This document shows, in pieces, positions 1-64,000 of a DNA stretch of 64,000 nt (position 1 is its first letter; every line of letters starts with the position of its first letter). The position numbers and the translations under genes were made by a program. The DNA comes from Acidimicrobium ferrooxidans (lineage in GTDB: Bacteria; Actinomycetota; Geothermincolia; Fen-727; Anoxymicrobiaceae), in the NCBI GenBank assembly GCA_020723485.1, contig DYIU01000002.1, positions 529,543 through 593,542 on the forward strand, given 5' to 3'. The notes beneath the pieces were generated by a model. The model searched no databases. It saw only the letters and a list, made by a program, of their open reading frames with translations, and was not told the DNA's origin.

Positions 1-259
1 CCCAGACGCTTCCCGGTTTCCGTGGGGTCAGCAGCAGCAGGTACGAGTCGTCATCGAGGGTCCTGGCCCTCCCGTCTATCCAGCCGAAACAGAGCGCTTC
101 CTCGACGGCCTCCTCATAGGTCACCCCTGGTTTCCGGCTGCCCTTCTTCGAGATGACTATCCAGGCGCCAGGGGAAGCCGCGTAGTTATTCTCCAGCCAT
201 GAGCGAAGACGGCTCCGGCTCTTTGGCTCCAGTCTCTCAAGTTCATCAGCCTTCGCCAC
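1..259 (-). CDS. YdeI/OmdA family protein (partial, C-terminus off window)
   Basis: The gene is missing from the ORF track because it runs off the left edge. Reading the minus strand from a GTG at 257-259 gives 86 residues with the block EALCFGWIDGRARTLDDDSY followed by PRKPGSVW. This matches the N-terminal part of the YdeI/OmpD-associated (OmdA) family, which is about 190 residues long. A G-rich stretch just upstream of the GTG could be the ribosome binding site. Members have been linked to stress or bacteriocin resistance, but no biochemical function is firm. The family call rests on the FGWIDG and PRK motifs. Confidence 0.8.
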   Translation of the reverse strand, partial: MAKADELERLEPKSRSRLRSWLENNYAASPGAWIVISKKGSRKPGVTYEEAVEEALCFGWIDGRARTLDDDSYLLLLTPRKPGSVW

Positions 260-277
260 TTAACCCCCCGACGGTGA

Positions 278-328
278 AAGCAACACGTGATGATTGACTG
301 GCGTGGTGCGCTTGGAGGGATTCGAACC
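278..328. repeat. 51-bp direct repeat, copy 1 (pair at 477-527)
   Basis: This stretch is identical to 477-527, an offset of 199 bp. It holds 25 bp of the tRNA-Arg 3' half (T-loop to CCA) plus about 26 bp of trailer sequence. The pair bounds the inserted element and marks the duplication that came with insertion. Confidence 0.9.
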
Positions 329-502
329 GCCCTCCGTCGCTTCGCTCTCCATAGGGGGGGCAGGCCCCCCTCTGGCGCTCGCTCACGCTCGCTGTCACCC
401 CCCCCGAGTCAGATTTCCGGGGGGATGCTCCCCCCGGAAAGAAATCGACCCCCCTGTCGGGGATTCGAATCCCTCCAAGCAACACGTGATGATTGACTGG
501 CG
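278..502 (-). mobile_element. GC-rich hairpin element inserted at the tRNA-Arg 3' end (copy B)
   Basis: Read on the minus strand after the tRNA CCA: a 22-nt spacer, an inverted copy of the tRNA T-arm/acceptor (480 down to 455), the block GACAGGGGGG, a perfect 12-bp hairpin (414-440, arms TTTCCGGGGGGA), a second G/C hairpin (about 353-371), then a direct copy of the tRNA 3' end including CCA (328 down to 304). The core is homologous to copy A beside tRNA-Val near 38.1 kb. No plausible protein is encoded; the ORFs called here are shadows. I do not recognise the family. Confidence 0.8.
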
Positions 503-527
503 TGGTGCGCTTGGAGGGATTCGAACC
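477..527. repeat. 51-bp direct repeat, copy 2 (within the intact tRNA-Arg end)
   Basis: This is the second copy of the perfect direct repeat at 278-328. It overlaps the functional tRNA-Arg 3' half and its trailer, so the intact tRNA is the copy nearest the anticodon. Confidence 0.9.
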
Positions 528-578
528 CCCGACACGTGGCTCCGGAGGCCACTGCTCTGTCCCCTGAGCTACAAGCGC
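503..578 (-). tRNA. tRNA-Arg (anticodon CCG)
   Basis: The minus strand folds as a full cloverleaf. The acceptor stem GCGCTTG pairs with CAAGCGC, the anticodon stem GTGGC/GCCAC encloses the loop CTCCGGA, and the T-loop is TTCGAAT. The anticodon is CCG, reading the arginine codon CGG. The discriminator base is A and CCA is encoded. The 3' half is repeated immediately downstream as part of an inserted element. Confidence 0.95.
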
Positions 579-594
579 ACGGTGAAAGTGAAGG

Positions 595-1104
595 TCAGTC
601 GGCATGCTGCCGGCAGTACTCCAGGTAGCGTTCCCACTCAGGCCTGAGGGGTCCCAGCTCCAGGCTCACCGTTGCCGGCCCCCTGGGAACACCCGGCTTC
701 CGGAAGGGCTTCAGGCCGGCCTCGACAGGAAGCTTGTCGCGTTTCCTGCCGTTGCACTTCCTGCAGGCTGCGACTACGTTCTCCCAGGCGTGCCCGCCGC
801 CCCTGCTCCGCGGCACCACGTGGTCGACGGTCTCAGCCGGGCCCCCGCAGTACTGGCAGGTCCAGCTGTCGCGCGCGAACACCGCCCTGCGTGAGAGGTT
901 CGCCCGGCCGTAGTAAGGCACTTTAACGAAGTACGAGAGCCTTATCACCGACGGTATCGGTATTGTGAGCCTCTCGGAGTGGAAGGCGTACCCGTCGGAC
1001 TCTAGCACCTCTGCCTTTCCCTTGAGGAGGAGCACCACGGCGCGCCGCGCGCTCACCGCGCACAGCGGCTCGAAAGTAGCGTTCAGAAGCAGGACCCTGT
1101 TCAT
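595..1104 (-). CDS. HNH endonuclease family protein
   Basis: The 169-residue protein has an N-terminal domain of about 70 residues followed by a classic HNH zinc module: CQYC at 83-86, DHVVPRSRGG at 94-103, W107-N109, and CRKC at 114-117. This architecture is common in Actinobacteria as stand-alone HNH proteins related to McrA; their substrate is usually unknown. A GAGGGG motif precedes the ATG. It sits alone between tRNA-Arg and the RuBisCO-like gene, separated from the latter by a strong hairpin. A role in mobility of the neighbouring tRNA-end element is conceivable but nothing in the sequence shows it. Confidence 0.85.
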   Translation of the reverse strand: MNRVLLLNATFEPLCAVSARRAVVLLLKGKAEVLESDGYAFHSERLTIPIPSVIRLSYFVKVPYYGRANLSRRAVFARDSWTCQYCGGPAETVDHVVPRSRGGGHAWENVVAACRKCNGRKRDKLPVEAGLKPFRKPGVPRGPATVSLELGPLRPEWERYLEYCRQHAD

Positions 1105-1179
1105 AATCCCCTCAAGGGGCCGGCCGACTCTTGCTCAGTATATTACATCAACGGCCGTGGTCCGTCAGCGCCACCGAAT

Positions 1180-1205
1180 GAGCCGGGGCCCGAGAGCCCC
1201 GGCTC
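1180..1205. terminator. Strong hairpin, candidate terminator after the RuBisCO-like gene
   Basis: A perfect 10-bp stem, GAGCCGGGGC/GCCCCGGCTC, with a 6-nt loop lies between the RuBisCO-like gene stop and the HNH gene start. Neither side has a strong T-tract, so intrinsic termination is plausible but not certain. Confidence 0.55.
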
Positions 1206-1240
1206 AAACGCTGTTCACTACTGTTACTGATGTTGCTAAC

Positions 1241-1262
1241 GCAACGAAAGTGGTCTGACCCC
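1241..1262 (-). repeat. REP-like dispersed repeat, single copy (locus 1)
   Basis: On the minus strand it reads GGGGTCAGACCACTTTCGTT and continues GC. It shares the GGGGTCAG head and TTTGTTGC-like tail with repeats at 32.3, 46.3 and 60.35 kb. It lies just downstream of the RuBisCO-like gene stop. Confidence 0.7.
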
Positions 1263-1267
1263 ATTCG

Positions 1268-2653
1268 TTACAGTTTGAACTCGGTCTTTTTGCCCCAGAT
1301 GCCGAGCGATACGCCGAGCTCCTCGTGCTCCTGGCCGGCCTCCTCGAGGGGGACGCCTTTCATGGCCGCGTCTATCGCCTGCCGGAAGGCCTTCGCGCCG
1401 GCAACCGGGCCGTACGGGTGGGCGTGTATGCCCCCGCCCGAGCCTATCATCACCTCGTTGCCGAGTTCGCGGACGATGTCGGGCACGTTCGTTGGCGTTA
1501 TGCCCCCCGAGGGCATGGGCATGGTGGGCTTGAGGTCGCCGAACGGGTAGGTCAGGCACATCGTGGTCTGGCGGAACCGCTCCGGCAGGTACGGCGCCTT
1601 GCCGCCGAGCGCGAACGGGACGACCAGGAAGTCCGCGCCGCAGAGCCTCGGTATCTTGCCCAGCATTATCCACGAAGAGACACCGTGTTCCGGCGACATG
1701 TAGAAGGCTCCGGCGCAGTCCATGTGCGCGAGGACGGGCAGGTTGACCTGGTTGTCCTCGGCGATGGACCTCATGGCTTCGGGACCGACGGCCAGGTAGT
1801 TGACCATCAGGGCGTTTCCGCCGGCGTCCTTCACCGCACGAGCCAGGTCGAGCATCTTGGGCAGGCGGTCGGTGATGTTGACCGTGTAGAGGGTGTGCTC
1901 GCCGGTCTCCTCGAAGACGCGCTTTTCCATCTTCATGTAGGCTTTGACCCTCTTGATGACGCCGTTATACGCCATGTCCGCGATGAGCTCGTCGTCCTTG
2001 ACCACGTCACACCCTCCGAGGGCGGCCTTGTAGAAGAGGTCCGTTCCGACATCGAGAGGATATCCGCTGCAGGGTTTTATCATGTTGTTGAGAAGGGGGC
2101 GCCTCTTGTTCTTCGGGATGCCGAGAGACTTATAAACCCCGTCGATACCGAACCTGGGCCCCTGGAACCCGTCGAGCAGTACCCTGGGCATCCGCAGGTC
2201 GAGGAGCTTTATCTTCCCGCCCATGCTGATGTTGCCGAGGCACGCCGTCAGGAGCATCGGGATCTGTGACTCGATGTTGGCGGCCGGGAAGGCCACCTGG
2301 GCGATGTACTGGCGGTCCGTAACGTCCGCCGGGACTATCCACTCGTACTCCGGGGCCTCGTAGATGGCGATGACCTTCGCCACGTGCTGCGCCCGGATCT
2401 CGGGGGTCTCCATCGGCGTCGGCGTCCAGGTGCCGGTCGACTGCTCGATCGCGAGCACCGGCGCGAGCGCGACGACGTCCAGCTCTTTCGGGAACGAGAT
2501 GTAGTAGGTTGCTATGACGTGGTTCTCGAAGTCTATCCCCTCCGGCAGGGCGCGCGGCTCGGCGTCGTACGGCCCGAGCTCGCAGACGTCCGCCGCGGCG
2601 GCCTTCTTCGGCGCCGCTTTCTTCGACGCTGCTTTCTTCTTTGCTGCTGGCAT
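1268..2653 (-). CDS. RuBisCO-like protein (divergent large-chain homologue)
   Basis: The 461-residue protein has a RuBisCO large-subunit fold signature. The carbamylated lysine motif is intact (K219, D221, E222 in GGCDVVKDDE), as are E70, T75-W76, N141, K193 (equivalent of K175), PSGG (S382) and GSGGG. Key carboxylase residues differ: the K177 equivalent is C195 (KPCSG), the R295 equivalent is M311, and the loop bearing H327 reads FLVVPF. It should therefore bind Mg2+ and an enolisable sugar phosphate but is unlikely to fix CO2; a form-IV-type enolase, isomerase or decarboxylase activity fits better. The first 22 residues are a Lys/Ala-rich tail. GGAGGACC precedes the ATG. It lies downstream of an FGGY kinase, which suggests a sugar-catabolic role. 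Confidence 0.85.
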   Translation of the reverse strand: MPAAKKKAASKKAAPKKAAAADVCELGPYDAEPRALPEGIDFENHVIATYYISFPKELDVVALAPVLAIEQSTGTWTPTPMETPEIRAQHVAKVIAIYEAPEYEWIVPADVTDRQYIAQVAFPAANIESQIPMLLTACLGNISMGGKIKLLDLRMPRVLLDGFQGPRFGIDGVYKSLGIPKNKRRPLLNNMIKPCSGYPLDVGTDLFYKAALGGCDVVKDDELIADMAYNGVIKRVKAYMKMEKRVFEETGEHTLYTVNITDRLPKMLDLARAVKDAGGNALMVNYLAVGPEAMRSIAEDNQVNLPVLAHMDCAGAFYMSPEHGVSSWIMLGKIPRLCGADFLVVPFALGGKAPYLPERFRQTTMCLTYPFGDLKPTMPMPSGGITPTNVPDIVRELGNEVMIGSGGGIHAHPYGPVAGAKAFRQAIDAAMKGVPLEEAGQEHEELGVSLGIWGKKTEFKL

Positions 2654-2723
2654 CCTGGTCCTCCTTATCCTTAAACCTCTACCGGCTTTCTCTTTCCGTC
2701 CATCTATCGTCTCGCCGCCGGGC

Positions 2724-4256
2724 TCAGCCCTTGTCGGCGTTTATCCTCCGGTACAGCTTCTTGAGGCTCCTGTAGGACTCCTTGAACGTCTCGAAGCTCT
2801 TCTCGTAGAGACCGGCGTACTCGCTCCTGGGCTTGAAAGTATCACGCACCTTGACGACGTTGCGCAGCGAGGGGTAGTCGGGATACGCGCCCAGCCCCAC
2901 CGCGGCGATCAGCGCCGCGCCGCGCGCTCCGGAGTGCTGCGGCTCGGCCACCGCCTCGATCGTCACCCCCATCACGTCGGCGAATATCTGCATCCACAGG
3001 TCGCTCTTCGCCCCGCCGCCTATCGCCCTGAGGAGAACGTCATTGAATCCGCAGGAGCGGACGCCCTCCAGCATCCAGCGGCCGTGCAGCGCAACGCCCT
3101 CGAAGACGGCCCGCACCATGTCGCGGCCACGGTGGTCCAGGCTCAGGTTGAGGAAGCCGCCCCGCACCGTGGTGTCGGGGATGGGCGAGCGCTCACCGTA
3201 CATCCAAGGATTGAATATGAGGCCGTGGCTACCCGGCTCGGCGGTGGAGGCGACCTCGTTCAGGAAATCCATCAGCTCGAGGTCGGCGCTCTGCTCTATG
3301 TCGCAGGGCAGCAGGTGCTCGCTGAACCACTTGAAGCACGCGCCGGCGCTCTCCGTCTCGGACACCAGTATGTGCCGGTTGGGGTCGGCGGAGGCAATGC
3401 TCACTATGCCCATGCGCCCGTTGTTCACGGACTTCGGCATGGTGACCGCTATCCACCCCGAGGACCCGACGTACACGTGGCCCTGCCCGTCTATCAGCGC
3501 CCCCGAGCCGACCGTGGCGCTCGGCACGTCGCCGGTCCCCGCGAACACCGGGATCCCCGGCGGCAGGTTCATCTCCTCGGCCGCCTTTCCCGTCAGTTCT
3601 CCGGCCTTGTCGTGCGAGGCCGCGAGGCGCGGCATCTTGTCTGTGTCTATCCTGAACAACTTGAAGAGAGTGTAATCCCAGTCCTTCTTCTTGAAGTTGA
3701 ACCCGCCGGTCGCGGAGGCGGCGGAGTAGTCATAGACGAACTCGCCGCAGGAGCGGTGGACGAGGTAGCTGTCCACCTCCAGTATCTTGTGCGCCGCGTT
3801 GTAGATCCCGAGCTCGTGCTGTTTGAGCCACATCAGTTTCGCAATGACGTCCTTGCCTGTCGGAATCCCTCCGGCAACGGCGAGGAGCAGGGGTTTGGTC
3901 AGCCAGCGGACTATCTTGTCCGCCTGCTCCTGGGCGCGGCCGTCCAGCCAGATTATGGCCGGCCGGAGCGGCTTTCCCTCCGGGTCGACAGGGAGCACTC
4001 CCAGCATCTGCGTCGAGAAGACGATGCCGGCCACACGGGAGGGGTCCACCCCCGTCTCCGCGAGGACCTCGCGTGTCGTCCCGGTAACAGCCTGCCACCA
4101 GTCGTCGGGGTCCTGCTCGGCCCAGTTCTCCCTGGGAAAGCTCGTCTCGTAGGGGGAAAAGCGGTCCGCGAGGATGTTCCCCTCCAGGTCGCATAGGGCT
4201 GCCTTGCTGCCCCCGGTCCCGACGTCGTGGGCTATCAGGTACCTGTCTTGCGACAC
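2724..4256 (-). CDS. FGGY-family carbohydrate kinase (xylulokinase-like)
   Basis: The 510-residue protein has the two-domain FGGY kinase layout. An N-terminal phosphate-binding loop reads HDVGTGGSKAALCD, the central domain has GTGDVPSATVGSG, and the C-terminal ATP site includes IGGGAKSDLWMQIFAD. The family phosphorylates sugars or polyols; xylulokinase is the closest general match but the substrate cannot be set from sequence. The GTG start overlaps the end of the upstream TetR gene by about 20 bp and has GAGGGGTGA in front, so the two are translationally linked. Its product is a likely precursor of the substrate of the downstream RuBisCO-like protein. Confidence 0.88.
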   Translation of the reverse strand: MSQDRYLIAHDVGTGGSKAALCDLEGNILADRFSPYETSFPRENWAEQDPDDWWQAVTGTTREVLAETGVDPSRVAGIVFSTQMLGVLPVDPEGKPLRPAIIWLDGRAQEQADKIVRWLTKPLLLAVAGGIPTGKDVIAKLMWLKQHELGIYNAAHKILEVDSYLVHRSCGEFVYDYSAASATGGFNFKKKDWDYTLFKLFRIDTDKMPRLAASHDKAGELTGKAAEEMNLPPGIPVFAGTGDVPSATVGSGALIDGQGHVYVGSSGWIAVTMPKSVNNGRMGIVSIASADPNRHILVSETESAGACFKWFSEHLLPCDIEQSADLELMDFLNEVASTAEPGSHGLIFNPWMYGERSPIPDTTVRGGFLNLSLDHRGRDMVRAVFEGVALHGRWMLEGVRSCGFNDVLLRAIGGGAKSDLWMQIFADVMGVTIEAVAEPQHSGARGAALIAAVGLGAYPDYPSLRNVVKVRDTFKPRSEYAGLYEKSFETFKESYRSLKKLYRRINADKG

Positions 4257-4903
4257 TCGGCATCACCCCTCTTCCCCCCGCCTGAGGCGGGACCGTCCGC
4301 GCCGGCGCCGTCGAGAAGCAGCGTGAGCGCGGCCTGTTTCATGTTCCTGCCCACCGAATCGAACCGCCTTCCGGTGCCGATGATGGTCCCGTAGAAATCG
4401 AGTCCCTCCGTCATGGCTATAACGAGGTCGGCCATCTGGCGGGGTTCCATCTCCCTTACGACCCCGAGCTCCATCAACCGGCCGAACTCCACGGAGAGCA
4501 TGTCGGCGAACCGCGAGTACATGCGCCTGAAGCGCTTGTGTATCTCCTTGTTGTGAAACCCAAGATAGTGACACGCGTTGAACACGCTCTGGTCTACGTA
4601 GACCATCCAATCCCTGCTGAAGAGCATTTCGAGGATGGCGGAAAGGCGCTCCTGCGGGTCCTCGATGTCCCCGATCCAGCCGAGGTAGGTCTCGCCGTAC
4701 TGCTGGGCGATATAATCCACCAGCGCGAGCGTCATCTGCTCCTTGGTTGAGAAGTAGTGGATCAGGAGGCTCGGGTGCACTCCCATCGAGCCCGCTATCT
4801 TGGCGAGCGACGAGCCCTCGATGCCCTCTTCGCCCAGCACCTTGTAGAAGTGCTCGAGGATCTCCTGCTTCCTGATGGGCGCCCTGTCGCTCGGCCTGGC
4901 CAT
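4235..4903 (-). CDS. TetR/AcrR family transcriptional regulator
   Basis: The 222-residue protein carries an N-terminal TetR helix-turn-helix (about residues 10-60: EGIEGSSLAKIAGSMGVHPSLLIHYF then STKEQM) and an all-helical ligand domain. It is the first gene of a minus-strand operon with the FGGY kinase and RuBisCO-like protein, so its inducer is probably a sugar or sugar derivative. A promoter with an overlapping 15-bp palindrome lies directly upstream, consistent with autorepression. The C-terminal tail is glycine-rich and overlaps the kinase start. Confidence 0.9.
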   Translation of the reverse strand: MARPSDRAPIRKQEILEHFYKVLGEEGIEGSSLAKIAGSMGVHPSLLIHYFSTKEQMTLALVDYIAQQYGETYLGWIGDIEDPQERLSAILEMLFSRDWMVYVDQSVFNACHYLGFHNKEIHKRFRRMYSRFADMLSVEFGRLMELGVVREMEPRQMADLVIAMTEGLDFYGTIIGTGRRFDSVGRNMKQAALTLLLDGAGADGPASGGGKRGDAECRKTGT

Positions 4904-4928
4904 GATTAATTCACCGAACCTTCAATTA

Positions 4929-4943
4929 ATTATCCAGGATAAT
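4929..4943. promoter_or_regulatory. Palindromic operator candidate for the TetR regulator
   Basis: ATTATCCAGGATAAT is a perfect 7+1+7 palindrome between the regulator gene and its -35 box, overlapping the -10 box. Its size and symmetry are typical of TetR-family operators. Confidence 0.75.
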
Positions 4944-4968
4944 AGAACGCGGCGCGCGGCAAAGTCAA
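4939..4968 (-). promoter_or_regulatory. SigA-type promoter of the tetR-kinase-RLP operon
   Basis: On the minus strand a TTGACT -35 box (4963-4968) and a TATTAT -10 box (4939-4944) are separated by 18 nt. The -10 box lies inside the TetR-type palindrome, so repressor binding would block RNA polymerase. Confidence 0.7.
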
Positions 4969-4980
4969 GGAACTTCCCTC

Positions 4981-5661
4981 TCAGGCCAGCGGTCGGGGAG
5001 CACGGCAGGCCAGGCGCTCGGCGGCGAGCGCCCCCAGCGCGGCGAGGTCTTCCGTATGGAGGTAGAAAGGGGCGCTGGGCCTGAAGAGCACGCGCGCTTC
5101 CCCGGCTACATCCTCGCAGGCCGGCCATAACACTACCAGGAGGGGGACCCTGGGCAGGGCCGGTATCAGGAAGGCGTACCTGCCGGCGTCTTCCGGCTCT
5201 CCCCCCAGCGCGGCGGCCGCATCCGCGAAAGCATCCGGGGCTTCCCCGAAGTGCCGGGCCAGCTTCGCCTCGGCCATCGCCTCGAAAGCGCGTGAGAAAT
5301 CCCTGCCCCCCGGCATGTCGCGGTAGGCGAGCCACCCTTCGGCCCGCAGCGGCTCTCCCCGGTAGAACAGGTAGTGGAGCGCGATTATCGCCGTCGCCCC
5401 CGAGAGCCTCCTCCCCTCATCGCCCGTCACCTCGCCGGTGGCTGACGCCACACGAACCTCCGCTCCCAGGAACGGCAGCACGAAAGTTCCCGCTTCCTCG
5501 TCGAACGCGATGCCGCGCTCCGCGGCCGCCATTACCGGGTCCAGGGCCCGCACCGACTCGACCGCCTTCGCCTCCGCAATCGCGTACGCCCCGCGGTCCT
5601 CGAACATCATCGGCAAGGAAGCAGCACCTCCGTTTTGCGTCAACTCCTGTAGAATACACAC
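4981..5661 (-). CDS. DUF3786 domain protein
   Basis: The ORF is 226 codons. The segment GATAIIALHYLFYRGEPL followed by EGWLAYRDMPGG is the signature of DUF3786, a family of unknown function common in anaerobes. The annotated start is not convincing: GGAGGT lies inside the ORF about 9 nt before a TTG (giving MPMMFEDRGAYAIAEAKA), so the protein probably begins about 16 residues later. No catalytic motif is recognisable. It is transcribed away from the membrane-protein gene at 5.7 kb and has no obvious operon partner. Confidence 0.75.
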   Translation of the reverse strand: MCILQELTQNGGAASLPMMFEDRGAYAIAEAKAVESVRALDPVMAAAERGIAFDEEAGTFVLPFLGAEVRVASATGEVTGDEGRRLSGATAIIALHYLFYRGEPLRAEGWLAYRDMPGGRDFSRAFEAMAEAKLARHFGEAPDAFADAAAALGGEPEDAGRYAFLIPALPRVPLLVVLWPACEDVAGEARVLFRPSAPFYLHTEDLAALGALAAERLACRAPRPLA

Positions 5662-5691
5662 GTACCGTAGCTATTCTAGCAGGGGAACATA

Positions 5692-6147
5692 TTGCACTGG
5701 ACGACTCACGTAGTGGCCGGGGCGGCCGCGGGCTACCTGGTCGGGAGCCCCGTGCCCGCCGCTCTTCTCGGTTTCGCGAGCCACCCGCTGCTCGATATGG
5801 CCCCCCACTACGACCCGGACTCGGAGGTCGGCTACGTGCTGGACGCGGCGACCGGCTGCGTCGCCATGTCGCTCCTGGCCGCGAACGGGGCCATCCGAAG
5901 GACGGACAGGCATCGCGCCGCGCTCTGGGGTGCCGTCGGGAGCGCGCTCCCTGACCTCGAGCTGCTGGTCAAGCTGGTCGACAGGGATTTCGAGACCGAG
6001 AGCTACATCTTCCCGTGGCACAACGGGAAGCTCCCGCACCGTCAGACCCATTTCGCGGGCTCGACCCTGCTGCAGCTCGCGCTGGTGCTGGTGATGCTCA
6101 GGCTGATAGCGGGCAGGGTGAAGAAGAGGCGCCTCAGGCAAGCTTGA
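5692..6147 (+). CDS. Small membrane protein, possible YdjM/DUF457-like
   Basis: The 151-residue protein starts at TTG and shows two to four hydrophobic segments. Histidine/aspartate motifs are spread through it: [14 protein letters not shown] at the start, [11 protein letters not shown] at about 30-40, and [14 protein letters not shown] at about 108-121. This pattern (TH...HPLLDxxPH...H) resembles membrane-bound metal-dependent hydrolases of the YdjM/DUF457 group, but the match is loose. It converges on queE with a 14-bp overlap of the 3' ends. Confidence 0.6.
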
Positions 6148-6880
6148 GCAGCTGGTGCACCCGTGGGATGACGCGTACGTCGGGATAGAGCTCGAGCGCC
6201 CTCCGCTGCATATCGAGCAGCGGGCCGCCGCCGAGCCCGACCTCGCCGCGCCGGCCTGTCACCGGCTGTATCACTATCGTCGCGTCACGGCCCGAGGCCT
6301 TGACCAGCTTCACACCGGCCATGACCTCCTGTGCGTCGAACTCCTCGGTGACGACGAGCTTGACGAAGAGGTGCGGGACCTCGCAGGCTTTCAGGAACTC
6401 GAGGTTCACCTCGAACCTCTCCTCCTCACCTGTGCAGGACGGGAGTTTGAGGTCGGCCGATATGTAGTCGACGTGCTCCACTATGCCGGGAAGCTCCTCC
6501 GGAAAGGTGCTGTTCGTCTCCAGGTATATACTGTGGCCCCCGGCCTTTAGAGTGGAGACGAGCTCACGGACGAAGTCCGGCTGGACCAGCGGCTCGCCCC
6601 CCGTGATCGACACGGAGTGATGACCCGGCACCCGCAGCTTCTCCACGAAACCGAGGACGTCCGGTACGACCATGGTGTTGGGGAAGTAATCGTACCGGCC
6701 GGTGCCGGGGATCGTCTCTATCCTGCACGTGGCGGCGGGCCTCCTTGCCTGAGGCGTATCGCAGTATGCGCACCCCAGGTTGCAGCCCCCGAGCCTGACG
6801 AACACCTGGCGCACTCCGAGCAGGGGCCCTTCCCCCTGGATCGAGTCGAATATCTCTTCGACGTTACCGCGTGTCGCCAA
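6134..6880 (-). CDS. queE: 7-carboxy-7-deazaguanine synthase QueE (radical SAM)
   Basis: The 248-residue radical SAM enzyme carries the cluster motif CNLGCAYCD (C33, C37, C40) just after [10 protein letters not shown], a typical QueE N-terminus. It rearranges 6-carboxy-tetrahydropterin to 7-carboxy-7-deazaguanine in queuosine/preQ0 biosynthesis. The start is a TTG with AAAGGA upstream. It is the last gene of a minus-strand run queD-DUF366-queE, so two consecutive pathway enzymes are co-encoded. QueC and QueF are not in the window. Confidence 0.93.
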
Positions 6881-6931
6881 ACTGCAGTCCTTTCATTCCA
6901 GCCGGAGAATCAAGACGGCCGGGAGCCGGCG

Positions 6932-7516
6932 CTACAGCACGGGCCGGACCTTGCTCGAGTCGGTCTTGACGTTCTTTATCTCTTCGATGAAAAGCCTGGC
7001 AACGTCCACCGCGAACCGGTCGACGTCATCGACTCCCAGCTCCTCCAACCCTGCGGTCACAACGGGCGTGCCCTCGGTGGTGATGTTGAGGCCCAGGTGT
7101 ATGAGCCCGGACACCGGGCTCACGGTGGCCACGGACACGCTGAGCTTGCCCCGCTCTTTCGCCCCCGGGGCTGTCGCGAAGATGTTGTCGAACTCGCGCT
7201 CTATCTCGGCGTCCTCATCCACTACGTCCTGCAGGGCCTCCATCACCACGCCGACGAGCAGCCGCTGGGCAAGCACTATCTCGCCTATCCCCACCCCGAA
7301 GAGCTCGATCAGGAAGTGGAGCATGTCGGCGGAGGCGATAGTCGCGTGCTTGCGCTTGTCCTCCATGTCGACCATGAACTCGTCGGCCACGTTGCAGGGG
7401 CCCCTGAAGGATATGACGCTGTCTCCCAGGACATCGAAGTTGGCATACGCCCAGAGGGGCGCGAGCTGGGAGCCGTCGTACTCGATGTTCTTACCCTTGA
7501 GGTACTTGCCTTTCAA
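6932..7516 (-). CDS. DUF366 family protein
   Basis: The 194-residue protein begins with KGKNIEYDGSQLAPLWAY, the signature of DUF366, whose function is unassigned. The TTG start is preceded by GGAGGAGA. It sits between queD and queE in the same direction with short gaps, so a link to 7-deazaguanine or pterin chemistry is a reasonable guess. Acidic and aromatic residues dominate and no cysteine cluster is visible. Confidence 0.8.
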   Translation of the reverse strand: MKGKYLKGKNIEYDGSQLAPLWAYANFDVLGDSVISFRGPCNVADEFMVDMEDKRKHATIASADMLHFLIELFGVGIGEIVLAQRLLVGVVMEALQDVVDEDAEIEREFDNIFATAPGAKERGKLSVSVATVSPVSGLIHLGLNITTEGTPVVTAGLEELGVDDVDRFAVDVARLFIEEIKNVKTDSSKVRPVL

Positions 7517-7613
7517 GACCGGTCTCCTCCGAAGCGTGAATCCGCTTGACGTTTCGCTGTCAGGCTTGCCGCGTTCCAGCCAGATATTCTATCGTCACCG
7601 GGCCGGGAAGTCA

Positions 7614-7988
7614 TCAGGCCGAATACCGCGCCATGGCGTCCGGTGACTCCCAGACGGCGACCGACTGGAGGCTCGCGGTCCAGCCTGCGCGCGCGGCTAT
7701 GTCCGTTAGCCTGTCGTAGAGTACCCTGGCGACGTTCTCGGCGGTCGGTTGAAGCCCGCTGAACTGCTCGATCTCGTTGAGATAGCGGTGGTCCAGGGGG
7801 CCTATCGCCTCCTGCAGCGCCCCGACGGCATCCTCGAAATCTATGACCAGGCCGCCCGGGCCGGTGTCCGGCGAGCCGAAAACCGCTTCCACCCGCCAAG
7901 TATGCCCGTGCGTGCGCGAGCACTTCCCCGGGTGCCCTTCCAGGTGATGGGCGGCGCTGAAATGGCTCTTCACGCTGATACTGTACAT
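7614..7988 (-). CDS. queD: 6-carboxy-5,6,7,8-tetrahydropterin synthase QueD
   Basis: The protein MYSISVKSHFSAAHHL has the QueD/PTPS zinc motif: AHHL at about 13-16 and CSRTHGHTW at 23-31, with the catalytic Cys23. It makes 6-carboxytetrahydropterin from dihydroneopterin triphosphate. At about 124 residues it has the usual QueD length. The ORF track extends it 67 codons too far upstream; the start at 7988 matches family N-termini. An extended -10 promoter lies about 40 bp upstream. Confidence 0.93.
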   Translation of the reverse strand: MYSISVKSHFSAAHHLEGHPGKCSRTHGHTWRVEAVFGSPDTGPGGLVIDFEDAVGALQEAIGPLDHRYLNEIEQFSGLQPTAENVARVLYDRLTDIAARAGWTASLQSVAVWESPDAMARYSA

Positions 7989-8025
7989 GCGGTCCGCCTC
8001 TGGTGAGAGATGGGATGCACGAAAG

Positions 8026-8031
8026 ATTATA
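8026..8031 (-). promoter_or_regulatory. Extended -10 promoter element upstream of queD
   Basis: The minus strand reads TGATATAAT, an extended -10 (TGnTATAAT), about 40 nt before the queD start. No good -35 is present, which is usual for extended -10 promoters. It would let queD-DUF366-queE be transcribed separately from the upstream pair. Confidence 0.5.
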
Positions 8032-9099
8032 TCACGGGGCCGGCGGCCTCCCGGGCTCCGAGGGCAGTCCCTGGGGGCCCAGGTTCTCGCCCAGGACCTG
8101 GATGAAGTTCTCCAGGCGCGCCCTCGCCGTGGCGCCCAGGCCGCCGGGGCAATCGCACTCAATAGTGAGAAGAGGCGCCTCGAGCACACGCGAGAAGATG
8201 ACGTCCTCCATGTTGCGGTGACAGAAGCTCTGCACGTAGTGGACCAGACCGTCCAGCCGCCTTCTGCCGGCCTCGAGGTTTATGTCGCGGGCCCTGCCCC
8301 TGACGCTGTAGGGGTACGTGTACGACAGGTACTGATCGACCAGGTCCGTTGACGCCCCCGGCATCGAGAACTGGCGCTGGACCTCCAGGAACACGAACCG
8401 TGCTCCGAGCGATTCCGCGAGCGGGAAAAGGCCGGGCTCGATGGGGGGCACGCCTATGTATCCCAGCCTTACCTCCCGGGAAAAGGGAAGGCCCGAGCGC
8501 TCGTCCAGGGGCTGCCTGGCAGCGGCCTCAGCGGTGAAGGCCTCCAGCCGCCGGCCGAACGCCTCCGGGTCTCCGCAGAAGTCACTCGAGCTCACAAGCC
8601 AGGCGTGCGCTTCCTCTCCGCTCACTCTTCCTTCCCGCCAGCACAGTACGTCCAGCCGCTCCAGCATCCCCCGGACCGGCGTGAGGCGGGCCTTCCACTC
8701 CTCGGCCGCGTCCGCCGTCGTCCCGAGCCGGCTGCAGAAACGCTGGAGCTCGCACTCCATCTCCCGCGGGTCGGGGGGCAGCGGGTAGGCGAACGGGATA
8801 ACCTCCACTCCTTCGAGCTCGAGGGCTTCGAGCAGGACCTCTGTTCCGGAGCAGTCGCCCCTTATGACCCCGATGACCCGGCCGGGTCCTCCGGAAGATG
8901 CCACCGCACCGTAGATCCCCTTCAGCCAGGCGCAGGACCCCTGGGGAAAACCCCGTGTGAGCGCCAGTTCCACCAGGGCGTCTCTGTCGGGGTGTGAGAT
9001 GAACACGTTGTTGAGGTCCAGGGGGACAAGGCCGGCTGCGAGCACCGCCTCCACGGGTACCGTGGTCGTGAGTCCGACCCGGCGATCCGGTTCAGGCAT
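8032..9099 (-). CDS. 2-hydroxyacyl-CoA dehydratase family (HgdB/FldC-like) protein
   Basis: The 355-residue protein begins VGLTTTVPVEAVLAAGLVPL, typical of D-component proteins of the 2-hydroxyacyl-CoA dehydratase/benzoyl-CoA reductase family. These enzymes bind a [4Fe-4S] cluster through spread cysteines; candidates here are in GSCAW, RGDCSG and SDFCGD, and a late IECDCPGG. No activator ATPase (HgdC) is adjacent, so it may belong to the orphan group of unknown substrate. The start at 9099 has GGAGG 6 nt upstream and overlaps the end of the MBL gene. Confidence 0.8.
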   Translation of the reverse strand: MPEPDRRVGLTTTVPVEAVLAAGLVPLDLNNVFISHPDRDALVELALTRGFPQGSCAWLKGIYGAVASSGGPGRVIGVIRGDCSGTEVLLEALELEGVEVIPFAYPLPPDPREMECELQRFCSRLGTTADAAEEWKARLTPVRGMLERLDVLCWREGRVSGEEAHAWLVSSSDFCGDPEAFGRRLEAFTAEAAARQPLDERSGLPFSREVRLGYIGVPPIEPGLFPLAESLGARFVFLEVQRQFSMPGASTDLVDQYLSYTYPYSVRGRARDINLEAGRRRLDGLVHYVQSFCHRNMEDVIFSRVLEAPLLTIECDCPGGLGATARARLENFIQVLGENLGPQGLPSEPGRPPAP

Positions 9100-10039
9100 C
9101 GCTTTCCTCCGGATTGGCGGCCGTGCGCGCCGGAGAGGCGGCGCACAGTTGGGAACCATCTTCAACGGCGTAGGCGTCCCTTCCTGCACGGCGCAGGCGG
9201 CATGCCGAGAGTTCAGGGTCGTGTGCCGTGAGGAGGAGGGCCCGGCGGTCGGCGCACTGCTCCAGGAGCGCGGCCTTACGACCGTATACCTCGACAGGGT
9301 CTATGTCCCATGCCATCAGCCAGTTCAGCTTCAGGTGCGCCATCGTAGGAACGATGTCCCCGATGAACAGGGCCTCTTCGCCAGAGGAAGATATCCTCAC
9401 GACCTGATGGCCGGCCGTGTGGCCGCCGGTGAGCTCGACCCTGAGCCCGGGGGCCACGTCGGTATCGCCATCCAGCAGTTCGAGGAGCCCAGACCCGGCG
9501 AGCGGCTCGAAATCCTCGGTCCTGTATGAGCCCCGGGTCCAGGGGTGCGGGGCCGTCGCCGCCTCCCATTCGAGGCGCTGGACCATCACCCTCGCGTTTT
9601 CGAAAGCCGGCACGGCTCTGCCGCCGGCGTCCAGGACGGTGCACCCGCCCGCGTGGTCCAGGTGCAGGTGCGTGAGCACCACGATGTCTATCTCGCCGGG
9701 CGCGACGCCCATCGCCCCCAGCGCGGTCACCGCCTCACCGCCTCTGGGACCGTAAATCTCGCGCTGCTTGGCGTCGTACTTCGACCCCATGCCCGGCTCG
9801 ACCAGCACCAGCGCGCCGCCCGTCTCGATAAGCAGTGAGTTCGAGTTGAGGGATATGCGGTTGGCGTCGTCCGGCGGGGCCTTCTTCTCCCAGAGGACCT
9901 TCGGGACGACGCCGAACATAGAGCCGCCGTCCAGGCGGAAGCGCGACGAGACAAACGGCGTGACCGTGATACCGCCTATATCGATGCTGCCCGGGGCCGG
10001 ACCCGGGCTCCGCGACTGACCCCGCGGTTCCACTGACAA
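9092..10039 (-). CDS. MBL-fold metallo-hydrolase
   Basis: The metallo-beta-lactamase fold is clear: THLHLDHAGG supplies the HxHxDH metal ligands, TGGHTAGHQVV the next histidine, FIGDIVPTMAHL the bridging aspartate, and LTAHDPE the last histidine. Such proteins are lactonases, glyoxalase-II-like or other hydrolases; the substrate is not predictable. The ORF extends to 10129, but a TTG at 10039 preceded by AAGGGGGT is the better start. It overlaps the downstream dehydratase-like gene by about 8 bp, so the two are co-translated. Confidence 0.87.
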   Translation of the reverse strand: MSVEPRGQSRSPGPAPGSIDIGGITVTPFVSSRFRLDGGSMFGVVPKVLWEKKAPPDDANRISLNSNSLLIETGGALVLVEPGMGSKYDAKQREIYGPRGGEAVTALGAMGVAPGEIDIVVLTHLHLDHAGGCTVLDAGGRAVPAFENARVMVQRLEWEAATAPHPWTRGSYRTEDFEPLAGSGLLELLDGDTDVAPGLRVELTGGHTAGHQVVRISSSGEEALFIGDIVPTMAHLKLNWLMAWDIDPVEVYGRKAALLEQCADRRALLLTAHDPELSACRLRRAGRDAYAVEDGSQLCAASPARTAANPEESDA

Positions 10040-10202
10040 CGTACCCCCTTTGACCCTCCACCCGGATGTCAAGAGTCCATACGGCGTGCCGATATAATAG
10101 CAGACGGCGCGCAGGTCAATCGTGCGCATCGATAGAACCGTTTATAGAGCGAAGCGGTACTCGAGGCCCTTCCCGATCGCGTTCGGGGAGCGGTGGAGGA
10201 AG

Positions 10203-10583
10203 ATGAGGAGACCCGGGCCAAGAGCGCGAAGCCAGCGGGGATTCACCATCGTCGAGATGATGATAACCCTCGTTATACTTGGGATACTGGTGGGCATAGT
10301 CGTGCTCTCCATGATGGTCTCCAAGACCAAGGCCCAGGAGTCCAGCTGCAAGGCGAACCTCCGGATAATCGAGAGCGCCATCCAGCAGTACTGCAGCCTG
10401 CATGACGGTGAGCTTCCGGACCCGCTGTACATACTCTCCGACGAAGGCTACATCGGCAGGAACTTCGATTGGACGTGCCCGGCGGGGGATTACAAGGGCA
10501 AGTCGGGAGACTACGGGGACAAGCATAATTACAATCCCAAGACCGGGGAGGTCACCTGCCCTCATCCGGGACACCAGATCTGA
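10203..10583 (+). CDS. Type IV pilin/pseudopilin-like protein
   Basis: The protein starts MRRPGPRARSQRGFTIVEMM. It has a prepilin peptidase site (G before FTIVE, with Glu at +5) and a single hydrophobic helix (LVILGILVGIVVL). The mature part is about 110 residues and holds several cysteines, with an NYNPKTGEVTCPHPGH-type C-terminus common in small prokaryotic pseudopilins. GGAGGAAG precedes the ATG. It would be inserted in the membrane and assembled by a type IV pilus or type II secretion system, which is not in this window. Confidence 0.88.
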   Translation: MRRPGPRARSQRGFTIVEMMITLVILGILVGIVVLSMMVSKTKAQESSCKANLRIIESAIQQYCSLHDGELPDPLYILSDEGYIGRNFDWTCPAGDYKGKSGDYGDKHNYNPKTGEVTCPHPGHQI

Positions 10584-10610
10584 GGGACGGAAGACGGGGA
10601 AGGAGACGGA

Positions 10611-11438
10611 TTGAAGTACTCGAGGTTTGAGCTGCTGGCGGTAGCCGTGGTCCTCTGCGCGGTGGTGGGCACCATCTTCGCCACCGTCTCAGACTCCAAC
10701 CGGGTCGCGGACATCGTGGGCCAGCTGATGATAGTCGTGGTCCTCATCGGCGGCCTCCATTACGGCAGGAAGGGAGCCCTCATATCGTTCCTCATAGCCA
10801 CGGGCTTCTACGCGATATTCGCCTTCGGCTTCAGGAGCGAGAGCATCGACATGGCGACCGCCGCGGAGGTGTTCGGGATCAGGGTCGGCATCTTCGCCAT
10901 AGTCGCCTTCGTGGCCGGCGAGCTCAACGTCAGGCTCAAATACCTCTTCATCAAGCTCGAGCATCACGACTACGTTGACAGCATCACGAGCCTCTACAAC
11001 TCGAAGTACCTCTCGAAGCTCATCGAGAAGTACATAAGCGAGTTCGACCGCTACGGCTCCAAGTTCTCGCTCACCAGCTTCACGGTGAACCCGGAGCTGC
11101 TCGAGCCGCTCAAGAAGAAAGCCCGTGTAAAGATGGTCAAAGACCTCGGCAACTCCGTCATCCGTGGCAATATCCGGGGGGCGGACGAGGCGGCCCGGCT
11201 GGAGGGTACTACCTTCACCGTGCTCTTCCCCAACACCAACTTCGACGGGGCCACCTGCGCGTCCATCAGGGTGAAGGGAAAGATAACCGGTTACCTGGAG
11301 AGGCACGGGCTCGATACGGACGACGACGAAACCATCCAGACGGAGATACTCGAGTACCCCAGGGACAAGGACACCGTGGAGATAATGGCGGTGAACCTCC
11401 AGAACGCGAGCCCCCCGGAAAAGTCCGGGCCTGTCTGA
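10611..11438 (+). CDS. Membrane protein with degenerate GGDEF domain
   Basis: The 275-residue protein has three to four N-terminal transmembrane helices (residues about 5-100) and a C-terminal half that resembles a GGDEF domain (VDSITSLYNSKYLSKLIEKY is the usual D-x-LT-x-LYN start). The signature GGDEF position reads LEGTTFTVLFPNT, so the catalytic and GTP-binding residues are lost and diguanylate cyclase activity is unlikely. The TTG start has AAGGAGA in front. It follows the pilin-like gene by 27 bp, hinting at a regulatory or sensory role in pilus function. Confidence 0.75.
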   Translation: MKYSRFELLAVAVVLCAVVGTIFATVSDSNRVADIVGQLMIVVVLIGGLHYGRKGALISFLIATGFYAIFAFGFRSESIDMATAAEVFGIRVGIFAIVAFVAGELNVRLKYLFIKLEHHDYVDSITSLYNSKYLSKLIEKYISEFDRYGSKFSLTSFTVNPELLEPLKKKARVKMVKDLGNSVIRGNIRGADEAARLEGTTFTVLFPNTNFDGATCASIRVKGKITGYLERHGLDTDDDETIQTEILEYPRDKDTVEIMAVNLQNASPPEKSGPV

Positions 11439-11441
11439 GCC

Positions 11442-11891
11442 CTACTCGCCGCAGGGCCAGATCACCATACGCCGCTCGCTGGCGTTCGCGAACCTCCCGT
11501 AAAAAGAGAGGATGCTCTCGTCTGACGGGCCCGCGGAGGCTTCCAGCTCCCTGCACCCGCGGCGCCGGGCGGCGGCGATCACCGACTCCATCAGCGCCGT
11601 GCCAAAGCCCCGACCGCGGTGCCCGGCGTCGACTATCAGGGCGGTCAGCCTCGCCTGCTCTCGGGAGCCGTAGAGGGTCAGGTACCATCCGACGGCCGCG
11701 AGCCCGACGGGCACCCCGTCGTCGCGCGCCACAAGGAACAGCCACGAGTCGGAGTTGAGGAGTTCGGCCAACACCCGGTCCCAGCGGTCGCGGTCCGCCT
11801 CCGGACTCCATCCCTGGGCCTCGGCGAAGTCGAGGAGCAGGCCGGTGACGACTCCGTGGTCCTTTACGCCGGCCCTTTCAATCTCAAGCAT
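11442..11891 (-). CDS. GNAT family N-acetyltransferase
   Basis: The 149-residue protein shows GNAT motif A (LIVDAGHRGRGFGTALMESV, the acetyl-CoA pyrophosphate loop RGxGxG) and the motif B region SILSFYGRFANA. The substrate is unknown. The ORF track extends it to 12800 across unrelated sequence; the ATG at 11889-11891 with GGAGG 9 nt upstream is the supported start. It converges with the GGDEF-like gene, leaving only a few bases between stops. Confidence 0.88.
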   Translation of the reverse strand: MLEIERAGVKDHGVVTGLLLDFAEAQGWSPEADRDRWDRVLAELLNSDSWLFLVARDDGVPVGLAAVGWYLTLYGSREQARLTALIVDAGHRGRGFGTALMESVIAAARRRGCRELEASAGPSDESILSFYGRFANASERRMVIWPCGE

Positions 11892-12020
11892 GACGCCTTC
11901 CCTCCGCATGACAACCGTCAACCGGGCCTTCCGGCTTTGATGATAGAATAAACGCGAAACAGAATCCAACGACCACCGGCGCCGGTGTTGCGACCCGGCG
12001 CTGGAGAGCAAACGGGGCCG

Positions 12021-12440
12021 ATGAGGATGCCGGAGAGAAGCCGAAGGAGGACATGGAGACTCCGGGCGGGTGATATCGTGATCGTGGCGCTCGTCACGGC
12101 TCTCGCCGCGGTCTCGATGGTGATGGTCACCCGGGCGGACGCGAACGTCAGGGGCTCCATGGCCGTGGTCGAGGTCAACGGCAAGGTAGTCCGGAAGGTC
12201 ACTCTCGGGTCCGGCCAGCCCGCGAGGAAGTACACGGTCGAGGGCTGGCAGGGGCCCAGCACTTTCGAGGTCGCCGACGGGAGGGTGCGGATGGTCTCGA
12301 GCGAATGCCGGGACAAGATATGCATCGGGATGGGCTGGACCGGCACGAGCGGCAGGAGCATAGTCTGCCTGCCAAACAGGGTCATCATCCGCGTGACCGG
12401 CGGCAGGGGCCCCGGCGGGGTCGACACAGTTACGGAGTAG
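12021..12440 (+). CDS. NusG domain II-containing membrane protein
   Basis: The protein has one N-terminal transmembrane segment (IVIVALVTALAAVSMVMV) followed by a NusG_II domain: VVEVNGKVVRKVTL, a Cys pair in SSECRDKICIGMGW, and CLPNRVIIRV. This family is regularly found beside Gx transporter, ApbE and Rnf genes in anaerobes and is probably a redox or metal-linked lipo/membrane protein; its role is not established. It starts the operon that continues into the ECF transporter genes, 10 bp before the Gx gene. Confidence 0.82.
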   Translation: MRMPERSRRRTWRLRAGDIVIVALVTALAAVSMVMVTRADANVRGSMAVVEVNGKVVRKVTLGSGQPARKYTVEGWQGPSTFEVADGRVRMVSSECRDKICIGMGWTGTSGRSIVCLPNRVIIRVTGGRGPGGVDTVTE

Positions 12441-12450
12441 GTGGTCCCGC

Positions 12451-12957
12451 TTGACGCCGACTCGCCGCGTTACCAACCTCGCACTGCTGGTCTCGGTCGG
12501 ACTGGTCTTGAGCATCATCGAGAGCATGCTGCCCCCTCTGCTGCCGGTCCCGGGAGCGAAGCTCGGCCTGGCCAATATTGCCACGGTCATCGCTTTATAC
12601 CTGTTCGGCCCCGGGATGGCGCTCGAGGTCACCGTCCTGAGGTGCCTGGTCGGGGGGCTGCTACGCGGCAGTGTTATCGGGCTCTTCCTGAGCCTTTCCG
12701 GCGGGATCGCGAGCACTCTCGTAATGATCTTCCTCTTCCTGGTCGCGGACAGGCTCATCAGCGTGGTAGGCGTGAGCGTCGCGGGCGCCGTGACGCACAA
12801 CGCCGCTCAGCTCGCCGCCGCCTACCTGATCGTGCAGAACACCGCGCTCTTCTATTACCTCCCGTACCTGCTCATCGTGTCCGTCCCGACAGGCCTCTTC
12901 GTAGGCTTCGCCTCCAGACGGGTGGCGCTCTCCCTGGAAGGCCTCTCGCTTGCGTGA
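12451..12957 (+). CDS. Gx transporter family protein, likely ECF substrate-binding (S) component
   Basis: The 168-residue integral membrane protein has five to six helices, an early GLVLSIIESMLPPLLPVPGAKLGLAN motif and GxxxxxLRCLVGGLLRGS, which define the Gx transporter/heptaprenyl diphosphate synthase component I-like family. Because the two ECF ATPases and EcfT follow immediately, it is best read as the S component of this importer. The substrate is unknown. The start is TTG with GGAG upstream; the end overlaps the next gene (TTGCGTGA). Confidence 0.8.
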   Translation: MTPTRRVTNLALLVSVGLVLSIIESMLPPLLPVPGAKLGLANIATVIALYLFGPGMALEVTVLRCLVGGLLRGSVIGLFLSLSGGIASTLVMIFLFLVADRLISVVGVSVAGAVTHNAAQLAAAYLIVQNTALFYYLPYLLIVSVPTGLFVGFASRRVALSLEGLSLA

Positions 12958-13801
12958 GTCAGCGGCCGGCTGCGGCGCGGGAGGCTCGAGCATCCGGGTT
13001 GAGGGCCTGCGCTTCTCTTACCCCGGTTCAAGCACCGAGGCGCTCCGGGGGGTAGACCTCGAGTTCCGGCAGGGTGCGTTCCATGCCCTGGTGGGGCGGA
13101 ACGGCTCGGGAAAGTCGACACTCGCACGGTGCATGAACGCCCTGCTGCCCCCTTCTGCGGGGCGGGTGCTCTCATGCGGCATCGACAGCGCCTCCGCCCC
13201 GGACCGCCGCGAGATACACAAAAGGGTGGCGATGGTCTTCCAGGACCCGGACACCCAGATGGTGGGCTCCACCGTCGAGGAGGAAGTGGCGTTCGGGCCT
13301 GAAAACCTTGGCCTCGAGCCCGCGGAGATAAGGCGCAGGGTGGACGGCGCGCTCGACAGGGTCGGGATAGTGCATCTCGCCGGGCGCCAGCCCGCCAGGC
13401 TGTCGCAGGGCCAGAAACAGCTGGTGGCCATCGCGGGCGCCCTGGCGATGGAGCCGTCCTTCCTCATATCGGACGAGTCGACGTCGATGCTCGACTACAC
13501 CTCGAGGCGGAAGGTGGTAGAACTGTTCATGGAGCTCACCTCCGCTGGCATCGGTATCGTGCACGTGACCCACTTCCTGGAGGAGGCCGCGCTGGCGGAC
13601 TCGGTGGTCATCCTGGACGGTGGCGCCGTGGCCGGCCGGGGCGCTCCGGCCGAAGTCCTGAGCGACCCGGTGCGCCTCAGAGAGCTGGGTCTCGACCCCC
13701 TGGCGGTCACGCTGGTCGCATACGAGTTAAGGAGGGCCGGCCACCAGGTGCCGGGCGACGTCCTCGATGTCAAGGAGCTGGTCTCATGGCTTTACGCCTG
13801 A
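12950..13801 (+). CDS. ecfA: ECF transporter ATPase (EcfA1-type)
   Basis: This ABC ATPase has Walker A GRNGSGKST, Q-loop MVFQDPDTQMVGSTVEEEVAFG, signature LSQGQKQ and Walker B LISDESTSMLD, plus the H-loop VTHF. The segment VEEEVAFGPENLG is typical of energy-coupling factor ATPases. The Walker B glutamate is retained (DE). It forms a heterodimer with the next gene product and drives vitamin, metal or cofactor uptake through EcfT. Start TTG overlaps the Gx gene; the end overlaps the second ATPase. Confidence 0.9.
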   Translation: MRESAAGCGAGGSSIRVEGLRFSYPGSSTEALRGVDLEFRQGAFHALVGRNGSGKSTLARCMNALLPPSAGRVLSCGIDSASAPDRREIHKRVAMVFQDPDTQMVGSTVEEEVAFGPENLGLEPAEIRRRVDGALDRVGIVHLAGRQPARLSQGQKQLVAIAGALAMEPSFLISDESTSMLDYTSRRKVVELFMELTSAGIGIVHVTHFLEEAALADSVVILDGGAVAGRGAPAEVLSDPVRLRELGLDPLAVTLVAYELRRAGHQVPGDVLDVKELVSWLYA

Positions 13802-14646
13802 GCCTCGAGAACGTGCACTACTCGTACCCCCTGCCCGGGCGCGAGGACGCTCCCGCCCTGACCGGCGCCGACCTTGCGGTCGAGCCCGGCGAGGTTCTCT
13901 GCGTCGCAGGCTCCAACGGGTCCGGAAAGTCCACGCTGGCGCAGGTCTGCGCCGGGCTCCTGCTCCCGGATTCAGGAGAGGTGCTCTACGGTGACGCCCC
14001 GGTGGAGGGGCGAGCGGGCCTGCGGGAGTTCAGGAGTAAGGTGAGCCTCCTCTTCCAGTCCTCCGAGGACCAGCTGTTCGCGGACACCGTGGCGAAGGAC
14101 ATCGCGTTCGGGCCTAAGAACCACGGGCTCCGCGGCGGCGAGCTGGAAGAAGCGGTAAGACGGGCCTGTGCCCTGGTCGGCCTGTCCCTCGAGGAGCTCG
14201 GGTCGAGGTCCCCATTCTCCCTGTCCGGCGGAGAAAAACGGAGGGCGGCGCTCGCAGGCGTCCTGGCCATGGACCCCGAGGTGCTGGTGCTGGACGAGCC
14301 GTTCATCGGCCTCGACCACACCGGCCGCGAACTGCTGAAATCGACGCTCGAGCGGTACAGGGAGGAGCGTGGGGCCTCCGTGGTCATTGTGACCCACGAG
14401 CTCTCCGACGCGTGGGGTCTGGCTGAGCGTTTCGCGCTGCTGTCGGGGGGGAGACTGTTGAAAGTGGAAGACAAGTCCGACCTTCTCTCCGGTGAGGTCG
14501 AGCTGTCCTCGCTCGGGATGAAGCTGCCGCAGTGGGGTGAGCTGGTGCGCGAGCTGCTGGGCTCCGGCATAGCGGTCACCGACCCGTCCGACCCGCGGAT
14601 GATAGCCGGGGCCATGGCGTCTTTTAGGGAGGCCCGGGGTGAGTGA
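13786..14646 (+). CDS. ecfA: ECF transporter ATPase (EcfA2-type)
   Basis: This second ABC ATPase has Walker A GSNGSGKST, Q-loop LLFQSSEDQLFADTVAKDIAFG, signature LSGGEKRRAALAG, Walker B VLVLDEPFIGLD and an H-loop VTHE. It is the partner of the upstream ATPase. It overlaps its neighbours on both sides, so ATPase 1, ATPase 2 and EcfT are translationally coupled and should be made in fixed ratio. Confidence 0.92.
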   Translation: MALRLSLENVHYSYPLPGREDAPALTGADLAVEPGEVLCVAGSNGSGKSTLAQVCAGLLLPDSGEVLYGDAPVEGRAGLREFRSKVSLLFQSSEDQLFADTVAKDIAFGPKNHGLRGGELEEAVRRACALVGLSLEELGSRSPFSLSGGEKRRAALAGVLAMDPEVLVLDEPFIGLDHTGRELLKSTLERYREERGASVVIVTHELSDAWGLAERFALLSGGRLLKVEDKSDLLSGEVELSSLGMKLPQWGELVRELLGSGIAVTDPSDPRMIAGAMASFREARGE

Positions 14647-15427
14647 TAGGGACATCACGATAGGCCAGTACATGGCCAAGGACACGGCGCTGCACAGGGT
14701 CGACCCCCGGCTCAAGTTCGCGGCCGTCGCAGTGGGCGTGGTGATGATCTTCATCTACAGCGGATGGGCCATGGTGGCGTTCTCCGTGCTCCTCCTGGCC
14801 GTCCTGGCGGTGGCGAGACTGCCGCTCCTGGCGGTCCTGCGGTCGCTCCGCACGGTCTGGGTGATACTGGTGGTGACGTTCCTGCTGCAGGTCTTCCTCA
14901 CGCCCGGCGAGGTCATCTGGCAGTGGGGGTTCCTGAGCGTCACGGACACCGGGCTCTACAACGGGGCGCTATTCTCGGCGCGGGTCGTCCTTCTTGTCAT
15001 CCTGCTGGCCGCCCTGACCATGACGACTCCTCCCCTGGCCCTTGCCGACGGCCTGGAGTCCATACTCCGCCCACTGAGGTACCTCAAGGTCCCCGTCACC
15101 AGGGTGACGACGGTCGTCAGCATCACGCTCATGTTCATCCCCAATATCCTGGAACAGAGCAGGCGGCTGGTTAAGGCTCAGACCGCGAGGGGAGCGGATT
15201 TTGAATCAGCGAACGTGTTGCGCCGGGTCAAGGACATACTCCCGGTCCTGGTGCCGCTATTCGTGAAGGTCTTTCACGACGCTGACGAGCTTGCCGTGGC
15301 GATGGACTCGCGCGCCTACTCGGGCGGCGAGGGCAGGACCCGCCTCCGCCCCCTGAAGATAGGCCCCGTCGAGGCGGTGCTCACCGCCGCTTTCGCCGCG
15401 GCCTCAGTCGCCCTTGTCCTGCTCTAG
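14639..15427 (+). CDS. ecfT: ECF transporter transmembrane component EcfT
   Basis: The 262-residue membrane protein has five or more helices and the two Ala-Arg-Gly-type coupling motifs of EcfT: AQTARGADF at about 180 and MDSRAYSGGEGRT near 225. These contact the ATPase grooves. It completes the ECF module. Its stop overlaps by a few bases with the convergent FecR/TPR gene. Confidence 0.9.
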   Translation: MSDRDITIGQYMAKDTALHRVDPRLKFAAVAVGVVMIFIYSGWAMVAFSVLLLAVLAVARLPLLAVLRSLRTVWVILVVTFLLQVFLTPGEVIWQWGFLSVTDTGLYNGALFSARVVLLVILLAALTMTTPPLALADGLESILRPLRYLKVPVTRVTTVVSITLMFIPNILEQSRRLVKAQTARGADFESANVLRRVKDILPVLVPLFVKVFHDADELAVAMDSRAYSGGEGRTRLRPLKIGPVEAVLTAAFAAASVALVLL

Positions 15428-17304
15428 GTCTCGCGCGAGGGCTTGAGGGGAGCGGACTCCCTTATCAGGTCCTTCTCCGAGGAAGAGCGTTCGCCCGGCG
15501 GCTCGAGAGCCCTCCCCTGTTCTATCTGGCTTGCGGCTTCAGCCTGAGCCCCCGTTGCTTCCAGTGCCAGCCCCAGCACGACGTGCGAGATCCACGCCGA
15601 CGGATTGAGCGCCAGCGCGGTGGTGCTCTCGGCTATCGCCTGCCCGTCGTCCCCCCCGGCGAGGTAAGCGCGGGCAAGCCACTCGTGCGGGTACCAGAAG
15701 TACGGGTCGGCGCCTGCCGCCTGCGAGAAGTCGGCTACCGAGGCAGCGTTGTCCTCGAGGGCCAGCCTGGCCTGCCCGCAGTCGACCACCACGGGCAGCC
15801 CCCCAGGCGAGAGGTCCCGGGCCTTCAGCCAGTAGTCGAGCGCGGGGCCTGTCTTTCCGGCGAGTTCCTCCTGCACGCCGAGGTCCTGGTAGCCGTCCGC
15901 CATCAGCGCCGGCTCTTCGCTCGAGACCAGGCGGCGGAAGGCGGCGTCGGCGAGAGCCGACCTTCCAAGTCGCAGGTAAGCCGCGCCGAGCGAAGCGCTC
16001 GCCCGGTAGTCATCGGGGTCCACCTCCAGGGCCCTGACGAGGTACTGCGCGGCGCGGTCGAGGTCCCCGCTCAGGGAGTAGACCAGTGCCATGACCTGGT
16101 ACGCTCTCGTTCGACGCGGCTCGGAGGCCGCGGCCCGTTCGAGCAGCTCCAGGGCCCCGGCCGTGTCCTGCCTCAACAGCTCGACCGTCCCGAGGCCCGT
16201 GAGAGGCCTGCTGCCCTCCGGGTCCAGCTCGAGCGTTTCCTTGAACCACTTCTCCGCCTCGCGGAGGTCGCCTCGCCCGAGCGCGGCCTGCCCCATGCCG
16301 AAGACCGCTTCCAGGGATTGGCCGTCCGCCCTGCGGGCGCTCGAGAAAGCCTCGCCTGCCTCACTCCACCTGCCCTCGAGCAACTCCAGGGTGCCGAGCC
16401 CCGCCGCCGCCTGGGACAGTTGGGGGTCCAGGGCCAATGCCCTGTCAAACTCCGACCTCGCGCCCTCGAATTCCCGGGCGTCAAGGAGCGCCCTGGCGAG
16501 GTTCACGTGGCTGAACGCGTCGTCCGGCGCGGCGCTGATGCGCTCCCTCGCGTCGTCCTCGGCTTTTTCGCGGGTCGCCTCGTTACGGAAGTAAGGCTCG
16601 ACCTGCAGGTATACGAAGTAGGGGAATCCCGGGGCGGAGAGCGATGTCGCCGCGACTTCTACCACTGCCGGCTCCCCCGGAGGTCGCCCGGGCTCGCATA
16701 CGGCCTGGGTGCCCGCGGTGACCGTCACGCTCCCTTCACCGTTCTCCAGGAGGGCGCTCCCCGATGCCACTACAACCGTCGTCCCGCCCCCGGGCTCGAC
16801 CTTGACTCCCATGCTCCACCCGGCGTTCTTGGCCGGCTCGGGGACCAGGGCTGCGGCCGGGGTCCCCACGGTCGAGTTCTCCGGGCCGACACCGTCCATC
16901 CAGACCTCACCACGCGAGAGCTCGACGCGCACAGCCTTTCCCTGGAGGCCCATCCTGAGCATTGACCCGCGGGCCACCGCCATCCGTCCCCCGTCGGAGA
17001 AGAGCATGAAGATATCTCCGCCCCGGGACGCCCAGACTGAGTCCCCCGCGAGGAAGGACATCCCGGCGAAGGCGGCCAGCCAGCAGTCGCTTCCCGATAA
17101 GCAAGCGTCGAGCCCGGCCTCGGCCTGGACCGCGACGGCGATGACCGGGAACTCTTCGGCTCCTTCCCGGGAGCTCTTTGTGCACGAGGCGAGGCACACC
17201 GTCGAGGCGAGAATGAGGACGCAGAGGACAGACGCGGCCGCGCGGCGGCGGCCGGTCTCCTGATATGGCGCGGCAGGGCCGGCTGGATGGACTGACCTGT
17301 GCAT
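15424..17304 (-). CDS. Lipoprotein with FecR-like domain and TPR repeats
   Basis: The 626-residue protein starts at MHRSVHPAG; a hydrophobic segment VLCVLILASTVCLASC ends in a lipobox with the acylated Cys. Residues about 50-230 resemble a FecR domain (DSVWASRGGDIFMLFSDGG, LSRGEVWMDG, VVVASGSALLENGEGSVTVTAGTQ). The C-terminal half consists of about ten tetratricopeptide repeats (for example LGTLELLEGRWSEAGEAFSSA). It is probably an envelope scaffold. The ORF track start at 17478 is too early. It lies just downstream of rnfB, but no link to Rnf is shown. Confidence 0.82.
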   Translation of the reverse strand: MHRSVHPAGPAAPYQETGRRRAAASVLCVLILASTVCLASCTKSSREGAEEFPVIAVAVQAEAGLDACLSGSDCWLAAFAGMSFLAGDSVWASRGGDIFMLFSDGGRMAVARGSMLRMGLQGKAVRVELSRGEVWMDGVGPENSTVGTPAAALVPEPAKNAGWSMGVKVEPGGGTTVVVASGSALLENGEGSVTVTAGTQAVCEPGRPPGEPAVVEVAATSLSAPGFPYFVYLQVEPYFRNEATREKAEDDARERISAAPDDAFSHVNLARALLDAREFEGARSEFDRALALDPQLSQAAAGLGTLELLEGRWSEAGEAFSSARRADGQSLEAVFGMGQAALGRGDLREAEKWFKETLELDPEGSRPLTGLGTVELLRQDTAGALELLERAAASEPRRTRAYQVMALVYSLSGDLDRAAQYLVRALEVDPDDYRASASLGAAYLRLGRSALADAAFRRLVSSEEPALMADGYQDLGVQEELAGKTGPALDYWLKARDLSPGGLPVVVDCGQARLALEDNAASVADFSQAAGADPYFWYPHEWLARAYLAGGDDGQAIAESTTALALNPSAWISHVVLGLALEATGAQAEAASQIEQGRALEPPGERSSSEKDLIRESAPLKPSRET

Positions 17305-17362
17305 CACGACTAATTGTTCTGCGGGCCGTGCGCGTGACCCTTGCCGGGAGGCGCCGGGGCGG

Positions 17363-18208
17363 TCAGGCGGCCGTGGGGGCCTTGGACTTCTTGCGCTGTG
17401 CGGCAGTCGGCTCCACCCGAACGAGCACGTCGGTGGGGCAGACCTCGATGCACTTCCCGCACTGCGTGCATTTCTCAAAGTCGATGCGCGCGCAGTTGTC
17501 CACCACCTTGATGGCGTCGAACTCGCAGGCCTTCTCGCACTTCTTGCAGGCGATGCAGCAGACCGAGCATACCTTCTTTGCCTTGGCGCCTTTGTCAGCG
17601 CTGTTGCACATGACCAGGACCTGCTGGTCCCGTGGGACCAGCTCGATGAGGCTGCGGGGGCAGACGTCCACGCACAGTCCGCAGCCCGTGCAGCGGTCGC
17701 GGTCCACCTGCCGGCGCCGGTCCTCGTCTATCGTGATGGCGTTGACCGGGCACACGGACTTGCACGTTCCCAGCCCCAGGCACCCGTAATCGCACGCCTT
17801 GAACCCGCCCGCGATCTTGTCGGCGGCGGCGCAGGAGTCGATGCCGTGGTAGACGGCCTTCGGAGCGGATTCAGCGAGGCCTCCCTGGCAGTGCACGAGC
17901 GCCACGCCGCGCTCACCCATCGAGGCCTCTACTCCCATTATCCTTGCCACCGCCTCCGCGCACTTCTGTCCCCCGGCCACGCATACGTCGACGCCGGCCT
18001 CGCCCGCGAGGACCGCTTCACAGGCAGGCTCGCACCCGGGGTACCCGCAGGCGCCGCAGTTCGAGCCCAGCACGGCCTCCAGCAGCTCGTCGAGCCTGGG
18101 GTCGGTCTCCACCTTGAAGCGGAGGTAGGCTATGGCTAGCAGCACTCCGAAGAAGAACGCGAGCGCCCCGAGCGCCAGAGCCGCCTTCCAGACCAGTGAC
18201 AAATCCAA
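17363..18208 (-). CDS. rnfB: Rnf complex iron-sulfur subunit RnfB
   Basis: The 281-residue protein has an N-terminal membrane helix, the Fe-S motif GSNCGACGYPGCEPAC at about 48-62, and three more ferredoxin-type clusters (CLGLGTCKSVCP, CTGCGLCVDVCP, CIACKKCEKAC and CTQCGKCIEVCP). It is the ferredoxin-facing subunit of the ion-pumping ferredoxin:NAD oxidoreductase. It is the last gene of the rnfCDGEAB operon. The TTG start is preceded by GGGAG. The tail is Lys/Ala-rich. Confidence 0.95.
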   Translation of the reverse strand: MDLSLVWKAALALGALAFFFGVLLAIAYLRFKVETDPRLDELLEAVLGSNCGACGYPGCEPACEAVLAGEAGVDVCVAGGQKCAEAVARIMGVEASMGERGVALVHCQGGLAESAPKAVYHGIDSCAAADKIAGGFKACDYGCLGLGTCKSVCPVNAITIDEDRRRQVDRDRCTGCGLCVDVCPRSLIELVPRDQQVLVMCNSADKGAKAKKVCSVCCIACKKCEKACEFDAIKVVDNCARIDFEKCTQCGKCIEVCPTDVLVRVEPTAAQRKKSKAPTAA

Positions 18209-18223
18209 CTATCCATCAGCTCC

Positions 18224-18844
18224 CTATAGACCGAGAAGGTTCGCGAAGCCCATGAACGCGAGCGAGAGGCACGCCGCGATTATGAACGCGATGGGCGCCC
18301 CCTTGAACGCGTGAGGGACCGGGCTGGTCTCGAGCCTCTCCCTTATGCAGGCGAAGACTATCAGCACCAGCCCGAAACCGAGGGCTACACCTATTGTGTA
18401 TATCAGGGCTTCGGGCAGCGAGAAATGATATGCGACATTGAGCTTGAGGAACCCGGGCTTGACGGCTTCCGTGGCCGCGGCCAGCACGGCGCAGTTGGTC
18501 GTGATCAGCGGCAGGTATATGCCCATCGCGCGGTAGAGCGGTGGGCTCACTTTCTTGATGAACATCTCCGTGAACTGCACCAGCGAGGCGATTATGAGTA
18601 TGAAGACCGGGATATACAGGAACTCGCCCACCCCCAGCGGCTCCAGGATATAGTTCCAGGCGACCCACGAGGCCGTGGTGGCCATGGTCATGACGAACAG
18701 CACCGACATGGCCATACCGATGGAGGTCTCGACCTGGGTGGAGACGCCGATGAGAGGGCAGAGCGCGATGAACCGTATCAGCAGGATGTTGTAGATGAGC
18801 AGGGCTCCAAGGAATATCAGGAAGTATCGGTATGCCTCGTTCAT
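18224..18844 (-). CDS. rnfA: Rnf complex membrane subunit RnfA
   Basis: The 206-residue protein has six membrane helices and conserved Rnf/Nqr features: LCPLIGVSTQVETSIGMAM, TTNCAVLAA and YTIGVALGFGLVLIVF. RnfA and RnfE bind a shared Fe-S centre between two cysteines, here C29 and the Cys of TTNCAVL. Its start overlaps the rnfE stop (ATGA). It is part of the ion channel of the complex. Confidence 0.95.
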   Translation of the reverse strand: MNEAYRYFLIFLGALLIYNILLIRFIALCPLIGVSTQVETSIGMAMSVLFVMTMATTASWVAWNYILEPLGVGEFLYIPVFILIIASLVQFTEMFIKKVSPPLYRAMGIYLPLITTNCAVLAAATEAVKPGFLKLNVAYHFSLPEALIYTIGVALGFGLVLIVFACIRERLETSPVPHAFKGAPIAFIIAACLSLAFMGFANLLGL

Positions 18845-19461
18845 TCTGCCTTCCTCATCTTGTAGCGGTTCAGGAGGGCCATCAGGCAGGCGAACGTCAG
18901 GAACGCCCCGGGGAACAGTATGAATATCGCGGGCGGGTTATACGGGGGGGCGATGTTGAACAGGGTCTTGTCGAAGAGCACTATCTTGCCTGTGCCGAGC
19001 AGCTCCCGTATGAAGCCCATTATCAGGAGCACGCACGTGTACCCGGCGCCCATCCCCAGGCCGTCTGCCAGGGCGTTCTTCACGTTGTTCTTGTATGCGT
19101 ACCCCTCGGCGCGCGCCAGGATGATGCAGTTGACCACGATGAGGGGTATCCAGACGCCCAGCCGGTCGTACACCGGCGGGAAGTACGCCTTGAGGGCAAG
19201 GTCGACTATCGTCACGAAAGACGCGATGACGACGATGAAGATCGGTATTCGTATCTGGTCGGGTATCCACTTCCGGATGGCGGCGATGATGACGTTCGAG
19301 AACACCAGCACGAAAGTGGCGGATATCCCCATGAAGATGCCGTTCTCCAGGCGGTTGCTGATGGCCAGGGAGGAGCACAGCCCCACCATCAGGACCATAA
19401 GCGGGTTCTCGAGTATGAATCCCTTCTTGAACTCGTACCAGAAAGTTGTCTGTTCTTCCAT
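18841..19461 (-). CDS. rnfE: Rnf complex membrane subunit RnfE
   Basis: The 206-residue protein begins FWYEFKKGFILENPLMVLMVGLCSSLA and has IVVNCIILARAEGYAYKN, both diagnostic for RnfE. The two cysteines (C in GLCSS and VNCII) match those that coordinate the shared cluster with RnfA. Six membrane helices are visible. It is coupled to rnfA by an overlapping stop/start. Confidence 0.95.
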   Translation of the reverse strand: MEEQTTFWYEFKKGFILENPLMVLMVGLCSSLAISNRLENGIFMGISATFVLVFSNVIIAAIRKWIPDQIRIPIFIVVIASFVTIVDLALKAYFPPVYDRLGVWIPLIVVNCIILARAEGYAYKNNVKNALADGLGMGAGYTCVLLIMGFIRELLGTGKIVLFDKTLFNIAPPYNPPAIFILFPGAFLTFACLMALLNRYKMRKAE

Positions 19462-19470
19462 GAGCGTTTC

Positions 19471-20013
19471 CTACCTGATGACCTCGTAGGCCTGGAGCGC
19501 CTTCTTCACCTGCAGGGCGACGGCCTTGCTGGTTATCGTGGCCCCGGTGACGGCCTGCACGTCCTCGCCCACCTCCAGGGGGTCCTTTGAAGTCTTACCC
19601 TCGAACCTGGCCAGGTTGTCCTCTTCCAGCACCTTGCTCCCCAGGCCCATGGTCTCCCTGTTCGAGATGACGGACACCCCGACCACCTCTCCGTCTTTGT
19701 TAATGCCTACGGCCAGCATGAGCGGGCCGCCGTAGCCTTTCGTGTTGATCTTGAATATGTAACCCTTGTCCGATGTGAACACCTTTTCGACCCCCGGGAC
19801 CTCCTTTGCCGCCTTCCTGGCGAGGTCCCGCTCTTCTTCGAGCTCACTGATGGAGTTGACCCCCGGTAGTGCAGCAACGGCCGCCTTGGCCTCCACCTCG
19901 CGGTCGTAGGCCTCGATCTTGTCGCGCGTCACCGAGTACGTGAGGCCGAGTCCGACGGCCGCCACCAGGCCCACCACCATGAGTGTCGTTCCCATTTTGA
20001 GTACCTGCTTCAT
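19471..20013 (-). CDS. rnfG: Rnf complex flavin-binding subunit RnfG
   Basis: The 180-residue protein has an N-terminal membrane helix and an FMN-binding domain with the motif AVTGATITSKAV, in which the threonine of SGAT-type sites receives a covalent FMN from ApbE. GLGSKV before it is also typical. An apbE gene lies divergently at the other end of the operon. It overlaps rnfD by ATGA. Confidence 0.94.
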   Translation of the reverse strand: MKQVLKMGTTLMVVGLVAAVGLGLTYSVTRDKIEAYDREVEAKAAVAALPGVNSISELEEERDLARKAAKEVPGVEKVFTSDKGYIFKINTKGYGGPLMLAVGINKDGEVVGVSVISNRETMGLGSKVLEEDNLARFEGKTSKDPLEVGEDVQAVTGATITSKAVALQVKKALQAYEVIR

Positions 20014-21113
20014 GCGGCCTCACCCGCCTGTTCTGCCTCCGCGGCCGCCTGGGCGCGGCGCATAGCCCTCACCCCGTACGGCACCGGCTTTACGTAGCGG
20101 TCGATGAGCGGGGTGAACCCGTTCATGAGGAGGATGGCGAACATCACGCCCTCCGGGAGGTTCGAGTAGAAGCGCAGCACCGTTGTGACGATGCCGCACC
20201 CGACCGCGAATATGACCTTTCCCCAGGCGGTCATCGGGTTGGTCACGTAATCGGTCGCCATGAAACACGCCCCGAAGAGCAGCCCGCCGGCCAGCGCCGC
20301 GAACAGCGGGTCCATGCCCAGTATCCACGAGAGGACCACCACCGTACCTACGTAGCAGACCGGTATCCTCCAGTCCACCAGCCCCTTGTACAGCAGGATG
20401 GCGAGGCCGACCAGGATAAGGACGGCCGATACCTCGCCTATGCATCCCCAGGGATTGCCCACCAGGAGCGGGCCGTAATAACGGGACGCGGCGACGGTCA
20501 GCTCGTCCTTTCGCACCAGCCCCTGGGCGGCCAGGGGCGTGGCGGTGGTTATCGCGTTTATGCTCTTTATGCTCTGGCTGGCGAAGACAGGCGCCTTCGG
20601 AGAAAACAGGTAGGAGGTCGTCATGTACTTGGAGTACGAGACGAAAAGGACAGCGCGGCCCACCAGCGCCGGGTTGAAGATGTTATGGCCCAGGCCACCG
20701 AACACCTGCTTTCCGAGGGCTATTGCCACTATGCCTCCGAGCAGCGGCATCCAGAAAGGCAGCTCGGGAGGAAGCGTGAGCCCCAGAAGCAGGCCGGTCA
20801 GCACGGCGGACAGGTCGTTCACGGTCACGGGCTCGTGCCTCAAGCGCTGGATGACGGCCTCGGTAGCGACAGCCCCCAGTATGCTCATCGCCACGACTAT
20901 CGCCGCCGAGACGCCGCCCATGTATATACCGTAGGCGGTTATCGGGAGCAGCGCCACTATCACCCAACCCATGATACCGGCAGTGGTGCTACTGTCGCGG
21001 ATGTGCGGCGAGACCCCTATGTTCAGGAGCCGGCTCTCCGCGCGGGCTTCATCCGGCTCTACACCGGCCTCCTGCTCTTTCTCGAGTTCGCTGTCAGGCT
21101 GTTTTTCCGGCAT
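20010..21113 (-). CDS. rnfD: Rnf complex membrane subunit RnfD
   Basis: The 367-residue protein has many membrane helices and the RnfD signatures LGKQVFGGLGHNIFNPALVGRA, the flavinylation site AITTATPLAA, and CFMATDYVTNPMT. It has long hydrophilic tails (EKQPDSELEKEQEAG at the start; AAAEAEQAGEAA at the end). It overlaps rnfC by 20 bp. A second, divergent RnfD is encoded at 60.4 kb. Confidence 0.95.
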   Translation of the reverse strand: MPEKQPDSELEKEQEAGVEPDEARAESRLLNIGVSPHIRDSSTTAGIMGWVIVALLPITAYGIYMGGVSAAIVVAMSILGAVATEAVIQRLRHEPVTVNDLSAVLTGLLLGLTLPPELPFWMPLLGGIVAIALGKQVFGGLGHNIFNPALVGRAVLFVSYSKYMTTSYLFSPKAPVFASQSIKSINAITTATPLAAQGLVRKDELTVAASRYYGPLLVGNPWGCIGEVSAVLILVGLAILLYKGLVDWRIPVCYVGTVVVLSWILGMDPLFAALAGGLLFGACFMATDYVTNPMTAWGKVIFAVGCGIVTTVLRFYSNLPEGVMFAILLMNGFTPLIDRYVKPVPYGVRAMRRAQAAAEAEQAGEAA

Positions 21114-22500
21114 TCTCTTTCTCTTCGGCCTCTTCGGACGCTTTCTCCGCGAGCGCTTCCATCTTCCGCTTCCTGCGGTTAAAGCCCTCTTTGCCGACCT
21201 TTATGAGCTGTACCAGGGGGTTCTTCGTCGGGCAGATGTAAGCGCAGCTGCCGCACTCCATGCAGTCGTTTATGTAGAGGTCCTCCAGATGGTCCCACAT
21301 CCCGGCGTCCGAGTAGGAACCCAGCAGGTAAGGCCTCAGGTTCATCGGGCAGCGCCTCACGCACCGGCCGCACCTTATGCAGGAGAAGTGCCCCGGCTCC
21401 TCGCAGAAGACGCTCCCCTTCTTGAAAACCAGTATCCCGCCGGTGGCCTTCGTGACCGGGACGTCCATCGTGTACTGGGCGAGCCCCATCATCGGGCCCC
21501 CCAGTATCACCTTTCCGGGGTCCCCCGAAAGCCCTCCGCAGAAATCTATTACCTCCCGGACCACGGTGCCTATGCGGACTTCGAGGTTCGCGCGCCCGGC
21601 GACCCCGTCGCCGGCCACAGTCACTATCCTCCTCGTCAGCGGCATCCCGGTCAGGAAGAGCTCGCTAATCGCGGCGCACGTGCCGACGTTGTCGACGATG
21701 GCCCCTACGTCCATGGGGAGCCCTCCGCTCGGCACCTCGCGCCCCAGCACGGTCTTGACGAGGGTCTTCTCCGCGCCCTGGGGGTAGATGCCCGGAAGTA
21801 TGAAGACCTCGATGCCGTCGTCCGGCACAGCCTCCCGCATGGCCGCGATAGCCTTCGGCCCGGTCTGCTCGATGGCTATGATTATCCGCTCCGCCCCGAC
21901 CGCCCTGCGGATTATCCTGGCCCCGTGGATGATGTCCTGGCCGCGCTCCAGCATCAGTCGGTAGTCGCCGGTCAGGAACGGCTCGCACTCCGCCCCGTTG
22001 ACGATCACCGCCTCGATGGGCCTGTCGGACGGAGGGCTAAGCTTCACGTGCGTTGGGAAGACGGCTCCGCCGAGCCCCACGATGCCACCTTCGCGCACTC
22101 TCCTCCGTATCTCACCGGGCTCCATGCTCAGGGGGTCGGGAGCGGGGCCCAGCCCGGGTGCGGGGGCGTCTTCCCCGTCCGAGCTTATCTCGACCGTCAG
22201 GACGTCTCGGCCAGATGGGTGCGGGAACCTCTGTATCGAGGTGACCTCGCCGGATACGCTGGAGTGCACCGGGGCCGAGATGTAGGAGTCCGAATCGCCG
22301 ATCTTCTGTCCGAGCAGCACCCTGTCGCCCTTTTCCACGAGCGGCTCGCAGGCGGCTCCGACGTGCTGCGAGAGGGGTATCAGAACCCGCTTCGGTTTCG
22401 GCCCGTCAGATATCTTGACGCCGGCCGCCAGCTTGCTGGCGGGTGGGTGCACTCCCCCTTTTACGAGGAGCGAGCGTTTGAGGTTATCAGCCCATCCCAT
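21094..22500 (-). CDS. rnfC: Rnf complex subunit RnfC
   Basis: The protein starts MGWADNLKRSLLVKGGVHPP and contains the RnfC NAD/FMN-binding region (GEIRRRVREGGIVGLGGAVFPTHVKL, VNGAECEPFLTGDYRLM) and two [4Fe-4S] motifs, CIRCGRCVRRCP and CMECGSCAYICP. It is the NADH-contacting subunit. The upstream ORF extension to 22569 is not supported. It is the first gene of the operon and diverges from apbE across a 100-bp gap. Confidence 0.95.
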   Translation of the reverse strand: MGWADNLKRSLLVKGGVHPPASKLAAGVKISDGPKPKRVLIPLSQHVGAACEPLVEKGDRVLLGQKIGDSDSYISAPVHSSVSGEVTSIQRFPHPSGRDVLTVEISSDGEDAPAPGLGPAPDPLSMEPGEIRRRVREGGIVGLGGAVFPTHVKLSPPSDRPIEAVIVNGAECEPFLTGDYRLMLERGQDIIHGARIIRRAVGAERIIIAIEQTGPKAIAAMREAVPDDGIEVFILPGIYPQGAEKTLVKTVLGREVPSGGLPMDVGAIVDNVGTCAAISELFLTGMPLTRRIVTVAGDGVAGRANLEVRIGTVVREVIDFCGGLSGDPGKVILGGPMMGLAQYTMDVPVTKATGGILVFKKGSVFCEEPGHFSCIRCGRCVRRCPMNLRPYLLGSYSDAGMWDHLEDLYINDCMECGSCAYICPTKNPLVQLIKVGKEGFNRRKRKMEALAEKASEEAEEKENAGKTA

Positions 22501-22577
22501 AAAATAATTCCGTTCGAGGCTCCAGGGCCCAACAGACCAGAAGTGCCCGCAGTCGGGTGCCGCGGGCAAACTGCGAG

Positions 22578-22583
22578 TATAAT
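22578..22583 (+). promoter_or_regulatory. -10 element upstream of apbE
   Basis: TATAAT lies 18 nt upstream of the apbE start in the divergent rnfC-apbE gap. No clear -35 box is present at 16-18 nt, so this is only a partial promoter call. Confidence 0.4.
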
Positions 22584-22601
22584 ACCAGAGATTAGCAAAC
22601 C

Positions 22602-23663
22602 ATGAAACAAAAGAAACTACTGAATATCCTCATCGTGACAGTGCTCGCCGCCGGGACCGTGGTCCTGGTGGTGTTTCTGTCGAGCCGCGGGGGCGGTGGC
22701 TCGGAGCCGAAAGGCACCTACCATTCTCCGACGGTCTTCGCGATGGACACCACGCTGGACATCACCATACAGGGCCGCAGTTCCGGGCAGGCGCAGGCGG
22801 ACGCCGACGCCGCAATAGCGCTCGCGCGCGAAATCGAGGCGCGCACGAGCAGGTTCAAGCCGGAGAGCGACATCGCGCTCGTCAACGCCGGCGCCGGCGT
22901 CGCGCCAGTGAGAGTGAGCGAGGACACGTTGTACCTCGTCGGCAAATCCATAGAGTTCGGCCAGGCGATGGGCGGCGGATTCGACATCACCGTGGCCCCG
23001 GTTGTCTCGCTGTGGGGATTCTACGACGAGCGGTACCGGGTCCCGTCGCAAGCTGAGATAGAAGCCGCGCTGGCCCTGGTAGGCCAGACAAAGGTGGTCA
23101 TCGACCGGGCCGCGGGCACCGTCTACCTGCCGTTGAAGGGCATGGAGCTCGACCTCGGAGGCGTGGCAAAGGGGTACGCGGTGCAGAAGATGTACGAGCT
23201 GCTCGAGAGCCGCGGGGTGAAGAGCGCGCTGATCAACTTCGGTGGTTCGGTAGGGGCGCTGGGCAGGCGGTCGGACGGCAAGAAATGGGTGATCGGCGTA
23301 AAGCACCCCAGGGCCGGCGGCGGCGCGCTGGTCGGCGAGCTGGGGGTCGAGAACATGTTCGTGAACACCTCCGGCGACTACGAGCGCTACTTCGAGCAGG
23401 AGGGCAAGCGGTATTTCCACATCTTCGACCCCGCCACCGGCCGTCAGCCGGAGGGCACCATGAGCGTGACCGTGGTGGGCCCCGACGCGATGGTGGCCGA
23501 CATCCTCTCGAAGGCCCCGTTCGTGATGGGTATCCAGAACGGGCTCAAGTTCATAGAGAGCCGGCCTGGTTTCGAGGCCCTCGCCATCGACTCGACAGGA
23601 AACACGGCCTATACGCCGAACATGAAGAGCGAGTATGTCATCACGATGACGGAGAATATCTGA
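22602..23663 (+). CDS. apbE: FAD:protein FMN transferase ApbE
   Basis: The 353-residue protein has an N-terminal membrane anchor (ILIVTVLAAGTVVLVVF) and the ApbE fold: MDTTLDITIQG, GGGFDITVAPVVSLWGF, LDLGGVAKGYAV, NFGGSVGALG and HIFDPATGRQP. It attaches FMN covalently to threonines of RnfG and RnfD outside the cytoplasmic membrane. It is divergent from the rnf operon, which holds its substrates, and shares a TGATG stop/start with the next gene. Confidence 0.95.
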   Translation: MKQKKLLNILIVTVLAAGTVVLVVFLSSRGGGGSEPKGTYHSPTVFAMDTTLDITIQGRSSGQAQADADAAIALAREIEARTSRFKPESDIALVNAGAGVAPVRVSEDTLYLVGKSIEFGQAMGGGFDITVAPVVSLWGFYDERYRVPSQAEIEAALALVGQTKVVIDRAAGTVYLPLKGMELDLGGVAKGYAVQKMYELLESRGVKSALINFGGSVGALGRRSDGKKWVIGVKHPRAGGGALVGELGVENMFVNTSGDYERYFEQEGKRYFHIFDPATGRQPEGTMSVTVVGPDAMVADILSKAPFVMGIQNGLKFIESRPGFEALAIDSTGNTAYTPNMKSEYVITMTENI

Positions 23664-24115
23664 TGAAATGCACCGGTACGGTCCTCGCGAGCCGCGGGGA
23701 GATAGCTTCAGTCCTCATAGAATCGAAGGCCTGCGACCACTGCCAGGCGTGCGGGTTCGGCGCGGTCCGCGACCCCAAGGCGCTCGAGGTCAACGCGCTG
23801 AACAGGGTCGGCGCCGAGGCGGGCGACACAGTCGACCTCGAGGTCTCAGGCAAGAAGGTGATGGAGGCCTCGGCCATACTCTTCCTCATCCCGTTCGCGG
23901 GCTTCATTGTGGGATTCCTGGTCGGCTACTTCGCGATAGGCCCAATATTCGATGCGAGGACGCCTGCCGCGATAATAACCGGGTTCGTGCTGCTGGCCGC
24001 GTCCTACTACCTGGTCTACCTGCTGGGCAACAGGAGCGAGTTCGAGTTCGTCATAAAGGGCGTAGCCGAGGGCCCCGAACCCCTCACACCGTACGAGTCG
24101 CCGAGCCTCCGCTGA
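23663..24115 (+). CDS. RseC/MucC-like (SoxR-reducing system) membrane protein
   Basis: The 150-residue protein has an N-terminal cysteine-rich part (SKACDHCQACGFGAV) and two membrane helices (ASAILFLIPFAGFIVGFLVGYF; AAIITGFVLLAASYYLVYLL), the layout of RseC/MucC proteins that accompany Rnf/Rsx systems. It probably assists Rnf assembly or redox delivery. The start overlaps apbE in TGATG. The ORF track reads it from 23285, which is too early. Confidence 0.85.
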   Translation: MKCTGTVLASRGEIASVLIESKACDHCQACGFGAVRDPKALEVNALNRVGAEAGDTVDLEVSGKKVMEASAILFLIPFAGFIVGFLVGYFAIGPIFDARTPAAIITGFVLLAASYYLVYLLGNRSEFEFVIKGVAEGPEPLTPYESPSLR

Positions 24116-24212
24116 GCCGCGCAGGTCTATTCCCCGGGTTTTACGGGCCGGCCGACAAATGATACAGTGACCGGGTCAAGTGGCAACTGGTTTCGAAAGG
24201 TTGGTGGGTCTT

Positions 24213-24467
24213 ATGCCTGAAGAGGAGATCGGCCGTATCACTCACTACTTCAACAAGATCAGTGTCGCCGCGATTGAGCTTTCCGGGACCCTCGAGGTCG
24301 GGGACACAATCCACGTCAAGGGTCACACCTCCGACTGGACCCAGAAGATCGACTCGATGCAGATCGAGCACGACTCGGTTGAAAAAGCCGGTCCAGGGGA
24401 CTCAGTCGGCATCAAGGTGGACGGTCACGCCCACGAGCACGACGCGGTATTCAAGGTCACCGACTGA
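24213..24467 (+). CDS. Small translation-factor domain-2-like protein
   Basis: Starting at MPEEEIGRITHYFNKISVAAIEL the protein is about 84 residues. It consists of one beta-barrel like domain 2 of EF-Tu-type GTPases (LEVGDTIHVKGHTSDWTQKIDSMQ, AGPGDSVGIKVD). Stand-alone copies of this domain are annotated as translation elongation factor-like proteins, without known function. GGTGGGTC precedes the ATG. It stands alone between rseC and the convergent phosphoesterase. Confidence 0.78.
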   Translation: MPEEEIGRITHYFNKISVAAIELSGTLEVGDTIHVKGHTSDWTQKIDSMQIEHDSVEKAGPGDSVGIKVDGHAHEHDAVFKVTD

Positions 24468-24517
24468 CAGAGGCCGGCCTTCTTCACGTGCAACTTCCAG
24501 CGCGGGTGGAGCCCCAG

Positions 24518-25285
24518 CTACTTGTCATGAAGCAGAGCGGTCCCGTGCTCCCTGAAGAACCCGGCGTTGATGAGGCGCGTCCGGCCGCGGACCGCGGTCG
24601 CGGTACGGGGATGGTGCACGTGGCCGAAGTAGTGCACGGAAGGCTCGTACCTGTCGATGTATTCGAGCAGGGCCTCGCTGCCCACCTCGTCCCTGGCGGC
24701 CAGCTCGTCCCAGGTCAGCTCGGGAACCGCGGGAGGGTAGTGCGTGCACAGCACCTCGGCCGGCTCCAGCTCCGCCACCCGGCGCTCGTACTCGGCGGGC
24801 TCGATCTCACCTGGCAGTCCGACCGTCCATGGGCCGTGGGGAGAGCCGCTCAGCATCGCGAACCTCTGGCCCTCTATCTCGACGACGCCTGCCTCGACCA
24901 TCTCCGCCCGGCCGCCCCCTATCTCCCTGATGAGCCACGGGTTGTCGGTGTTCCCGTAGATCATGAGGCAGCGACAGGGGATGCTTTCGAACAGTCTCCT
25001 GTAGCTCTCTGCCACCAGCTCGCCGATCCTGGCCGACTGCTCTGACGAGCTGCCTACCACCTCGCGGACCCGGCGGCGCGCCTCGTGCGGATCGCCCCTG
25101 GCGAACAGCTCGAGCGCCTGCGCGACCTGCTCCTTCGAATAGACGTCGGAGAGAATCCCCTCGAGCGTCTGAAAATCTATCAGGTTGACGTAATCGCCGA
25201 GCAGTACGGCGGTATCGCCGGGCTCAAGCTGAGCCGCGAGGGCGCCGTACTCCCCATGGATGTCCGAGATGACCTTCACTGCCAA
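24518..25285 (-). CDS. Calcineurin-like metallophosphoesterase
   Basis: The 255-residue protein carries the metallophosphoesterase motif set: SDIHGEY at the N-terminus, LGDYVN, YGNTDNP, CTHYPP and FGHVHHP. These bind two metal ions. The GNTD and GHVHHP forms place it with YfcE/MJ0936-like phosphodiesterases. It lies directly downstream of the WYL regulator pair on the same strand, separated by one base, so it may be co-expressed. Confidence 0.88.
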   Translation of the reverse strand: MAVKVISDIHGEYGALAAQLEPGDTAVLLGDYVNLIDFQTLEGILSDVYSKEQVAQALELFARGDPHEARRRVREVVGSSSEQSARIGELVAESYRRLFESIPCRCLMIYGNTDNPWLIREIGGGRAEMVEAGVVEIEGQRFAMLSGSPHGPWTVGLPGEIEPAEYERRVAELEPAEVLCTHYPPAVPELTWDELAARDEVGSEALLEYIDRYEPSVHYFGHVHHPRTATAVRGRTRLINAGFFREHGTALLHDK

Positions 25286-25286
25286 A

Positions 25287-26258
25287 TCAGCGGTACTCCT
25301 TGAGTAACTCGGTGGCCTTTGTCCTTACACTCTTCCTCAGCTCCTTGGGCGCCTGTATTTCCACCCTGTCTCCGAACCGCAGGAGGTAGTTGGACAACCA
25401 CTCCAGGTTCAGCGTCCTGAGCTCCACCAGCACAGTGCCGTCCTCCTCGACCGCGCACGTGGCGGCCGGCCACTCCTCTACAATGCGGCGTCCCTCCCTG
25501 CCGGCGAACCTGAGCCTGACCTGGTGCGCCTTCCTCCCCGGCTTGTACTCGCCCACGAGCGCGGGCACGTTGAAAGACTCGCGCGCCTCCCAGGACGCGG
25601 GCTCGCCGGTGAGCTCGACGCTCTTTATCCTGTCCAGCCTGAACAGGCGGGTGTCCGACGCCAGGTGGCACCACCCCAGCAGATACCAGTGCCCTCTCGA
25701 CCACACCAGGGAAAGCGGCTCGACTTCGCGTTCGGTCATCTCGTCCCTGGAGAAGCTCAGGTACTCGATCAGCAGGACCTGCTGCTTCTGCAGGCCTTCC
25801 TCGATGATGTCCCTCCAGCTGCCCGTGTAAGCGCTCATCTCGACGTCGATGCGCTCGGCGAGCTCCTCGATGTCGGCCTTCTCCCTGTCCGACAGCAGGC
25901 GTCCCACCTTGTCCAGGGCGGTCCCCAGGGGGCCGTCCTTTTCGAAGACCCCGGCTTTCACCAGCGCGCCGCCGGCGACGTACAGTGAGACGGCCTCCTC
26001 ACGGGTGAGGTTCAGCGGTCTCTCGAAATAGTCCGCCAGCATCATGTATACGCGGTCGCCTTCTATCCAGTAGTCCATCAGGTCCGCCGGGGTGTACTCC
26101 GGCACCCCGCACATCCGCAGCGTTTCGAGGTCGCAGACCAGCTCTTCCCTGCTGACACCAAACTCCTTGCAGAGCTCTCCCACCGAAGCCCCGTCCGCGG
26201 CCACGATGAAAGGGACCATTAGCAGTATGCGGTTCAGCCTCTGGCTAACCTTTGTCAT
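25287..26258 (-). CDS. WYL-domain regulator, PafC-like
   Basis: The 323-residue protein starts MTKVSQRLNRILLMVPFIVAADGASVGELCKEFG, an N-terminal winged HTH, followed by a WYL domain (SLVWSRGHWYLLGWCHLASDTRLFRLDRI) and a WCX extension. It pairs with the upstream WYL protein by a TGATG overlap, the hallmark arrangement of actinobacterial PafB-PafC, which regulate the DNA damage response. Here there is no adjacent proteasome or Pup ligase gene, so the symbol is not asserted. The ORF track starts it about 196 codons too early. Confidence 0.85.
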   Translation of the reverse strand: MTKVSQRLNRILLMVPFIVAADGASVGELCKEFGVSREELVCDLETLRMCGVPEYTPADLMDYWIEGDRVYMMLADYFERPLNLTREEAVSLYVAGGALVKAGVFEKDGPLGTALDKVGRLLSDREKADIEELAERIDVEMSAYTGSWRDIIEEGLQKQQVLLIEYLSFSRDEMTEREVEPLSLVWSRGHWYLLGWCHLASDTRLFRLDRIKSVELTGEPASWEARESFNVPALVGEYKPGRKAHQVRLRFAGREGRRIVEEWPAATCAVEEDGTVLVELRTLNLEWLSNYLLRFGDRVEIQAPKELRKSVRTKATELLKEYR

Positions 26259-27256
26259 CACCTGGTTCTCAATCCCCTGACTATCCCCCGCAGGCGCTCG
26301 GTCACCATCTCCTTGAGCTCCACCGGCGCCGTTATCCTCGCGTCGGCGCCGAAGCCCAGGACCCATTCCACGAAGTGCTCCGGGTCGCTGACCTCGTAGG
26401 TGACCTCGAGGCTCCCGTCCTCGTACCTCGTCTCGCTCAAGTGCCTGGCCGGGCCGCTCTCCCTGGCGAACGCGAGCCGGGGAGTGAAGTGCACCACAGA
26501 CTCTATGTCCTCCACGCCCCGCGCCGGGGGCCACTCCCACGGTATCTGGTCCCGGATCTCGAACCCCTGCGGCAGCTCGAAATCCGCGGTCTTCGGCTTC
26601 TTCTCGTTCACCTCGACGTCGGAGACTATCCTGTCCAGCTTGAAGCACCTGGTCTCCTTCCTGGTGTGACAGAGTCCGACCAGGTACCAGCACCCCCACC
26701 TGTTGAACAACCCGTAAGGCTCCACAGTGCGTTCGATAGGCTCGGCGGCGTCGAGGGCACGGTAAGAGAACCTCAGGTACTTGCGGCGCATGAGCCCGTC
26801 GAGGATCGACGCGAGCGCCTCCCTGTCTCCCGGCGACTCCACCCATCGCACGTGCGGTACGTCGCTGAGGGAGGCGTCCTCGTCGAACACCAGCTTCAGG
26901 AAAGCGCTGTGGGCGGGACCGCTGAACGGGGTCCCCGAGCCCAGGAACAGCCGGGACACGATCGTCAGGGCGACCTTCTCCTCAGGGGTGAGGTCCAGGT
27001 GCGGGAGGTAGTACCTGCCGCGCGGTATTACGTAGCCCTCCTCCCCGTCCCTGGTCTTCCTGACCTCGATGTTCACGCCCATGTCCCTGAGCTCTTCCTT
27101 GTCGCGCTCGAACATCTTGTGAAGGGCGTTCTTCTCCGCCTTCGTGCGGTGGGGCTGCGATTTATAAACGGTATCGGAGAGCTTCTCGAACGTCACGGGC
27201 CTGGACGTATCCAGGAGGTACGCCATCAGGTTTATGAGCCTCTCGATCTTATCCAT
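26258..27256 (-). CDS. WYL-domain regulator, PafB-like
   Basis: Starting at MDKIERLINLMAYLLDTSRPVTFEKL the protein has an HTH domain, a WYL domain (GLFNRWGCWYLVGLCHTRKETRCFKLDRI) and a C-terminal WCX domain. The WYL domain senses single-stranded DNA in PafBC. It is the first of the pair; the second begins at its stop codon. The start at 27256 fits family N-termini better than 27331. Confidence 0.86.
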   Translation of the reverse strand: MDKIERLINLMAYLLDTSRPVTFEKLSDTVYKSQPHRTKAEKNALHKMFERDKEELRDMGVNIEVRKTRDGEEGYVIPRGRYYLPHLDLTPEEKVALTIVSRLFLGSGTPFSGPAHSAFLKLVFDEDASLSDVPHVRWVESPGDREALASILDGLMRRKYLRFSYRALDAAEPIERTVEPYGLFNRWGCWYLVGLCHTRKETRCFKLDRIVSDVEVNEKKPKTADFELPQGFEIRDQIPWEWPPARGVEDIESVVHFTPRLAFARESGPARHLSETRYEDGSLEVTYEVSDPEHFVEWVLGFGADARITAPVELKEMVTERLRGIVRGLRTR

Positions 27257-27310
27257 AGGGTATTCCGCTGCTGCCGCGGTTTCATTCTCGACGACGAGGA
27301 AATGATATAA

Positions 27311-27334
27311 GGGGCGGACTGGTGAGTCCACCCC
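27311..27334 (-). terminator. Rho-independent terminator of the acyl-CoA operon
   Basis: On the minus strand GGGGTGGACT pairs with AGTCCGCCCC around a CACC loop, followed by TTATATCATT. It lies downstream of the acyl-CoA dehydrogenase stop and upstream of the PafB-like gene, so it should separate the two transcripts. Confidence 0.75.
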
Positions 27335-27399
27335 TCATACATTGATCTGCCGCCTCTCACCCCCGCGCGCGGGGCGTTGAGCCGGCATGCCCTGAACCT

Positions 27400-28548
27400 C
27401 TAGGCGAGCAGCTCGCGGGCTATGATGTAGCGCTGTATCTCCGAGGTGCCGCCGCCGAGGACCCCAAGCTGCGCGTCCCGGTACGAGCGCTCGACCGCGT
27501 ACTCCTTGGTGTACCCGTAGCCACCGTGTATCTGGATGGCGTTGCGGGCCGCCTTCAGTGAGACCTCGGTGATGTAGAGCTTGGAAAGGGACGCGGTCAT
27601 GGTGTCCATGATGCCCTGGTCCTTGTTCCAGGCGGTCTTGTACAGTATCCAGCGCGATGTCTCGAGCCACATCTTCATGTCCGCCAGCATGAACTGCACG
27701 GCCTGGAACTTGGCGATGGGCCTGCCGAACTGCTTGCGCTGCTTGGCGTAGCTGATGCACTCCTCGAGCTGTATCTCCTGGCCTCCGATCGCGGCGGCGA
27801 GCATCACCGAGCGCTCCCATTCGAGCGTAGCCATGGCCACGCCCAGGAAGCCCGCGTTCTCAACACCGAGAAGGTTCTCAGCCGGGACTTCGGCGTTATC
27901 GAAGATGAGCTCCGAGGTCGGTGAGGAGCGGTTGCCGGTCTTGTGAATCTCCTTGCCGATCGAGAAACCCGGGAAGCCCTTCTCGACTATGAACCCGGAG
28001 ATGCCGGCCGGGCCCTTCTCCTTGTCGGTCTTTGCCAGGACGACGAAGACGTTCCCGACCGGGCCGTTCGTGATGAAGGTCTTTGTGCCGTTCAGCACAT
28101 AGTAGCCGTCTTTCTTGTCGGCTGTAGTGAGCAGTCCCGCCGCGTCACTTCCCGCCTCGGGCTCCGTCAGGCCCAGGCCGGAGATCCACTCGCCGCTCGC
28201 GATCTTCGGCAGGTACTTCTTCTTCTGCTCCTCGGTGCCCAGCTGCCAGATGGGGATGCCGCCGATGACTACGTGCGCGCCCCATGACAGGCTGAATCCC
28301 GCGTCGCAGCCGCCGTATCCTATCGCCTCGCCGGCGATGCTCGTATCGACCACGCTCGCGCCGCTGCCGCCGTACTCCTCGGGGTACGGGAGGCCCATCA
28401 GGCCGAACTCCGCCGCCTTGTCCCAGACATCGCGGTCGAACCTCGCCTCCTCGTCCCGCTCGGCCGCCCCGGGCAGAATCTCCTTCTGGGCGAACTCGAT
28501 AACAGACTGCTTGAACAGTAACTGCTCCTCGGTGAACGCAAAATCCAT
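27400..28548 (-). CDS. Acyl-CoA dehydrogenase
   Basis: The 382-residue flavoprotein has the full family layout: N-terminal helices [38 protein letters not shown] (FAD/substrate), [18 protein letters not shown], and the C-terminal [22 protein letters not shown] with catalytic-region Glu and RDA, ending [16 protein letters not shown]. It oxidises acyl-CoA to enoyl-CoA. It closes the four-gene ligase-thiolase-DUF35 operon; no EtfAB is in view. Which chain type it uses is unknown. Confidence 0.93.
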
Positions 28549-28638
28549 CTTTCCTCCCTTTCTAAGAACCCCTCAAGACTCAATCTCAGACACCAGAAAT
28601 GACCCTGAGGTCAAAAATTCCCACACATTTCTATCACA

Positions 28639-29127
28639 TTATTCCTCTGGAACAAAGTAGAAGTCCCGTGTCCTGCCGGTGCGCTCTTCGGGCGGAAGGA
28701 ATTCAGCCTGTACGGGCAGGCCCGCGCGCAGGACCGCGGGGTCGGCCGGCTTCAGTATCGCGATGACCGGGTAGCGGGCCCCCTCGAGCAGGACGCCGCC
28801 CTGGTAGAAGGGCACTTCGGTCCGCATCTCGGAAAGGGATATGTCCACGCGCCCGAAGATAGTTATCGTCCCGCGCGGGGGCATCTCCACCCACTCGCAA
28901 TCCACGTAGCAGTCGTGGCACCAGGACCTCGGCCAGAAATATACCGAGCCGCATGCCGGGCAGCGGGTTCCCATGAGGCGCGCGTTCTCCTTGAGCTCGA
29001 TGTAGAAGCGCGAGAGCTCCCCCATCGAAGCAAGGTAATCCACCTTCCAGCGGTCCGGCATGAGGGCGGCGCCTTCCTTCTCCCTAATCGGTTCGAGCCT
29101 GGGGTCTATCTCGTCAGGCATGTTCAT
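28639..29127 (-). CDS. OB-fold/zinc-ribbon DUF35 protein (thiolase partner)
   Basis: The roughly 162-residue protein has a rubredoxin-like zinc ribbon (MGTRCPACGSVYFWPRSWCHDCY; CxxC...CxxC) and an OB-fold (GTITIFGRVDISLSEM). DUF35 proteins form complexes with SCP-x-type thiolases, as in archaeal HMG-CoA synthesis and benzylsuccinate degradation. Its ATG overlaps the stop of the thiolase-like gene (TGATG), supporting a physical complex. Confidence 0.9.
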   Translation of the reverse strand: MNMPDEIDPRLEPIREKEGAALMPDRWKVDYLASMGELSRFYIELKENARLMGTRCPACGSVYFWPRSWCHDCYVDCEWVEMPPRGTITIFGRVDISLSEMRTEVPFYQGGVLLEGARYPVIAILKPADPAVLRAGLPVQAEFLPPEERTGRTRDFYFVPEE

Positions 29128-30302
29128 CACCCCTCGAGGACCACAGTGACGCTGTACGCGCCCCTGGCCCCTCCCATGCTCTGCGCGATACCGATGTCCG
29201 CGCCGGGTACCTGCCTCGCGCCTGCGACGCCCCTCACCTGCCTGGCGACCTCCGCCACCTGGTAGACGCCTGTCGCCCCTATCGCGTGTTCGCCCCCGAT
29301 CAGGCCGCCGGACGGGTTCACCGGGTTGCTCCCGCCCATGGAAGCGCTGCCTTCGCGCAGGAACCGGGCCCCCTCTCCCCAACCGCAGAGGCCGAACTCC
29401 TCGTAAAGGCATATCTCGACCCCGGAGAACGCGTCGTAGACCTCCGCGACCTTCACCGCCGAGCGGGGGTCCTCGATGCCCGCCATCGCGTACGCCGCTA
29501 CGGCGGACCGCCGGACGGCCGGGAACAGTGAGCTGCCCGGGTCGTCCCTTTCCGCCTGCCTCCCGGACTCGGTGCTTGCCCCGATGCCGGTTATCCATAC
29601 CGGGTCGCGGGCGAACCTGCCGGCGGCCTCCTCGCCAGCCAGCAGGATAGCGGCCGCCCCCTCGCTGTTCAGGCAGTGGTCCAGTATCTTGAGCGGGTAG
29701 ATGACGGTGGGGCTCGCCAGCACATCTTCGACGGTCAGTTCCATCGGCGACTGGGCGTCGGGGTTGTTCCTCGCGTTTCCCTTGTTCTTGACCACGACGC
29801 GCGCCATGTCTTCCTCTGTGGTGCCGTAGTTCTCCATGTGCCACAGGATGGCGCCCCCGTACGAGCCCGCGGGCGAGCCGTGGTAATGTGCCTCGAAGAA
29901 CGGGTCCGCCGCAAAGGTGATGGACTTCACCATCTCGAAGACGTTGGAGACGTCCGCCACCTTCTCCACCCCGACCACCAGAACGACGTCGTGAAGCCCG
30001 CTTGCCACCTCGGCGAACGCGGCCCTCACGGCGTACCCGCCTGTCGCGCCGCCGGTGGTCACCCTGACCGCGGGCCTGCGGGCGAGCCCGAGCAGGTAGT
30101 GCACGTGGTGGTCCGGCATGGCGCAGTGCTCGAAGAAGTCGTTGTAGATGCCATAGACGGCGCTTTCCACGTCACCGGGCGACGCGCCGGCGTCCTCCAG
30201 GCAGTCCCTTACGGCCTCGTAGGCAAGCCGCGGGAACGTCTTGTCCATGTGGCGCGCCTTGAACGCGGTGTTCCCTGCTCCGACGACCGCGACTCTGTTC
30301 AT
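29127..30302 (-). CDS. SCP-x/thiolase-like protein lacking the catalytic cysteines
   Basis: The 391-residue protein has the thiolase fold of the non-specific lipid transfer (SCP-x) type: start MNRVAVVGAGNTAFKARHMDKTF, and SGGLIGGEHAIGATG near the C-terminus with the active-site histidine. The region where the nucleophilic cysteine sits reads VTTGGATGGYAV, with no cysteine, and the second cysteine region reads QSMGGARGAYS. It may act only together with the DUF35 partner, or have another acyl-CoA role. GGAGAC precedes the ATG. Confidence 0.85.
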   Translation of the reverse strand: MNRVAVVGAGNTAFKARHMDKTFPRLAYEAVRDCLEDAGASPGDVESAVYGIYNDFFEHCAMPDHHVHYLLGLARRPAVRVTTGGATGGYAVRAAFAEVASGLHDVVLVVGVEKVADVSNVFEMVKSITFAADPFFEAHYHGSPAGSYGGAILWHMENYGTTEEDMARVVVKNKGNARNNPDAQSPMELTVEDVLASPTVIYPLKILDHCLNSEGAAAILLAGEEAAGRFARDPVWITGIGASTESGRQAERDDPGSSLFPAVRRSAVAAYAMAGIEDPRSAVKVAEVYDAFSGVEICLYEEFGLCGWGEGARFLREGSASMGGSNPVNPSGGLIGGEHAIGATGVYQVAEVARQVRGVAGARQVPGADIGIAQSMGGARGAYSVTVVLEG

Positions 30303-30348
30303 GTCTCCTTCCATCTCCCGGACCCGTGTTGCCGACCGGAGGTCGGCG

Positions 30349-31878
30349 CTACAGGTGAACTGGGCGTTTCTCCACGACGTACTCGGCCTTTATGTGGGTC
30401 TTCTCGAACAGCTCGTCCTCGAGCTTGTCCCGGTCCGTCTCGTGGACTATCTCGTCAGGCGTCACCTCGGTTGTCCCCTTGACGTTCTTGCGCACCTCTT
30501 CGGCGACCTGTGCGAACTCGAACCCGTCCTGGACCGCCAGCCTTATCACCAGGCGGTCGCGCGAGAACTCGTCCCCGGGGACCTCCTTGTCGAGGACCGC
30601 CTGGAACTGGTAAACGCCGGCCGTGTCGCGGATGGCGGAGATGAGCTCGAGCATCGCGACCCTGGTCCCCTTGAGCTTGGTGAAGTCCTTCTTCGCCCTG
30701 GCTATCGGTGGGCTCATCATCTGGTAGGAGAGCCCGCAGTGCGGGCACCGCTCCCAGCGGACCCCGCCCAGCACCAGGTCTCCCGTGAAGTAACGCAGGA
30801 AAGTGGTCCCCCTCCAGTCGATGTGGCTGAACGTCAGCACCCCGGGCTCGCCTTCCGGCACCGGCTCGAGCGTGTCGGGGTCGAGCAGCTCCCAGTAGAA
30901 GTACTTCGGGTTCAGGTGGATGTTGCTGCGCTCGGTGCACTCGTAGAAGGCGATCTTCATCTCGGTCATGCCGTAGCCCTGGACGAGCTTGAAGTCGTCG
31001 CGGCCCCCGGCCCTGGCGACCATCTCCTTTATGTACTTGCGGAGCGACTCGGTGAGCGGCTCCGCGGCGACCAGGGCGATGAACATCCTGGAAAGGGGCT
31101 CCACCTCGCCGCTCTCCACCATCTCCACCGCCCGCCTCAGCCAGTAGACCAGGTAGGACGGTATCGCGATTATCCCCTCGAAGCCGCCCTCGCTGAAGAG
31201 CTGTATCTGCCTCTCGGTGGGGACCACGGTGCCCCCGAACGTGTCGAAGCCGCTCGAACCCCCCAGCCACTTTCCCATCACCACCTGGAAGAACGCGAGG
31301 TGGGGCGCGCCCGGGAAGATGTTGAGGGCGCGCATCGTCCAGGGGACTTCCTCGCCGCTCCAGAAAGCCGAGGCGGTCTCTTTGACGCTGTGGTGCAGGT
31401 CCCTGTGGGTATAGACCGCCGGGGTAGGGTCGCCTGTCGACCCGGCTGACGCGTGGAAGTGAATGGGATTCCATTCGAGCGCGGCCCGGCGGCCGATCTT
31501 CAGGTACTTGAAGCCCTCCTTGTAGTTCACGCGATAGAGGGCGGCGTAGTCCCTCGGGTAGTTGAAAACGCCCTGGGCGACGTACTTCATGATGAACTTC
31601 GCGCCTATGCGGGCGGTCTCGTAGCGGGGCTCGACCCCCGGGAACGTCGGCTGGAGTATGAACGCTATCGGGTCCGGCTTGTAGTCGTCCTTGTATGTCA
31701 CGGGGATCCTCGCGAGGTCCTCCGGCCGCCGGATGGAACGCGGGTCGATGCCGTTTTCCTTGAAGAGCCTTCGGTAGTAGGGGTGATACGGATAGATGAC
31801 CTCGCGGATGTAGTCGGTGAGCCTGCGGAAAGACGCTTCTCTCTGCTCCTCGGCGCTCTTGAGGTAGAAGTTGCTCAC
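30349..31878 (-). CDS. PaaK-like (phenylacetate-CoA ligase family) AMP-dependent ligase
   Basis: The protein has the PaaK/AMP-ligase layout: early YHPYYRRLFKENGIDPRSIRRPEDLARIPVTYK, the P-loop HASAGSTGDPTPAVYTH, VQGYGMTEM (A5-like motif) and FRYFTGD-like TTFLRYFTGDLV. A CPHCG pair near residue 405 is typical of the family. It activates a carboxylic acid, perhaps aromatic or cyclic, to the CoA ester as the entry step of this operon. The ORF opens at 31914 without a ribosome site; a GTG at 31878 preceded by GGGGGTGAGG is favoured. Confidence 0.88.
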   Translation of the reverse strand: MSNFYLKSAEEQREASFRRLTDYIREVIYPYHPYYRRLFKENGIDPRSIRRPEDLARIPVTYKDDYKPDPIAFILQPTFPGVEPRYETARIGAKFIMKYVAQGVFNYPRDYAALYRVNYKEGFKYLKIGRRAALEWNPIHFHASAGSTGDPTPAVYTHRDLHHSVKETASAFWSGEEVPWTMRALNIFPGAPHLAFFQVVMGKWLGGSSGFDTFGGTVVPTERQIQLFSEGGFEGIIAIPSYLVYWLRRAVEMVESGEVEPLSRMFIALVAAEPLTESLRKYIKEMVARAGGRDDFKLVQGYGMTEMKIAFYECTERSNIHLNPKYFYWELLDPDTLEPVPEGEPGVLTFSHIDWRGTTFLRYFTGDLVLGGVRWERCPHCGLSYQMMSPPIARAKKDFTKLKGTRVAMLELISAIRDTAGVYQFQAVLDKEVPGDEFSRDRLVIRLAVQDGFEFAQVAEEVRKNVKGTTEVTPDEIVHETDRDKLEDELFEKTHIKAEYVVEKRPVHL

Positions 31879-31970
31879 GGCCCTCACCCCCATTCCGCTG
31901 AATGCTTTGACCATCCAGGCGAACTATAAAGGACTTTCGGTGGGGCGGTCAACCGCGCATGGTGATTCCA

Positions 31971-32306
31971 TTACCACTTCTCGACGTATTCCCGGAAGTG
32001 AGAAAGGAAAGAGTACTCGCAGAGCACGTCCTGCCGCTCCAGGTGTTTCCTCTGGAGGAAACGCATGTCGCGCCCCTCTCCCTTCCTGCCCTCCTCTTCT
32101 ATCTGCGCCAGCAGCTCCCTGTTGAACGACTCAAGCTCTGCAATGCGCCTGTGGTAGCCCGGTATCGATATCGCGACCAGGTCCTCCCCGCTGTAACGCC
32201 CGGTGGCCCCGCAGTGAGCGCACCTGTACTCCCCGATCGCATCCCGGGCCACGCCCTCCAGCCCGGCGCTGCACAACGCGCACTTGCGCTCGACTATCTC
32301 GTCCAT
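31971..32306 (-). CDS. Small zinc-ribbon/coiled-coil protein, unknown
   Basis: The 111-residue protein begins MDEIVERKCALCSAG and has a second pair CAHCGATGRYSG, giving one zinc ribbon (CxxC...CxxC), followed by a charged helical stretch (RRIAELESFNRELLAQIEEEGRKGEG). I do not recognise a named family. It is isolated between the PaaK-like ligase and a REP-like doublet. The ORF-track start at 32378 lies inside the repeat and is unlikely. Confidence 0.55.
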   Translation of the reverse strand: MDEIVERKCALCSAGLEGVARDAIGEYRCAHCGATGRYSGEDLVAISIPGYHRRIAELESFNRELLAQIEEEGRKGEGRDMRFLQRKHLERQDVLCEYSFLSHFREYVEKW

Positions 32307-32319
32307 GAGGACATGATAT

Positions 32320-32414
32320 TGCAACGCCGGGGTCAGGTCACTTTGTTGCGTTTCACAGGTGCACAAGGTCAGCCGCATTCAAACGCAACAAAGTGACCTG
32401 ACCCCGGTGTTGCA
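32320..32414. repeat. REP-like inverted doublet (locus 2)
   Basis: Two 34-nt arms (32320-32353 and 32381-32414) are inverted copies with one mismatch, separated by 27 nt. Each arm contains CCGGGGTCAGGTCACTTTGT followed by TGCGTTT. It matches single or paired copies at 1.2, 46.3 and 60.35 kb. The arrangement resembles REPIN doublets, mobilised elsewhere by RAYT transposases; none is in this window. Confidence 0.85.
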
Positions 32415-32427
32415 TTAGACTGGGGGC

Positions 32428-33816
32428 ATGAACATCGCCGCAAGGTCCGTCCTCGCTTTCGGAAAATCGGTAGGCGCCGCAACCAGGGTGTTCAAGCTGG
32501 GCGGCGGCTCCACGCTGCCAGGAAGGATTGCTCGCAGGCTCTACCCGGGATTCGTCCCTTCGATGGTCCGCGAGCTCCCTCTCGGCTGCGCGCTCGTGAC
32601 CGGCACGAACGGCAAGACGACCACGTCCACGCTCCTGGCGTCCGTGCTGGACGGTGCCGGCATCACGCCGGTGCACAACAGGACAGGGGCGAACCTCATG
32701 GCGGGCATAGCCTCGGCCCTCATTCGCGAGTCGGACCTCTCCGGGAAGCTCGCCGCCCGCATCGGGCTGTTCGAGGTCGACGAGGCTGCGCTGCCGGCGG
32801 CAATCAGGGAGACCTCGCCACGGCTGGTGCTCGTCAACAACCTCTTCCGGGACCAGCTGGACAGGTACGGCGAGCTCGACACCCTCGCCGGCAGGATGAG
32901 AGAGGGCATCGAGGGGATGGACGGCGGCGCGACGGTGGCGCTCAACGCCGACGACCCGCTGGTCGCTTCGATCGGTGACGGCCTGGAGCAGAAGGTGGTC
33001 TATTATGGGATACAGTCGGAGCGGTATGCCAGCGACACCATGCAGCACGCGGCGGACAGCAAGCACTGCACCGCCTGCGGCGCGCCCCTCGCCTACGAGT
33101 ACTATCTCTTCGGGCACATGGGTAAATACAGATGCCCGGAGTGCGGCCGCGCCCGACCCGAGCCAGACATCGCGGCCGTCGACCTCGAGATGCTGGGGAT
33201 GGAGGGGACCCGGTGCACCATAAGTTACCCGGGGGGCTCCGTACGGCTCAGGGTGCCCCTCCCGGGCCTGTACAACGTCTACAACGTCCTGGCCGCGACA
33301 GCGGCTGGGCTGGCCCTCGGCGTCGAGCCGGAAACGGTCTTCGCCGCCGTGGAGTCCTTCACGGCGGCGTTCGGGCGCGTCGAGCGGGTGGATGCCGGGG
33401 ACCACCAGCTCCTGATGATACTCGCCAAGAACCCGGCGGGTTTCAACGAGGTCATAAGGACGCTCTCAACCCAGCCGGGGCGAAAGGACGTCCTGCTTGC
33501 CCTCAACGACAACATCGCCGACGGACGGGACGTCTCCTGGATCTGGGACGCGGACTTCGAGATGTTCACCGGGAGGCTCCATAACGTGACGTGCTCCGGA
33601 ATCCGGGGGTGGGACATGGCCCTGCGGGTCAAGTACTCGGAGCTCGGGGAGGCTTCACTGGCGGTCGAGACCGACCTGGAGCGCGCCCTCGACGCTTCAC
33701 TCGAGAAGGTCGCCTCCGGCGGGACACTCTACGTCGTGCCGACATACACTGCCATGCTCGACCTCAGGGCCGTCCTTGTCGGGCGCGGCCTGGTGACCCC
33801 CTTCTGGGAGGGTTGA
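32428..33816 (+). CDS. murT: Lipid II isoglutaminyl synthase subunit MurT
   Basis: The 462-residue Mur-ligase-like protein has the ATP loop VTGTNGKTTTSTLL, the central NNLFRDQLDRYGELD, a Cys4 zinc ribbon specific to MurT (CTACG at about 213 and CPECG about 30 residues on) and the C-terminal DUF1727 domain. With GatD it amidates D-glutamate of lipid II to D-isoglutamine in the cytoplasm. The stop overlaps the gatD start (TGATG). This pair is typical of Gram-positive cell walls. Confidence 0.95.
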   Translation: MNIAARSVLAFGKSVGAATRVFKLGGGSTLPGRIARRLYPGFVPSMVRELPLGCALVTGTNGKTTTSTLLASVLDGAGITPVHNRTGANLMAGIASALIRESDLSGKLAARIGLFEVDEAALPAAIRETSPRLVLVNNLFRDQLDRYGELDTLAGRMREGIEGMDGGATVALNADDPLVASIGDGLEQKVVYYGIQSERYASDTMQHAADSKHCTACGAPLAYEYYLFGHMGKYRCPECGRARPEPDIAAVDLEMLGMEGTRCTISYPGGSVRLRVPLPGLYNVYNVLAATAAGLALGVEPETVFAAVESFTAAFGRVERVDAGDHQLLMILAKNPAGFNEVIRTLSTQPGRKDVLLALNDNIADGRDVSWIWDADFEMFTGRLHNVTCSGIRGWDMALRVKYSELGEASLAVETDLERALDASLEKVASGGTLYVVPTYTAMLDLRAVLVGRGLVTPFWEG

Positions 33817-34553
33817 TGAACGTAAGGATCGGGTACCTGTACCCGGACTTGATGAACATATACGGGGACCACGGCAACGTGCTGACCCTGGTGAGGCGCT
33901 GCAGGTGGCGCGGCATCGCGGTCGACGTGGATGAGCTAAAGCCCGGCGACCCGGTCCTCCCCGGGCGCCACGACATATTCTTCATGGGCGGGGGCCAGGA
34001 CCGCGAGCAGGTGATGGTCGCCCGTGACCTGATCGAGGTCAAGGGCGAGGCGATAAACCGTGAGATCGAGGACGGGGCCGCCGCGCTGGTGATATGCGGC
34101 GGGTACCAGCTCTTCGGGAGGTTCTACCGCCCGTTCGATGGCGAAGAACTCCCCGGCATAGGGGTCTTCGATGCGTACACCGTGGCTGGCAGGAAGCGCT
34201 GCATCGGCAACGTGGTCGCCAAGTCCGCCCTGGGAGGCAAGGCCGGCCTCGTCGTGGGCTTCGAGAACCACTCCGGCAAGACCTACCTGGGGCAGGGCTG
34301 CACCCCGCTGGGCATGGTAACCGTCGGCTGCGGGAACAACGCGGAGGACAGGACCGAGGGGGCGGTGCACCTCGGGGCGGTGGGAACCTACCTGCACGGG
34401 TCGCTCCTGCCGAAGAACCCGGGCGTCGCGGACTTCCTCATAGAAAGAGCGCTGTCGCGGCGAGGCCACCTGCTTCCCCTCAGGCAGCTCGACGACACCA
34501 TCGAGCTGCGCGCCCGCCAGGCCGCGATAGCCCGCGCGAAGAAGACCCACTGA
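33816..34553 (+). CDS. gatD: Lipid II isoglutaminyl synthase glutaminase subunit GatD
   Basis: The 245-residue class I glutamine amidotransferase begins MNVRIGYLYPDLMNIYGDHGN. The nucleophile is in VICGGYQLFG and the histidine in YLHGSLLPKNP. It supplies ammonia to MurT. The ORF track starts it 75 codons too early; the ATG overlapping the murT stop is right. Confidence 0.95.
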   Translation: MNVRIGYLYPDLMNIYGDHGNVLTLVRRCRWRGIAVDVDELKPGDPVLPGRHDIFFMGGGQDREQVMVARDLIEVKGEAINREIEDGAAALVICGGYQLFGRFYRPFDGEELPGIGVFDAYTVAGRKRCIGNVVAKSALGGKAGLVVGFENHSGKTYLGQGCTPLGMVTVGCGNNAEDRTEGAVHLGAVGTYLHGSLLPKNPGVADFLIERALSRRGHLLPLRQLDDTIELRARQAAIARAKKTH

Positions 34554-34735
34554 AGGGCCGGCGACGCACGGCTCCCCACGGCGAGTAACCTTTGCCACCT
34601 TTCTTCGTTTTAGCAGGGTAAGGTAACATAGTGGTGCGACACTCTTGGCTCGACGCGTCGCGAATCGGAAGCGTGCTACTCACAACCGGCAGAAGACACG
34701 TGCAAATACGCGAATACCTGAGACTGGGGGTAACG
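34554..34735. other. Intergenic region, nothing recognised
   Basis: This 182-bp gap precedes the surface-protein gene. It holds the presumed promoter and ribosome site (GGGGGTAACG before the ATG). I see no clear hairpin terminator for gatD and no riboswitch pattern. Confidence 0.4.
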
Positions 34736-37700
34736 ATGTCAGTTTCTGCATCAAGGCTCGCCAGGGCCTCCGTGGCCGTGGCGCTCTCGATGGCGCTCGC
34801 CCTCCTGATAGTCCCCGCGCTGGCGCCGCAGGCCCACGCCCAGCCCATTACGGGTGCCATATCCGGGACGGTCAGGCTGCCCGGGGGCGCACCCATGGCC
34901 GGGTGCAATATCGAGGTGCGAGCCTACTCCGATGGTTCCCTGAGGGGCGAGACCACCACTGACGGCGCAGGTTTCTATACGGTTGCAAACCTGGGTGAAG
35001 GCCAGTACGCGGTACATTTCATGCCGGGTGACAACGTTCATCAGAACCAGTGGTATAACGGCAAGACCGACGAGGATTTCAGGAGGCAGACAGACTTGCC
35101 CGACCCGGTAACGGTTACGCCGCCGGATACCACGCAGAACATCAACGCCGCCCTCGTGCGCGGAGCGTCCATATCCGGCAGGGTAACATCGACCGCCGGC
35201 GGTGTTCCCGTGACCTCATGCCTCGTGCACGCGCACATCCTCAGGTGGAACACTCACGGGTGGAGCACCGAGAAGGTCGGCACCGACGCGGTGGACAGCA
35301 ACGGATACTACAAGGTGGGGGCCCTGGAGAGCGCCCCGTACCTGGTGGAGTTCGAGCCCACCGACGACGTGCACGCCGGCGAGTGGTACAACGACAAGCA
35401 GACCAGCAGCAGCGCGACCCGCCTTTACCTTACGGCGCCGAATGAAACGAAGAGCATCAACGCGGTGCTGGCGGCGGGAGGCAGAATACGGGGCAGCGTC
35501 AGGTCATCCACAGGAACTGCGCTTTACGATCACCCGGTCTATCTGAGGATCTACGACAACAGCTCCAAGACGTGGGTCCCGTACTCGGTCGGTGAGAACA
35601 CTACTGATTCCGCTGGTTACTACAGCCTGGGGCCGGTGGCGCCCGGGAAGTACAAGGTCTATTTCGGTGTTCCGGCCGGTACCAAGTCTCATTTCCCCGA
35701 ATGGTACGACGACAAGCAGAGCGAGGACGAGGCTGCCCAGCTCTCCGTGGCGGCGGGCGAGACCAAATCGAACATCAACGCCGTTCTCGCCAAGACCTGC
35801 TTCATCGTCGGCAGGGTCACAAGGGACTGCGGGGATAATGAGCCGATACCCGGGGTCCTGGTCACGGCCTACATGAGGGTCGGAAACAACTGGGAGGTAG
35901 TCGCCGAGGAGAAGACCGACGGTAATGGTGATTACTACATCCTGGGTCTCAAGGCCGGCACGTACAGGGTGAAGTACACCTCGCCCCGGACCGCGTGGTC
36001 GAGCACCTGGTACAACGGCAAGGGCTCGCTGTCCTCGGCGACGAACGTGCCGCTCGAGATCTATGAGACTAGACGCATAAACCTGAAGCTCAAATGGTCG
36101 AACAACACTCCTTACGCCGTCTTTGCCGGTAACGCCTTCAACGATTACGGTGAGGTCCTCACCGGCCTCAACCTGCCCTTTGAACCTTTCAGTGCCGCTG
36201 ACCTGCAGGACGGCTGCCTGCTCTCACACTACAGGTACCTGTTCATGAACTGCACCAACGAGCTCCACGACTGGGACGCGGATCCCTCGGTGCTCCAGCA
36301 GTTCGTGAACGGCGGAGGCTACCTCTTCACTTCGGACTTCGCCGGTTTCACGATGCTCAACCGGTGTTTCCCGGGCCACGTGACGTTCGCCGACCCCGTG
36401 GAGCAGGGAACCGCGCAGAAGCTCACCGGAGCCGTTATCGGCCCTTCACTGAGTGACTACCTGGGCAAGGATGCGACGCCGTTAGTCTACGACCAGGGAG
36501 GCTGGTCGGTCATCAACGGGACACAGGCCGGCACGAGCATCCTCATCAGGGGCAACGTCCATACTGAAAACACCGGAACACTCGCCAACAGGCCCCTGCT
36601 GGTCTCGTTCGCCCACGGCAGCGGCAAGGTCTTCTACAGCACGTTCCACGAGAGCAAGCAGGGTGAGCTCGGAAAGCAGATAGTCTCCTACTACCTCGCT
36701 CAGGGCGCCGCCCGAGGCAGCTGGTACCTCGCCGAAGGTTCGACCGACGGAGGGACTGAGACCTGGCTCACCATTCAGAACCCGAACACGCTCGCCGCAA
36801 ACGTAAGCGTCACCTACATGGGACCCGGGGGAGTCACCTGGGGGCCCACCCTCGCCGTCCCCGGCAAGTCCAGGGCCTCGGTCCAGGTATCAAAGACCAT
36901 AAGGGACTACCAGGTCTCCACCAGGGTGAGCAGTGAGAGCCCGATCGTGGTCGAGCGGTCCATGTACGGGAACAACAACGCCTGGGGTACGGATTCCATC
37001 GGGGTGGTGACCCCGTCCGCGACCTGGTACCTGGCCGAGGGATCGACGAACGGTGGCATGGAGACCTGGATAACCGTGCAGAACCCGAACACCACCGACA
37101 CGAAGGTCTCCCTCACCTACATGACGCCGTCGGGCGCGGTGCCGGGGCCCAGCGCTACCGTGAAAGCCAGGACGCGCATGTCTTTCTATACCGCGGACAC
37201 CGTGCCGAACGTATGGGACGTATCGACGAAGGTGACGAGCGACCTGCCTGTCGTCGCCGAGCGCTCCATGTACGGCAACGGTAAGACCTGGGCCACCAAC
37301 TCCATCGGTGTGGTGAATCCCTCGACCGCCTGGTACCTGGCCGAGGGTTCCACGAACGGTGGCATGGAGACCTGGATAACCGTGCAGAACCCGAACAGCA
37401 CCGACGCGAAGGTCTCGCTCACCTATATGACGCCTTCCGGTTCGGTGAAGGGACCGAGCACTACCATAAAGGCCAATACCCGGAAGTCTTTCTACGTGGC
37501 CGACACTGTGCCGAATGTCTGGGACGTATCGACGAAGGTGACGAGCGACCGACCTGTCGTCGCCGAGCGCTCCATGTACGGCAACGGTAAGACCTGGGCC
37601 ACCAACTCCATCGGTGTGGTGAATCCCTCGACCGCCTGGTACCTGGCCGAGGGTTCCACGAACGGTGGCATGGAGACCTGGATAACCGTGCAGAACCCGA

Positions 37701-37933
37701 ACAGCACCGACGCGAAGGTCTCGCTCACCTATATGACGCCTTCCGGTTCGGTGAAGGGACCGAGCACTACCATAAAGGCCAATACCCGGAAGTCTTTCTA
37801 CGTGGCTGACACCGTGCCGAATGTCTGGGATGTCTCTACCAGGGTAGGGAGCGACTGGCCGGTCGTAGCCGAGCGCTCCATGTACGGCAACGGCAAAAGT
37901 TGGGCCACCAACTCCATCGGGTATTCACCGTAG
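34736..37933 (+). CDS. Secreted repeat protein: carboxypeptidase-regulatory-like and WYLAEGSTNGGMETW repeats
   Basis: The 1065-residue protein starts MSVSASRLARASVAVAL, with a signal peptide ending AHAQP. Residues about 37-460 hold four tandem beta-sandwich repeats of the carboxypeptidase regulatory-like type (ISGTVRLPGGAPMAG, ISGRVTSTAGGVPVTS, IRGSVRSSTGTALYD, IVGRVTRDCGDN). A middle domain of about 200 residues (residues 460-660; FAGNAFNDYGEVL, FVNGGGYLFTSDF) is unassigned. The C-terminus has four approx. 102-residue repeats starting WYLAEGST. No sortase motif or anchor is visible. The ORF track adds 35 residues upstream of the start. Confidence 0.85.
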   Translation: MSVSASRLARASVAVALSMALALLIVPALAPQAHAQPITGAISGTVRLPGGAPMAGCNIEVRAYSDGSLRGETTTDGAGFYTVANLGEGQYAVHFMPGDNVHQNQWYNGKTDEDFRRQTDLPDPVTVTPPDTTQNINAALVRGASISGRVTSTAGGVPVTSCLVHAHILRWNTHGWSTEKVGTDAVDSNGYYKVGALESAPYLVEFEPTDDVHAGEWYNDKQTSSSATRLYLTAPNETKSINAVLAAGGRIRGSVRSSTGTALYDHPVYLRIYDNSSKTWVPYSVGENTTDSAGYYSLGPVAPGKYKVYFGVPAGTKSHFPEWYDDKQSEDEAAQLSVAAGETKSNINAVLAKTCFIVGRVTRDCGDNEPIPGVLVTAYMRVGNNWEVVAEEKTDGNGDYYILGLKAGTYRVKYTSPRTAWSSTWYNGKGSLSSATNVPLEIYETRRINLKLKWSNNTPYAVFAGNAFNDYGEVLTGLNLPFEPFSAADLQDGCLLSHYRYLFMNCTNELHDWDADPSVLQQFVNGGGYLFTSDFAGFTMLNRCFPGHVTFADPVEQGTAQKLTGAVIGPSLSDYLGKDATPLVYDQGGWSVINGTQAGTSILIRGNVHTENTGTLANRPLLVSFAHGSGKVFYSTFHESKQGELGKQIVSYYLAQGAARGSWYLAEGSTDGGTETWLTIQNPNTLAANVSVTYMGPGGVTWGPTLAVPGKSRASVQVSKTIRDYQVSTRVSSESPIVVERSMYGNNNAWGTDSIGVVTPSATWYLAEGSTNGGMETWITVQNPNTTDTKVSLTYMTPSGAVPGPSATVKARTRMSFYTADTVPNVWDVSTKVTSDLPVVAERSMYGNGKTWATNSIGVVNPSTAWYLAEGSTNGGMETWITVQNPNSTDAKVSLTYMTPSGSVKGPSTTIKANTRKSFYVADTVPNVWDVSTKVTSDRPVVAERSMYGNGKTWATNSIGVVNPSTAWYLAEGSTNGGMETWITVQNPNSTDAKVSLTYMTPSGSVKGPSTTIKANTRKSFYVADTVPNVWDVSTRVGSDWPVVAERSMYGNGKSWATNSIGYSP
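36722..37931 (+). repeat. Four tandem coding repeats, 303-306 bp each
   Basis: TGGTACCT-type unit starts fall at 36722, 37025, 37331 and 37637, spaced 303, 306 and 306 bp. Units 3 and 4 are almost identical at DNA level over their first 165 bp, and units 2 and 3 over their last 125 bp. Unit 1 has diverged. This indicates recent duplication or gene conversion. Confidence 0.9.
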
Positions 37934-37996
37934 CGGCGCCGGTGGCGGGCGCCTCTGTGGCGACCTGGTGTGCTAAAATACCAGGCACCTCGGCGT

Positions 37997-38071
37997 GGGC
38001 GTTTAGCTCAGCGGGAGAGCGCTGCCTTCACACGGCAGAGGTCACTGGTTCAATCCCAGTAACGCCCACCA
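37997..38071 (+). tRNA. tRNA-Val (anticodon CAC)
   Basis: The acceptor stem GGGCGTT pairs with AACGCCC, the anticodon stem CTGCC/GGCAG encloses TTCACAC, and the T-loop is TTCAATC. The anticodon is CAC (Val, GTG codon). The discriminator is A and CCA is encoded. Its 3' 25 nt is repeated twice downstream. Confidence 0.95.
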
Positions 38072-38301
38072 CGCATACTTAACCTCCACTCATCGCGTTA
38101 CTGGGATTGAACCAGTGACAGGGGGGTTATGCCTTTTTCCGGGGGGAAGGTCCCCCCGGAAATCGTCCATGGGGGGTCACAGCGAGCCCGCCCTGCGGGC
38201 GAGCGCCATAGGGGGGCTTGCCCCCCTGTGGGGAGCGGAGCGACGCAGCGAAGCGAGGAGAGCAGCGACGTCACTGCGTTCAATCCCAGTAACGCCCACC
38301 A
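38072..38301 (+). mobile_element. GC-rich hairpin element inserted at the tRNA-Val 3' end (copy A)
   Basis: After the tRNA CCA come a 23-nt spacer, an exact 25-nt inverted copy of the tRNA 3' part (38095-38119), GACAGGGGGG, a perfect 12-bp hairpin (38136-38162, arms TTTCCGGGGGGA), a GCGAGC/GCGAGCGCC region, a second hairpin AGGGGGGC/GCCCCCCT (38210-38227), a GAGCGxAGCGACG block, and a direct copy of the tRNA 3' end to CCA (38270-38301). Blocks and order match copy B at tRNA-Arg. No protein is encoded. Confidence 0.8.
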
Positions 38302-38502
38302 CTCCAATTCAGCGATTAGGCCACGCGTCTGGGTGCAGAACCAGTGATGGGGTCACCGCGCGCCGCACTGCACGATCACCATGCGGGCTGCGAATTCCAT
38401 CTGACATTGCAGTGGCGACCTGATATTGATCTGAATAAGATCTAAATCAATTCCTGGAGCCTCGCGGCGTGTGGGGTGGTTCAATCCCAGTAACGCCCAC
38501 CA
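38302..38502 (+). mobile_element. Second tRNA-Val-end unit, diverged (copy C)
   Basis: This 201-bp unit again ends with an exact 25-nt copy of the tRNA-Val 3' end (38478-38502). Near its start AACCAGTGATGGGG resembles a decayed inverted T-arm. The interior lacks the G6/C6 hairpins and is more AT-rich, with a TTGAT/ATCAA hairpin near 38430-38455. It is probably an older or different insertion of the same kind. Confidence 0.6.
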
Positions 38503-38516
38503 CTCCTATTTAATCG

Positions 38517-39017
38517 CTATCGCCGGAGCAGCTCCTCCAGCGGTTCGGTGCCGATAACGGCGAATCCGCTCTGGCCAAGGTTGACCAGATAACCACCGTG
38601 GTCCCACACCAGCCTGAGGACCGCGATGTGTAAGTCCTCGAAATCCGGGTGCAGGTACCCAGCGCCCCAGTCCTCGATGACGTAGTACCTGGCAAACCGG
38701 TGCAGCGCCTCGAAAGTATTGAGCGTCAGCGATCCGACATGGGAGCCGTCGTCAATGATCAGGTCAAAGGGGCCGTATTCCTCTCCGAATCTCACGAGCC
38801 CTTCTGTATCGGCCTGGTCCAGTTCCACCATCGTGACCCCTTCGATGGGATCTGGAAGTGTTATATCGATACCGTATACCTCACACCCGTAGAAGTCCCG
38901 AGCCCACTCGAGGGAGCCGCCGTTGTAGATACCTATCTCAAGGTACTTGCCACAACGGGGAAACAACGACTCGTAGGCCCTTATTATTCCTGATCGGTGC
39001 TTGTCCGTTTCTCTCAT
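38517..39017 (-). CDS. Class I SAM-dependent methyltransferase-like protein
   Basis: The 166-residue protein has a Rossmann methyltransferase core: YLEIGIYNGGSLEWARD (SAM loop), EVYGIDITLP (acidic end of beta 2), and FDLIIDDGSHVGSLTLNTFEAL, a motif typical of cephalosporin hydroxylase/macrocin O-methyltransferase-like families. The substrate is unknown. It ends 14 bp from the last tRNA-Val fragment, on the opposite strand. Confidence 0.72.
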   Translation of the reverse strand: MRETDKHRSGIIRAYESLFPRCGKYLEIGIYNGGSLEWARDFYGCEVYGIDITLPDPIEGVTMVELDQADTEGLVRFGEEYGPFDLIIDDGSHVGSLTLNTFEALHRFARYYVIEDWGAGYLHPDFEDLHIAVLRLVWDHGGYLVNLGQSGFAVIGTEPLEELLRR

Positions 39018-39159
39018 GCGGCCACTTCCGTGTGATTATCCCCTTCAGCCCGAGTGGATTCTACCTCAAGCCAAAAAGCGTCATCAACCCGATCCTGACC
39101 GTCTCTCCCGTGTCCGTCTTCACTGGTATCATCAGGTAAACGCGACAAGGAGGGTCAGG

Positions 39160-39816
39160 ATGCTTCCAAGGGTCGTGATTCACAACGCGATGACCGCCGA
39201 CGGACGGCTGACGGGCTTCATGCCCGACATGGGTCTTTACTACGAGCTGGCTGGTTCATTCGCCGAGGACGCTACGCTGTCCGGCGCCGATACCGCTCTC
39301 GCCGGGCTGGAGCAGTTCGCCGACGACGCGGCCGGATTCGAAGAGGCGGGCGCCTTGGAAGACCGCTCCTCTCTGCCCCTGATGGTCATCACCGACTCGA
39401 GGGGCCGGGTGAGAGCCTGGCGTCAGTTCCTCGGCATGCCGTTCTGGCGGGCGGGCGTCGCGCTGGTGAGTCGTTCGACGCCGGCCGACTACCTCGCGTA
39501 TCTCGAGGCCGAAGGTGTCGACACAATCGTGACCGGAGAAGAGCGCGTCGACCTTCGCGCCGCGCTCGAGGAGCTCAACGCCCGCTACGGCATCGAGAAC
39601 ATCAGGATGGACAGCGGCGGCACACTGAACGGGGCCATGCTCCGCAGCGGCCTGGTCGATGAGCTGAGCCTGCTTGTCAGCCCGTGCCTGATCGGCGGCC
39701 GCGACTTCGTCTCGCTCGTCACCGCCTCGGATTTTCCGCCTCTCGACCTCGAGCTCGTGAGCGCACGGGAGCTGCGGGGCGGGAACGTCTGGCTTCGATA
39801 CCGGGTTGTGAGATAG
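39160..39816 (+). CDS. RibD C-terminal/dihydrofolate reductase-like protein
   Basis: The 218-residue protein starts at an ATG after AAGGAGGG. It has the RibD-C fold: VVIHNAMTADGRLTG at the N-terminus, LSGADTALAG, IRMDSGGTLNGAMLRSGLVDELSLLVSPCLIGG, the family's NADPH-binding and C-terminal motif. Such proteins reduce pyrimidine intermediates in riboflavin synthesis or have uncharacterised roles. The ORF track begins it 53 codons too early. Confidence 0.85.
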   Translation: MLPRVVIHNAMTADGRLTGFMPDMGLYYELAGSFAEDATLSGADTALAGLEQFADDAAGFEEAGALEDRSSLPLMVITDSRGRVRAWRQFLGMPFWRAGVALVSRSTPADYLAYLEAEGVDTIVTGEERVDLRAALEELNARYGIENIRMDSGGTLNGAMLRSGLVDELSLLVSPCLIGGRDFVSLVTASDFPPLDLELVSARELRGGNVWLRYRVVR

Positions 39817-39825
39817 AGCGGATCC

Positions 39826-40707
39826 TTAGTCCATCGGGTCGCCGTGCTGGAGAAAATCAAGCATCTGGTCGATGCCCTCCTGCGACGCAAGCCAGGGGGT
39901 GGGCTCCTTTGGGAACCAGTCGCGCTTCCTGAAGTCCTCCTCGGGCCACGTGTAGGGCAGCTCGACCACGGTACCGGGCTCCGTGGCCGTCTCCACCAGC
40001 TCGAACATGTGCTCGAGCAGCCTGCCCTGCATCTCCCTGTCGTCGGGGTGCCCCCAGATCATGCCGAACGGGAACTCCACGGCGACCGCGCGCGGCACGC
40101 CGATCTTTTCGGTCACGAAGGGCATGTTGGTGAGTGAGACCGTGACCAGGCCGCGCGACTCCATCGCCCTCTGCGCCAGCCCCACGGACTGGTTGCACAG
40201 AGGTCAGCCCGACGAGAGAAGCACGACGTCGACATCCATCTCGAGCATGCGGTCCGCCATGCGGGGAGCGGTCTCGCGCACGAACGTCCCGAGTCTCGGC
40301 TGGTAACCCATGAAAGTCAGATGTCGCTCCGCGATGTTCCCTATCCTGCCCTCGGCGAGCGCGGCGTCGAGCGCGGCCAGGGGCAGGATGCAGTTGCAGT
40401 CATCGAGGGCGTGTGAGTTATCGTAATGAAGGTGCGCGATGCGCACTTCTTCCTGGGAGATGTCGCGGGGCACCTCTCGGAATGAGGGGTCCCCCCAGAG
40501 CGGCTCCGCTCGTTCCCGGTCCAGGTCGAACGGGGTGTCGTCCCTGTGATACAGGCCCCCCGACGATACCAGGGCCACCGTGCTCTCCTTCAACGGTTTC
40601 CGGGGTTCCGCCCAGGGTATTGGCTCCCCCGAGGTATCGACGTAAGGCCAGACCTTGAGCGACTCCGCCAGCGTCCTCGACATGAACTTGAAGCTGTTGA
40701 CCGCCAT
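39826..40707 (-). CDS. GrdB/PrdB-like selenoprotein (UGA read as Sec)
   Basis: The ORF track splits this gene at 40204. The two halves are in the same frame and join through an in-frame UGA at 40204-40206: VDVVLLSSG-U-PLCNQSVGLAQRAME. That gives a UxxC redox motif at residue 168 of about 293. UxxC at this place is the hallmark of the glycine/sarcosine/betaine/D-proline reductase selenoprotein B family. The start at 40707 (MAVNSFKFMSRT) has GGGGAGGT upstream. A strong stem-loop follows the UGA directly. The substrate is unknown; no GrdA/GrdC or PrdA is nearby. It is presumably a cytoplasmic redox enzyme. Confidence 0.9.
40168..40203 (-). promoter_or_regulatory. Bacterial SECIS-like stem-loop after the Sec codon
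   Basis: Directly after the UGA the mRNA can fold CCUCUG with CAGAGG and, above a small internal loop, CCAGUCC with GGGCUGG, leaving a GUG apical loop about 18 nt from the UGA. A GU-containing apical loop at this distance is what SelB recognises in bacteria. Confidence 0.8.
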
Positions 40708-40811
40708 GGCTCGCGACCTCCCCGGTCTGCTCCCGGCGCCCCGAGCGGCGCCCGCCCGCATCATGGAATGCTAGTATAGACGAAATCCACGCCGGGAAGT
40801 GAGGTGCCGAG

Positions 40812-41330
40812 ATGGACGACGTACCCGATTTTGAGAAGTACCCGGTCAGCGACGAGGAGATGGGCAGGCGCTACCGCAACTGGACCGAAGCCCTGTCCAG
40901 GCAGGTGGTGACCCTCTATCGCATCGGCAAGGAGGTGGGCGGCGAGAGGTTCGTCCAGAGGCTCAAGGAGGAGTTCAACAGGCAGGGCCGGAAGGGCGCT
41001 CACGTACTCGCGGCCCTTGCCGGGTGCAGCCCGGAAGATTTCGAGGACTGCACCGGGCTCGCGAGGCTCCAGGACTTCATCGACGACAGCTTCGCGAACT
41101 TCTGGGACGGCTACGTCGAGAACACGCCGGCTGCACTCGAGAAAGAGCTCATGACCTGCCCGGTGGCAAGGGTCTGGTCAAGGGAACCGGACCTGTGCGA
41201 GGTCATGCTCGCCTCTTCGTTCGAAGGGATGCTGGAGGAGCTCAACCCTGGATTCAAGACTGAGGGGTTCAGCTGCCTCCTCTCGAAGGGCGACGGCTGC
41301 TGCCGCTACAGGATAGAGCTTGAGAGCTGA
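40812..41330 (+). CDS. ATC hydrolase-like (L-2-amino-thiazoline-4-carboxylate hydrolase family) protein
   Basis: The 172-residue protein has a helical N-terminal half (SRQVVTLYRIGKEVGGERFVQRLKEEF) and a C-terminal half ending FSCLLSKGDGCCRYRIE. The cysteine-rich C-terminus with CCxYRIE resembles the ATC_hydrolase family and V4R-like sensor domains. The enzymatic name is given to many family members without proof. It has no clear operon partner; the selenoprotein gene diverges upstream. Confidence 0.55.
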   Translation: MDDVPDFEKYPVSDEEMGRRYRNWTEALSRQVVTLYRIGKEVGGERFVQRLKEEFNRQGRKGAHVLAALAGCSPEDFEDCTGLARLQDFIDDSFANFWDGYVENTPAALEKELMTCPVARVWSREPDLCEVMLASSFEGMLEELNPGFKTEGFSCLLSKGDGCCRYRIELES

Positions 41331-41402
41331 CGGGGCTGCCGCCTCACTTCGCGTGATATGCTTTCGAATGCCGACACTGACGCTCGAGCAGGGGGTGCGC
41401 GG

Positions 41403-43490
41403 ATGGATGCCGGGAGATCGGTTCCGGACGAGCAGGTGATTTTCTCAGACGTGCTTGCCGCCGGCGGCGAAGAGCGCGAGAGGCGGATCGACGCGCTCGT
41501 TGCCCGCATGTCTCTGCGCGAGAAGGTCAACGAGATGTCCGGCAACTCGAACATGCTGAAGCTCCTGGTGATGGCGGTCAGGTACGGCATCTGGACCTTC
41601 GACTCCGGCGGCTGCAAGCGTCTGGGTATTCCCGCTCTCAGGTTCACCGATGGTCCGCGTGGGGTCTGCCTCGACCACTCCACCTGCTTCCCGGTGGCGA
41701 TGGCGCGCGGCGCGACGTGGGACCCCGCGCTCCAGGAGAGGGTCAGCTCCGCCATAGGGGTAGAGGCGAGAGCGCAGGGGGCCACTTTCTACGGCGGGGT
41801 GTGCATCAACCTCCTGAGGCACCCCGGCTGGGGGAGGGCTCAGGAGACGTTCGGGGAGGACCCTTACCACCTGGGCGAGATGGGGGTGGCGGCGGTCAGA
41901 GGAGCCCAGAAACACCTGATGGCGTGCGCCAAGCACTATGCCTGCAACAGCATCGAGGAATCCAGGTTCTACGTCGACGTCCGGGTGGACGAGAGGACCC
42001 TCCGCGAGGTATACCTCCCCCACTTCAGGAAATGCGTCGACGCCGGCGCCGCTTCCGTCATGAGCGCATACAACAGGGTCAACGGGACCTACTGCGGCCA
42101 CCACCCCCACCTGCTCACGGAGATACTGAAGGATGAGTGGGGCTTCAAGGGTATCGTGATGAGCGACTTCGTGTGGGGCGTGAGGGACGGACAGGAAGCC
42201 GCCAACGCCGGCATGGACATGGAGATGCCCAGGAGATGGCGTTTCGGTTTCGGCTTCAAGCGGAAGGTCGCACGCGGTCTCGTCGACATCGAAAAGGTCG
42301 ACGACGCCGCCAGGAGGATAATCAGGCAGAAGGCGCGCTTCGCGACCGTCGGTGACCCGGCCGGGTACGACGGGAAGCAGGTCGCCTCCCGAAGGCACAC
42401 CGAGCTCGCGCTCGAGGTGGCCCGCAAGGGCACGGTCCTGCTCAAGAACGAGAGCGGCGCCCTTCCCCTTGACCGGGACGCGGTCAGGAAGGTCTCGGTG
42501 GTGGGCGAGCTCGCGGCGCTTCCCAACATCGGCGACAGGGGCTCGAGCCGGGTCAGCCCACCGTACGTCGTCACGCCGGTTCAGGGCATAAGGGACGGGG
42601 CGGGCAAATCGGTGGAGGTTGCCTACGACAACGGGCATGACCTCGAGTTCACCAGGCGAAAGGTCGCCGGCTCGGACGCGATAGTCGTCGTGGCCGGTTT
42701 CACCTACAAGGAGGAAGGTGAGTACATCTCCGCCATGCTGCGCGCCGGCGGGGACAGGATGGACCTCGGGCTCCCGGAGGACCAGGTGGAGCTCATCAGG
42801 GCGATGGCGGCCGAGACCGACCGCTGCGTGGTCGTCCTGGAGGGCGGCTCGGCGGTGACGACGGACCCGTGGGACCGGGAAGTCGAGGCCATCGTCATGG
42901 CCTGGTACCCGGGGATGGAAGGCGGCACCGCGCTCTCGGAGATACTTTTCGGAGACGTCAATCCCGGCGGGAGGCTGCCGATAACGTTCCCCGAGTCCGT
43001 GTCCCAGCTGCCGTTCTTCGACAAGAGAGCAAAGAGCATCGAGTACGGCTACTACCACGGGTACCGGCACTTCGACCGTGAGGGGCTCGAGCCCTCTTAC
43101 GCTTTCGGTCACGGGTTGAGCTATACGTCGTTCGCGTACAGCGACCTCGTGGTGCGCCCCGCCGAGATAGGCGCCGAGGGCGTGCTCGAGGTCAGCGCGA
43201 CTGTCACCAACAGCGGGAGCATGTCCGGCGACGACGTGGTGCAGCTATACGTCAGCTGTCCCGGTTCGTCGGTGGACCGGCCGGTGAAGGAGCTGAAGGG
43301 ATTCGAGAGGGTCACCCTCGGCCCGGGTGAATCCACGACAGTGGTCATGGATGTCCCCGCCTCGGAGCTCGCCTACTACGATGTCGACAGGGGTTCGTGG
43401 GTGGTGGAGCCGGCGGGGTACGAGCTCCTGGTGGGCGGCTCGTCGCGAGATTCCGACCTGCCCCTGAGGGCTTCCTTCAGGGTGAAGTGA
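41403..43490 (+). CDS. Glycoside hydrolase family 3 beta-glucosidase-like
   Basis: The 695-residue enzyme has the three GH3 parts. The N-terminal barrel includes RFTDGPRGV and KHYACNSIEESRFYVDVRVDERTLREVYLPHF. The nucleophile aspartate is in GIVMSDFVWGV. The second domain has DRGSSRVSPPYV and MAWYPGMEGG, and the C-terminal fibronectin-like domain has LEVSATVTNSGSMSGDDVVQLYV. It hydrolyses beta-linked glycosides; no signal peptide is visible, so it is likely cytoplasmic. The ATG at 41403 (MDAGRSVP) has GGGGGTG upstream; the ORF-track start at 41358 lacks a ribosome site. Confidence 0.92.
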   Translation: MDAGRSVPDEQVIFSDVLAAGGEERERRIDALVARMSLREKVNEMSGNSNMLKLLVMAVRYGIWTFDSGGCKRLGIPALRFTDGPRGVCLDHSTCFPVAMARGATWDPALQERVSSAIGVEARAQGATFYGGVCINLLRHPGWGRAQETFGEDPYHLGEMGVAAVRGAQKHLMACAKHYACNSIEESRFYVDVRVDERTLREVYLPHFRKCVDAGAASVMSAYNRVNGTYCGHHPHLLTEILKDEWGFKGIVMSDFVWGVRDGQEAANAGMDMEMPRRWRFGFGFKRKVARGLVDIEKVDDAARRIIRQKARFATVGDPAGYDGKQVASRRHTELALEVARKGTVLLKNESGALPLDRDAVRKVSVVGELAALPNIGDRGSSRVSPPYVVTPVQGIRDGAGKSVEVAYDNGHDLEFTRRKVAGSDAIVVVAGFTYKEEGEYISAMLRAGGDRMDLGLPEDQVELIRAMAAETDRCVVVLEGGSAVTTDPWDREVEAIVMAWYPGMEGGTALSEILFGDVNPGGRLPITFPESVSQLPFFDKRAKSIEYGYYHGYRHFDREGLEPSYAFGHGLSYTSFAYSDLVVRPAEIGAEGVLEVSATVTNSGSMSGDDVVQLYVSCPGSSVDRPVKELKGFERVTLGPGESTTVVMDVPASELAYYDVDRGSWVVEPAGYELLVGGSSRDSDLPLRASFRVK

Positions 43491-43503
43491 CCGACTCCGG
43501 TCT

Positions 43504-44604
43504 TCAGGGGCTGTTGAGAAACTCGACGATGCCGTTGCGCAGTCCCCAGGCCACCTTCCACCGGAACTGCTCATCCGAGAGCAGGCTGTCGTCCCTGGGA
43601 TTAGTGAGAAAGCCTATCTCGGCCTCGACGACGGGCACCTTCGACCAGTTGAATCCCGGCATGTCGTGACGGTCGAGCGCTCCAAGGTCGTCTGTCGCGC
43701 ATGACTTTGTGAGCTGCTCCTGTATGAGCAGCGCGGCGGTCTTGCTCTTCTCGTAGAACTCCCCCGTCCACCTGTCCCGCGCCGGGTACAGGGTCTCGAT
43801 GCCCATCATCGCCGGGTCGGAGGAGTTGCCGCAGTGTATGCGCAGGTAAAGGTCCGACTCCGCGTTGGCCGCGATCTCCGCGCGCATCACTTCGGGCAGG
43901 TCGATCGTGCTCGTCTCCCTGGTCATGACCACGTTTATGCCGTCCTTCTCGAGCAGGCTCTTGAGCTTCAGCGCCGTGTCGAGAGTGACCAGGTATTCGT
44001 CGTTGCCCGTCAGGACCCCCCTGGCCCCGCTGTCCCCCGGGAGCCGCCTGGTCATGCCGGGGTCGGCCCACTCCTCCCGGGAGGGCAGCGCCTGGCTGCC
44101 CGGGTCGATGGTTATCGTCCGGTCCGAGAAGGGGCCGGTCCCGGCCTGCTCGCCTCCCGGCTGTGAGGAGGCAGCCTGCCCGGGGGCCGGCCCGGTGTCC
44201 GTCTCCGGCCCCTTGCTCACGGTCAGCTTTATCCCGCTTCCCTTGCCCTCGACCTTTCCGGCGCCGGGGCTCTGGGCCAGTACAACGCCGTCCGAATGCT
44301 CGCTCGAAAAAGCCCACCCGGTGACCGTAGGGACGAAGCCGCTGTCCCGCGCGGACTCGAACGCCTCGGTCAGGGTCTTTCCGATGAGGTCCGGGACCTT
44401 CAACCCGGACGGCGGCCAGAGGAGGATGACCGCGAGGATAACAGCGCCGAGGGCCAGCAGGGCGGCCACGGCGATGAGCGCCGGCTTCCAGTTGAACGGT
44501 TCCCGGCGCGCGATGAGGGGGGCCGCGGGCTTGAAGTCCGCCAGCTCCTCGGGTTCCAGATCGAAGAAACCTCGCTCGTCAGTCCCCGGCATATCCGCAC
44601 TCAA
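43504..44604 (-). CDS. Membrane-anchored PASTA/N-acetylmuramoyl-L-alanine amidase (Amidase_3-like)
   Basis: The 366-residue protein has one membrane helix (PALIAVAALLALGAVILAVILLW), one PASTA domain (VPDLIGKTLTEAFESARDSGFVPTV) and an Amidase_3 domain. The first zinc-ligand motif, normally DPGHGG, reads IDPGSQA, losing the histidine; the second His motif RIHCGN and the catalytic Glu region VEAEIGFLTN are present. It may be inactive or use an altered metal site. PASTA domains bind peptidoglycan, so it works in the wall. It overlaps the adenine deaminase stop by four bases. Confidence 0.85.
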   Translation of the reverse strand: MSADMPGTDERGFFDLEPEELADFKPAAPLIARREPFNWKPALIAVAALLALGAVILAVILLWPPSGLKVPDLIGKTLTEAFESARDSGFVPTVTGWAFSSEHSDGVVLAQSPGAGKVEGKGSGIKLTVSKGPETDTGPAPGQAASSQPGGEQAGTGPFSDRTITIDPGSQALPSREEWADPGMTRRLPGDSGARGVLTGNDEYLVTLDTALKLKSLLEKDGINVVMTRETSTIDLPEVMRAEIAANAESDLYLRIHCGNSSDPAMMGIETLYPARDRWTGEFYEKSKTAALLIQEQLTKSCATDDLGALDRHDMPGFNWSKVPVVEAEIGFLTNPRDDSLLSDEQFRWKVAWGLRNGIVEFLNSP

Positions 44605-46307
44605 TCCGCGAACACGCTGACGAAATCGAACTTGCCTACGTCAACCAGACCCCGGTCCGTCAGCTTCAGTTCCGGTATGACTGGAAGCGCCAGGAAGCTC
44701 ATGGTCATGAAGGGGTCCTCGAGGACGCACCCGAGCTCTGAGGCGGCGCTGTTCAGCGCCTCGACCCGCGAGGCCGCCTCTCCGACCGGCAGCCGCGACA
44801 TGAGCCCGGCTATCGGGAGCGGGAGCTCCGCCTTTATCCCGCCTCCCGCCGCTACGGCCTGTCCGCCCTGCATCTGTATCACCCGCTCCACCGCGGCGAC
44901 CATGTCGGAGTCCGCCGCCCCGACCACGACTATGTTGTGTGAGTCGTGGGCGACGCTTGACGCCAGGGCGCCGGCCTGGAGCCCGAATCCGCGTACGAAA
45001 GCCACCCCGACGTTCCCGGTCCCCCTGTGGCGCTCGACGACCGCTATCTTCAAGAGGTCGACCGAGGGATCCGCCACCGCCTTCCCACCGTCCACAACCA
45101 CCTGCTCGGTCAGCGCGGCTGTCACTATCTGCTCCGGGACTATCCCGATCACCCGTACCCTCTCTCCGGCCGCCGCGACCTCTAGGCTGTTTGCGCTGAA
45201 GCCTTCCACTCTAAAGCTGGAGCCGGCCTCAGGCCCTTCTCCGGGCGGCTCCTTCAGCTCGCCTCCTTCAACCACGACCTCGCCATCCTTGACGACGATA
45301 AAAGCAGAGAACTCCTCGAGGTCGTCGAACGCCACCAGGTCCGCTCTGTACCCGACCCCGACAGCTCCACGGTCACGGAGCCTGAAGCGCGCGGCGGTGT
45401 TGAGCGTCGCCATCTGGATGGCGGTCATCGGGGAGACACCGGCCTTCACGAGCATCCTCAGCATGGAGTCGATGTGTCCCCGCTCCAGCAGGTCGCCGGG
45501 ATGCCTGTCGTCGATGCAGAGACAGCAGCGGCGGCTGTTGTCGGAGTTGGCCACGGGCAGCAGGTCCAGGAGGTTGCGCGCGCCCGTACCCTCTCTCATC
45601 AGGATGTACATCCCCTTCTGCAGCTTCTCCTCCGCCTCCTGCGCCGTGGTGCACTCGTGGTCGGAGTCCGGCCCGGCGGCGATGTAAGCGGCCAGGTCCC
45701 TGCCGCTCAGGCCGGGAGCGTGCCCGTCCACCGGCATGTCCTTGAAGAGCTCCAGCTTGGCAAGTACGTCGGGCGCACCGGCCACCGTTCCCGGGAAGTT
45801 CATGAGCTCGCCCAGCCCTATCACTCCCGGCTCGACCATGAGCGGCGCCAGGTCCCCCGCCTCGAGAGACGCCCCTGAGGTCTCGAGCGGCGTGGCGGGT
45901 ACGCATGACGGGAGCATGACGAACACGTCCATCGGGGCCTCTTCAGCCGAACGCATGATGTACCGGATACCCTCGACGCCCATGACGTTGGCTATCTCGT
46001 GGCAGTCGGTGACCACGCTGGTGGTGCCCCGGGGGACCACCGCTCGAGCGAACTGCCCCACCGTTACCATCGAGCTCTCGAGGTGCACGTGGGCGTCGAT
46101 GAGCCCGGGGGCCAGGTAGCGTCCCCCGAGGTCGATGGTGCGCTTTGCCGTGTAACCCCCGTCGAGGCCGACCACGACGCCTCCTGACACCGCCACCGAG
46201 GCGGGGTGCACCCTTCCCGACAGCACGTCGACCAGCAGGCAGTTGACCAGGAGGAGGTCCACTTCGCCCTCTCCCCTGGCGGCCTTTATCCTCTCACCGA
46301 GTTCCAT
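44601..46307 (-). CDS. ade: Adenine deaminase Ade
   Basis: The 568-residue amidohydrolase has the Ade metal motif GLIDAHVHLESSMV, VPRGTTSVVTDCHEIANVMG, DGHAPGLSG, CTTAQEAEEKL, and CIDDRHPGDLLERGHID. The C-terminal half (VVVGAADSDM, ALNSAASELGCVLEDPFMTMSFLALPVIPELKLTD) is Ade-specific. It converts adenine to hypoxanthine. The start at 46307 (MELGERIKAARG) has GGGGGTGAGC; the ORF-track extension to 46376 translates a REP-like repeat. Confidence 0.95.
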   Translation of the reverse strand: MELGERIKAARGEGEVDLLLVNCLLVDVLSGRVHPASVAVSGGVVVGLDGGYTAKRTIDLGGRYLAPGLIDAHVHLESSMVTVGQFARAVVPRGTTSVVTDCHEIANVMGVEGIRYIMRSAEEAPMDVFVMLPSCVPATPLETSGASLEAGDLAPLMVEPGVIGLGELMNFPGTVAGAPDVLAKLELFKDMPVDGHAPGLSGRDLAAYIAAGPDSDHECTTAQEAEEKLQKGMYILMREGTGARNLLDLLPVANSDNSRRCCLCIDDRHPGDLLERGHIDSMLRMLVKAGVSPMTAIQMATLNTAARFRLRDRGAVGVGYRADLVAFDDLEEFSAFIVVKDGEVVVEGGELKEPPGEGPEAGSSFRVEGFSANSLEVAAAGERVRVIGIVPEQIVTAALTEQVVVDGGKAVADPSVDLLKIAVVERHRGTGNVGVAFVRGFGLQAGALASSVAHDSHNIVVVGAADSDMVAAVERVIQMQGGQAVAAGGGIKAELPLPIAGLMSRLPVGEAASRVEALNSAASELGCVLEDPFMTMSFLALPVIPELKLTDRGLVDVGKFDFVSVFAD

Positions 46308-46317
46308 GCTCACCCCC

Positions 46318-46393
46318 GGGGTCTGACCACATCTTTGTCGTTGCTCCGTCCAGACAAGTTTAACGCTATCATGCAAAGATGGGGTCTGACCCC
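46318..46393. repeat. REP-like inverted pair (locus 3)
   Basis: GGGGTCTGACCACATCTTTG (46318-46337) and the inverted GGGGTCAGACCCCATCTTTG (46374-46393) form two arms with two mismatches, 36 nt apart. They lie between the ade start and the hydrogenase-like large subunit stop. The arms share the head of the repeats at 1.2, 32.3 and 60.35 kb. Confidence 0.8.
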
Positions 46394-46409
46394 TTTGTTC
46401 ACGTTCGCG

Positions 46410-47477
46410 CTACAGGTCGATGCACGCCGCGCAAAGGCACAGCGTGACCACCTCCGGCACGATGTCCTCGTAACGCGCCCCGGTGAGCGCCCGCGGCGTC
46501 GCGTCCGCGACAGCGCAGACCGCGCGGCTCACGCGGTTCCTGATTATCCTTCCCTCCGCCCCCAGGAAGACGGCGTGCTCGATTGCGCCGTCCGGGGATT
46601 CACATATCCCGATCCCTTTTCCCTTCCCGTATTCGACATCCTGGAAGACCCCGGGGTTCACTCCCTCGGCGTCACTTATCTTCCGTATCAAGCTCGCGGA
46701 CGCTCTGGCCTCGTCGAGCAGGAGCAGCGACCGGTCCAGCGCCGTTCCCCCTTCCCTTGTCACGGGCCTGTAGTAGGACCCGCGGTAGAAGCCGTAGGCA
46801 TCCTCGCCGGACCTCGCGTCACGGGATAACCCGGCGGCCCGGAAGGCCGGCGCCGGGGGAGCTTCTTCGGCCTGTGAGACACCGGCAAGGGCTGCCCCAC
46901 GCAGCCGCCCCCGGGAGAGCTTCAGCCTTGCGCCCCAGTACGAGCAGTCGCGCGCGAGCGTCTTCAGGGTGGAGGCGAGCTCCCGGAGCGGCCGCCCGTC
47001 CCCACTCATCGCCGCCCCTCCAGGCACTACCATCCCGAACCCGAACGGGCTGCCGGAAGCCTTCCCGAACGCTTCCCTGATCTCCGCGATGAAGCGGCGT
47101 GGTCCTTTGTATAGAACATCGTCACGGAGCGCCCTTCCGACGTCGGAGATCACCTCGAGGTGGGATGCGACGCGCTCGTACTCGGCAGCGACCGCCCTGA
47201 ACACCTCCGCCGCGTCGTCGACCTGGATACCCAGGGCTTCCTCCAGGGCCTGGCAGTACGCGAGAGAATGGGAGATGGTCGAGCGCGCGCAGATGCGTCC
47301 GGCCACCTCGAGCCCCTCCAGCGGTGTCAGCCCCTCGAACATGAGCTCCAGGCCCCTGGCGCCGAGGCCGGTCTCGATACGCGCAGCGCTCACCCGGGGG
47401 CCATCGAGCTCGAATTCGAGGGCGAGCGGCTGGCGCAACGCGGCATCGAACGGTCCGAGCGGCAGCCTACCTTTCAC
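46410..47477 (-). CDS. Complex I/[NiFe]-hydrogenase large-subunit-like protein (Ehr-like)
   Basis: The 355-residue protein resembles NuoD/EchE large subunits: GLTPLEGLEVAGRICARSTISHSLAYCQALEEALG, RVASHLEVISDVGRAL, and C-terminal LCLCAACIDL. In true [NiFe] enzymes the first motif is RxCGxCxxxH; here it is RICARSTISH, so one cysteine is lost (Ser), while CAAC near the C-terminus keeps two. An intact NiFe site is therefore unlikely. It is the last of a four-gene module and lacks a fused NuoC part. The start overlaps the preceding gene. Confidence 0.8.
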   Translation of the reverse strand: MKGRLPLGPFDAALRQPLALEFELDGPRVSAARIETGLGARGLELMFEGLTPLEGLEVAGRICARSTISHSLAYCQALEEALGIQVDDAAEVFRAVAAEYERVASHLEVISDVGRALRDDVLYKGPRRFIAEIREAFGKASGSPFGFGMVVPGGAAMSGDGRPLRELASTLKTLARDCSYWGARLKLSRGRLRGAALAGVSQAEEAPPAPAFRAAGLSRDARSGEDAYGFYRGSYYRPVTREGGTALDRSLLLLDEARASASLIRKISDAEGVNPGVFQDVEYGKGKGIGICESPDGAIEHAVFLGAEGRIIRNRVSRAVCAVADATPRALTGARYEDIVPEVVTLCLCAACIDL

Positions 47478-49207
47478 CGGCCCCGCCCCCCGACTCGCTG
47501 GCGGACGGCACCCGGGATGGGAACGGCGGAGTAACCAGAGGACCGGAAGTCGCCCCGCGCCCCGGCCATGAACGGCTCGAAGCGGCTCGCGGGGCCCTCT
47601 GAGGGGCGGACGGCTCTACTGGCCAGGTACACCGAGACGACTATGACGGCGGTCGCAACCAGGAACGCGGCCGCGTCAGCGGACCACCCCGTGTAGTACA
47701 CGAACGCCTTCCCGACAGGCGCGCCGGTGCCCCTTATCGCGACACCCGGGCCCGTGAACCCTGCGGAATAAAGGAGCCGCGAGCCGCCCGGGATGAAATT
47801 GTCCCAAAGCAGGTGCGGGAACAGCCCGAGGAGCAGGGAACCCGCACACAGACCGACCGCGGCGAATCCCTCCACGGGCGACTGCCTGTTCACCGGGACG
47901 ACCCGGGGCCCGGCGGGAGCAAAGACCCCTCCGACCGTCCTCCCCAGCGCGACGGCAGCCGCCGCGACCGCCGCGAGTGAGAGTCCGGCGGCCAGTGCGC
48001 CCACCGGGGCGGCAGACGCGGCGTCGATGTCGGCCAGCCAGGCGGCCGCCTTGCTCACGAAACCGTCCAGCGGGGGCAGGCCGGCGAGGGCCATCCCGGA
48101 GAGGAGGAGGCCTACGCAGGCCGCGGGGGCCAGCCTCGCGGAGATGCCCTGCCTGTTGAGCTCGCCGGTCCCGCGCAGGGTCTCGAGGGTCCCGGCGCAC
48201 ATGACCGTTGCCGCCAGCGAAAGCGGTATCACCAGGAGCGTGAACAGGCAGCACTCGAGGCCCGCCCTCGAGAAGAGCCCCAGGGAGGTCACCAGGAAGC
48301 CGGCCTGCATGGTGTACATGCCCGTGACATAGTCGCGGACCGTGGGACGCGCGAGCGCGATGAGCGGCCCGGCGGCAATGGACACCATTCCCACGACTGT
48401 GATGGCGAGGCTCCAGTCGGAGGCGACCAGCCTACCTGTGAAGACCGCCGCGGCCACCATCCGGAGCCCCCCGAACAGGAAGCTCGCCGCGCCCAGGAAG
48501 AAAGCGTTCCAATCGGGCGGCGCTGCGCTCAGCATCTCGCGTATCCATCCGTGAAGCGGGAAAGCTCCGAGCCTCACCAGGGCGCCGGCAAGGAACAGTG
48601 CGGCCACAGCTACGGTCTGGGCCTCGCTCCCCTTCGTGAGCGGAGGCGTGATGAAGACCGCCGTCTCGTCGAGCAGTACCCAGCACAGCAATGCCCCGGC
48701 GGCCAGCAGGCAGTCCGAGGCCAGCCACGGGAGGAACGCCCGAGCCTTCCTCCTGAAACGCGCCGGGCCCGAGGCCGCCAGCGCGGCCAGTGCAGAGGCG
48801 CTCACGCCCTCCCAGAGGCATACCTGCAGGATTACCCCCCTCGAAAGAAACGCGAGGCACGCGAAGCCTGCGCCTGCGAGGACACAGGCAGGCACCAGCG
48901 AACCGCCGGTCTCACCGCCTTTCCTGAAACCGGCGTACAGCACCGCCGCGGCCGTCACAAGATTGAACATCAGGAACACGGGGAAAGTGAAAGCGTTCAG
49001 CCTGAACGGGCCCCATCCCGGCGCGGCCCGGAGTTCCAGGTACCCGTTTAGCAGAGCGAGCGAAAGGCCCGCGGCCGCCACCGAGTAGGTCGCGGCAAGT
49101 ATCCTGCGCAGGCGCGCCGCGCGCGAAGCGGCAGCCACAACCAGCGCGAACCCGAACGGCATGACAAGGGATATCTTCAGTATGGTGCCCATATCACCCT
49201 GCGACAC
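47474..49207 (-). CDS. NuoL/HyfB-like proton-translocating membrane subunit
   Basis: The 577-residue protein has about 14 membrane helices with antiporter-family features: the LCLWEGVSASALAAL region, a key lysine/histidine stretch FPLHGWIREMLSAAPPDW, and GLPPLDGFVSKAAAW. It fits the NuoL/M/N-HyfB-EchA group that pumps ions in complex I and membrane hydrogenases. It is the only pump subunit of this cluster. The ends overlap its neighbours on both sides. Confidence 0.82.
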   Translation of the reverse strand: MSQGDMGTILKISLVMPFGFALVVAAASRAARLRRILAATYSVAAAGLSLALLNGYLELRAAPGWGPFRLNAFTFPVFLMFNLVTAAAVLYAGFRKGGETGGSLVPACVLAGAGFACLAFLSRGVILQVCLWEGVSASALAALAASGPARFRRKARAFLPWLASDCLLAAGALLCWVLLDETAVFITPPLTKGSEAQTVAVAALFLAGALVRLGAFPLHGWIREMLSAAPPDWNAFFLGAASFLFGGLRMVAAAVFTGRLVASDWSLAITVVGMVSIAAGPLIALARPTVRDYVTGMYTMQAGFLVTSLGLFSRAGLECCLFTLLVIPLSLAATVMCAGTLETLRGTGELNRQGISARLAPAACVGLLLSGMALAGLPPLDGFVSKAAAWLADIDAASAAPVGALAAGLSLAAVAAAAVALGRTVGGVFAPAGPRVVPVNRQSPVEGFAAVGLCAGSLLLGLFPHLLWDNFIPGGSRLLYSAGFTGPGVAIRGTGAPVGKAFVYYTGWSADAAAFLVATAVIVVSVYLASRAVRPSEGPASRFEPFMAGARGDFRSSGYSAVPIPGAVRQRVGGRGR

Positions 49208-49595
49208 GGCGCACCGCCTCCCTCAATGCTGCCGGGTCGATGGGGCACCCGGCCAGCGGCACCGCGCGCGCCGGACCGGCCGGCGCCTCGCGCCCGGTGC
49301 TCCCCCGCCCGCCGAAGATCCCTTCTCCGAGCGCGCAGTCCCCGACCAGTATCACCCGGCACGACCCGGGGGCCTGGGAGATAACGTGCAGCGCCGGGCC
49401 GGTCAGCCCGGGCGTCCACAATCCCGTGACGACGATGACCGAGGCGTGGCGCGGGGACGAGCATTCCGCCAGGGGGCCCGGCCGCCACCCATCTCGAAGG
49501 ACGGAGTCCACCGCGTCAGCACACCCCGAGCACCCGCCCATCCTGATGTGGAACACGTCGGCGCGCCTTCTCCAGAGGACAGCGAGGGGATTCAA
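49194..49595 (-). CDS. NuoB/EchC-like small [4Fe-4S] subunit
   Basis: The 133-residue protein shows the four cysteines of the proximal cluster: GGCSGCADAV (residues about 21-28), GDCALGEGIFGG (about 86-97) and LAGCPIDP (about 114-121). It would pass electrons to the large subunit site. It is short but complete for this family. The pattern CxxC...GxC...GCP matches hydrogenase small subunits and NuoB. It overlaps its neighbours in the module. Confidence 0.82.
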   Translation of the reverse strand: MNPLAVLWRRRADVFHIRMGGCSGCADAVDSVLRDGWRPGPLAECSSPRHASVIVVTGLWTPGLTGPALHVISQAPGSCRVILVGDCALGEGIFGGRGSTGREAPAGPARAVPLAGCPIDPAALREAVRRVAG

Positions 49596-50530
49596 GACGC
49601 GCTCCCGATCCAGACCAGTATGAGTCCGGCGACCGCCAGGACGCCTCCGGCGCCCAGTGCCAGCGCCAGCGCCCGCGGCGAACCGAGCTCCGGTGAGACA
49701 ATATCGACCAACCCCATCAGCAGGGTGATACCTGCAACCTTCATCACCCAGAACGCCACCTCGGCGACGGTCGAGGCGGGGCCGGCGAAGAAGAGGGCCG
49801 CGAGCAGCAGTGCCGCCGTGAACAGGGAAGCGGCATCCGACAGGCGAAGCATCGCCAGCGGCGGGCCGGACATATCCGCTGTTATCCCCCCAGGCGGGTC
49901 ATCAAAAAGCCCGGGCGAGAGCGGCCGCAGGCGCGCGATGCCGAGCGCCGCCAGCGCGGCCGCGGCAAGGCTGAGCGCGACACCAACCTCAGTGAGCACC
50001 CCTGTCGATGTCGGCGCGATAAGTATGCCGTTTGAGCTCTGCCACCCCATGACCCCGGCGAAGCTAACCTGCCCGGTCCTCAGGGCGACGGTCGCAAGCA
50101 CAAGGGCAAGCGGAATTCCCCAGCCGGCTGACCGGGCGCATTCAGCGAAGCAGCTCTGCCTGACCCTCGGGTTCGAAGAGCAGGAAGCTACGAGAACATC
50201 GGCCGCGGAAGAAATCGCGAGCAGCGCGAACACGAGGGCGAGGTCGCCGCCCCGGTAGCCGAAGATGATGCATGTCACCCAGGACAGGGCCGCGAGCTTC
50301 ACGACGGGAGCGATCCACTGGACCGCTCGCAGCGCCCCGTCCGCCGCAACGCTCTCGTCCGCAAACAGTCGAAGCAGGCCAGGCATGCCGCTTCCCGGTC
50401 CTTCGGAAGAGGCGCCCGTCACCACCGAGGACATGCCGCCCAGGATCGCCCGCGCAACAAGCCCGGTCAGCGCGATAAAAAGGAGGCCCGGGAAGAGGAC
50501 CAGGTTAGCGAGCTTCCCGACAAACGCCAT
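49592..50530 (-). CDS. NuoH/HycD-like membrane anchor subunit
   Basis: The 312-residue protein has about eight membrane helices and motifs of the NuoH/EchB family at their usual positions: FPGLLFIALTGLVARAI at the N-terminus, SSAADVLVASCSSNPRVRQ, and VDIVSPELGSPRALAL. It anchors the peripheral arm. It is the first gene of the four-gene H-B-L-D module. The ATG at 50530 (MAFVGKLANLVL) has AGGAGG 6 nt upstream; the longer ORF start is not supported. Confidence 0.78.
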   Translation of the reverse strand: MAFVGKLANLVLFPGLLFIALTGLVARAILGGMSSVVTGASSEGPGSGMPGLLRLFADESVAADGALRAVQWIAPVVKLAALSWVTCIIFGYRGGDLALVFALLAISSAADVLVASCSSNPRVRQSCFAECARSAGWGIPLALVLATVALRTGQVSFAGVMGWQSSNGILIAPTSTGVLTEVGVALSLAAAALAALGIARLRPLSPGLFDDPPGGITADMSGPPLAMLRLSDAASLFTAALLLAALFFAGPASTVAEVAFWVMKVAGITLLMGLVDIVSPELGSPRALALALGAGGVLAVAGLILVWIGSAS

Positions 50531-50821
50531 CGACCGCCTCCTAAAAGAGAATGCCCTCAAAAGATTTCAGGGTCCGTTCCGGACGAGCCGACCCGTTTTC
50601 CTTAAGACCTCTTGAGGGCTAGTTGAATCTATTAAATTACCGCGCCTCAGTCAAGTGCAATCGGCTTTATTTCGCCGTTAACGCACATTTCCAGAAGCGT
50701 CCGGCGTGGTCGCGCCAAATTGCCTGATAACTTTCAAAGTATTATGATTCCAAAAGGCCGTCGCCGAATCGCAATCTCCGGCGGCCTGCCGGTAGGGTCG
50801 CGGGCTCGACAGGGGGCGGAC

Positions 50822-51868
50822 ATGGATAACCCCGTTGCGAAAACGGAGAGGGTGCTGTCTCGTTACCGGCGCCTGTGGGACGACTACTTCCCCACCTCAC
50901 AGCATTCCTCCACCCCGGTCAAGCTGACCGCCTGTCTCACCGAATCCGCCGCGCTGTGGGGAGCGACCGGCGGCGTTATCATGCTGGAGGTCGCCGGGTC
51001 GAACATCCTCGAGGTGTCGGCCGTCAGGGGGGCCGCGCTCTCCAGGGATACCCGGATAGCTCCAGCTCCCGGCTCGATCATCTGGGAATGCTACTCGCGG
51101 GGCAAGCAGGAGATGTTCGAGAGCGATGGTGAGGACCGGGAGATACTCCCCGGCGTTCTCGCCGGTTCCGCGGTATGCCTTCCGGTCCTCTCGGGGGCCT
51201 CGGTCAAGGGCGTTTACCTGCTGTGGTCGGACGAGAGCGCTCACTTCGGCGGGCTCGACCTGACCGGCCTTGCCCTCTTCGCGTACTACGTCGCGGTACT
51301 GCTCGAGGTCGACTCACTGGGTGAGCGGCTCGGGGAGAACCTGGTCATCGATCCCCTTACCGGCCTGCACAACCGCAGGCAGTTCGAGAGGCGGCTGCGG
51401 GACGAGGTCCTGCGCGCCAGCCGGTATTCCATAAACCTCTCGCTGGTAGTCTTTGACGTCGACCACCTCGAGGAGTACAACAGCCTCTGCGGCTACATGC
51501 TCGGGAACCTGGCACTCTCTGACATCGCCACCGTCTTCAAGAAGGGCGCGCGCGAGGTCGACGTGGTGGCCCGGATCGGGGCCGACGAGTTCGGGATAAT
51601 ACTGCCTGAGACCACCAGGATAGGTGCCCTGAGGTTCGCCGACCGCCTGCGGTCGGAGGTCGCAGCCTACCCATTCCCCGTGTCGGGGCAGGACGAAAGC
51701 GGAAGCCTCACCGTCTGCGCGGGCATCGCGAACTTCCCCAGCTCGGCATCCGACGAGGTCACTCTCCTGGCGAACGCCTACGAGGCCCTCGAGCAGGCGC
51801 AGGGACAAGGCCCTGACAACATCAAGCTGTTCGGGGAGACTCCTTCCGAGGGCAGGCCCGCGGAGTAG
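50822..51868 (+). CDS. GAF-GGDEF diguanylate cyclase
   Basis: The 348-residue protein has a GAF-like domain (residues about 30-165: TACLTESAALWGATGGVIML, GSAVCLPVLSGASVKGVYLLW) and a GGDEF domain (NLVIDPLTGLHNRRQFERRL...RIGADEFGIILPET). The active-site loop is GADEF, an accepted variant, so c-di-GMP synthesis is likely. There is no EAL domain. The ATG at 50822 (MDNPVAKTERV) with GGGGG upstream is the best start; the ORF extension is unlikely to be translated. Confidence 0.9.
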   Translation: MDNPVAKTERVLSRYRRLWDDYFPTSQHSSTPVKLTACLTESAALWGATGGVIMLEVAGSNILEVSAVRGAALSRDTRIAPAPGSIIWECYSRGKQEMFESDGEDREILPGVLAGSAVCLPVLSGASVKGVYLLWSDESAHFGGLDLTGLALFAYYVAVLLEVDSLGERLGENLVIDPLTGLHNRRQFERRLRDEVLRASRYSINLSLVVFDVDHLEEYNSLCGYMLGNLALSDIATVFKKGAREVDVVARIGADEFGIILPETTRIGALRFADRLRSEVAAYPFPVSGQDESGSLTVCAGIANFPSSASDEVTLLANAYEALEQAQGQGPDNIKLFGETPSEGRPAE

Positions 51869-51895
51869 AAGAGCGGCCGCCCGCCGTTCCGGTGC

Positions 51896-53026
51896 CTACT
51901 TCTGCCAGAACGGCCTCTTGGTCACGTCGAAGCCGGGATCTCCGGAAGCCCTGATGACGTAGACCGGGGTATTGGCCTCGACCATCTCGAACAGCTGCTC
52001 GACGTCCTTCATGTACATCCGGACGCAGCCGTGTGAGACGGACTGGCCTATGGACCACGGTGACGGGGTCCCGTGGATCAGCACGCCCGACGCGTTGAGC
52101 GCAAGCGCCCTAGTGCCGAGCGGGTTGCCGGGACCGGGCGGTATCGACGCAGGCATCGACCTGGCCCAGGCCGAGCCGGGATTGCGCCAGGTCGGGTTCC
52201 TCTGCTTTTCGACTATCTTCCATATGCCCACCGGAGTGGGATAGGTGGAAGACCCACAGGCCACCGGGAACTCGGCCTGGACCTGCTCGCGGTCATAGAG
52301 TGAGAGTTTGTGTTCCGCAAGGTTGATGATTATCAGCTTGCCGAAGACGGCGTCGGTTATTTGCGCCGGTGTGTACCCCACCTGCACCTTGACCGTCCTG
52401 TCGGGCCTCATGAGAGCGGCGTCGGTGTCGGCCAGCAGCACGTCGAGGACGGCGTTCCTGCCGTCCTTGGCCTTGACGATGACCGGCTTGCCGCTCGTCA
52501 CGTCGACGTACGCGTCCTGTGGATGGCGGTTGATGGAGTTTATGGTCGTGGAGACCCAGCTGTTCACCTTGTCCGTGTCGGAAGAGCCGAGAAGCGAGAT
52601 GTTTATCTCCTTCGGCCTGTTTGTGAACCGGCGCCCCATCCTCTCGAAGATGTTGACGCTCCAGGCTTCCTTGTACGCGCGGTCCACCATCCCCTCGTAA
52701 TCGAGCATGAGACCTATCTCTTCAGGGGAAATCTGGTATTTCTCGTCGTCCACCGTGAGGGTGAGGGGCCTGCTGGCCACTTCGGCAAGCTCCCGCCTGC
52801 ACTTCGCGACCGCCTCGGTCCTGTTTAGCCCCGCTACGCTCACGCCAACGACCTTGACCCCGGACGGGAACGAGCCGAACGCGAACAGGTCCTGGATGAA
52901 GAGGTATGCGAACATCACGATGAGGAGCGCCAGGAGCAGCGAGCTTGCCAGTATGAGCATTATGCGAGAGAGCTTCTTCTCGCTCAGCCAGCCGGCCGAC
53001 CGGGCCGGAATGCTCACAGCCTTCAA
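51896..53026 (-). CDS. L,D-transpeptidase (YkuD) with PG_binding_4-like domain
   Basis: The protein starts at a TTG after GGAGG (MKAVSIPARSAGW), with a membrane helix IMLILASSLLLALLIVMFAYLF, a PG_binding_4-like domain (residues about 60-220) and a YkuD domain. The catalytic motif is HGTPSPWSIGQSVSHGCVRM, with the active Cys and His. It makes 3-3 cross-links in peptidoglycan or attaches proteins to it. GFDVTKRPFWQK is the C-terminus. Its promoter is unusually clear. Confidence 0.93.
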   Translation of the reverse strand: MKAVSIPARSAGWLSEKKLSRIMLILASSLLLALLIVMFAYLFIQDLFAFGSFPSGVKVVGVSVAGLNRTEAVAKCRRELAEVASRPLTLTVDDEKYQISPEEIGLMLDYEGMVDRAYKEAWSVNIFERMGRRFTNRPKEINISLLGSSDTDKVNSWVSTTINSINRHPQDAYVDVTSGKPVIVKAKDGRNAVLDVLLADTDAALMRPDRTVKVQVGYTPAQITDAVFGKLIIINLAEHKLSLYDREQVQAEFPVACGSSTYPTPVGIWKIVEKQRNPTWRNPGSAWARSMPASIPPGPGNPLGTRALALNASGVLIHGTPSPWSIGQSVSHGCVRMYMKDVEQLFEMVEANTPVYVIRASGDPGFDVTKRPFWQK

Positions 53027-53058
53027 TAAAACCTCCTGGTGGACCTCGGCTCGCACGT

Positions 53059-53087
53059 ATTATAGCCACCGCCTCACGGCGGCACAA
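53059..53087 (-). promoter_or_regulatory. SigA-type promoter of the L,D-transpeptidase gene
   Basis: On the minus strand a TTGTGC -35 box (53082-53087) and a TATAAT -10 box (53059-53064) are separated by exactly 17 nt. Both lie about 33-60 nt upstream of the TTG start. Confidence 0.78.
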
Positions 53088-53128
53088 TGCGATTGCTCAG
53101 GCTATATGTACTTTTGCCGGAAAGGCTC

Positions 53129-53836
53129 TTATCCCTTTTCCAGGCGCTCGAGTGATTGGCGCGTCGCGGCGATCATCTTTTCCATCCGGCCCCGGGCGAG
53201 GGTCCCGGTCGTGCTCTCCTCCCGGACTTCCAGGCTGCCCAGGAACCCCTCGAGGGTTTCGACGGCCTCCCCGCCTCCGATGTTCCCGAGGGCTCTCACC
53301 GCGGCGTAGACCTTTCCCCAGTTGGTGCTGCCGGCGGCGTCACCGGCATCCGCCCGTGCTGCGAGGTAATCCCGGAGCACGGGGACCGCCGCGGGCTCCC
53401 CACTGGCCCCGTAGGCCCTAATAGCGCCTGTGTCTACCGCGCCCGTCTCCGCCAGCCGCTGCGTATAGCCCCCGGGGTCCACCGACTGCAGCAGCTTCCT
53501 CGCGGCCGACATCACCTTGCGGTTGTCACCGTTGATGAACTCGGAGAGTATCTCGGAGTAGCGAGCAGCCTCGTGTATCCGCCCCAGCGAGCGCAGGGCG
53601 GCCGCCCTGACATCCGGCCTCGCCCCCCACCGGTCGCGAGCTATCGAAAGCAGCACGAGGTTCGCTTTTTCTCCCCCGAGCTCCCCGAGCCCGTACGCGG
53701 CCGCCACCCTCTTCTCGAAGACCGGCGCTTCCAGGGCCTCGAGCAGGTACTCGATGTCACCCCTGGCGACCGCCGCCTCGAGGTCTCCCGGGAGCTCTCC
53801 CTCGGGTGTCACGAATACCGGCATCTGCCTCCCCAT
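53129..53836 (-). CDS. HEAT-repeat protein
   Basis: The 235-residue protein is made of HEAT/PBS-lyase-type helical repeats, such as FEKRVAAAYGLGELGGEKA, RPDVRAAALRSLGRIHEAA and VYAAVRALGNIGGGEAV. It has no signal peptide or membrane helix. HEAT repeats make protein-binding scaffolds; no partner is indicated. It is monocistronic, divergent from the 3D-domain gene. Confidence 0.8.
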   Translation of the reverse strand: MGRQMPVFVTPEGELPGDLEAAVARGDIEYLLEALEAPVFEKRVAAAYGLGELGGEKANLVLLSIARDRWGARPDVRAAALRSLGRIHEAARYSEILSEFINGDNRKVMSAARKLLQSVDPGGYTQRLAETGAVDTGAIRAYGASGEPAAVPVLRDYLAARADAGDAAGSTNWGKVYAAVRALGNIGGGEAVETLEGFLGSLEVREESTTGTLARGRMEKMIAATRQSLERLEKG

Positions 53837-54000
53837 CCTGGTATCTGCTACACGGCAACGATGATTATACGCTGTAGTGTGACCTTCAACAAATGCCTAG
53901 AATCAGGGTTTTATTGCGCTTGTAATGCTAGAAATCCCTTTGATAGAGCGGATTATTGACAGGCGCATGACACGAATCCTTTACTGGTGCGGCATTCCGG

Positions 54001-54029
54001 TTGATTCGCCCAGTCGCATGCCCTATAAT
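54001..54029 (+). promoter_or_regulatory. SigA-type promoter of the 3D-domain gene
   Basis: TTGATT (54001-54006) and TATAAT (54024-54029) with a 17-nt spacer lie about 27 nt upstream of the predicted start. A second TTGACA at 53956 has no good -10. Confidence 0.82.
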
Positions 54030-54055
54030 TACCTCGCCCCGAGAGGGTGACAAGA

Positions 54056-55081
54056 TTGACTATGAACACTGGCCTCAGGAAGAAGAGTGAGACGCCGATC
54101 CCGCCGGCCGCCGGCGGGTTTGCTTTCGTGCGCGTTCTCACCGCCGCCCTGGGGCTTCTGCTTGCCATCGCCCTGGTCGCGTCCCCCTCCCCGAGCGGGG
54201 GCGGAGCGATCGCGCAGACATCCCCCGGTTCCAGTACCACCGACCAGGACGACATCGTGCGCGAAATAGTGACCCTGGACAGCGAGATCGGGGGCATAAC
54301 CGCGCGCCTGGAGGAACTCCGGGAGAAGTCCGAGGCACTGTCGGAAAAGATCGGAGGCTTGAACGACGAGGTGGCCTCGAGGCGAAGGAAGCTCGCTTCG
54401 AAGCGGCGCGCGCTGGCCGACCGGGCGAGGAACCTGTACGTCAACGGCAGGAGCAACACCCTGGTGATGCTCCTCTCTTCAGGCGACATCTCGGAGTTCT
54501 TCGAGCGGAACGACTACGTCCAGAAGGTGAACCAGCGAGACACCGAGATGGTGGTCTCGGTCAAGCGGGAAGCTGACGACCTCGAAGCGGCGCTTTCGGA
54601 GCTGAAACGCCGCAAGAAGGAGGTTGACGGCGTCGCCGCCGAGCTACAGGGCAGGAAGGAGCGCCTGTCCGCCAGCCGCTCGGAACGGCAGGAGCTTCTG
54701 GCCAGCGCGGGCTCGCAGGCTCCGCAGGTGCAGGCGCAGTCCGAGAGCGTCGAGTCGAAAATGCAGCAGGTGAACCAGTCGGTCCCGAACGGCAAGCACA
54801 CCGGGCGGTTCCTGACTATGGTCGCAACCGGTTACTCCCCCGAGGAGCCCGGCCTGAGCGACGCCACCGCCTCGGGCCTGAAGGCCCAGCGCGGAGTCGT
54901 GGCGGTCGACCCGAGGGTGATCCCCCTGGGGACCAGGGTGCACGTCGAGGGGTACGGCTACGCGATAGCGGGCGACACCGGCTCGGCCATCAAGGGCATG
55001 AGGATAGACCTCTGCTTCGACACGCTCGAAGAGTGCAACGCGTACGGCAAGCGCACAGTGCAGGTGGAGATACTCGACTAG
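54056..55081 (+). CDS. Coiled-coil 3D-domain (RpfB/stationary-phase survival-like) protein
   Basis: The protein has a membrane/signal segment (VRVLTAALGLLLAIALVA), a long coiled coil (residues about 65-220, IVREIVTLDSEIGGITARLEELREKSEALSEKI) and a C-terminal 3D domain (VATGYSPEEPG, VVAVDPRVIPLGTRVHVEGYG, GDTGSAIKGMRIDLCFD with the three Asp). This resembles cell-wall hydrolase-like proteins that pair an N-terminal coiled coil with a double-psi barrel. A TTG at 54056 with GAGAGG upstream is favoured over GTG at 54047. The stop shares CTAG with the convergent dinG-like gene. Confidence 0.85.
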   Translation: MTMNTGLRKKSETPIPPAAGGFAFVRVLTAALGLLLAIALVASPSPSGGGAIAQTSPGSSTTDQDDIVREIVTLDSEIGGITARLEELREKSEALSEKIGGLNDEVASRRRKLASKRRALADRARNLYVNGRSNTLVMLLSSGDISEFFERNDYVQKVNQRDTEMVVSVKREADDLEAALSELKRRKKEVDGVAAELQGRKERLSASRSERQELLASAGSQAPQVQAQSESVESKMQQVNQSVPNGKHTGRFLTMVATGYSPEEPGLSDATASGLKAQRGVVAVDPRVIPLGTRVHVEGYGYAIAGDTGSAIKGMRIDLCFDTLEECNAYGKRTVQVEILD

Positions 55082-57990
55082 GCCTCTTTTCCCTCTGAAC
55101 GCTGAAAATCGGCGACAGCCCTCGTCACCTCGTCCAGTGACACCTTCCGGCGCCTGCCCTCGGGAAGGGACCTCAGCAGGACCTGCCCGTAGCGCATCGA
55201 GGTTATGCGGCTGTCCAGCAGCAGCACCTGGCCCCGGTCGCTGCGGGTGCGGATCAGGCGGCCGACCCCCTGCTTCAGCCGGAGCGCGGCGAGGGGAAGG
55301 CTCAGGCTCATGAAGTCGGACCCACCTTCGAGCTTCACCCGTTCGCTTCTCGCCTCGAACACCGGCCTGCCCGGGCTCTCGAACGGGATGCGCGTCACGA
55401 CCACCAGGCGGAGCGTGCTGCCGCGGGCGTCGACGCCCTCCCAGAAACTAGTGGTACCGAACAGGCTGGCCGTGGGCTCCTCGACGAACTCCTCCGCCAG
55501 GCGGCGGCGCGAATAGCCGGGGAGCTGGCACAGTACCGGCAGGCCCTGGCGGCGAAGCCCGTCGACGACCTGCTCATAGGTGTCCTGCATCAGCTTCCTG
55601 TTGGTGAAGAGCACCAGCACCCCTCCACCCGCCGCCGGGATGACGAGCGAGAGGACCTCGGCCAGCCTGGCCGCGTACTCCACGGACGTCGGCTCGGGCA
55701 TGTCGTGGAGCATCAGTATCTGCATCTGGCGCCTGAAATCGAAGGATGATTCGAGGACGATGGCCTCGACGCCCCTGTCCTCCACGAGGTCCAGACCTAC
55801 CCTCGAAGCGAAGAAGTCGAACGAGGCGTTGACAGTGAGGGTCGCCGAGGTGAGCACCGCTGATTCGAGCCCGTCGTAGAGGTGCTCCTTGAGGAGCCAG
55901 CCCACCTCTATCGGGGAGACCCGCAGCGCCTGCCTCTCGAACCTGTCGGCGTGGCCCGCCGTCGCCCATCTCACGCCGCCGTCCGGCTCGCCCGTGAGCG
56001 TCACCCGCAGAGTGCCCTCGAGCTCAGCGGTGCGCAGCGCCTTGCCCTCGAGGTCTCCTGCCAGGTACTCGAGCTCGCCGCCGTCGGCCGCCTCGTCCTT
56101 GAACGCCGCAAGCGCGCGCAGGAGCCTCACGCCGAGGCGGTCCAGGTCGGAGGAGAGCTCCTCGCCCCTGGAATGGAGGCGCGAGTACTCGACAGATTCC
56201 ACCTGCCCCGGACTGAAGCGGACTTCGGTGGTCCCCGCCTCGTCCCCCTCGTAGAAATCGCAGAGCGCGATGAACATCCTCTCGAGCCCCTCGATACAGA
56301 CCTCGACTGCCTCCTGGGCCTCGCCGATCTCGAAGCGGGCCGGGTCGTAGCTCTCAGGAGTCAGCAGGGACCGGAGGTCCTGGGCCAGGTCCGCCAGGAA
56401 TCCCCCGCCGTCGACCGGAGAGTGCAGCGATTCGAGGAAGCGCCTCACCTCACGGTACTCGAACTCTTCCGTGAACTGCTCGGTCGCGGCCTCTTCGAGC
56501 GTGTGAGCCTCGTCGATGACCGCGTTCTTGAAGGCTAGGTTCACGCCGGCCAGCAGGAGGGAATGGTTCACAACCACGACGTGCGAGCGCTTGGCCCGGT
56601 ACAGCGCCCTGCGGTAGAAGCAGCAGCCCTCACGGGCGAAGTGGCAGCGGTTGCCCGGGCACTCGCGGTGGTTGGCCATCACCTGTTCGGCGAGGCCCCT
56701 GAGGTGGGAGACGTTCAGGAGCGAGATATCACCGGAGTCGCTCTCGGTTATCCAGGTGAGTAGCATCCCCAGCGCCCCCAGCTGCCGCTCCCCGAGCCGC
56801 TTGCGGCTGTTTATCAGGGCCTGGAGCTTGCGCAGGCAGATGTAGTTGCTGTAGCCCTTCAGTACCGAGTACCGGAATGAGCCGGGGCCCATGGCGCCCT
56901 CGAGCGTAGGGAGGTCTTTGGTGAACAGCTGGTCCTGCAGGTTGAGCGTGCGGGTTGATACCACCAGTGGAAGCTCTGTCTGCTCGGACCAGAGAACCCC
57001 CGGGGCCAGGTAGGCCAGAGACTTGCCGGTGCCGGTGCCCGCCTCCACCATCATGAGCTCCTGCTGCTCGAAGGCGCGGCGCACGGCCTCCGCCATCTGG
57101 AGCTGCTCGTCGCGCTCTTCGTAGTCGCAGAACTGGCCGGCGAGTGGCCCGCCTACGGAGAAGATGTTCCTGACCTCCTCGGGACGCACGACCGGAGGCG
57201 AGGAAGCCCCCTCGAGGGGAGGGATGTCCTCCCAGAGCCGATCGCGCCTCGTGACCCGGTCGAGCTTCAGCGCCTCGACCTGCCTGCCCCCCGCGCGCTC
57301 CTCCAGCACCCGGGCCAGGAGCACGGAAAGGCCGCCGCCGTGCGCGGGCGAATGGTCGACAAGGGCCTTCAGGATGCCGGGCGCCGTTCCATAGAGGCCG
57401 TTGAGCAATACGTTGAACACCTCGAACAGCGTGGCCGCGTCGTCGGGCGCCCTGTGCTCGGACCCCACGTCAATACCCCAGGCCGAAGCGAGCTCTGACT
57501 GCCTGTGTCCCGCGAGGGAGGGCATAAGTATGACCGCGAGGTCCATCACGTCGAGGTAAGGGTTGGAGAAGCGCCCGCCGCCGAACCGCCCGTACAAGTC
57601 GGTCAGGAAATCCTCCTCGAACCTGGAGTAAGCCACGACCATGTTGTCGGCGAGGAACCCCGCGAGCTCGTCGAAGAACTCGTCGATGGTCGGCGCCCCA
57701 CTGACCATGCCGTCATCGATGCCGGTGAGGAGCCTTATGTGGGAAGGGATGTGCCGGCGTGGGTCTATCAACGAGGACAGGCGTCCCGTGACCTCGCCGC
57801 CCTTCGCCCGCAGCACCGCCACCTCGATGATGCCGTCCCGGGCCGGGTCGAAGCCTGTCGTCTCGAGGTCGATGACACAGTATTCGATGTCGCCGGCCAG
57901 GGTGCGCTGGTACTCGCGCCCGAGCCCCGGGAAAGACAGGTACTTGTCCTTGGTGGCTGCATCGCATCTCAGGAACAGGTCTTTCGGCAA
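55078..57990 (-). CDS. DinG-like helicase with N-terminal DnaQ-type exonuclease domain
   Basis: The 970-residue protein has an N-terminal DEDD exonuclease domain (VIDLETTGFDPARDGIIEVAVL) and a superfamily 2 helicase of the DinG/XPD type: Walker A EAGTGTGKSLAYL, DEAH box VIDEAHTLEEAA, Fe-S cysteines around ICLRKLQ, RECPGNRCHF and GCCFYRR, and the C-terminal GTTSFWEGVDARGSTL, GVGRLIRTRSDRG. This layout is the Gram-positive DinG type. It unwinds DNA in repair or recombination. Confidence 0.93.
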   Translation of the reverse strand: MPKDLFLRCDAATKDKYLSFPGLGREYQRTLAGDIEYCVIDLETTGFDPARDGIIEVAVLRAKGGEVTGRLSSLIDPRRHIPSHIRLLTGIDDGMVSGAPTIDEFFDELAGFLADNMVVAYSRFEEDFLTDLYGRFGGGRFSNPYLDVMDLAVILMPSLAGHRQSELASAWGIDVGSEHRAPDDAATLFEVFNVLLNGLYGTAPGILKALVDHSPAHGGGLSVLLARVLEERAGGRQVEALKLDRVTRRDRLWEDIPPLEGASSPPVVRPEEVRNIFSVGGPLAGQFCDYEERDEQLQMAEAVRRAFEQQELMMVEAGTGTGKSLAYLAPGVLWSEQTELPLVVSTRTLNLQDQLFTKDLPTLEGAMGPGSFRYSVLKGYSNYICLRKLQALINSRKRLGERQLGALGMLLTWITESDSGDISLLNVSHLRGLAEQVMANHRECPGNRCHFAREGCCFYRRALYRAKRSHVVVVNHSLLLAGVNLAFKNAVIDEAHTLEEAATEQFTEEFEYREVRRFLESLHSPVDGGGFLADLAQDLRSLLTPESYDPARFEIGEAQEAVEVCIEGLERMFIALCDFYEGDEAGTTEVRFSPGQVESVEYSRLHSRGEELSSDLDRLGVRLLRALAAFKDEAADGGELEYLAGDLEGKALRTAELEGTLRVTLTGEPDGGVRWATAGHADRFERQALRVSPIEVGWLLKEHLYDGLESAVLTSATLTVNASFDFFASRVGLDLVEDRGVEAIVLESSFDFRRQMQILMLHDMPEPTSVEYAARLAEVLSLVIPAAGGGVLVLFTNRKLMQDTYEQVVDGLRRQGLPVLCQLPGYSRRRLAEEFVEEPTASLFGTTSFWEGVDARGSTLRLVVVTRIPFESPGRPVFEARSERVKLEGGSDFMSLSLPLAALRLKQGVGRLIRTRSDRGQVLLLDSRITSMRYGQVLLRSLPEGRRRKVSLDEVTRAVADFQRSEGKEA

Positions 57991-58095
57991 TTCTCCCCTA
58001 TTCTCGTCCGTTGACCCCGGGTTCAGGCGCCATTACGTGAAACCCCGGCGCCCGGTCGGCCGGCTCTTGAATGATTATCCGGTAAAGCTGTGACA

Positions 58096-58602
58096 TCAGC
58101 GCGGCGGCGGCACTACGAACTGCTCGAGGGGATGCCGCACGCCCGCCCTCTCTCTCGGCACCGGGCGTCCCACTGCGACCAGCGCGACGAACTCCAGGGC
58201 GTCCGGCACCCTGAGAGCGCGCTCGACGGCCTGGCGCCTGGCCAGTATCTCGCCGAGCCAGCAGGCGCCCAGACCGATGTCGTGGGCGGCAAGCAGCACG
58301 TTCTGGATCGCGGCGCCGGCGGACATCAGGTCCTTCGTGCGGTCGTACGTGGCATCCGAGTCCATGAACACGGCGATGAGCGCCGCGGCGCCGGCGACCA
58401 CGCCGCGGTACTTCGTCATCCCGGACAGCTCATCTATGAGCCGCCGCTCGGTTATGACCATGAAACGCCAGGGCTGGTTGTTCAGCCCGGAAGGGGCCCA
58501 GCGACCCGCCTCGATGAGGATGTCGAGCTCCGGTCCGGTCACCTCTTCACCGGTGAATTCGCGGATGCTGCGCCTGTCCTCGATTGCCCTGCGCGTCTCC
58601 AT
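58096..58602 (-). CDS. Nitroreductase family protein
   Basis: The 168-residue protein begins METRRAIEDRRSIREFTGEEVTGPELDILIEAGRWAPSGLNNQPW, the typical nitroreductase N-terminus, and ends with ILARRQAVERALRVPDALEFVALVAVGRP. It binds FMN. The start at 58602 lies 2 bp after the stop of the CocE-like gene with GGAGG upstream, so the two are co-transcribed. The ORF-track start at 58896 is far too early. Confidence 0.9.
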   Translation of the reverse strand: METRRAIEDRRSIREFTGEEVTGPELDILIEAGRWAPSGLNNQPWRFMVITERRLIDELSGMTKYRGVVAGAAALIAVFMDSDATYDRTKDLMSAGAAIQNVLLAAHDIGLGACWLGEILARRQAVERALRVPDALEFVALVAVGRPVPRERAGVRHPLEQFVVPPPR

Positions 58603-58604
58603 CG

Positions 58605-60275
58605 CTACTCCGTGACCTCCATCAGTGGAAGGCTGATGCTGGCGGCGCGCCCGGAGTCGTGATGGACCTGATACCTGGAGGGCACCAGCGACGGGAACAC
58701 GAACATCGGGTCGGCCGCGCACAGCACCAGCCTCGCCCGGTGCCCCTTCTTGAAGCGGTGCGCACAGGCTATGAGCTCGAAATCGTACTCCTCGGCCTGA
58801 CCCGGACTCATCTCGCTCTTCATCATGGCGCTGTGGGTGACCAGACGGCAGAAACCCCGCGGGGAGACGTCGTACAGCAGCGCGTTGAGCTGGCATTCGT
58901 GCGTGGTGGAGCTCGCGTACACCCTCAAGCGCGGGACTCCCACCAGGGCCGTGTCCGAGGCGAACGGTTCGGAAGTAAACGCGAGGCTGTCACCGGGGAC
59001 TGAGAACGGCACCCCCGGTACAGGCATGTTGTTTATCGCGTTCAGGCGTACCAGGGACGGCCCGGACGAGTGGAGGCTGCTCACCGTGTTGTTGATGATG
59101 CTCTCCGGCGGCTCGTGGCCGTCAGGCGCGATCTGCGACAGCGCCCCTGCGCTCTCCGCGGCCGCTCCCGTCAGGTAGAAGGTGACGTCGACGAAGCCCT
59201 CAGGCGGCCAGTTCTCCGACGTCCCCATCCGCCCGTTCCACGGCTGGTAGAAGGTGACCGCCGGCTCGGAGTCGATCCCGTTGGCCCTGTCGTCCTTCAG
59301 CCAGTAGTCGAACCAGCGCCTTGCTTCGTCCCATATCCTGTTAGGAACCAGGTAGTCCCCCCTCCCGGGGTCCAGACCGTGGAGGCCGTTGGAGATGTGG
59401 AGCCGCTTGGGCACGTTCAGCCTGCCGTAGAAATCGAGCACCTGGTTGGGCTCGAACAGGTCGTCGTTCCACGAGTGGACTAGGAACATCGGGCAGGTGA
59501 CCTTGTCCACGTCGTGGATGGCCGACCGCGCCTCCAGCTCTCCGCGGAGCTTCCTGGGGTTCCACTCTACGATGAACGTCCACAGCCACCGCACGAGGTC
59601 GTTTCGCGGGTCGAACCTGTGGCCCCATATGCCGCCGAGGAAGAGGGCCACGCTCCACGGGGCCTTCCAGCAGTCGTTGGGGAGCAGGGAGTAGTAGAGG
59701 TCGGTCCACCCGTTCATCGGGGCCGCGGCCTTTATGCGCTCGTCGCGAGTAGCAGCCATATACGAATGGCCCCCGCCGTACGAGATGCCCGTGATGCCTA
59801 TGCGGTCGGCGTCGACCGGGAAGCCCTGAGCCGGGTCGGTCAGCCAGTCGATCACGTCCTCGAGGTCGCAGAGCTCCTTGTCGGGGGCCGCGCAGCACAC
59901 CTGGTCGCCGGACCCGCCCCAACCCCTGCAGGTGTAGGTCAGGACCACGTAGCCACGTCGCGCGAACGGCGCCGCGTAGAGCAGGTCGCACTGAAGTCGT
60001 GAGAACATCCAGGAGTGCACCATTATCACCGCGGGGAACGGGCCTTCGCCCTCCGGCGTCCACACGCTGGCGATGAGCCGCGTGCCGTCCCGGGCCGTGA
60101 CCTTGTGCTTCCTCCGCTGGTAGGGGCTCGGAAGCCTGCCCTCTTCCTCGAGTTTTCGCGCATCCGCGCCGCGAAGCGCTTTCCATACTCCATAGAGCGC
60201 CCTCGCCAGCAGGAGCGCCGGCAGTAGAGCGAGCGCGCGCCATCGCCTGGCCATACCGGGTTTCTTCTTCTTCAC
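58605..60275 (-). CDS. CocE/NonD family alpha/beta-hydrolase, membrane-anchored
   Basis: The 556-residue protein has an N-terminal hydrophobic segment (ALALLPALLLARALYGVW) and a peptidase S15/CocE-like hydrolase domain: YTCRGWGGSGDQ, nucleophile elbow GISYGGGHSYMAATRDERIKA, LVHSWNDDLFEPNQ with the Asp, and ISNGLHGLDPG with the His. The C-terminal jelly-roll domain (residues about 330-556, SLAFTSEPFASDTALVG) is typical. It hydrolyses esters or X-Pro peptides. GGAGGT precedes the GTG. Confidence 0.9.
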   Translation of the reverse strand: MKKKKPGMARRWRALALLPALLLARALYGVWKALRGADARKLEEEGRLPSPYQRRKHKVTARDGTRLIASVWTPEGEGPFPAVIMVHSWMFSRLQCDLLYAAPFARRGYVVLTYTCRGWGGSGDQVCCAAPDKELCDLEDVIDWLTDPAQGFPVDADRIGITGISYGGGHSYMAATRDERIKAAAPMNGWTDLYYSLLPNDCWKAPWSVALFLGGIWGHRFDPRNDLVRWLWTFIVEWNPRKLRGELEARSAIHDVDKVTCPMFLVHSWNDDLFEPNQVLDFYGRLNVPKRLHISNGLHGLDPGRGDYLVPNRIWDEARRWFDYWLKDDRANGIDSEPAVTFYQPWNGRMGTSENWPPEGFVDVTFYLTGAAAESAGALSQIAPDGHEPPESIINNTVSSLHSSGPSLVRLNAINNMPVPGVPFSVPGDSLAFTSEPFASDTALVGVPRLRVYASSTTHECQLNALLYDVSPRGFCRLVTHSAMMKSEMSPGQAEEYDFELIACAHRFKKGHRARLVLCAADPMFVFPSLVPSRYQVHHDSGRAASISLPLMEVTE

Positions 60276-60350
60276 CTGCGCACCTCCATCGATACCGCCA
60301 GCGACGAAGTGAGTCTATAGGAAAGGAGTGCCCAGGAGAAGTGCACAAAA

Positions 60351-60371
60351 GGGGTCAGGTCGTTTTGTTGC
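60351..60371 (+). repeat. REP-like dispersed repeat, single copy (locus 4)
   Basis: GGGGTCAGGTCGTTTTGTTG and the next C match the head and tail of the repeats at 1.2, 32.3 and 46.3 kb. It lies between the CocE-like gene and the second rnfD. Confidence 0.7.
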
Positions 60372-60446
60372 ATTTGCATGTTCCGTCAGCAGATCCTCGG
60401 CAGCTGCTCGCCGGAGGGCATGTCCCCGCCCGGAAAAGCCGACCAC

Positions 60447-61589
60447 CTACTCGGTCTGCCGGGAGCTTCCCGTCACCGGCGGGATCCTGTTGAAGAGCGG
60501 CTTCTTGACAGCGCCGAATCTCGCCCTGGCGGTGTAACGATCGATGGCTACTGTGAGCACGTTCCAGGTGAGTATGGATATCGCGACGCCCTCCGGCCAA
60601 GGCGTGTGCAGCCTGACGAGCCCTATGCAGACGCCTATCCCGACCGCATAAATCCACTTTCCGCGCCTGGTGACAGGACTGGTCACCCAGTCGGTCGCCA
60701 TGTAGAAAGCGCCTAGAAAGAGCCCGCCGGCGAGCATCTGGTACAGCGGCTGTTCCCACTCCACGACGAATAACAGCAGTGCCCCACCAAGCACCCCGAC
60801 CGGAATCCGCCAGTCTATCGTCCGGCGGTATATCAGGTAGAGCCCCCCCAGCAGAAGGAGCAGGACAGAGACCTCACCGATGCTGCCCGACCTGAGACCC
60901 AGGAACAGCGAGTGGTGACCCGGTGCGCCCGTGGACGTGAGCCAGGTCGCCCCAACAGGAGTAGCCCCCGTGGTCGTGTCAACCACAATCCTGCCGTTTT
61001 GGATCAGGGACAGAGGGGTTGCATGCGATACAGCGTCCAGGGGGGTGCCGGCGATGGTCTTGTAGACTATGCGCTGTCCGCCCTCGTTCTCGATGAACGC
61101 CTGTATCGGGGTGAAAAAACCGATTCCCCGCCACCAGAACGGCTTTACGAACTTCGTGGTGTAGATGAACAGCGGGGATATCATAATCGCTATCCTGCCA
61201 AAAAGGGCCGGATTGAATATGTTCTTTCCAAGGCCCCCGAACAGCTCCTTGCCCACGGCTACCGCGATGAAGGAGCCTATAGCCACCACCCACAGGGGAG
61301 TGGCTACCGGCAGGAGGAAAGCCAGGAGCAGGCCAGTAAGAACAGCGCTCAGGTCATGCAGCGTCGCCTTCCTGCCGAGAATCCACCTCATCACGAGCTC
61401 CGTGAGCATCGCCGTCGCTACGCTAACGACCATCACCACGAACGCCTGAAACCCGAAGACTATGACCGCCCATACTGCCGCTGGCATCAGGGCGATGAGC
61501 ACGTCCAGCATCGCGCGCTCGATCGTCTGGCCCCTCTCGTGCAGGTGGGGCGAGACCGCCGAATCGTCCCATTTGCCGACTGTGGGCAT
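60447..61589 (-). CDS. Second RnfD-like subunit (orphan pair)
   Basis: The protein starts MPTVGKWDDSAVSPHLHERGQTIERAMLD and has the RnfD/NqrB features: LGKELFGGLGKNIFNPALFGRI, AVSHATPLSL (flavin site with Thr) and GAFYMATDWVTSPVT. It is homologous to the RnfD at 20 kb but clearly divergent. Only RnfC is adjacent; G, E, A and B are absent. The ORF-track start at 61817 is inside rnfC. The two genes overlap or abut, so they are co-transcribed. Confidence 0.88.
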   Translation of the reverse strand: MPTVGKWDDSAVSPHLHERGQTIERAMLDVLIALMPAAVWAVIVFGFQAFVVMVVSVATAMLTELVMRWILGRKATLHDLSAVLTGLLLAFLLPVATPLWVVAIGSFIAVAVGKELFGGLGKNIFNPALFGRIAIMISPLFIYTTKFVKPFWWRGIGFFTPIQAFIENEGGQRIVYKTIAGTPLDAVSHATPLSLIQNGRIVVDTTTGATPVGATWLTSTGAPGHHSLFLGLRSGSIGEVSVLLLLLGGLYLIYRRTIDWRIPVGVLGGALLLFVVEWEQPLYQMLAGGLFLGAFYMATDWVTSPVTRRGKWIYAVGIGVCIGLVRLHTPWPEGVAISILTWNVLTVAIDRYTARARFGAVKKPLFNRIPPVTGSSRQTE

Positions 61590-61597
61590 GTCCCTCG

Positions 61598-62980
61598 TCA
61601 CTCCCTCGTCCTCGCAAGGGCGGCTTTTGCCGAGCGTACGTACCTGACGTGCGGGATGAATGCCGGGCATGTGTACGAACAGCACCCGCACTCGAAGCAG
61701 TCCAGCGCCCCCCACATCTGAGCCTTGGGCCATTCCTCTTCCTGGACCGCATCGACGATGAAATTGGGCAGGAGGAACATCGGGCAGGCGTCCACGCACT
61801 TTCCACACCGCACGCACGCCCGCTCTTCCCGCTCATACTCAGGCAATAGCGGGAGCGCGATTATACCTGACATCCCTTTCACAAGCGGTGATTGCGCCGA
61901 GCCCTGAGCCCAGCCGGTCATGGGCCCGCCGGCAATGACCCTCGCCGGTTCGGCCGCAAGCCCTCCGGCGACCCCGAGAAGAAACCCGAGGGGAGACCCG
62001 AGCCTCGCAAGGTAATTGCCCGGCCTCGCCACGAGGGGCCCAGTTATCGTGACCACCCTCTCGTAGAGTGGCTTGCCGGTAGCCGCAGCCTCGTATAGCG
62101 CGACGGCCGTGCCCGCGTTCTGAACCAGGCAACCGACTTCGGACGGGAGCTTGCCTGGAGGAACGTCCCTCCCGGTGAGGACGTGTATCAGCTGCTTCTC
62201 GGAGCCCTGCGGGAACTTAACATCGAGTGCTGCAGCATGGACCTCGGCACATGAAGAAGCCGCGGCCCTGACGCTCTCCACCGCGTCCATCTTGTCGGCC
62301 TCGATGCCTATGATGCCCCGTCGGGCGTCCACAGCGCGCATGAACAACCTCAGGCCTCCGACCAGCTCCGGTGCGCGCTCCAGCATAAGGCGGTGGTCGC
62401 ACGTCAGGTACGGCTCACATTCGCACCCGTTCACTATCACGGTATCGATCGCCTTGTCTGCAGGCGGTGTCAGCTTCACGTGCGTAGGGAACGCGGCTCC
62501 CCCCATCCCGACCAGTCCTGCTTCCCGGGCCACCACGCGTACTCGCTCGGCGGTCAGCCCGCCGGGGCGTTCCCGTGGCGATGCTTCCCGTCCTGGCTGC
62601 TCTGAGTCCACGGCTATCACGACGCACAGGGCAGACTTTCCCCTGAAGTCGGGCACGTCAGCCACGGCTTCAACCGTCCCCGCGGCAGGGGCATGAACCG
62701 GGGCCGCTATGAATGCCCCGGAATCGCCTATGACCTGTCCTAGTTCCACGTGCTCGCCCGGGGTTACTACTGCTTCGTTTGGAGCGCCGATGTGCTGGGT
62801 AAGCGGTACTGACAGGACCGGCGGCAGGGGCGCCCGGAGCACTGCCTTCGACGAGGTCTCAGCCTTGTTTCGTCCGGGATGTACCCCGCCCTTGAAAGTC
62901 CTCGTGCGTCTGATGCTCAAACCCGGTTCCTCGAAGTGTCTCTCATCGCTGATTGATTCCGGTTCCTCGTCCTCGCCCAC
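61598..62980 (-). CDS. Second RnfC-like subunit (orphan pair)
   Basis: The 460-residue protein has the RnfC NAD/FMN part (REAGLVGMGGAAFPTHVKLTPP, VNGCECEPYLTCDHRLM) and two cluster motifs CVRCGKCVDACP and CFECGCCSYTCP. It differs from the RnfC at 21 kb in its acidic N-terminus (GEDEEPESISDERHFEEPG). It is followed 8 bp later by the second rnfD. Its role may be in a distinct flavin/NAD electron transfer unit. Confidence 0.88.
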   Translation of the reverse strand: MGEDEEPESISDERHFEEPGLSIRRTRTFKGGVHPGRNKAETSSKAVLRAPLPPVLSVPLTQHIGAPNEAVVTPGEHVELGQVIGDSGAFIAAPVHAPAAGTVEAVADVPDFRGKSALCVVIAVDSEQPGREASPRERPGGLTAERVRVVAREAGLVGMGGAAFPTHVKLTPPADKAIDTVIVNGCECEPYLTCDHRLMLERAPELVGGLRLFMRAVDARRGIIGIEADKMDAVESVRAAASSCAEVHAAALDVKFPQGSEKQLIHVLTGRDVPPGKLPSEVGCLVQNAGTAVALYEAAATGKPLYERVVTITGPLVARPGNYLARLGSPLGFLLGVAGGLAAEPARVIAGGPMTGWAQGSAQSPLVKGMSGIIALPLLPEYEREERACVRCGKCVDACPMFLLPNFIVDAVQEEEWPKAQMWGALDCFECGCCSYTCPAFIPHVRYVRSAKAALARTRE

Positions 62981-63100
62981 TGCCGGTCCCGGTGCCAGGT
63001 GCTGCCCGGTTTATTCTAGGCACCGGTTGGGATTCCTCCGGGTTCACGGTGGGCGGCGTTTCGAAGCACTTTTCCAGGAAGACTGTTATAACATATAGCG

Positions 63101-63385
63101 ATGATATCTATTAGAATTACTGATACAGGTCAGGAATGCGAGGTTACTTTCATGGGCCAACCTCAAGGACTCATCGTCTTCGACTCGACAAATACCGCCC
63201 TGAGGGTCGAGAAGGTCCTCAAGGACGCAGGGGTGCAATGCGCGGTGATACCCACTCCTCTCGAGATAACCGCCGACTGCGGCATTTCACTGCTGCTGAA
63301 GGAGCCGTGGGTCGAAAAAGCGAAAGAAGCTCTGGCGGCCGCTTCATGCGATGGATACAAGCTCGTCTTTCCGTTCGAGCGCTGA
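63101..63385 (+). CDS. DUF3343 protein, putative selenium/sulfur carrier-like
   Basis: The 94-residue protein has the DUF3343 pattern LIVFDSTNTALRVEKVLKDAGVQCAVIPTPLEITADCGISLLL with a conserved Cys in ADCG. Members are found next to selD, yedF or selenium genes and are thought to deliver Se or S. It is 22 bp upstream of selD in the same direction, which supports a selenium role. Its ribosome site is weak. Confidence 0.85.
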   Translation: MISIRITDTGQECEVTFMGQPQGLIVFDSTNTALRVEKVLKDAGVQCAVIPTPLEITADCGISLLLKEPWVEKAKEALAAASCDGYKLVFPFER

Positions 63386-63407
63386 CGGGGCGTCAGGGGG
63401 TGAGAAG

Positions 63408-64000
63408 TTGACCGAGAAGGTGAGGCTGACCGCCTACTCGCGCAGGGCCGGGTGAGCGGCAAAGATAGGTCCGGGCGACCTGCAGCGGATATTGAACAGC
63501 CTGCCCGAGGAGACCGCGCCCGAGCTGCTGTCTTCGGCGCTGTCCGGGGAGGACGCCGGCGTCTACCTGCTCTCGGAGCGAACGGCGCTCGTGCAGACGG
63601 TCGACTTCTTTCCGCCCATCGTCGATGACCCGTACACGTTCGGCCAGATAACCGCGGCCAACGCGATGAGCGACATCTACGCAATGGGCGGCAAGCCTTT
63701 GACGGCGTTGAACATCCTGGCCTACCCCTGCGGGCTCGAGGTCAACGTCATCGAGAGGATACTGCTCGGAGGGCACGACAAGGTGCACGAGGCGGGCGCC
63801 GTGGTCGCGGGCGGGCACACGATCGAAGACGACGAGCTCAAGTACGGCCTATGTGTCACCGGCATCGTGGACCCCGCCGAGATGACGTCGATATCGGGTG
63901 CGCGCCCCGGTGACACCCTGTTGCTCACGAAACCGGTGGGCACCGGAATCCTGTCCACGGCCCTCAAGGCCGGCCTCATCGATGAGGACGGCATGCGCGA
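63408..64000 (+). CDS. selD: Selenide, water dikinase SelD, Sec-containing (partial, C-terminus off window)
   Basis: From the TTG at 63408 (after AGGGGGTGAGAAG) the frame reads MTEKVRLTAYSRRAG, then UGA at 63453-63455, then AAKIGPGDLQ. This matches the SelD N-terminus, where the essential Cys (Cys17 in E. coli) sits before a conserved Lys; here U16 takes the Cys place and K19 the Lys. The rest follows the family: VQTVDFFPPIVDDPYTFGQITAANAMSDIYAMGGKPLTALNI, GGHTIEDDELKYGL and KPVGTGI. It makes selenophosphate from selenide and ATP. The gene is absent from the ORF track and runs off the window. Confidence 0.93.
63456..63481 (+). promoter_or_regulatory. SECIS-like stem-loop after the selD Sec codon
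   Basis: Downstream of the UGA, AGGUC (63467-63471) pairs with GACCU (63477-63481) around CGGGC, about 16 nt after the UGA. The position suits a bacterial SECIS; the apical loop lacks a clear GU, so the call is tentative. Confidence 0.5.

Follow-up and report, generated by a model that had tools for sequence, protein, structure and literature searches.

The four overlapping genes H, S, A and L, which lie in a 64-kb window (the whole stretch of DNA analysed here), are best read as encoding an Ehr-like, ion-translocating complex, HSAL, that would be driven by redox chemistry on a substrate that is neither protons nor quinone. That HSAL is Ehr-like and not a hydrogenase is well supported by its residue pattern and genomic setting: the second of the four nickel-binding Cys (Cys2) is Ser in 8/8 carriers, Glu21, Arg320 and Asp372 (Mbh numbering) have been lost, and the genome lacks HypD and HypF. 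Rather than a hydrogenase, HSAL is probably an ion pump powered by redox chemistry; the complete proposal, in which HSAL is a minimal member of the complex I/group 4 hydrogenase superfamily that is specific to this lineage, converts energy without H2 chemistry and works as set out below, is one to which we give slightly less than an even chance. Ehr-like complexes related to complex I and group 4 hydrogenases are already known, and what is new here is the three-Cys variant.

The genes are arranged 5'-H-S-A-L-3' on the minus strand (50530-46410) with overlaps of 4, 14 and 4 nt, so that the sequence-only reading, which had described overlapping NuoH-, NuoB-, NuoL- and NuoD-like genes in one operon, was correct, positions included. 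All four Pfam matches (Table 1) exceed the curated cut-offs. The mechanical ORF of H extends to 50560; its start is placed at ATG 50530, and relatives share the start M-[AT]FV.KLA. The operon is present in 8/9 genomes of the GTDB family, which consists of uncultured Actinomycetota, with 40-58% identity in L, and is under purifying selection in all four genes (dN/dS 0.26 for S and 0.19-0.27 for the other three), which rules out chance or a sequencing artefact; the window copies contain no frameshifts. A single-pattern scan of all GTDB species returned only six loci, all in Actinomycetota MAGs of the same family, and HSAL is therefore likely to be rare outside it, as far as one pattern and one scan can tell. 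Within the family the operon has been lost from G004. None of the four genes is found in G299, and in the sister families f2 and f3 the equivalent locus has H and A but neither S nor L.

Adenine deaminase (ade) directly follows L in 8/8 HSAL carriers and is probably on the same transcript. Upstream, a covariance model of the conserved leader RNA matches all nine family genomes and G299, once in each and always ahead of either the HSAL operon or ade. No Rfam family matched the leader within the window at E<=5, with only a chance-level match in L121, and no account of it was found in the literature.

Table 1. Position of the HSAL operon, its flanking features and the residues discussed in the text.
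Feature	Coordinates	Strand	Description and basis
Promoter	50626..50654	-	sigma-70-like, TTGACT-17-TAGATT; consensus scan; near-identical TTGAC...TAATAGATTC upstream in relatives
Leader RNA	50553..50619	-	67 nt, conserved; long closing stem with covariation (compensatory pairs), then T-rich stretch
H	49592..50530	-	NuoH/EchB/MbhM-like membrane subunit, 312 aa from ATG 50530; PF00146 (NADHdh) 5.8e-9
S	49194..49595	-	NuoB/EchC/MbhJ-like small subunit, 133 aa, CxxC...C...GCP; PF01058 (Oxidored_q6) 8.6e-8
S C22-x-x-C25	49521..49532	-	cluster ligands, MBH spacing; invariant columns and alignment to MbhJ
S C45	49461..49463	-	extra Cys in PSST loop, EC-x-[ST]-P-R; invariant in 7/7
S C87	49335-49337	-	cluster ligand
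S C117	49245-49247	-	cluster ligand
A	47474..49207	-	NuoL/MrpD/EchA-like antiporter-like subunit, 577 aa; PF00361 (Proton_antipo_M) 5.7e-12
L	46410..47477	-	NuoD/EchE/MbhL-like large subunit, 355 aa; PF00346 (Complex1_49kDa) 1.5e-8 and PF00374 (NiFeSe_Hases) 1.8e-8
L1-equivalent RICARSTISH (L 61-70)	47268..47297	-	Cys1 kept, Cys2 replaced by Ser; C63, A64, S66 invariant 8/8
L2-equivalent CAAC (L 349-352)	46422..46433	-	Cys3 and Cys4 kept; preceding DP lost; no cleavable tail; C349, C352 invariant 8/8
ade	44601..46306	-	adenine deaminase, next gene downstream; NCBIfam TIGR01178 4.2e-176

The nickel site of L had been described as incomplete, with RICARSTISH in place of RxCGxCxxxH. This was right as far as it went; missed at that first reading was the C-terminal CLCAACIDL, in which C349 and C352 align with the CxxC of the L2 motif, so that three of the four ligands remain (C63, C349 and C352). 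L contains eight Cys, and the only three that are invariant correspond precisely to the first, third and fourth ligands of hydrogenases. The surrounding residues have fared differently: Glu21 is Q or T, Arg320 is D, E, T or H, and Asp372 is variable, all three being residues that serve proton transfer and H2 activation in Mbh (PMC11228991), while His75 is mostly kept. MbhL of MBH (6cfw_L) is the best solved match to the L profile (1.1e-35).

Maturation genes were said to be absent from the neighbourhood, and this extends much further, as HypD and HypF were not found in the whole assembly of the window genome G000 (95% complete), itself an HSAL carrier, nor in the carriers G001 (99% complete) and G005; G004 shows the reverse pattern, with Hyp genes present and HSAL absent. 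In genomes missing HypD and HypF, the NiFe(CN)2CO site cannot be assembled. Genome content was checked family by family: [FeFe] hydrogenase was found in none of the nine family genomes, and no further NuoD-like gene was found in the window genome. The sequence-only reading had noted no ferredoxin or NuoC gene alongside the operon; HSAL includes neither a ferredoxin-like (NuoI/EchF/MbhN) nor a NuoC/EchD-like subunit, which leaves electron entry unexplained and counts against the preferred reading. Two Rnf loci lie within the window.

In the small subunit, for which MbhJ of MBH (6cfw_J) is the best solved match (6.8e-19), the four cluster Cys reported earlier are indeed kept, and to them can be added a fifth invariant Cys, C45. 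This position is Val in MbhJ, and the Cys is absent from NuoB and HyfI. Four residues beyond C45 in the alignment is the invariant coupling Arg49, equivalent to MbhJ Arg64, which pairs with Glu216 of MbhM (PMC11228991). The corresponding D/E-x-[ST]-G acidic loop of H is retained in HSAL carriers and is eroded in the sister families without S and L. The ion path of A is altered, with the TM7 Lys being Arg in all, the TM5 Glu missing in some and the TM8 His/Lys lost, which would count against an ion pump.

A large-subunit phylogeny, run as a test of the sequence-only reading, placed L in a deep clade of its own (support 100/100) and not within any clade with a complete Cys4 site. In AU tests, joining L to the Cys-free Ehr-type sequences (p 0.16), to NuoD (p 0.133) or to MBH (p 0.106) was not rejected, an Ech-like placement was borderline (p 0.045) and HyfG was rejected (p 0.013). 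The suggested resemblance to Ehr complexes stands as regards an Ehr-like, non-hydrogenase character, and membership of the Ehr clade is one of several placements compatible with the AU tests.

In the model that we infer for HSAL, which covers donor, direction, substrate, pocket metal and ion transport itself, a mobile carrier of low potential, in the simplest case reduced ferredoxin, which the Rnf complexes of the genome use as well, would donate electrons directly to the single [4Fe-4S] cluster of S. From there electrons could pass to a substrate in the old hydrogenase pocket of L, now a three-Cys/Ser site, and a conformational change would be relayed through the contact between S Arg49 and the acidic loop of H to H and A, the single antiporter-like subunit A moving H+ or Na+. 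Counted in favour are the genes themselves as a conserved operon, the dN/dS values, the four-Cys cluster, the residue pattern of L, the missing HypD and HypF, the lack of [FeFe] hydrogenase and of another NuoD-like gene, the retained Arg49 and H loop, and the Rnf loci. Counted against it, besides electron entry and the ion path of A, is that HSAL has diverged more than its neighbours ade and YkuD, and that in MBS the two Cys left at the old Ni site are dispensable for activity (PMC7684303), so that the conserved Cys of L need not be catalytic. Furthermore, the absence of HSAL from G004 and the occurrence of H and A without a redox subunit in the sister families imply that the membrane part may do a job needing no redox chemistry.

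The conserved thiolates could instead bind a single Zn, Fe or Ni ion, in a structural or redox site formed by C63, C349 and C352 of L with Ser66 or S Cys45 as the fourth ligand; the complex would then transmit or sense the redox state and gate ion flow through H and A without reducing a substrate. The invariance of precisely ligands 1, 3 and 4, their retention while H2-chemistry residues were lost, and the location of invariant Cys45 in a loop which in MBH is turned towards L and H all point this way; however, Cys45 aligns closer to the membrane interface than to the Ni site, and the models are weak at the sites concerned (pLDDT <50 at the L C-terminus; mean pLDDT 62.8 for S), and we consider such a site rather unlikely. 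Somewhat less probable still is that HSAL is a relic, its redox role fading and S and L on their way out, so that H and A would serve merely to channel or exchange ions; the H-A-only loci of f2 and f3, the lack of all four genes in G004 and G299 and the greater divergence of HSAL than of its neighbours would fit, but dN/dS of about 0.2 in all four genes, intact window copies and Cys invariant in S and L over eight genera argue against decay.

A sulfur or polysulfide reductase like P. furiosus MBS (membrane-bound sulfane sulfur reductase, MBX) was rated low, and we regard it as improbable, on the spacing of the cluster loop. MBS has also lost part of its four Ni Cys, keeping C85 and C385 (PMC7684303), of which C385 would correspond to Cys3, judging from aligned end points only, and among fold matches to the L model its L subunit (6u8y_L) ranks first. 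MBS, however, requires a proximal cluster with three Cys ligands and a loop three residues shorter than that of MBH (PMC7684303), whereas S has the MbhJ CxxC spacing and four invariant ligands, and the L profile is closer to MBH (127 bits) than to MBS (69 bits). A true [NiFe] hydrogenase with a Ser-substituted ligand, whose Hyp maturation proteins would have to be imported or encoded outside the assembled sequence, can be rejected as highly improbable despite MBH being the nearest solved relative, the AU result for MBH and the mostly kept His75, given the Ser at Cys2, the lost outer-sphere residues, the lack of HypD and HypF in three carriers, one of them 99% complete, and the absence from the window L of a C-terminal peptide that a maturation protease could remove.

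Complex I is proposed to have descended from four-Cys hydrogenases through stepwise loss of Ni ligands, with four in MBH, two in MBS and none in complex I (PMC7684303). The HSAL family represents a stable three-Cys state, in which the H2- and proton-handling residues have gone and the thiolates have been kept. A bolder extension, which we hold to be doubtful, is that the three L thiolates, together with either Ser66 or S Cys45, make up a new type of metal or reactive site, giving an ion pump with chemistry beyond H+, quinone and polysulfide and a natural stage between four-Cys hydrogenases, two-Cys MBS and Cys-free complex I. The four-subunit complex and the membrane-only H-A version of the sister families are small enough to probe the least machinery needed for redox-driven ion pumping.

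Compared with known systems, the Mrp antiporter is a seven-subunit membrane complex without redox subunits, whereas HSAL has S and L and no MrpB/C/E/F/G; an Mrp-type locus is located elsewhere (C11). Respiratory complex I (NuoD, NuoB, NuoH and NuoL) shares the subunit families and coupling-loop residues, but NuoD has no Ni Cys, its own quinone-site residues and a GPxHP loop, whereas L keeps C63, C349 and C352 and has a GPFD loop. MBS resembles L in the partial loss of its Ni Cys (PMC7684303), yet has two Cys, a site-differentiated cluster and two antiporter-like subunits, compared to three Cys, a fully ligated cluster and one such subunit in HSAL. In the group 4 hydrogenases (P. furiosus MBH; Ech) all four subunits have homologues and the four-Cys proximal cluster has the same MBH spacing; MbhL Cys68, Cys374, Cys377 and mostly His75 are kept in L, with Cys71 being Ser, but HSAL is without NuoI/EchF/MbhN, NuoC/EchD and Hyp genes (HypD and HypF being absent from G000, G001 and G005), L lacks the four-Cys signature (RxCGxC and DPCxxC) and the three outer-sphere residues, and it stands in its own clade. 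Ehr complexes are defined as group 4-like complexes that include an antiporter-like subunit and lack an intact NiFe site (PMC6349859), and HSAL likewise has large and small subunits homologous to those of group 4 hydrogenases and an antiporter-like membrane subunit; within the phylum, large subunits of the Ehr type have a NuoC-like portion at the N terminus, whereas HSAL has no NuoC-like subunit, and they retain 0/4 Cys with Glu21 kept and Arg320 mostly kept, the reverse of L, which keeps 3/4 Cys and has lost the Glu and Arg.

The NuoH-, NuoB-, NuoL/MrpD- and NuoD-like proteins (H, S, A and L) are encoded by four overlapping minus-strand genes, the HSAL operon, in a host genome of 3.36 Mb that is 95% complete (G000; window at C5:529543-593542). 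Each passes its curated Pfam cut-off, but weakly, and all score far below the NCBIfam equivalog cut-offs. L is the sole PF00346 gene genome-wide, so an ordinary complex I is absent, while Rnf loci, two within the window and accompanied by ApbE, and a separate Mrp-type antiporter are also encoded. At two further loci (L133 in G000 and, from the start of its translations only, L022) an RnfD/RnfC-like pair has a molybdopterin oxidoreductase and a 4Fe-4S protein as neighbours, and may be a membrane module of Rnf type that is coupled to the molybdoenzyme.

Features of the HSAL region and related loci (window coordinates unless a locus handle, L plus number, or contig C5 is given)
Feature	Location	Strand	Remark
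H	50530-49592	minus	Pfam NADHdh
S	49595-49194	minus	Pfam Oxidored_q6
A	49207-47474	minus	Pfam Proton_antipo_M
L	47477-46410	minus	Pfam Complex1_49kDa/NiFeSe_Hases
Promoter	50654-50626	minus	directly 5' of leader RNA
Leader RNA, 67 nt	50553-50619; copies L107:2855-2922, L109:6130-6195	minus (window copy)	long stem
GGTCAGACCCC, two copies	46318-46391		inside inverted repeat between L and ade
Rnf-type locus	19471-22569		RnfC, RnfD, FMN-binding
Second Rnf-type locus	60447-62980		RnfC/RnfD
ApbE	22602-23663		with window Rnf-type loci
RnfD/RnfC-like pair	L133:6675-12369 (G000 C5:599674-605368); L022:9600-15898		with molybdopterin oxidoreductase
Group 3-like [NiFe] subunits	L075:7481-11496 (G000 C5:432480-436495)		homologues in L076, L077
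Two-gene H-A version	L108:5283-7943, L110:12257-14981, L111:1-2405		NuoH-like + NuoL-like
S of G007	L018:7720-8349		odd frame near CxxC

Eight of the nine genomes in the GTDB family carry HSAL; L identity is 40-58%, and dN/dS is 0.19-0.27 for the operon genes. Across 297 phylum genomes, profile E-values fall off from 1e-155 in the family to 1e-44 for the next matches, with no intermediates, and named records with the operon are without exception uncultured Actinomycetota MAGs. The syntenic order is helicase, 3D-domain protein, HEAT, YkuD, GGDEF, H-S-A-L, adenine deaminase (ade) and amidase. A leader RNA, without an Rfam match in the window, occurs once per genome in 9/9 family members and in G299, from outside the family; it precedes HSAL-ade in HSAL carriers and ade directly in G004 and G299 (the G002 contig ends after it), so it belongs to the ade transcript, within which HSAL, where it exists, is placed by this gene order. 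Compensatory changes in its stem (12 aligned rows, two of them antisense copies) come nearly all from G299. The leader is a candidate riboswitch or other cis-regulator in this Actinomycetota order, and may have a connection with purine metabolism. The GGTCAGACCCC pair has no further copies in the window (0.11 expected).

Two sister families within this order have nothing but homologues of H and A at the position flanked by YkuD and ade (profile E as low as 3e-35 and 1e-128), and their genomes contain no S. This pair may derive from a complex I-like module of which just the membrane part is left. Its H loop that would contact S and L is eroded. Loss of S-L is a simpler reading than gain. G004 and G299 have neither version. 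Family H retains D/E-x-[ST]-G, a remnant of the NuoH loop; in A, 7/8 sequences retain the TM12 Lys, but Arg replaces the TM7 Lys and further channel positions are variable.

Three HSAL carriers, G000 (95% complete), G001 (99%) and G005 (82%), lack HypD as well as HypF, which occur together in six other family genomes, and G004 has Hyp genes and no HSAL; HSAL and Hyp are thus uncoupled. No family genome has an [FeFe] hydrogenase. A separate locus (L075) encodes a small and a large [NiFe] subunit of group 3-like type, their Cys motifs complete, together with roadblock proteins and a 2x[4Fe-4S] ferredoxin; since HypD/HypF are missing, this putative complex should lack its cofactor in G000 and G001.

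In a 37-row large-subunit tree with group 3 outgroups, family L forms its own clade (100/100) outside the Ehr-type (energy-converting hydrogenase-related), HyfG, MBH, Ech-like and NuoD rows. By AU test, a joint clade with HyfG is rejected (0.013) and one with the Ech-like rows is borderline (0.045), whereas joining the Ehr-type (0.16), NuoD (0.133) or MBH (0.106) rows is not rejected; the long family stem calls for caution over placement.

S was compared in seven genomes, leaving out that of G007, whose odd frame is probably an assembly indel. None of its four proximal-cluster cysteines varies, and the CxxC is spaced as in P. furiosus MbhJ; in MBS, the sulfane sulfur reductase, the same loop is three residues shorter, opening the cluster for polysulfide (PMC7684303), which makes MBS-like catalysis by HSAL unlikely. 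S has one more invariant cysteine, C45 of the PSST loop, placed four residues ahead of Arg49, which aligns with MbhJ Arg64, the partner of MbhM Glu216 (PMC11228991); the counterpart of C45 in MbhJ is Val, and NuoB and HyfI also lack a cysteine there.

The best solved match of L is P. furiosus MbhL (1.1e-35), to which the pocket was aligned, with residue roles from PMC11228991. Cys68, Cys374 and Cys377 are retained in all eight L proteins and His75 in seven, while Gly69 is Ala and Cys71 is Ser in 8/8. Three of eight cysteines are invariant, exactly ligands 1, 3 and 4. Glu21 is replaced by Gln or Thr (one truncated sequence does not cover the site), Arg320 by Asp/Glu/Thr/His, and the Asp372 position varies. 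The sequence-only reading had rightly noted the L1 change and overlooked the retained L2 CxxC at the extreme C-terminus; L of G000 ends three residues past it and thus has no maturation peptide. By the ligand and maturation tests, HSAL is not a hydrogenase; it may work like Ehr or a minimal Ech. This three-cysteine pocket that has lost outer-sphere residues has no description in the literature searched. The 13 Cys-free Ehr-type large subunits from the same phylum are its mirror image, with no cysteine at the four positions but Glu21 in 13/13 and Arg320 in most.
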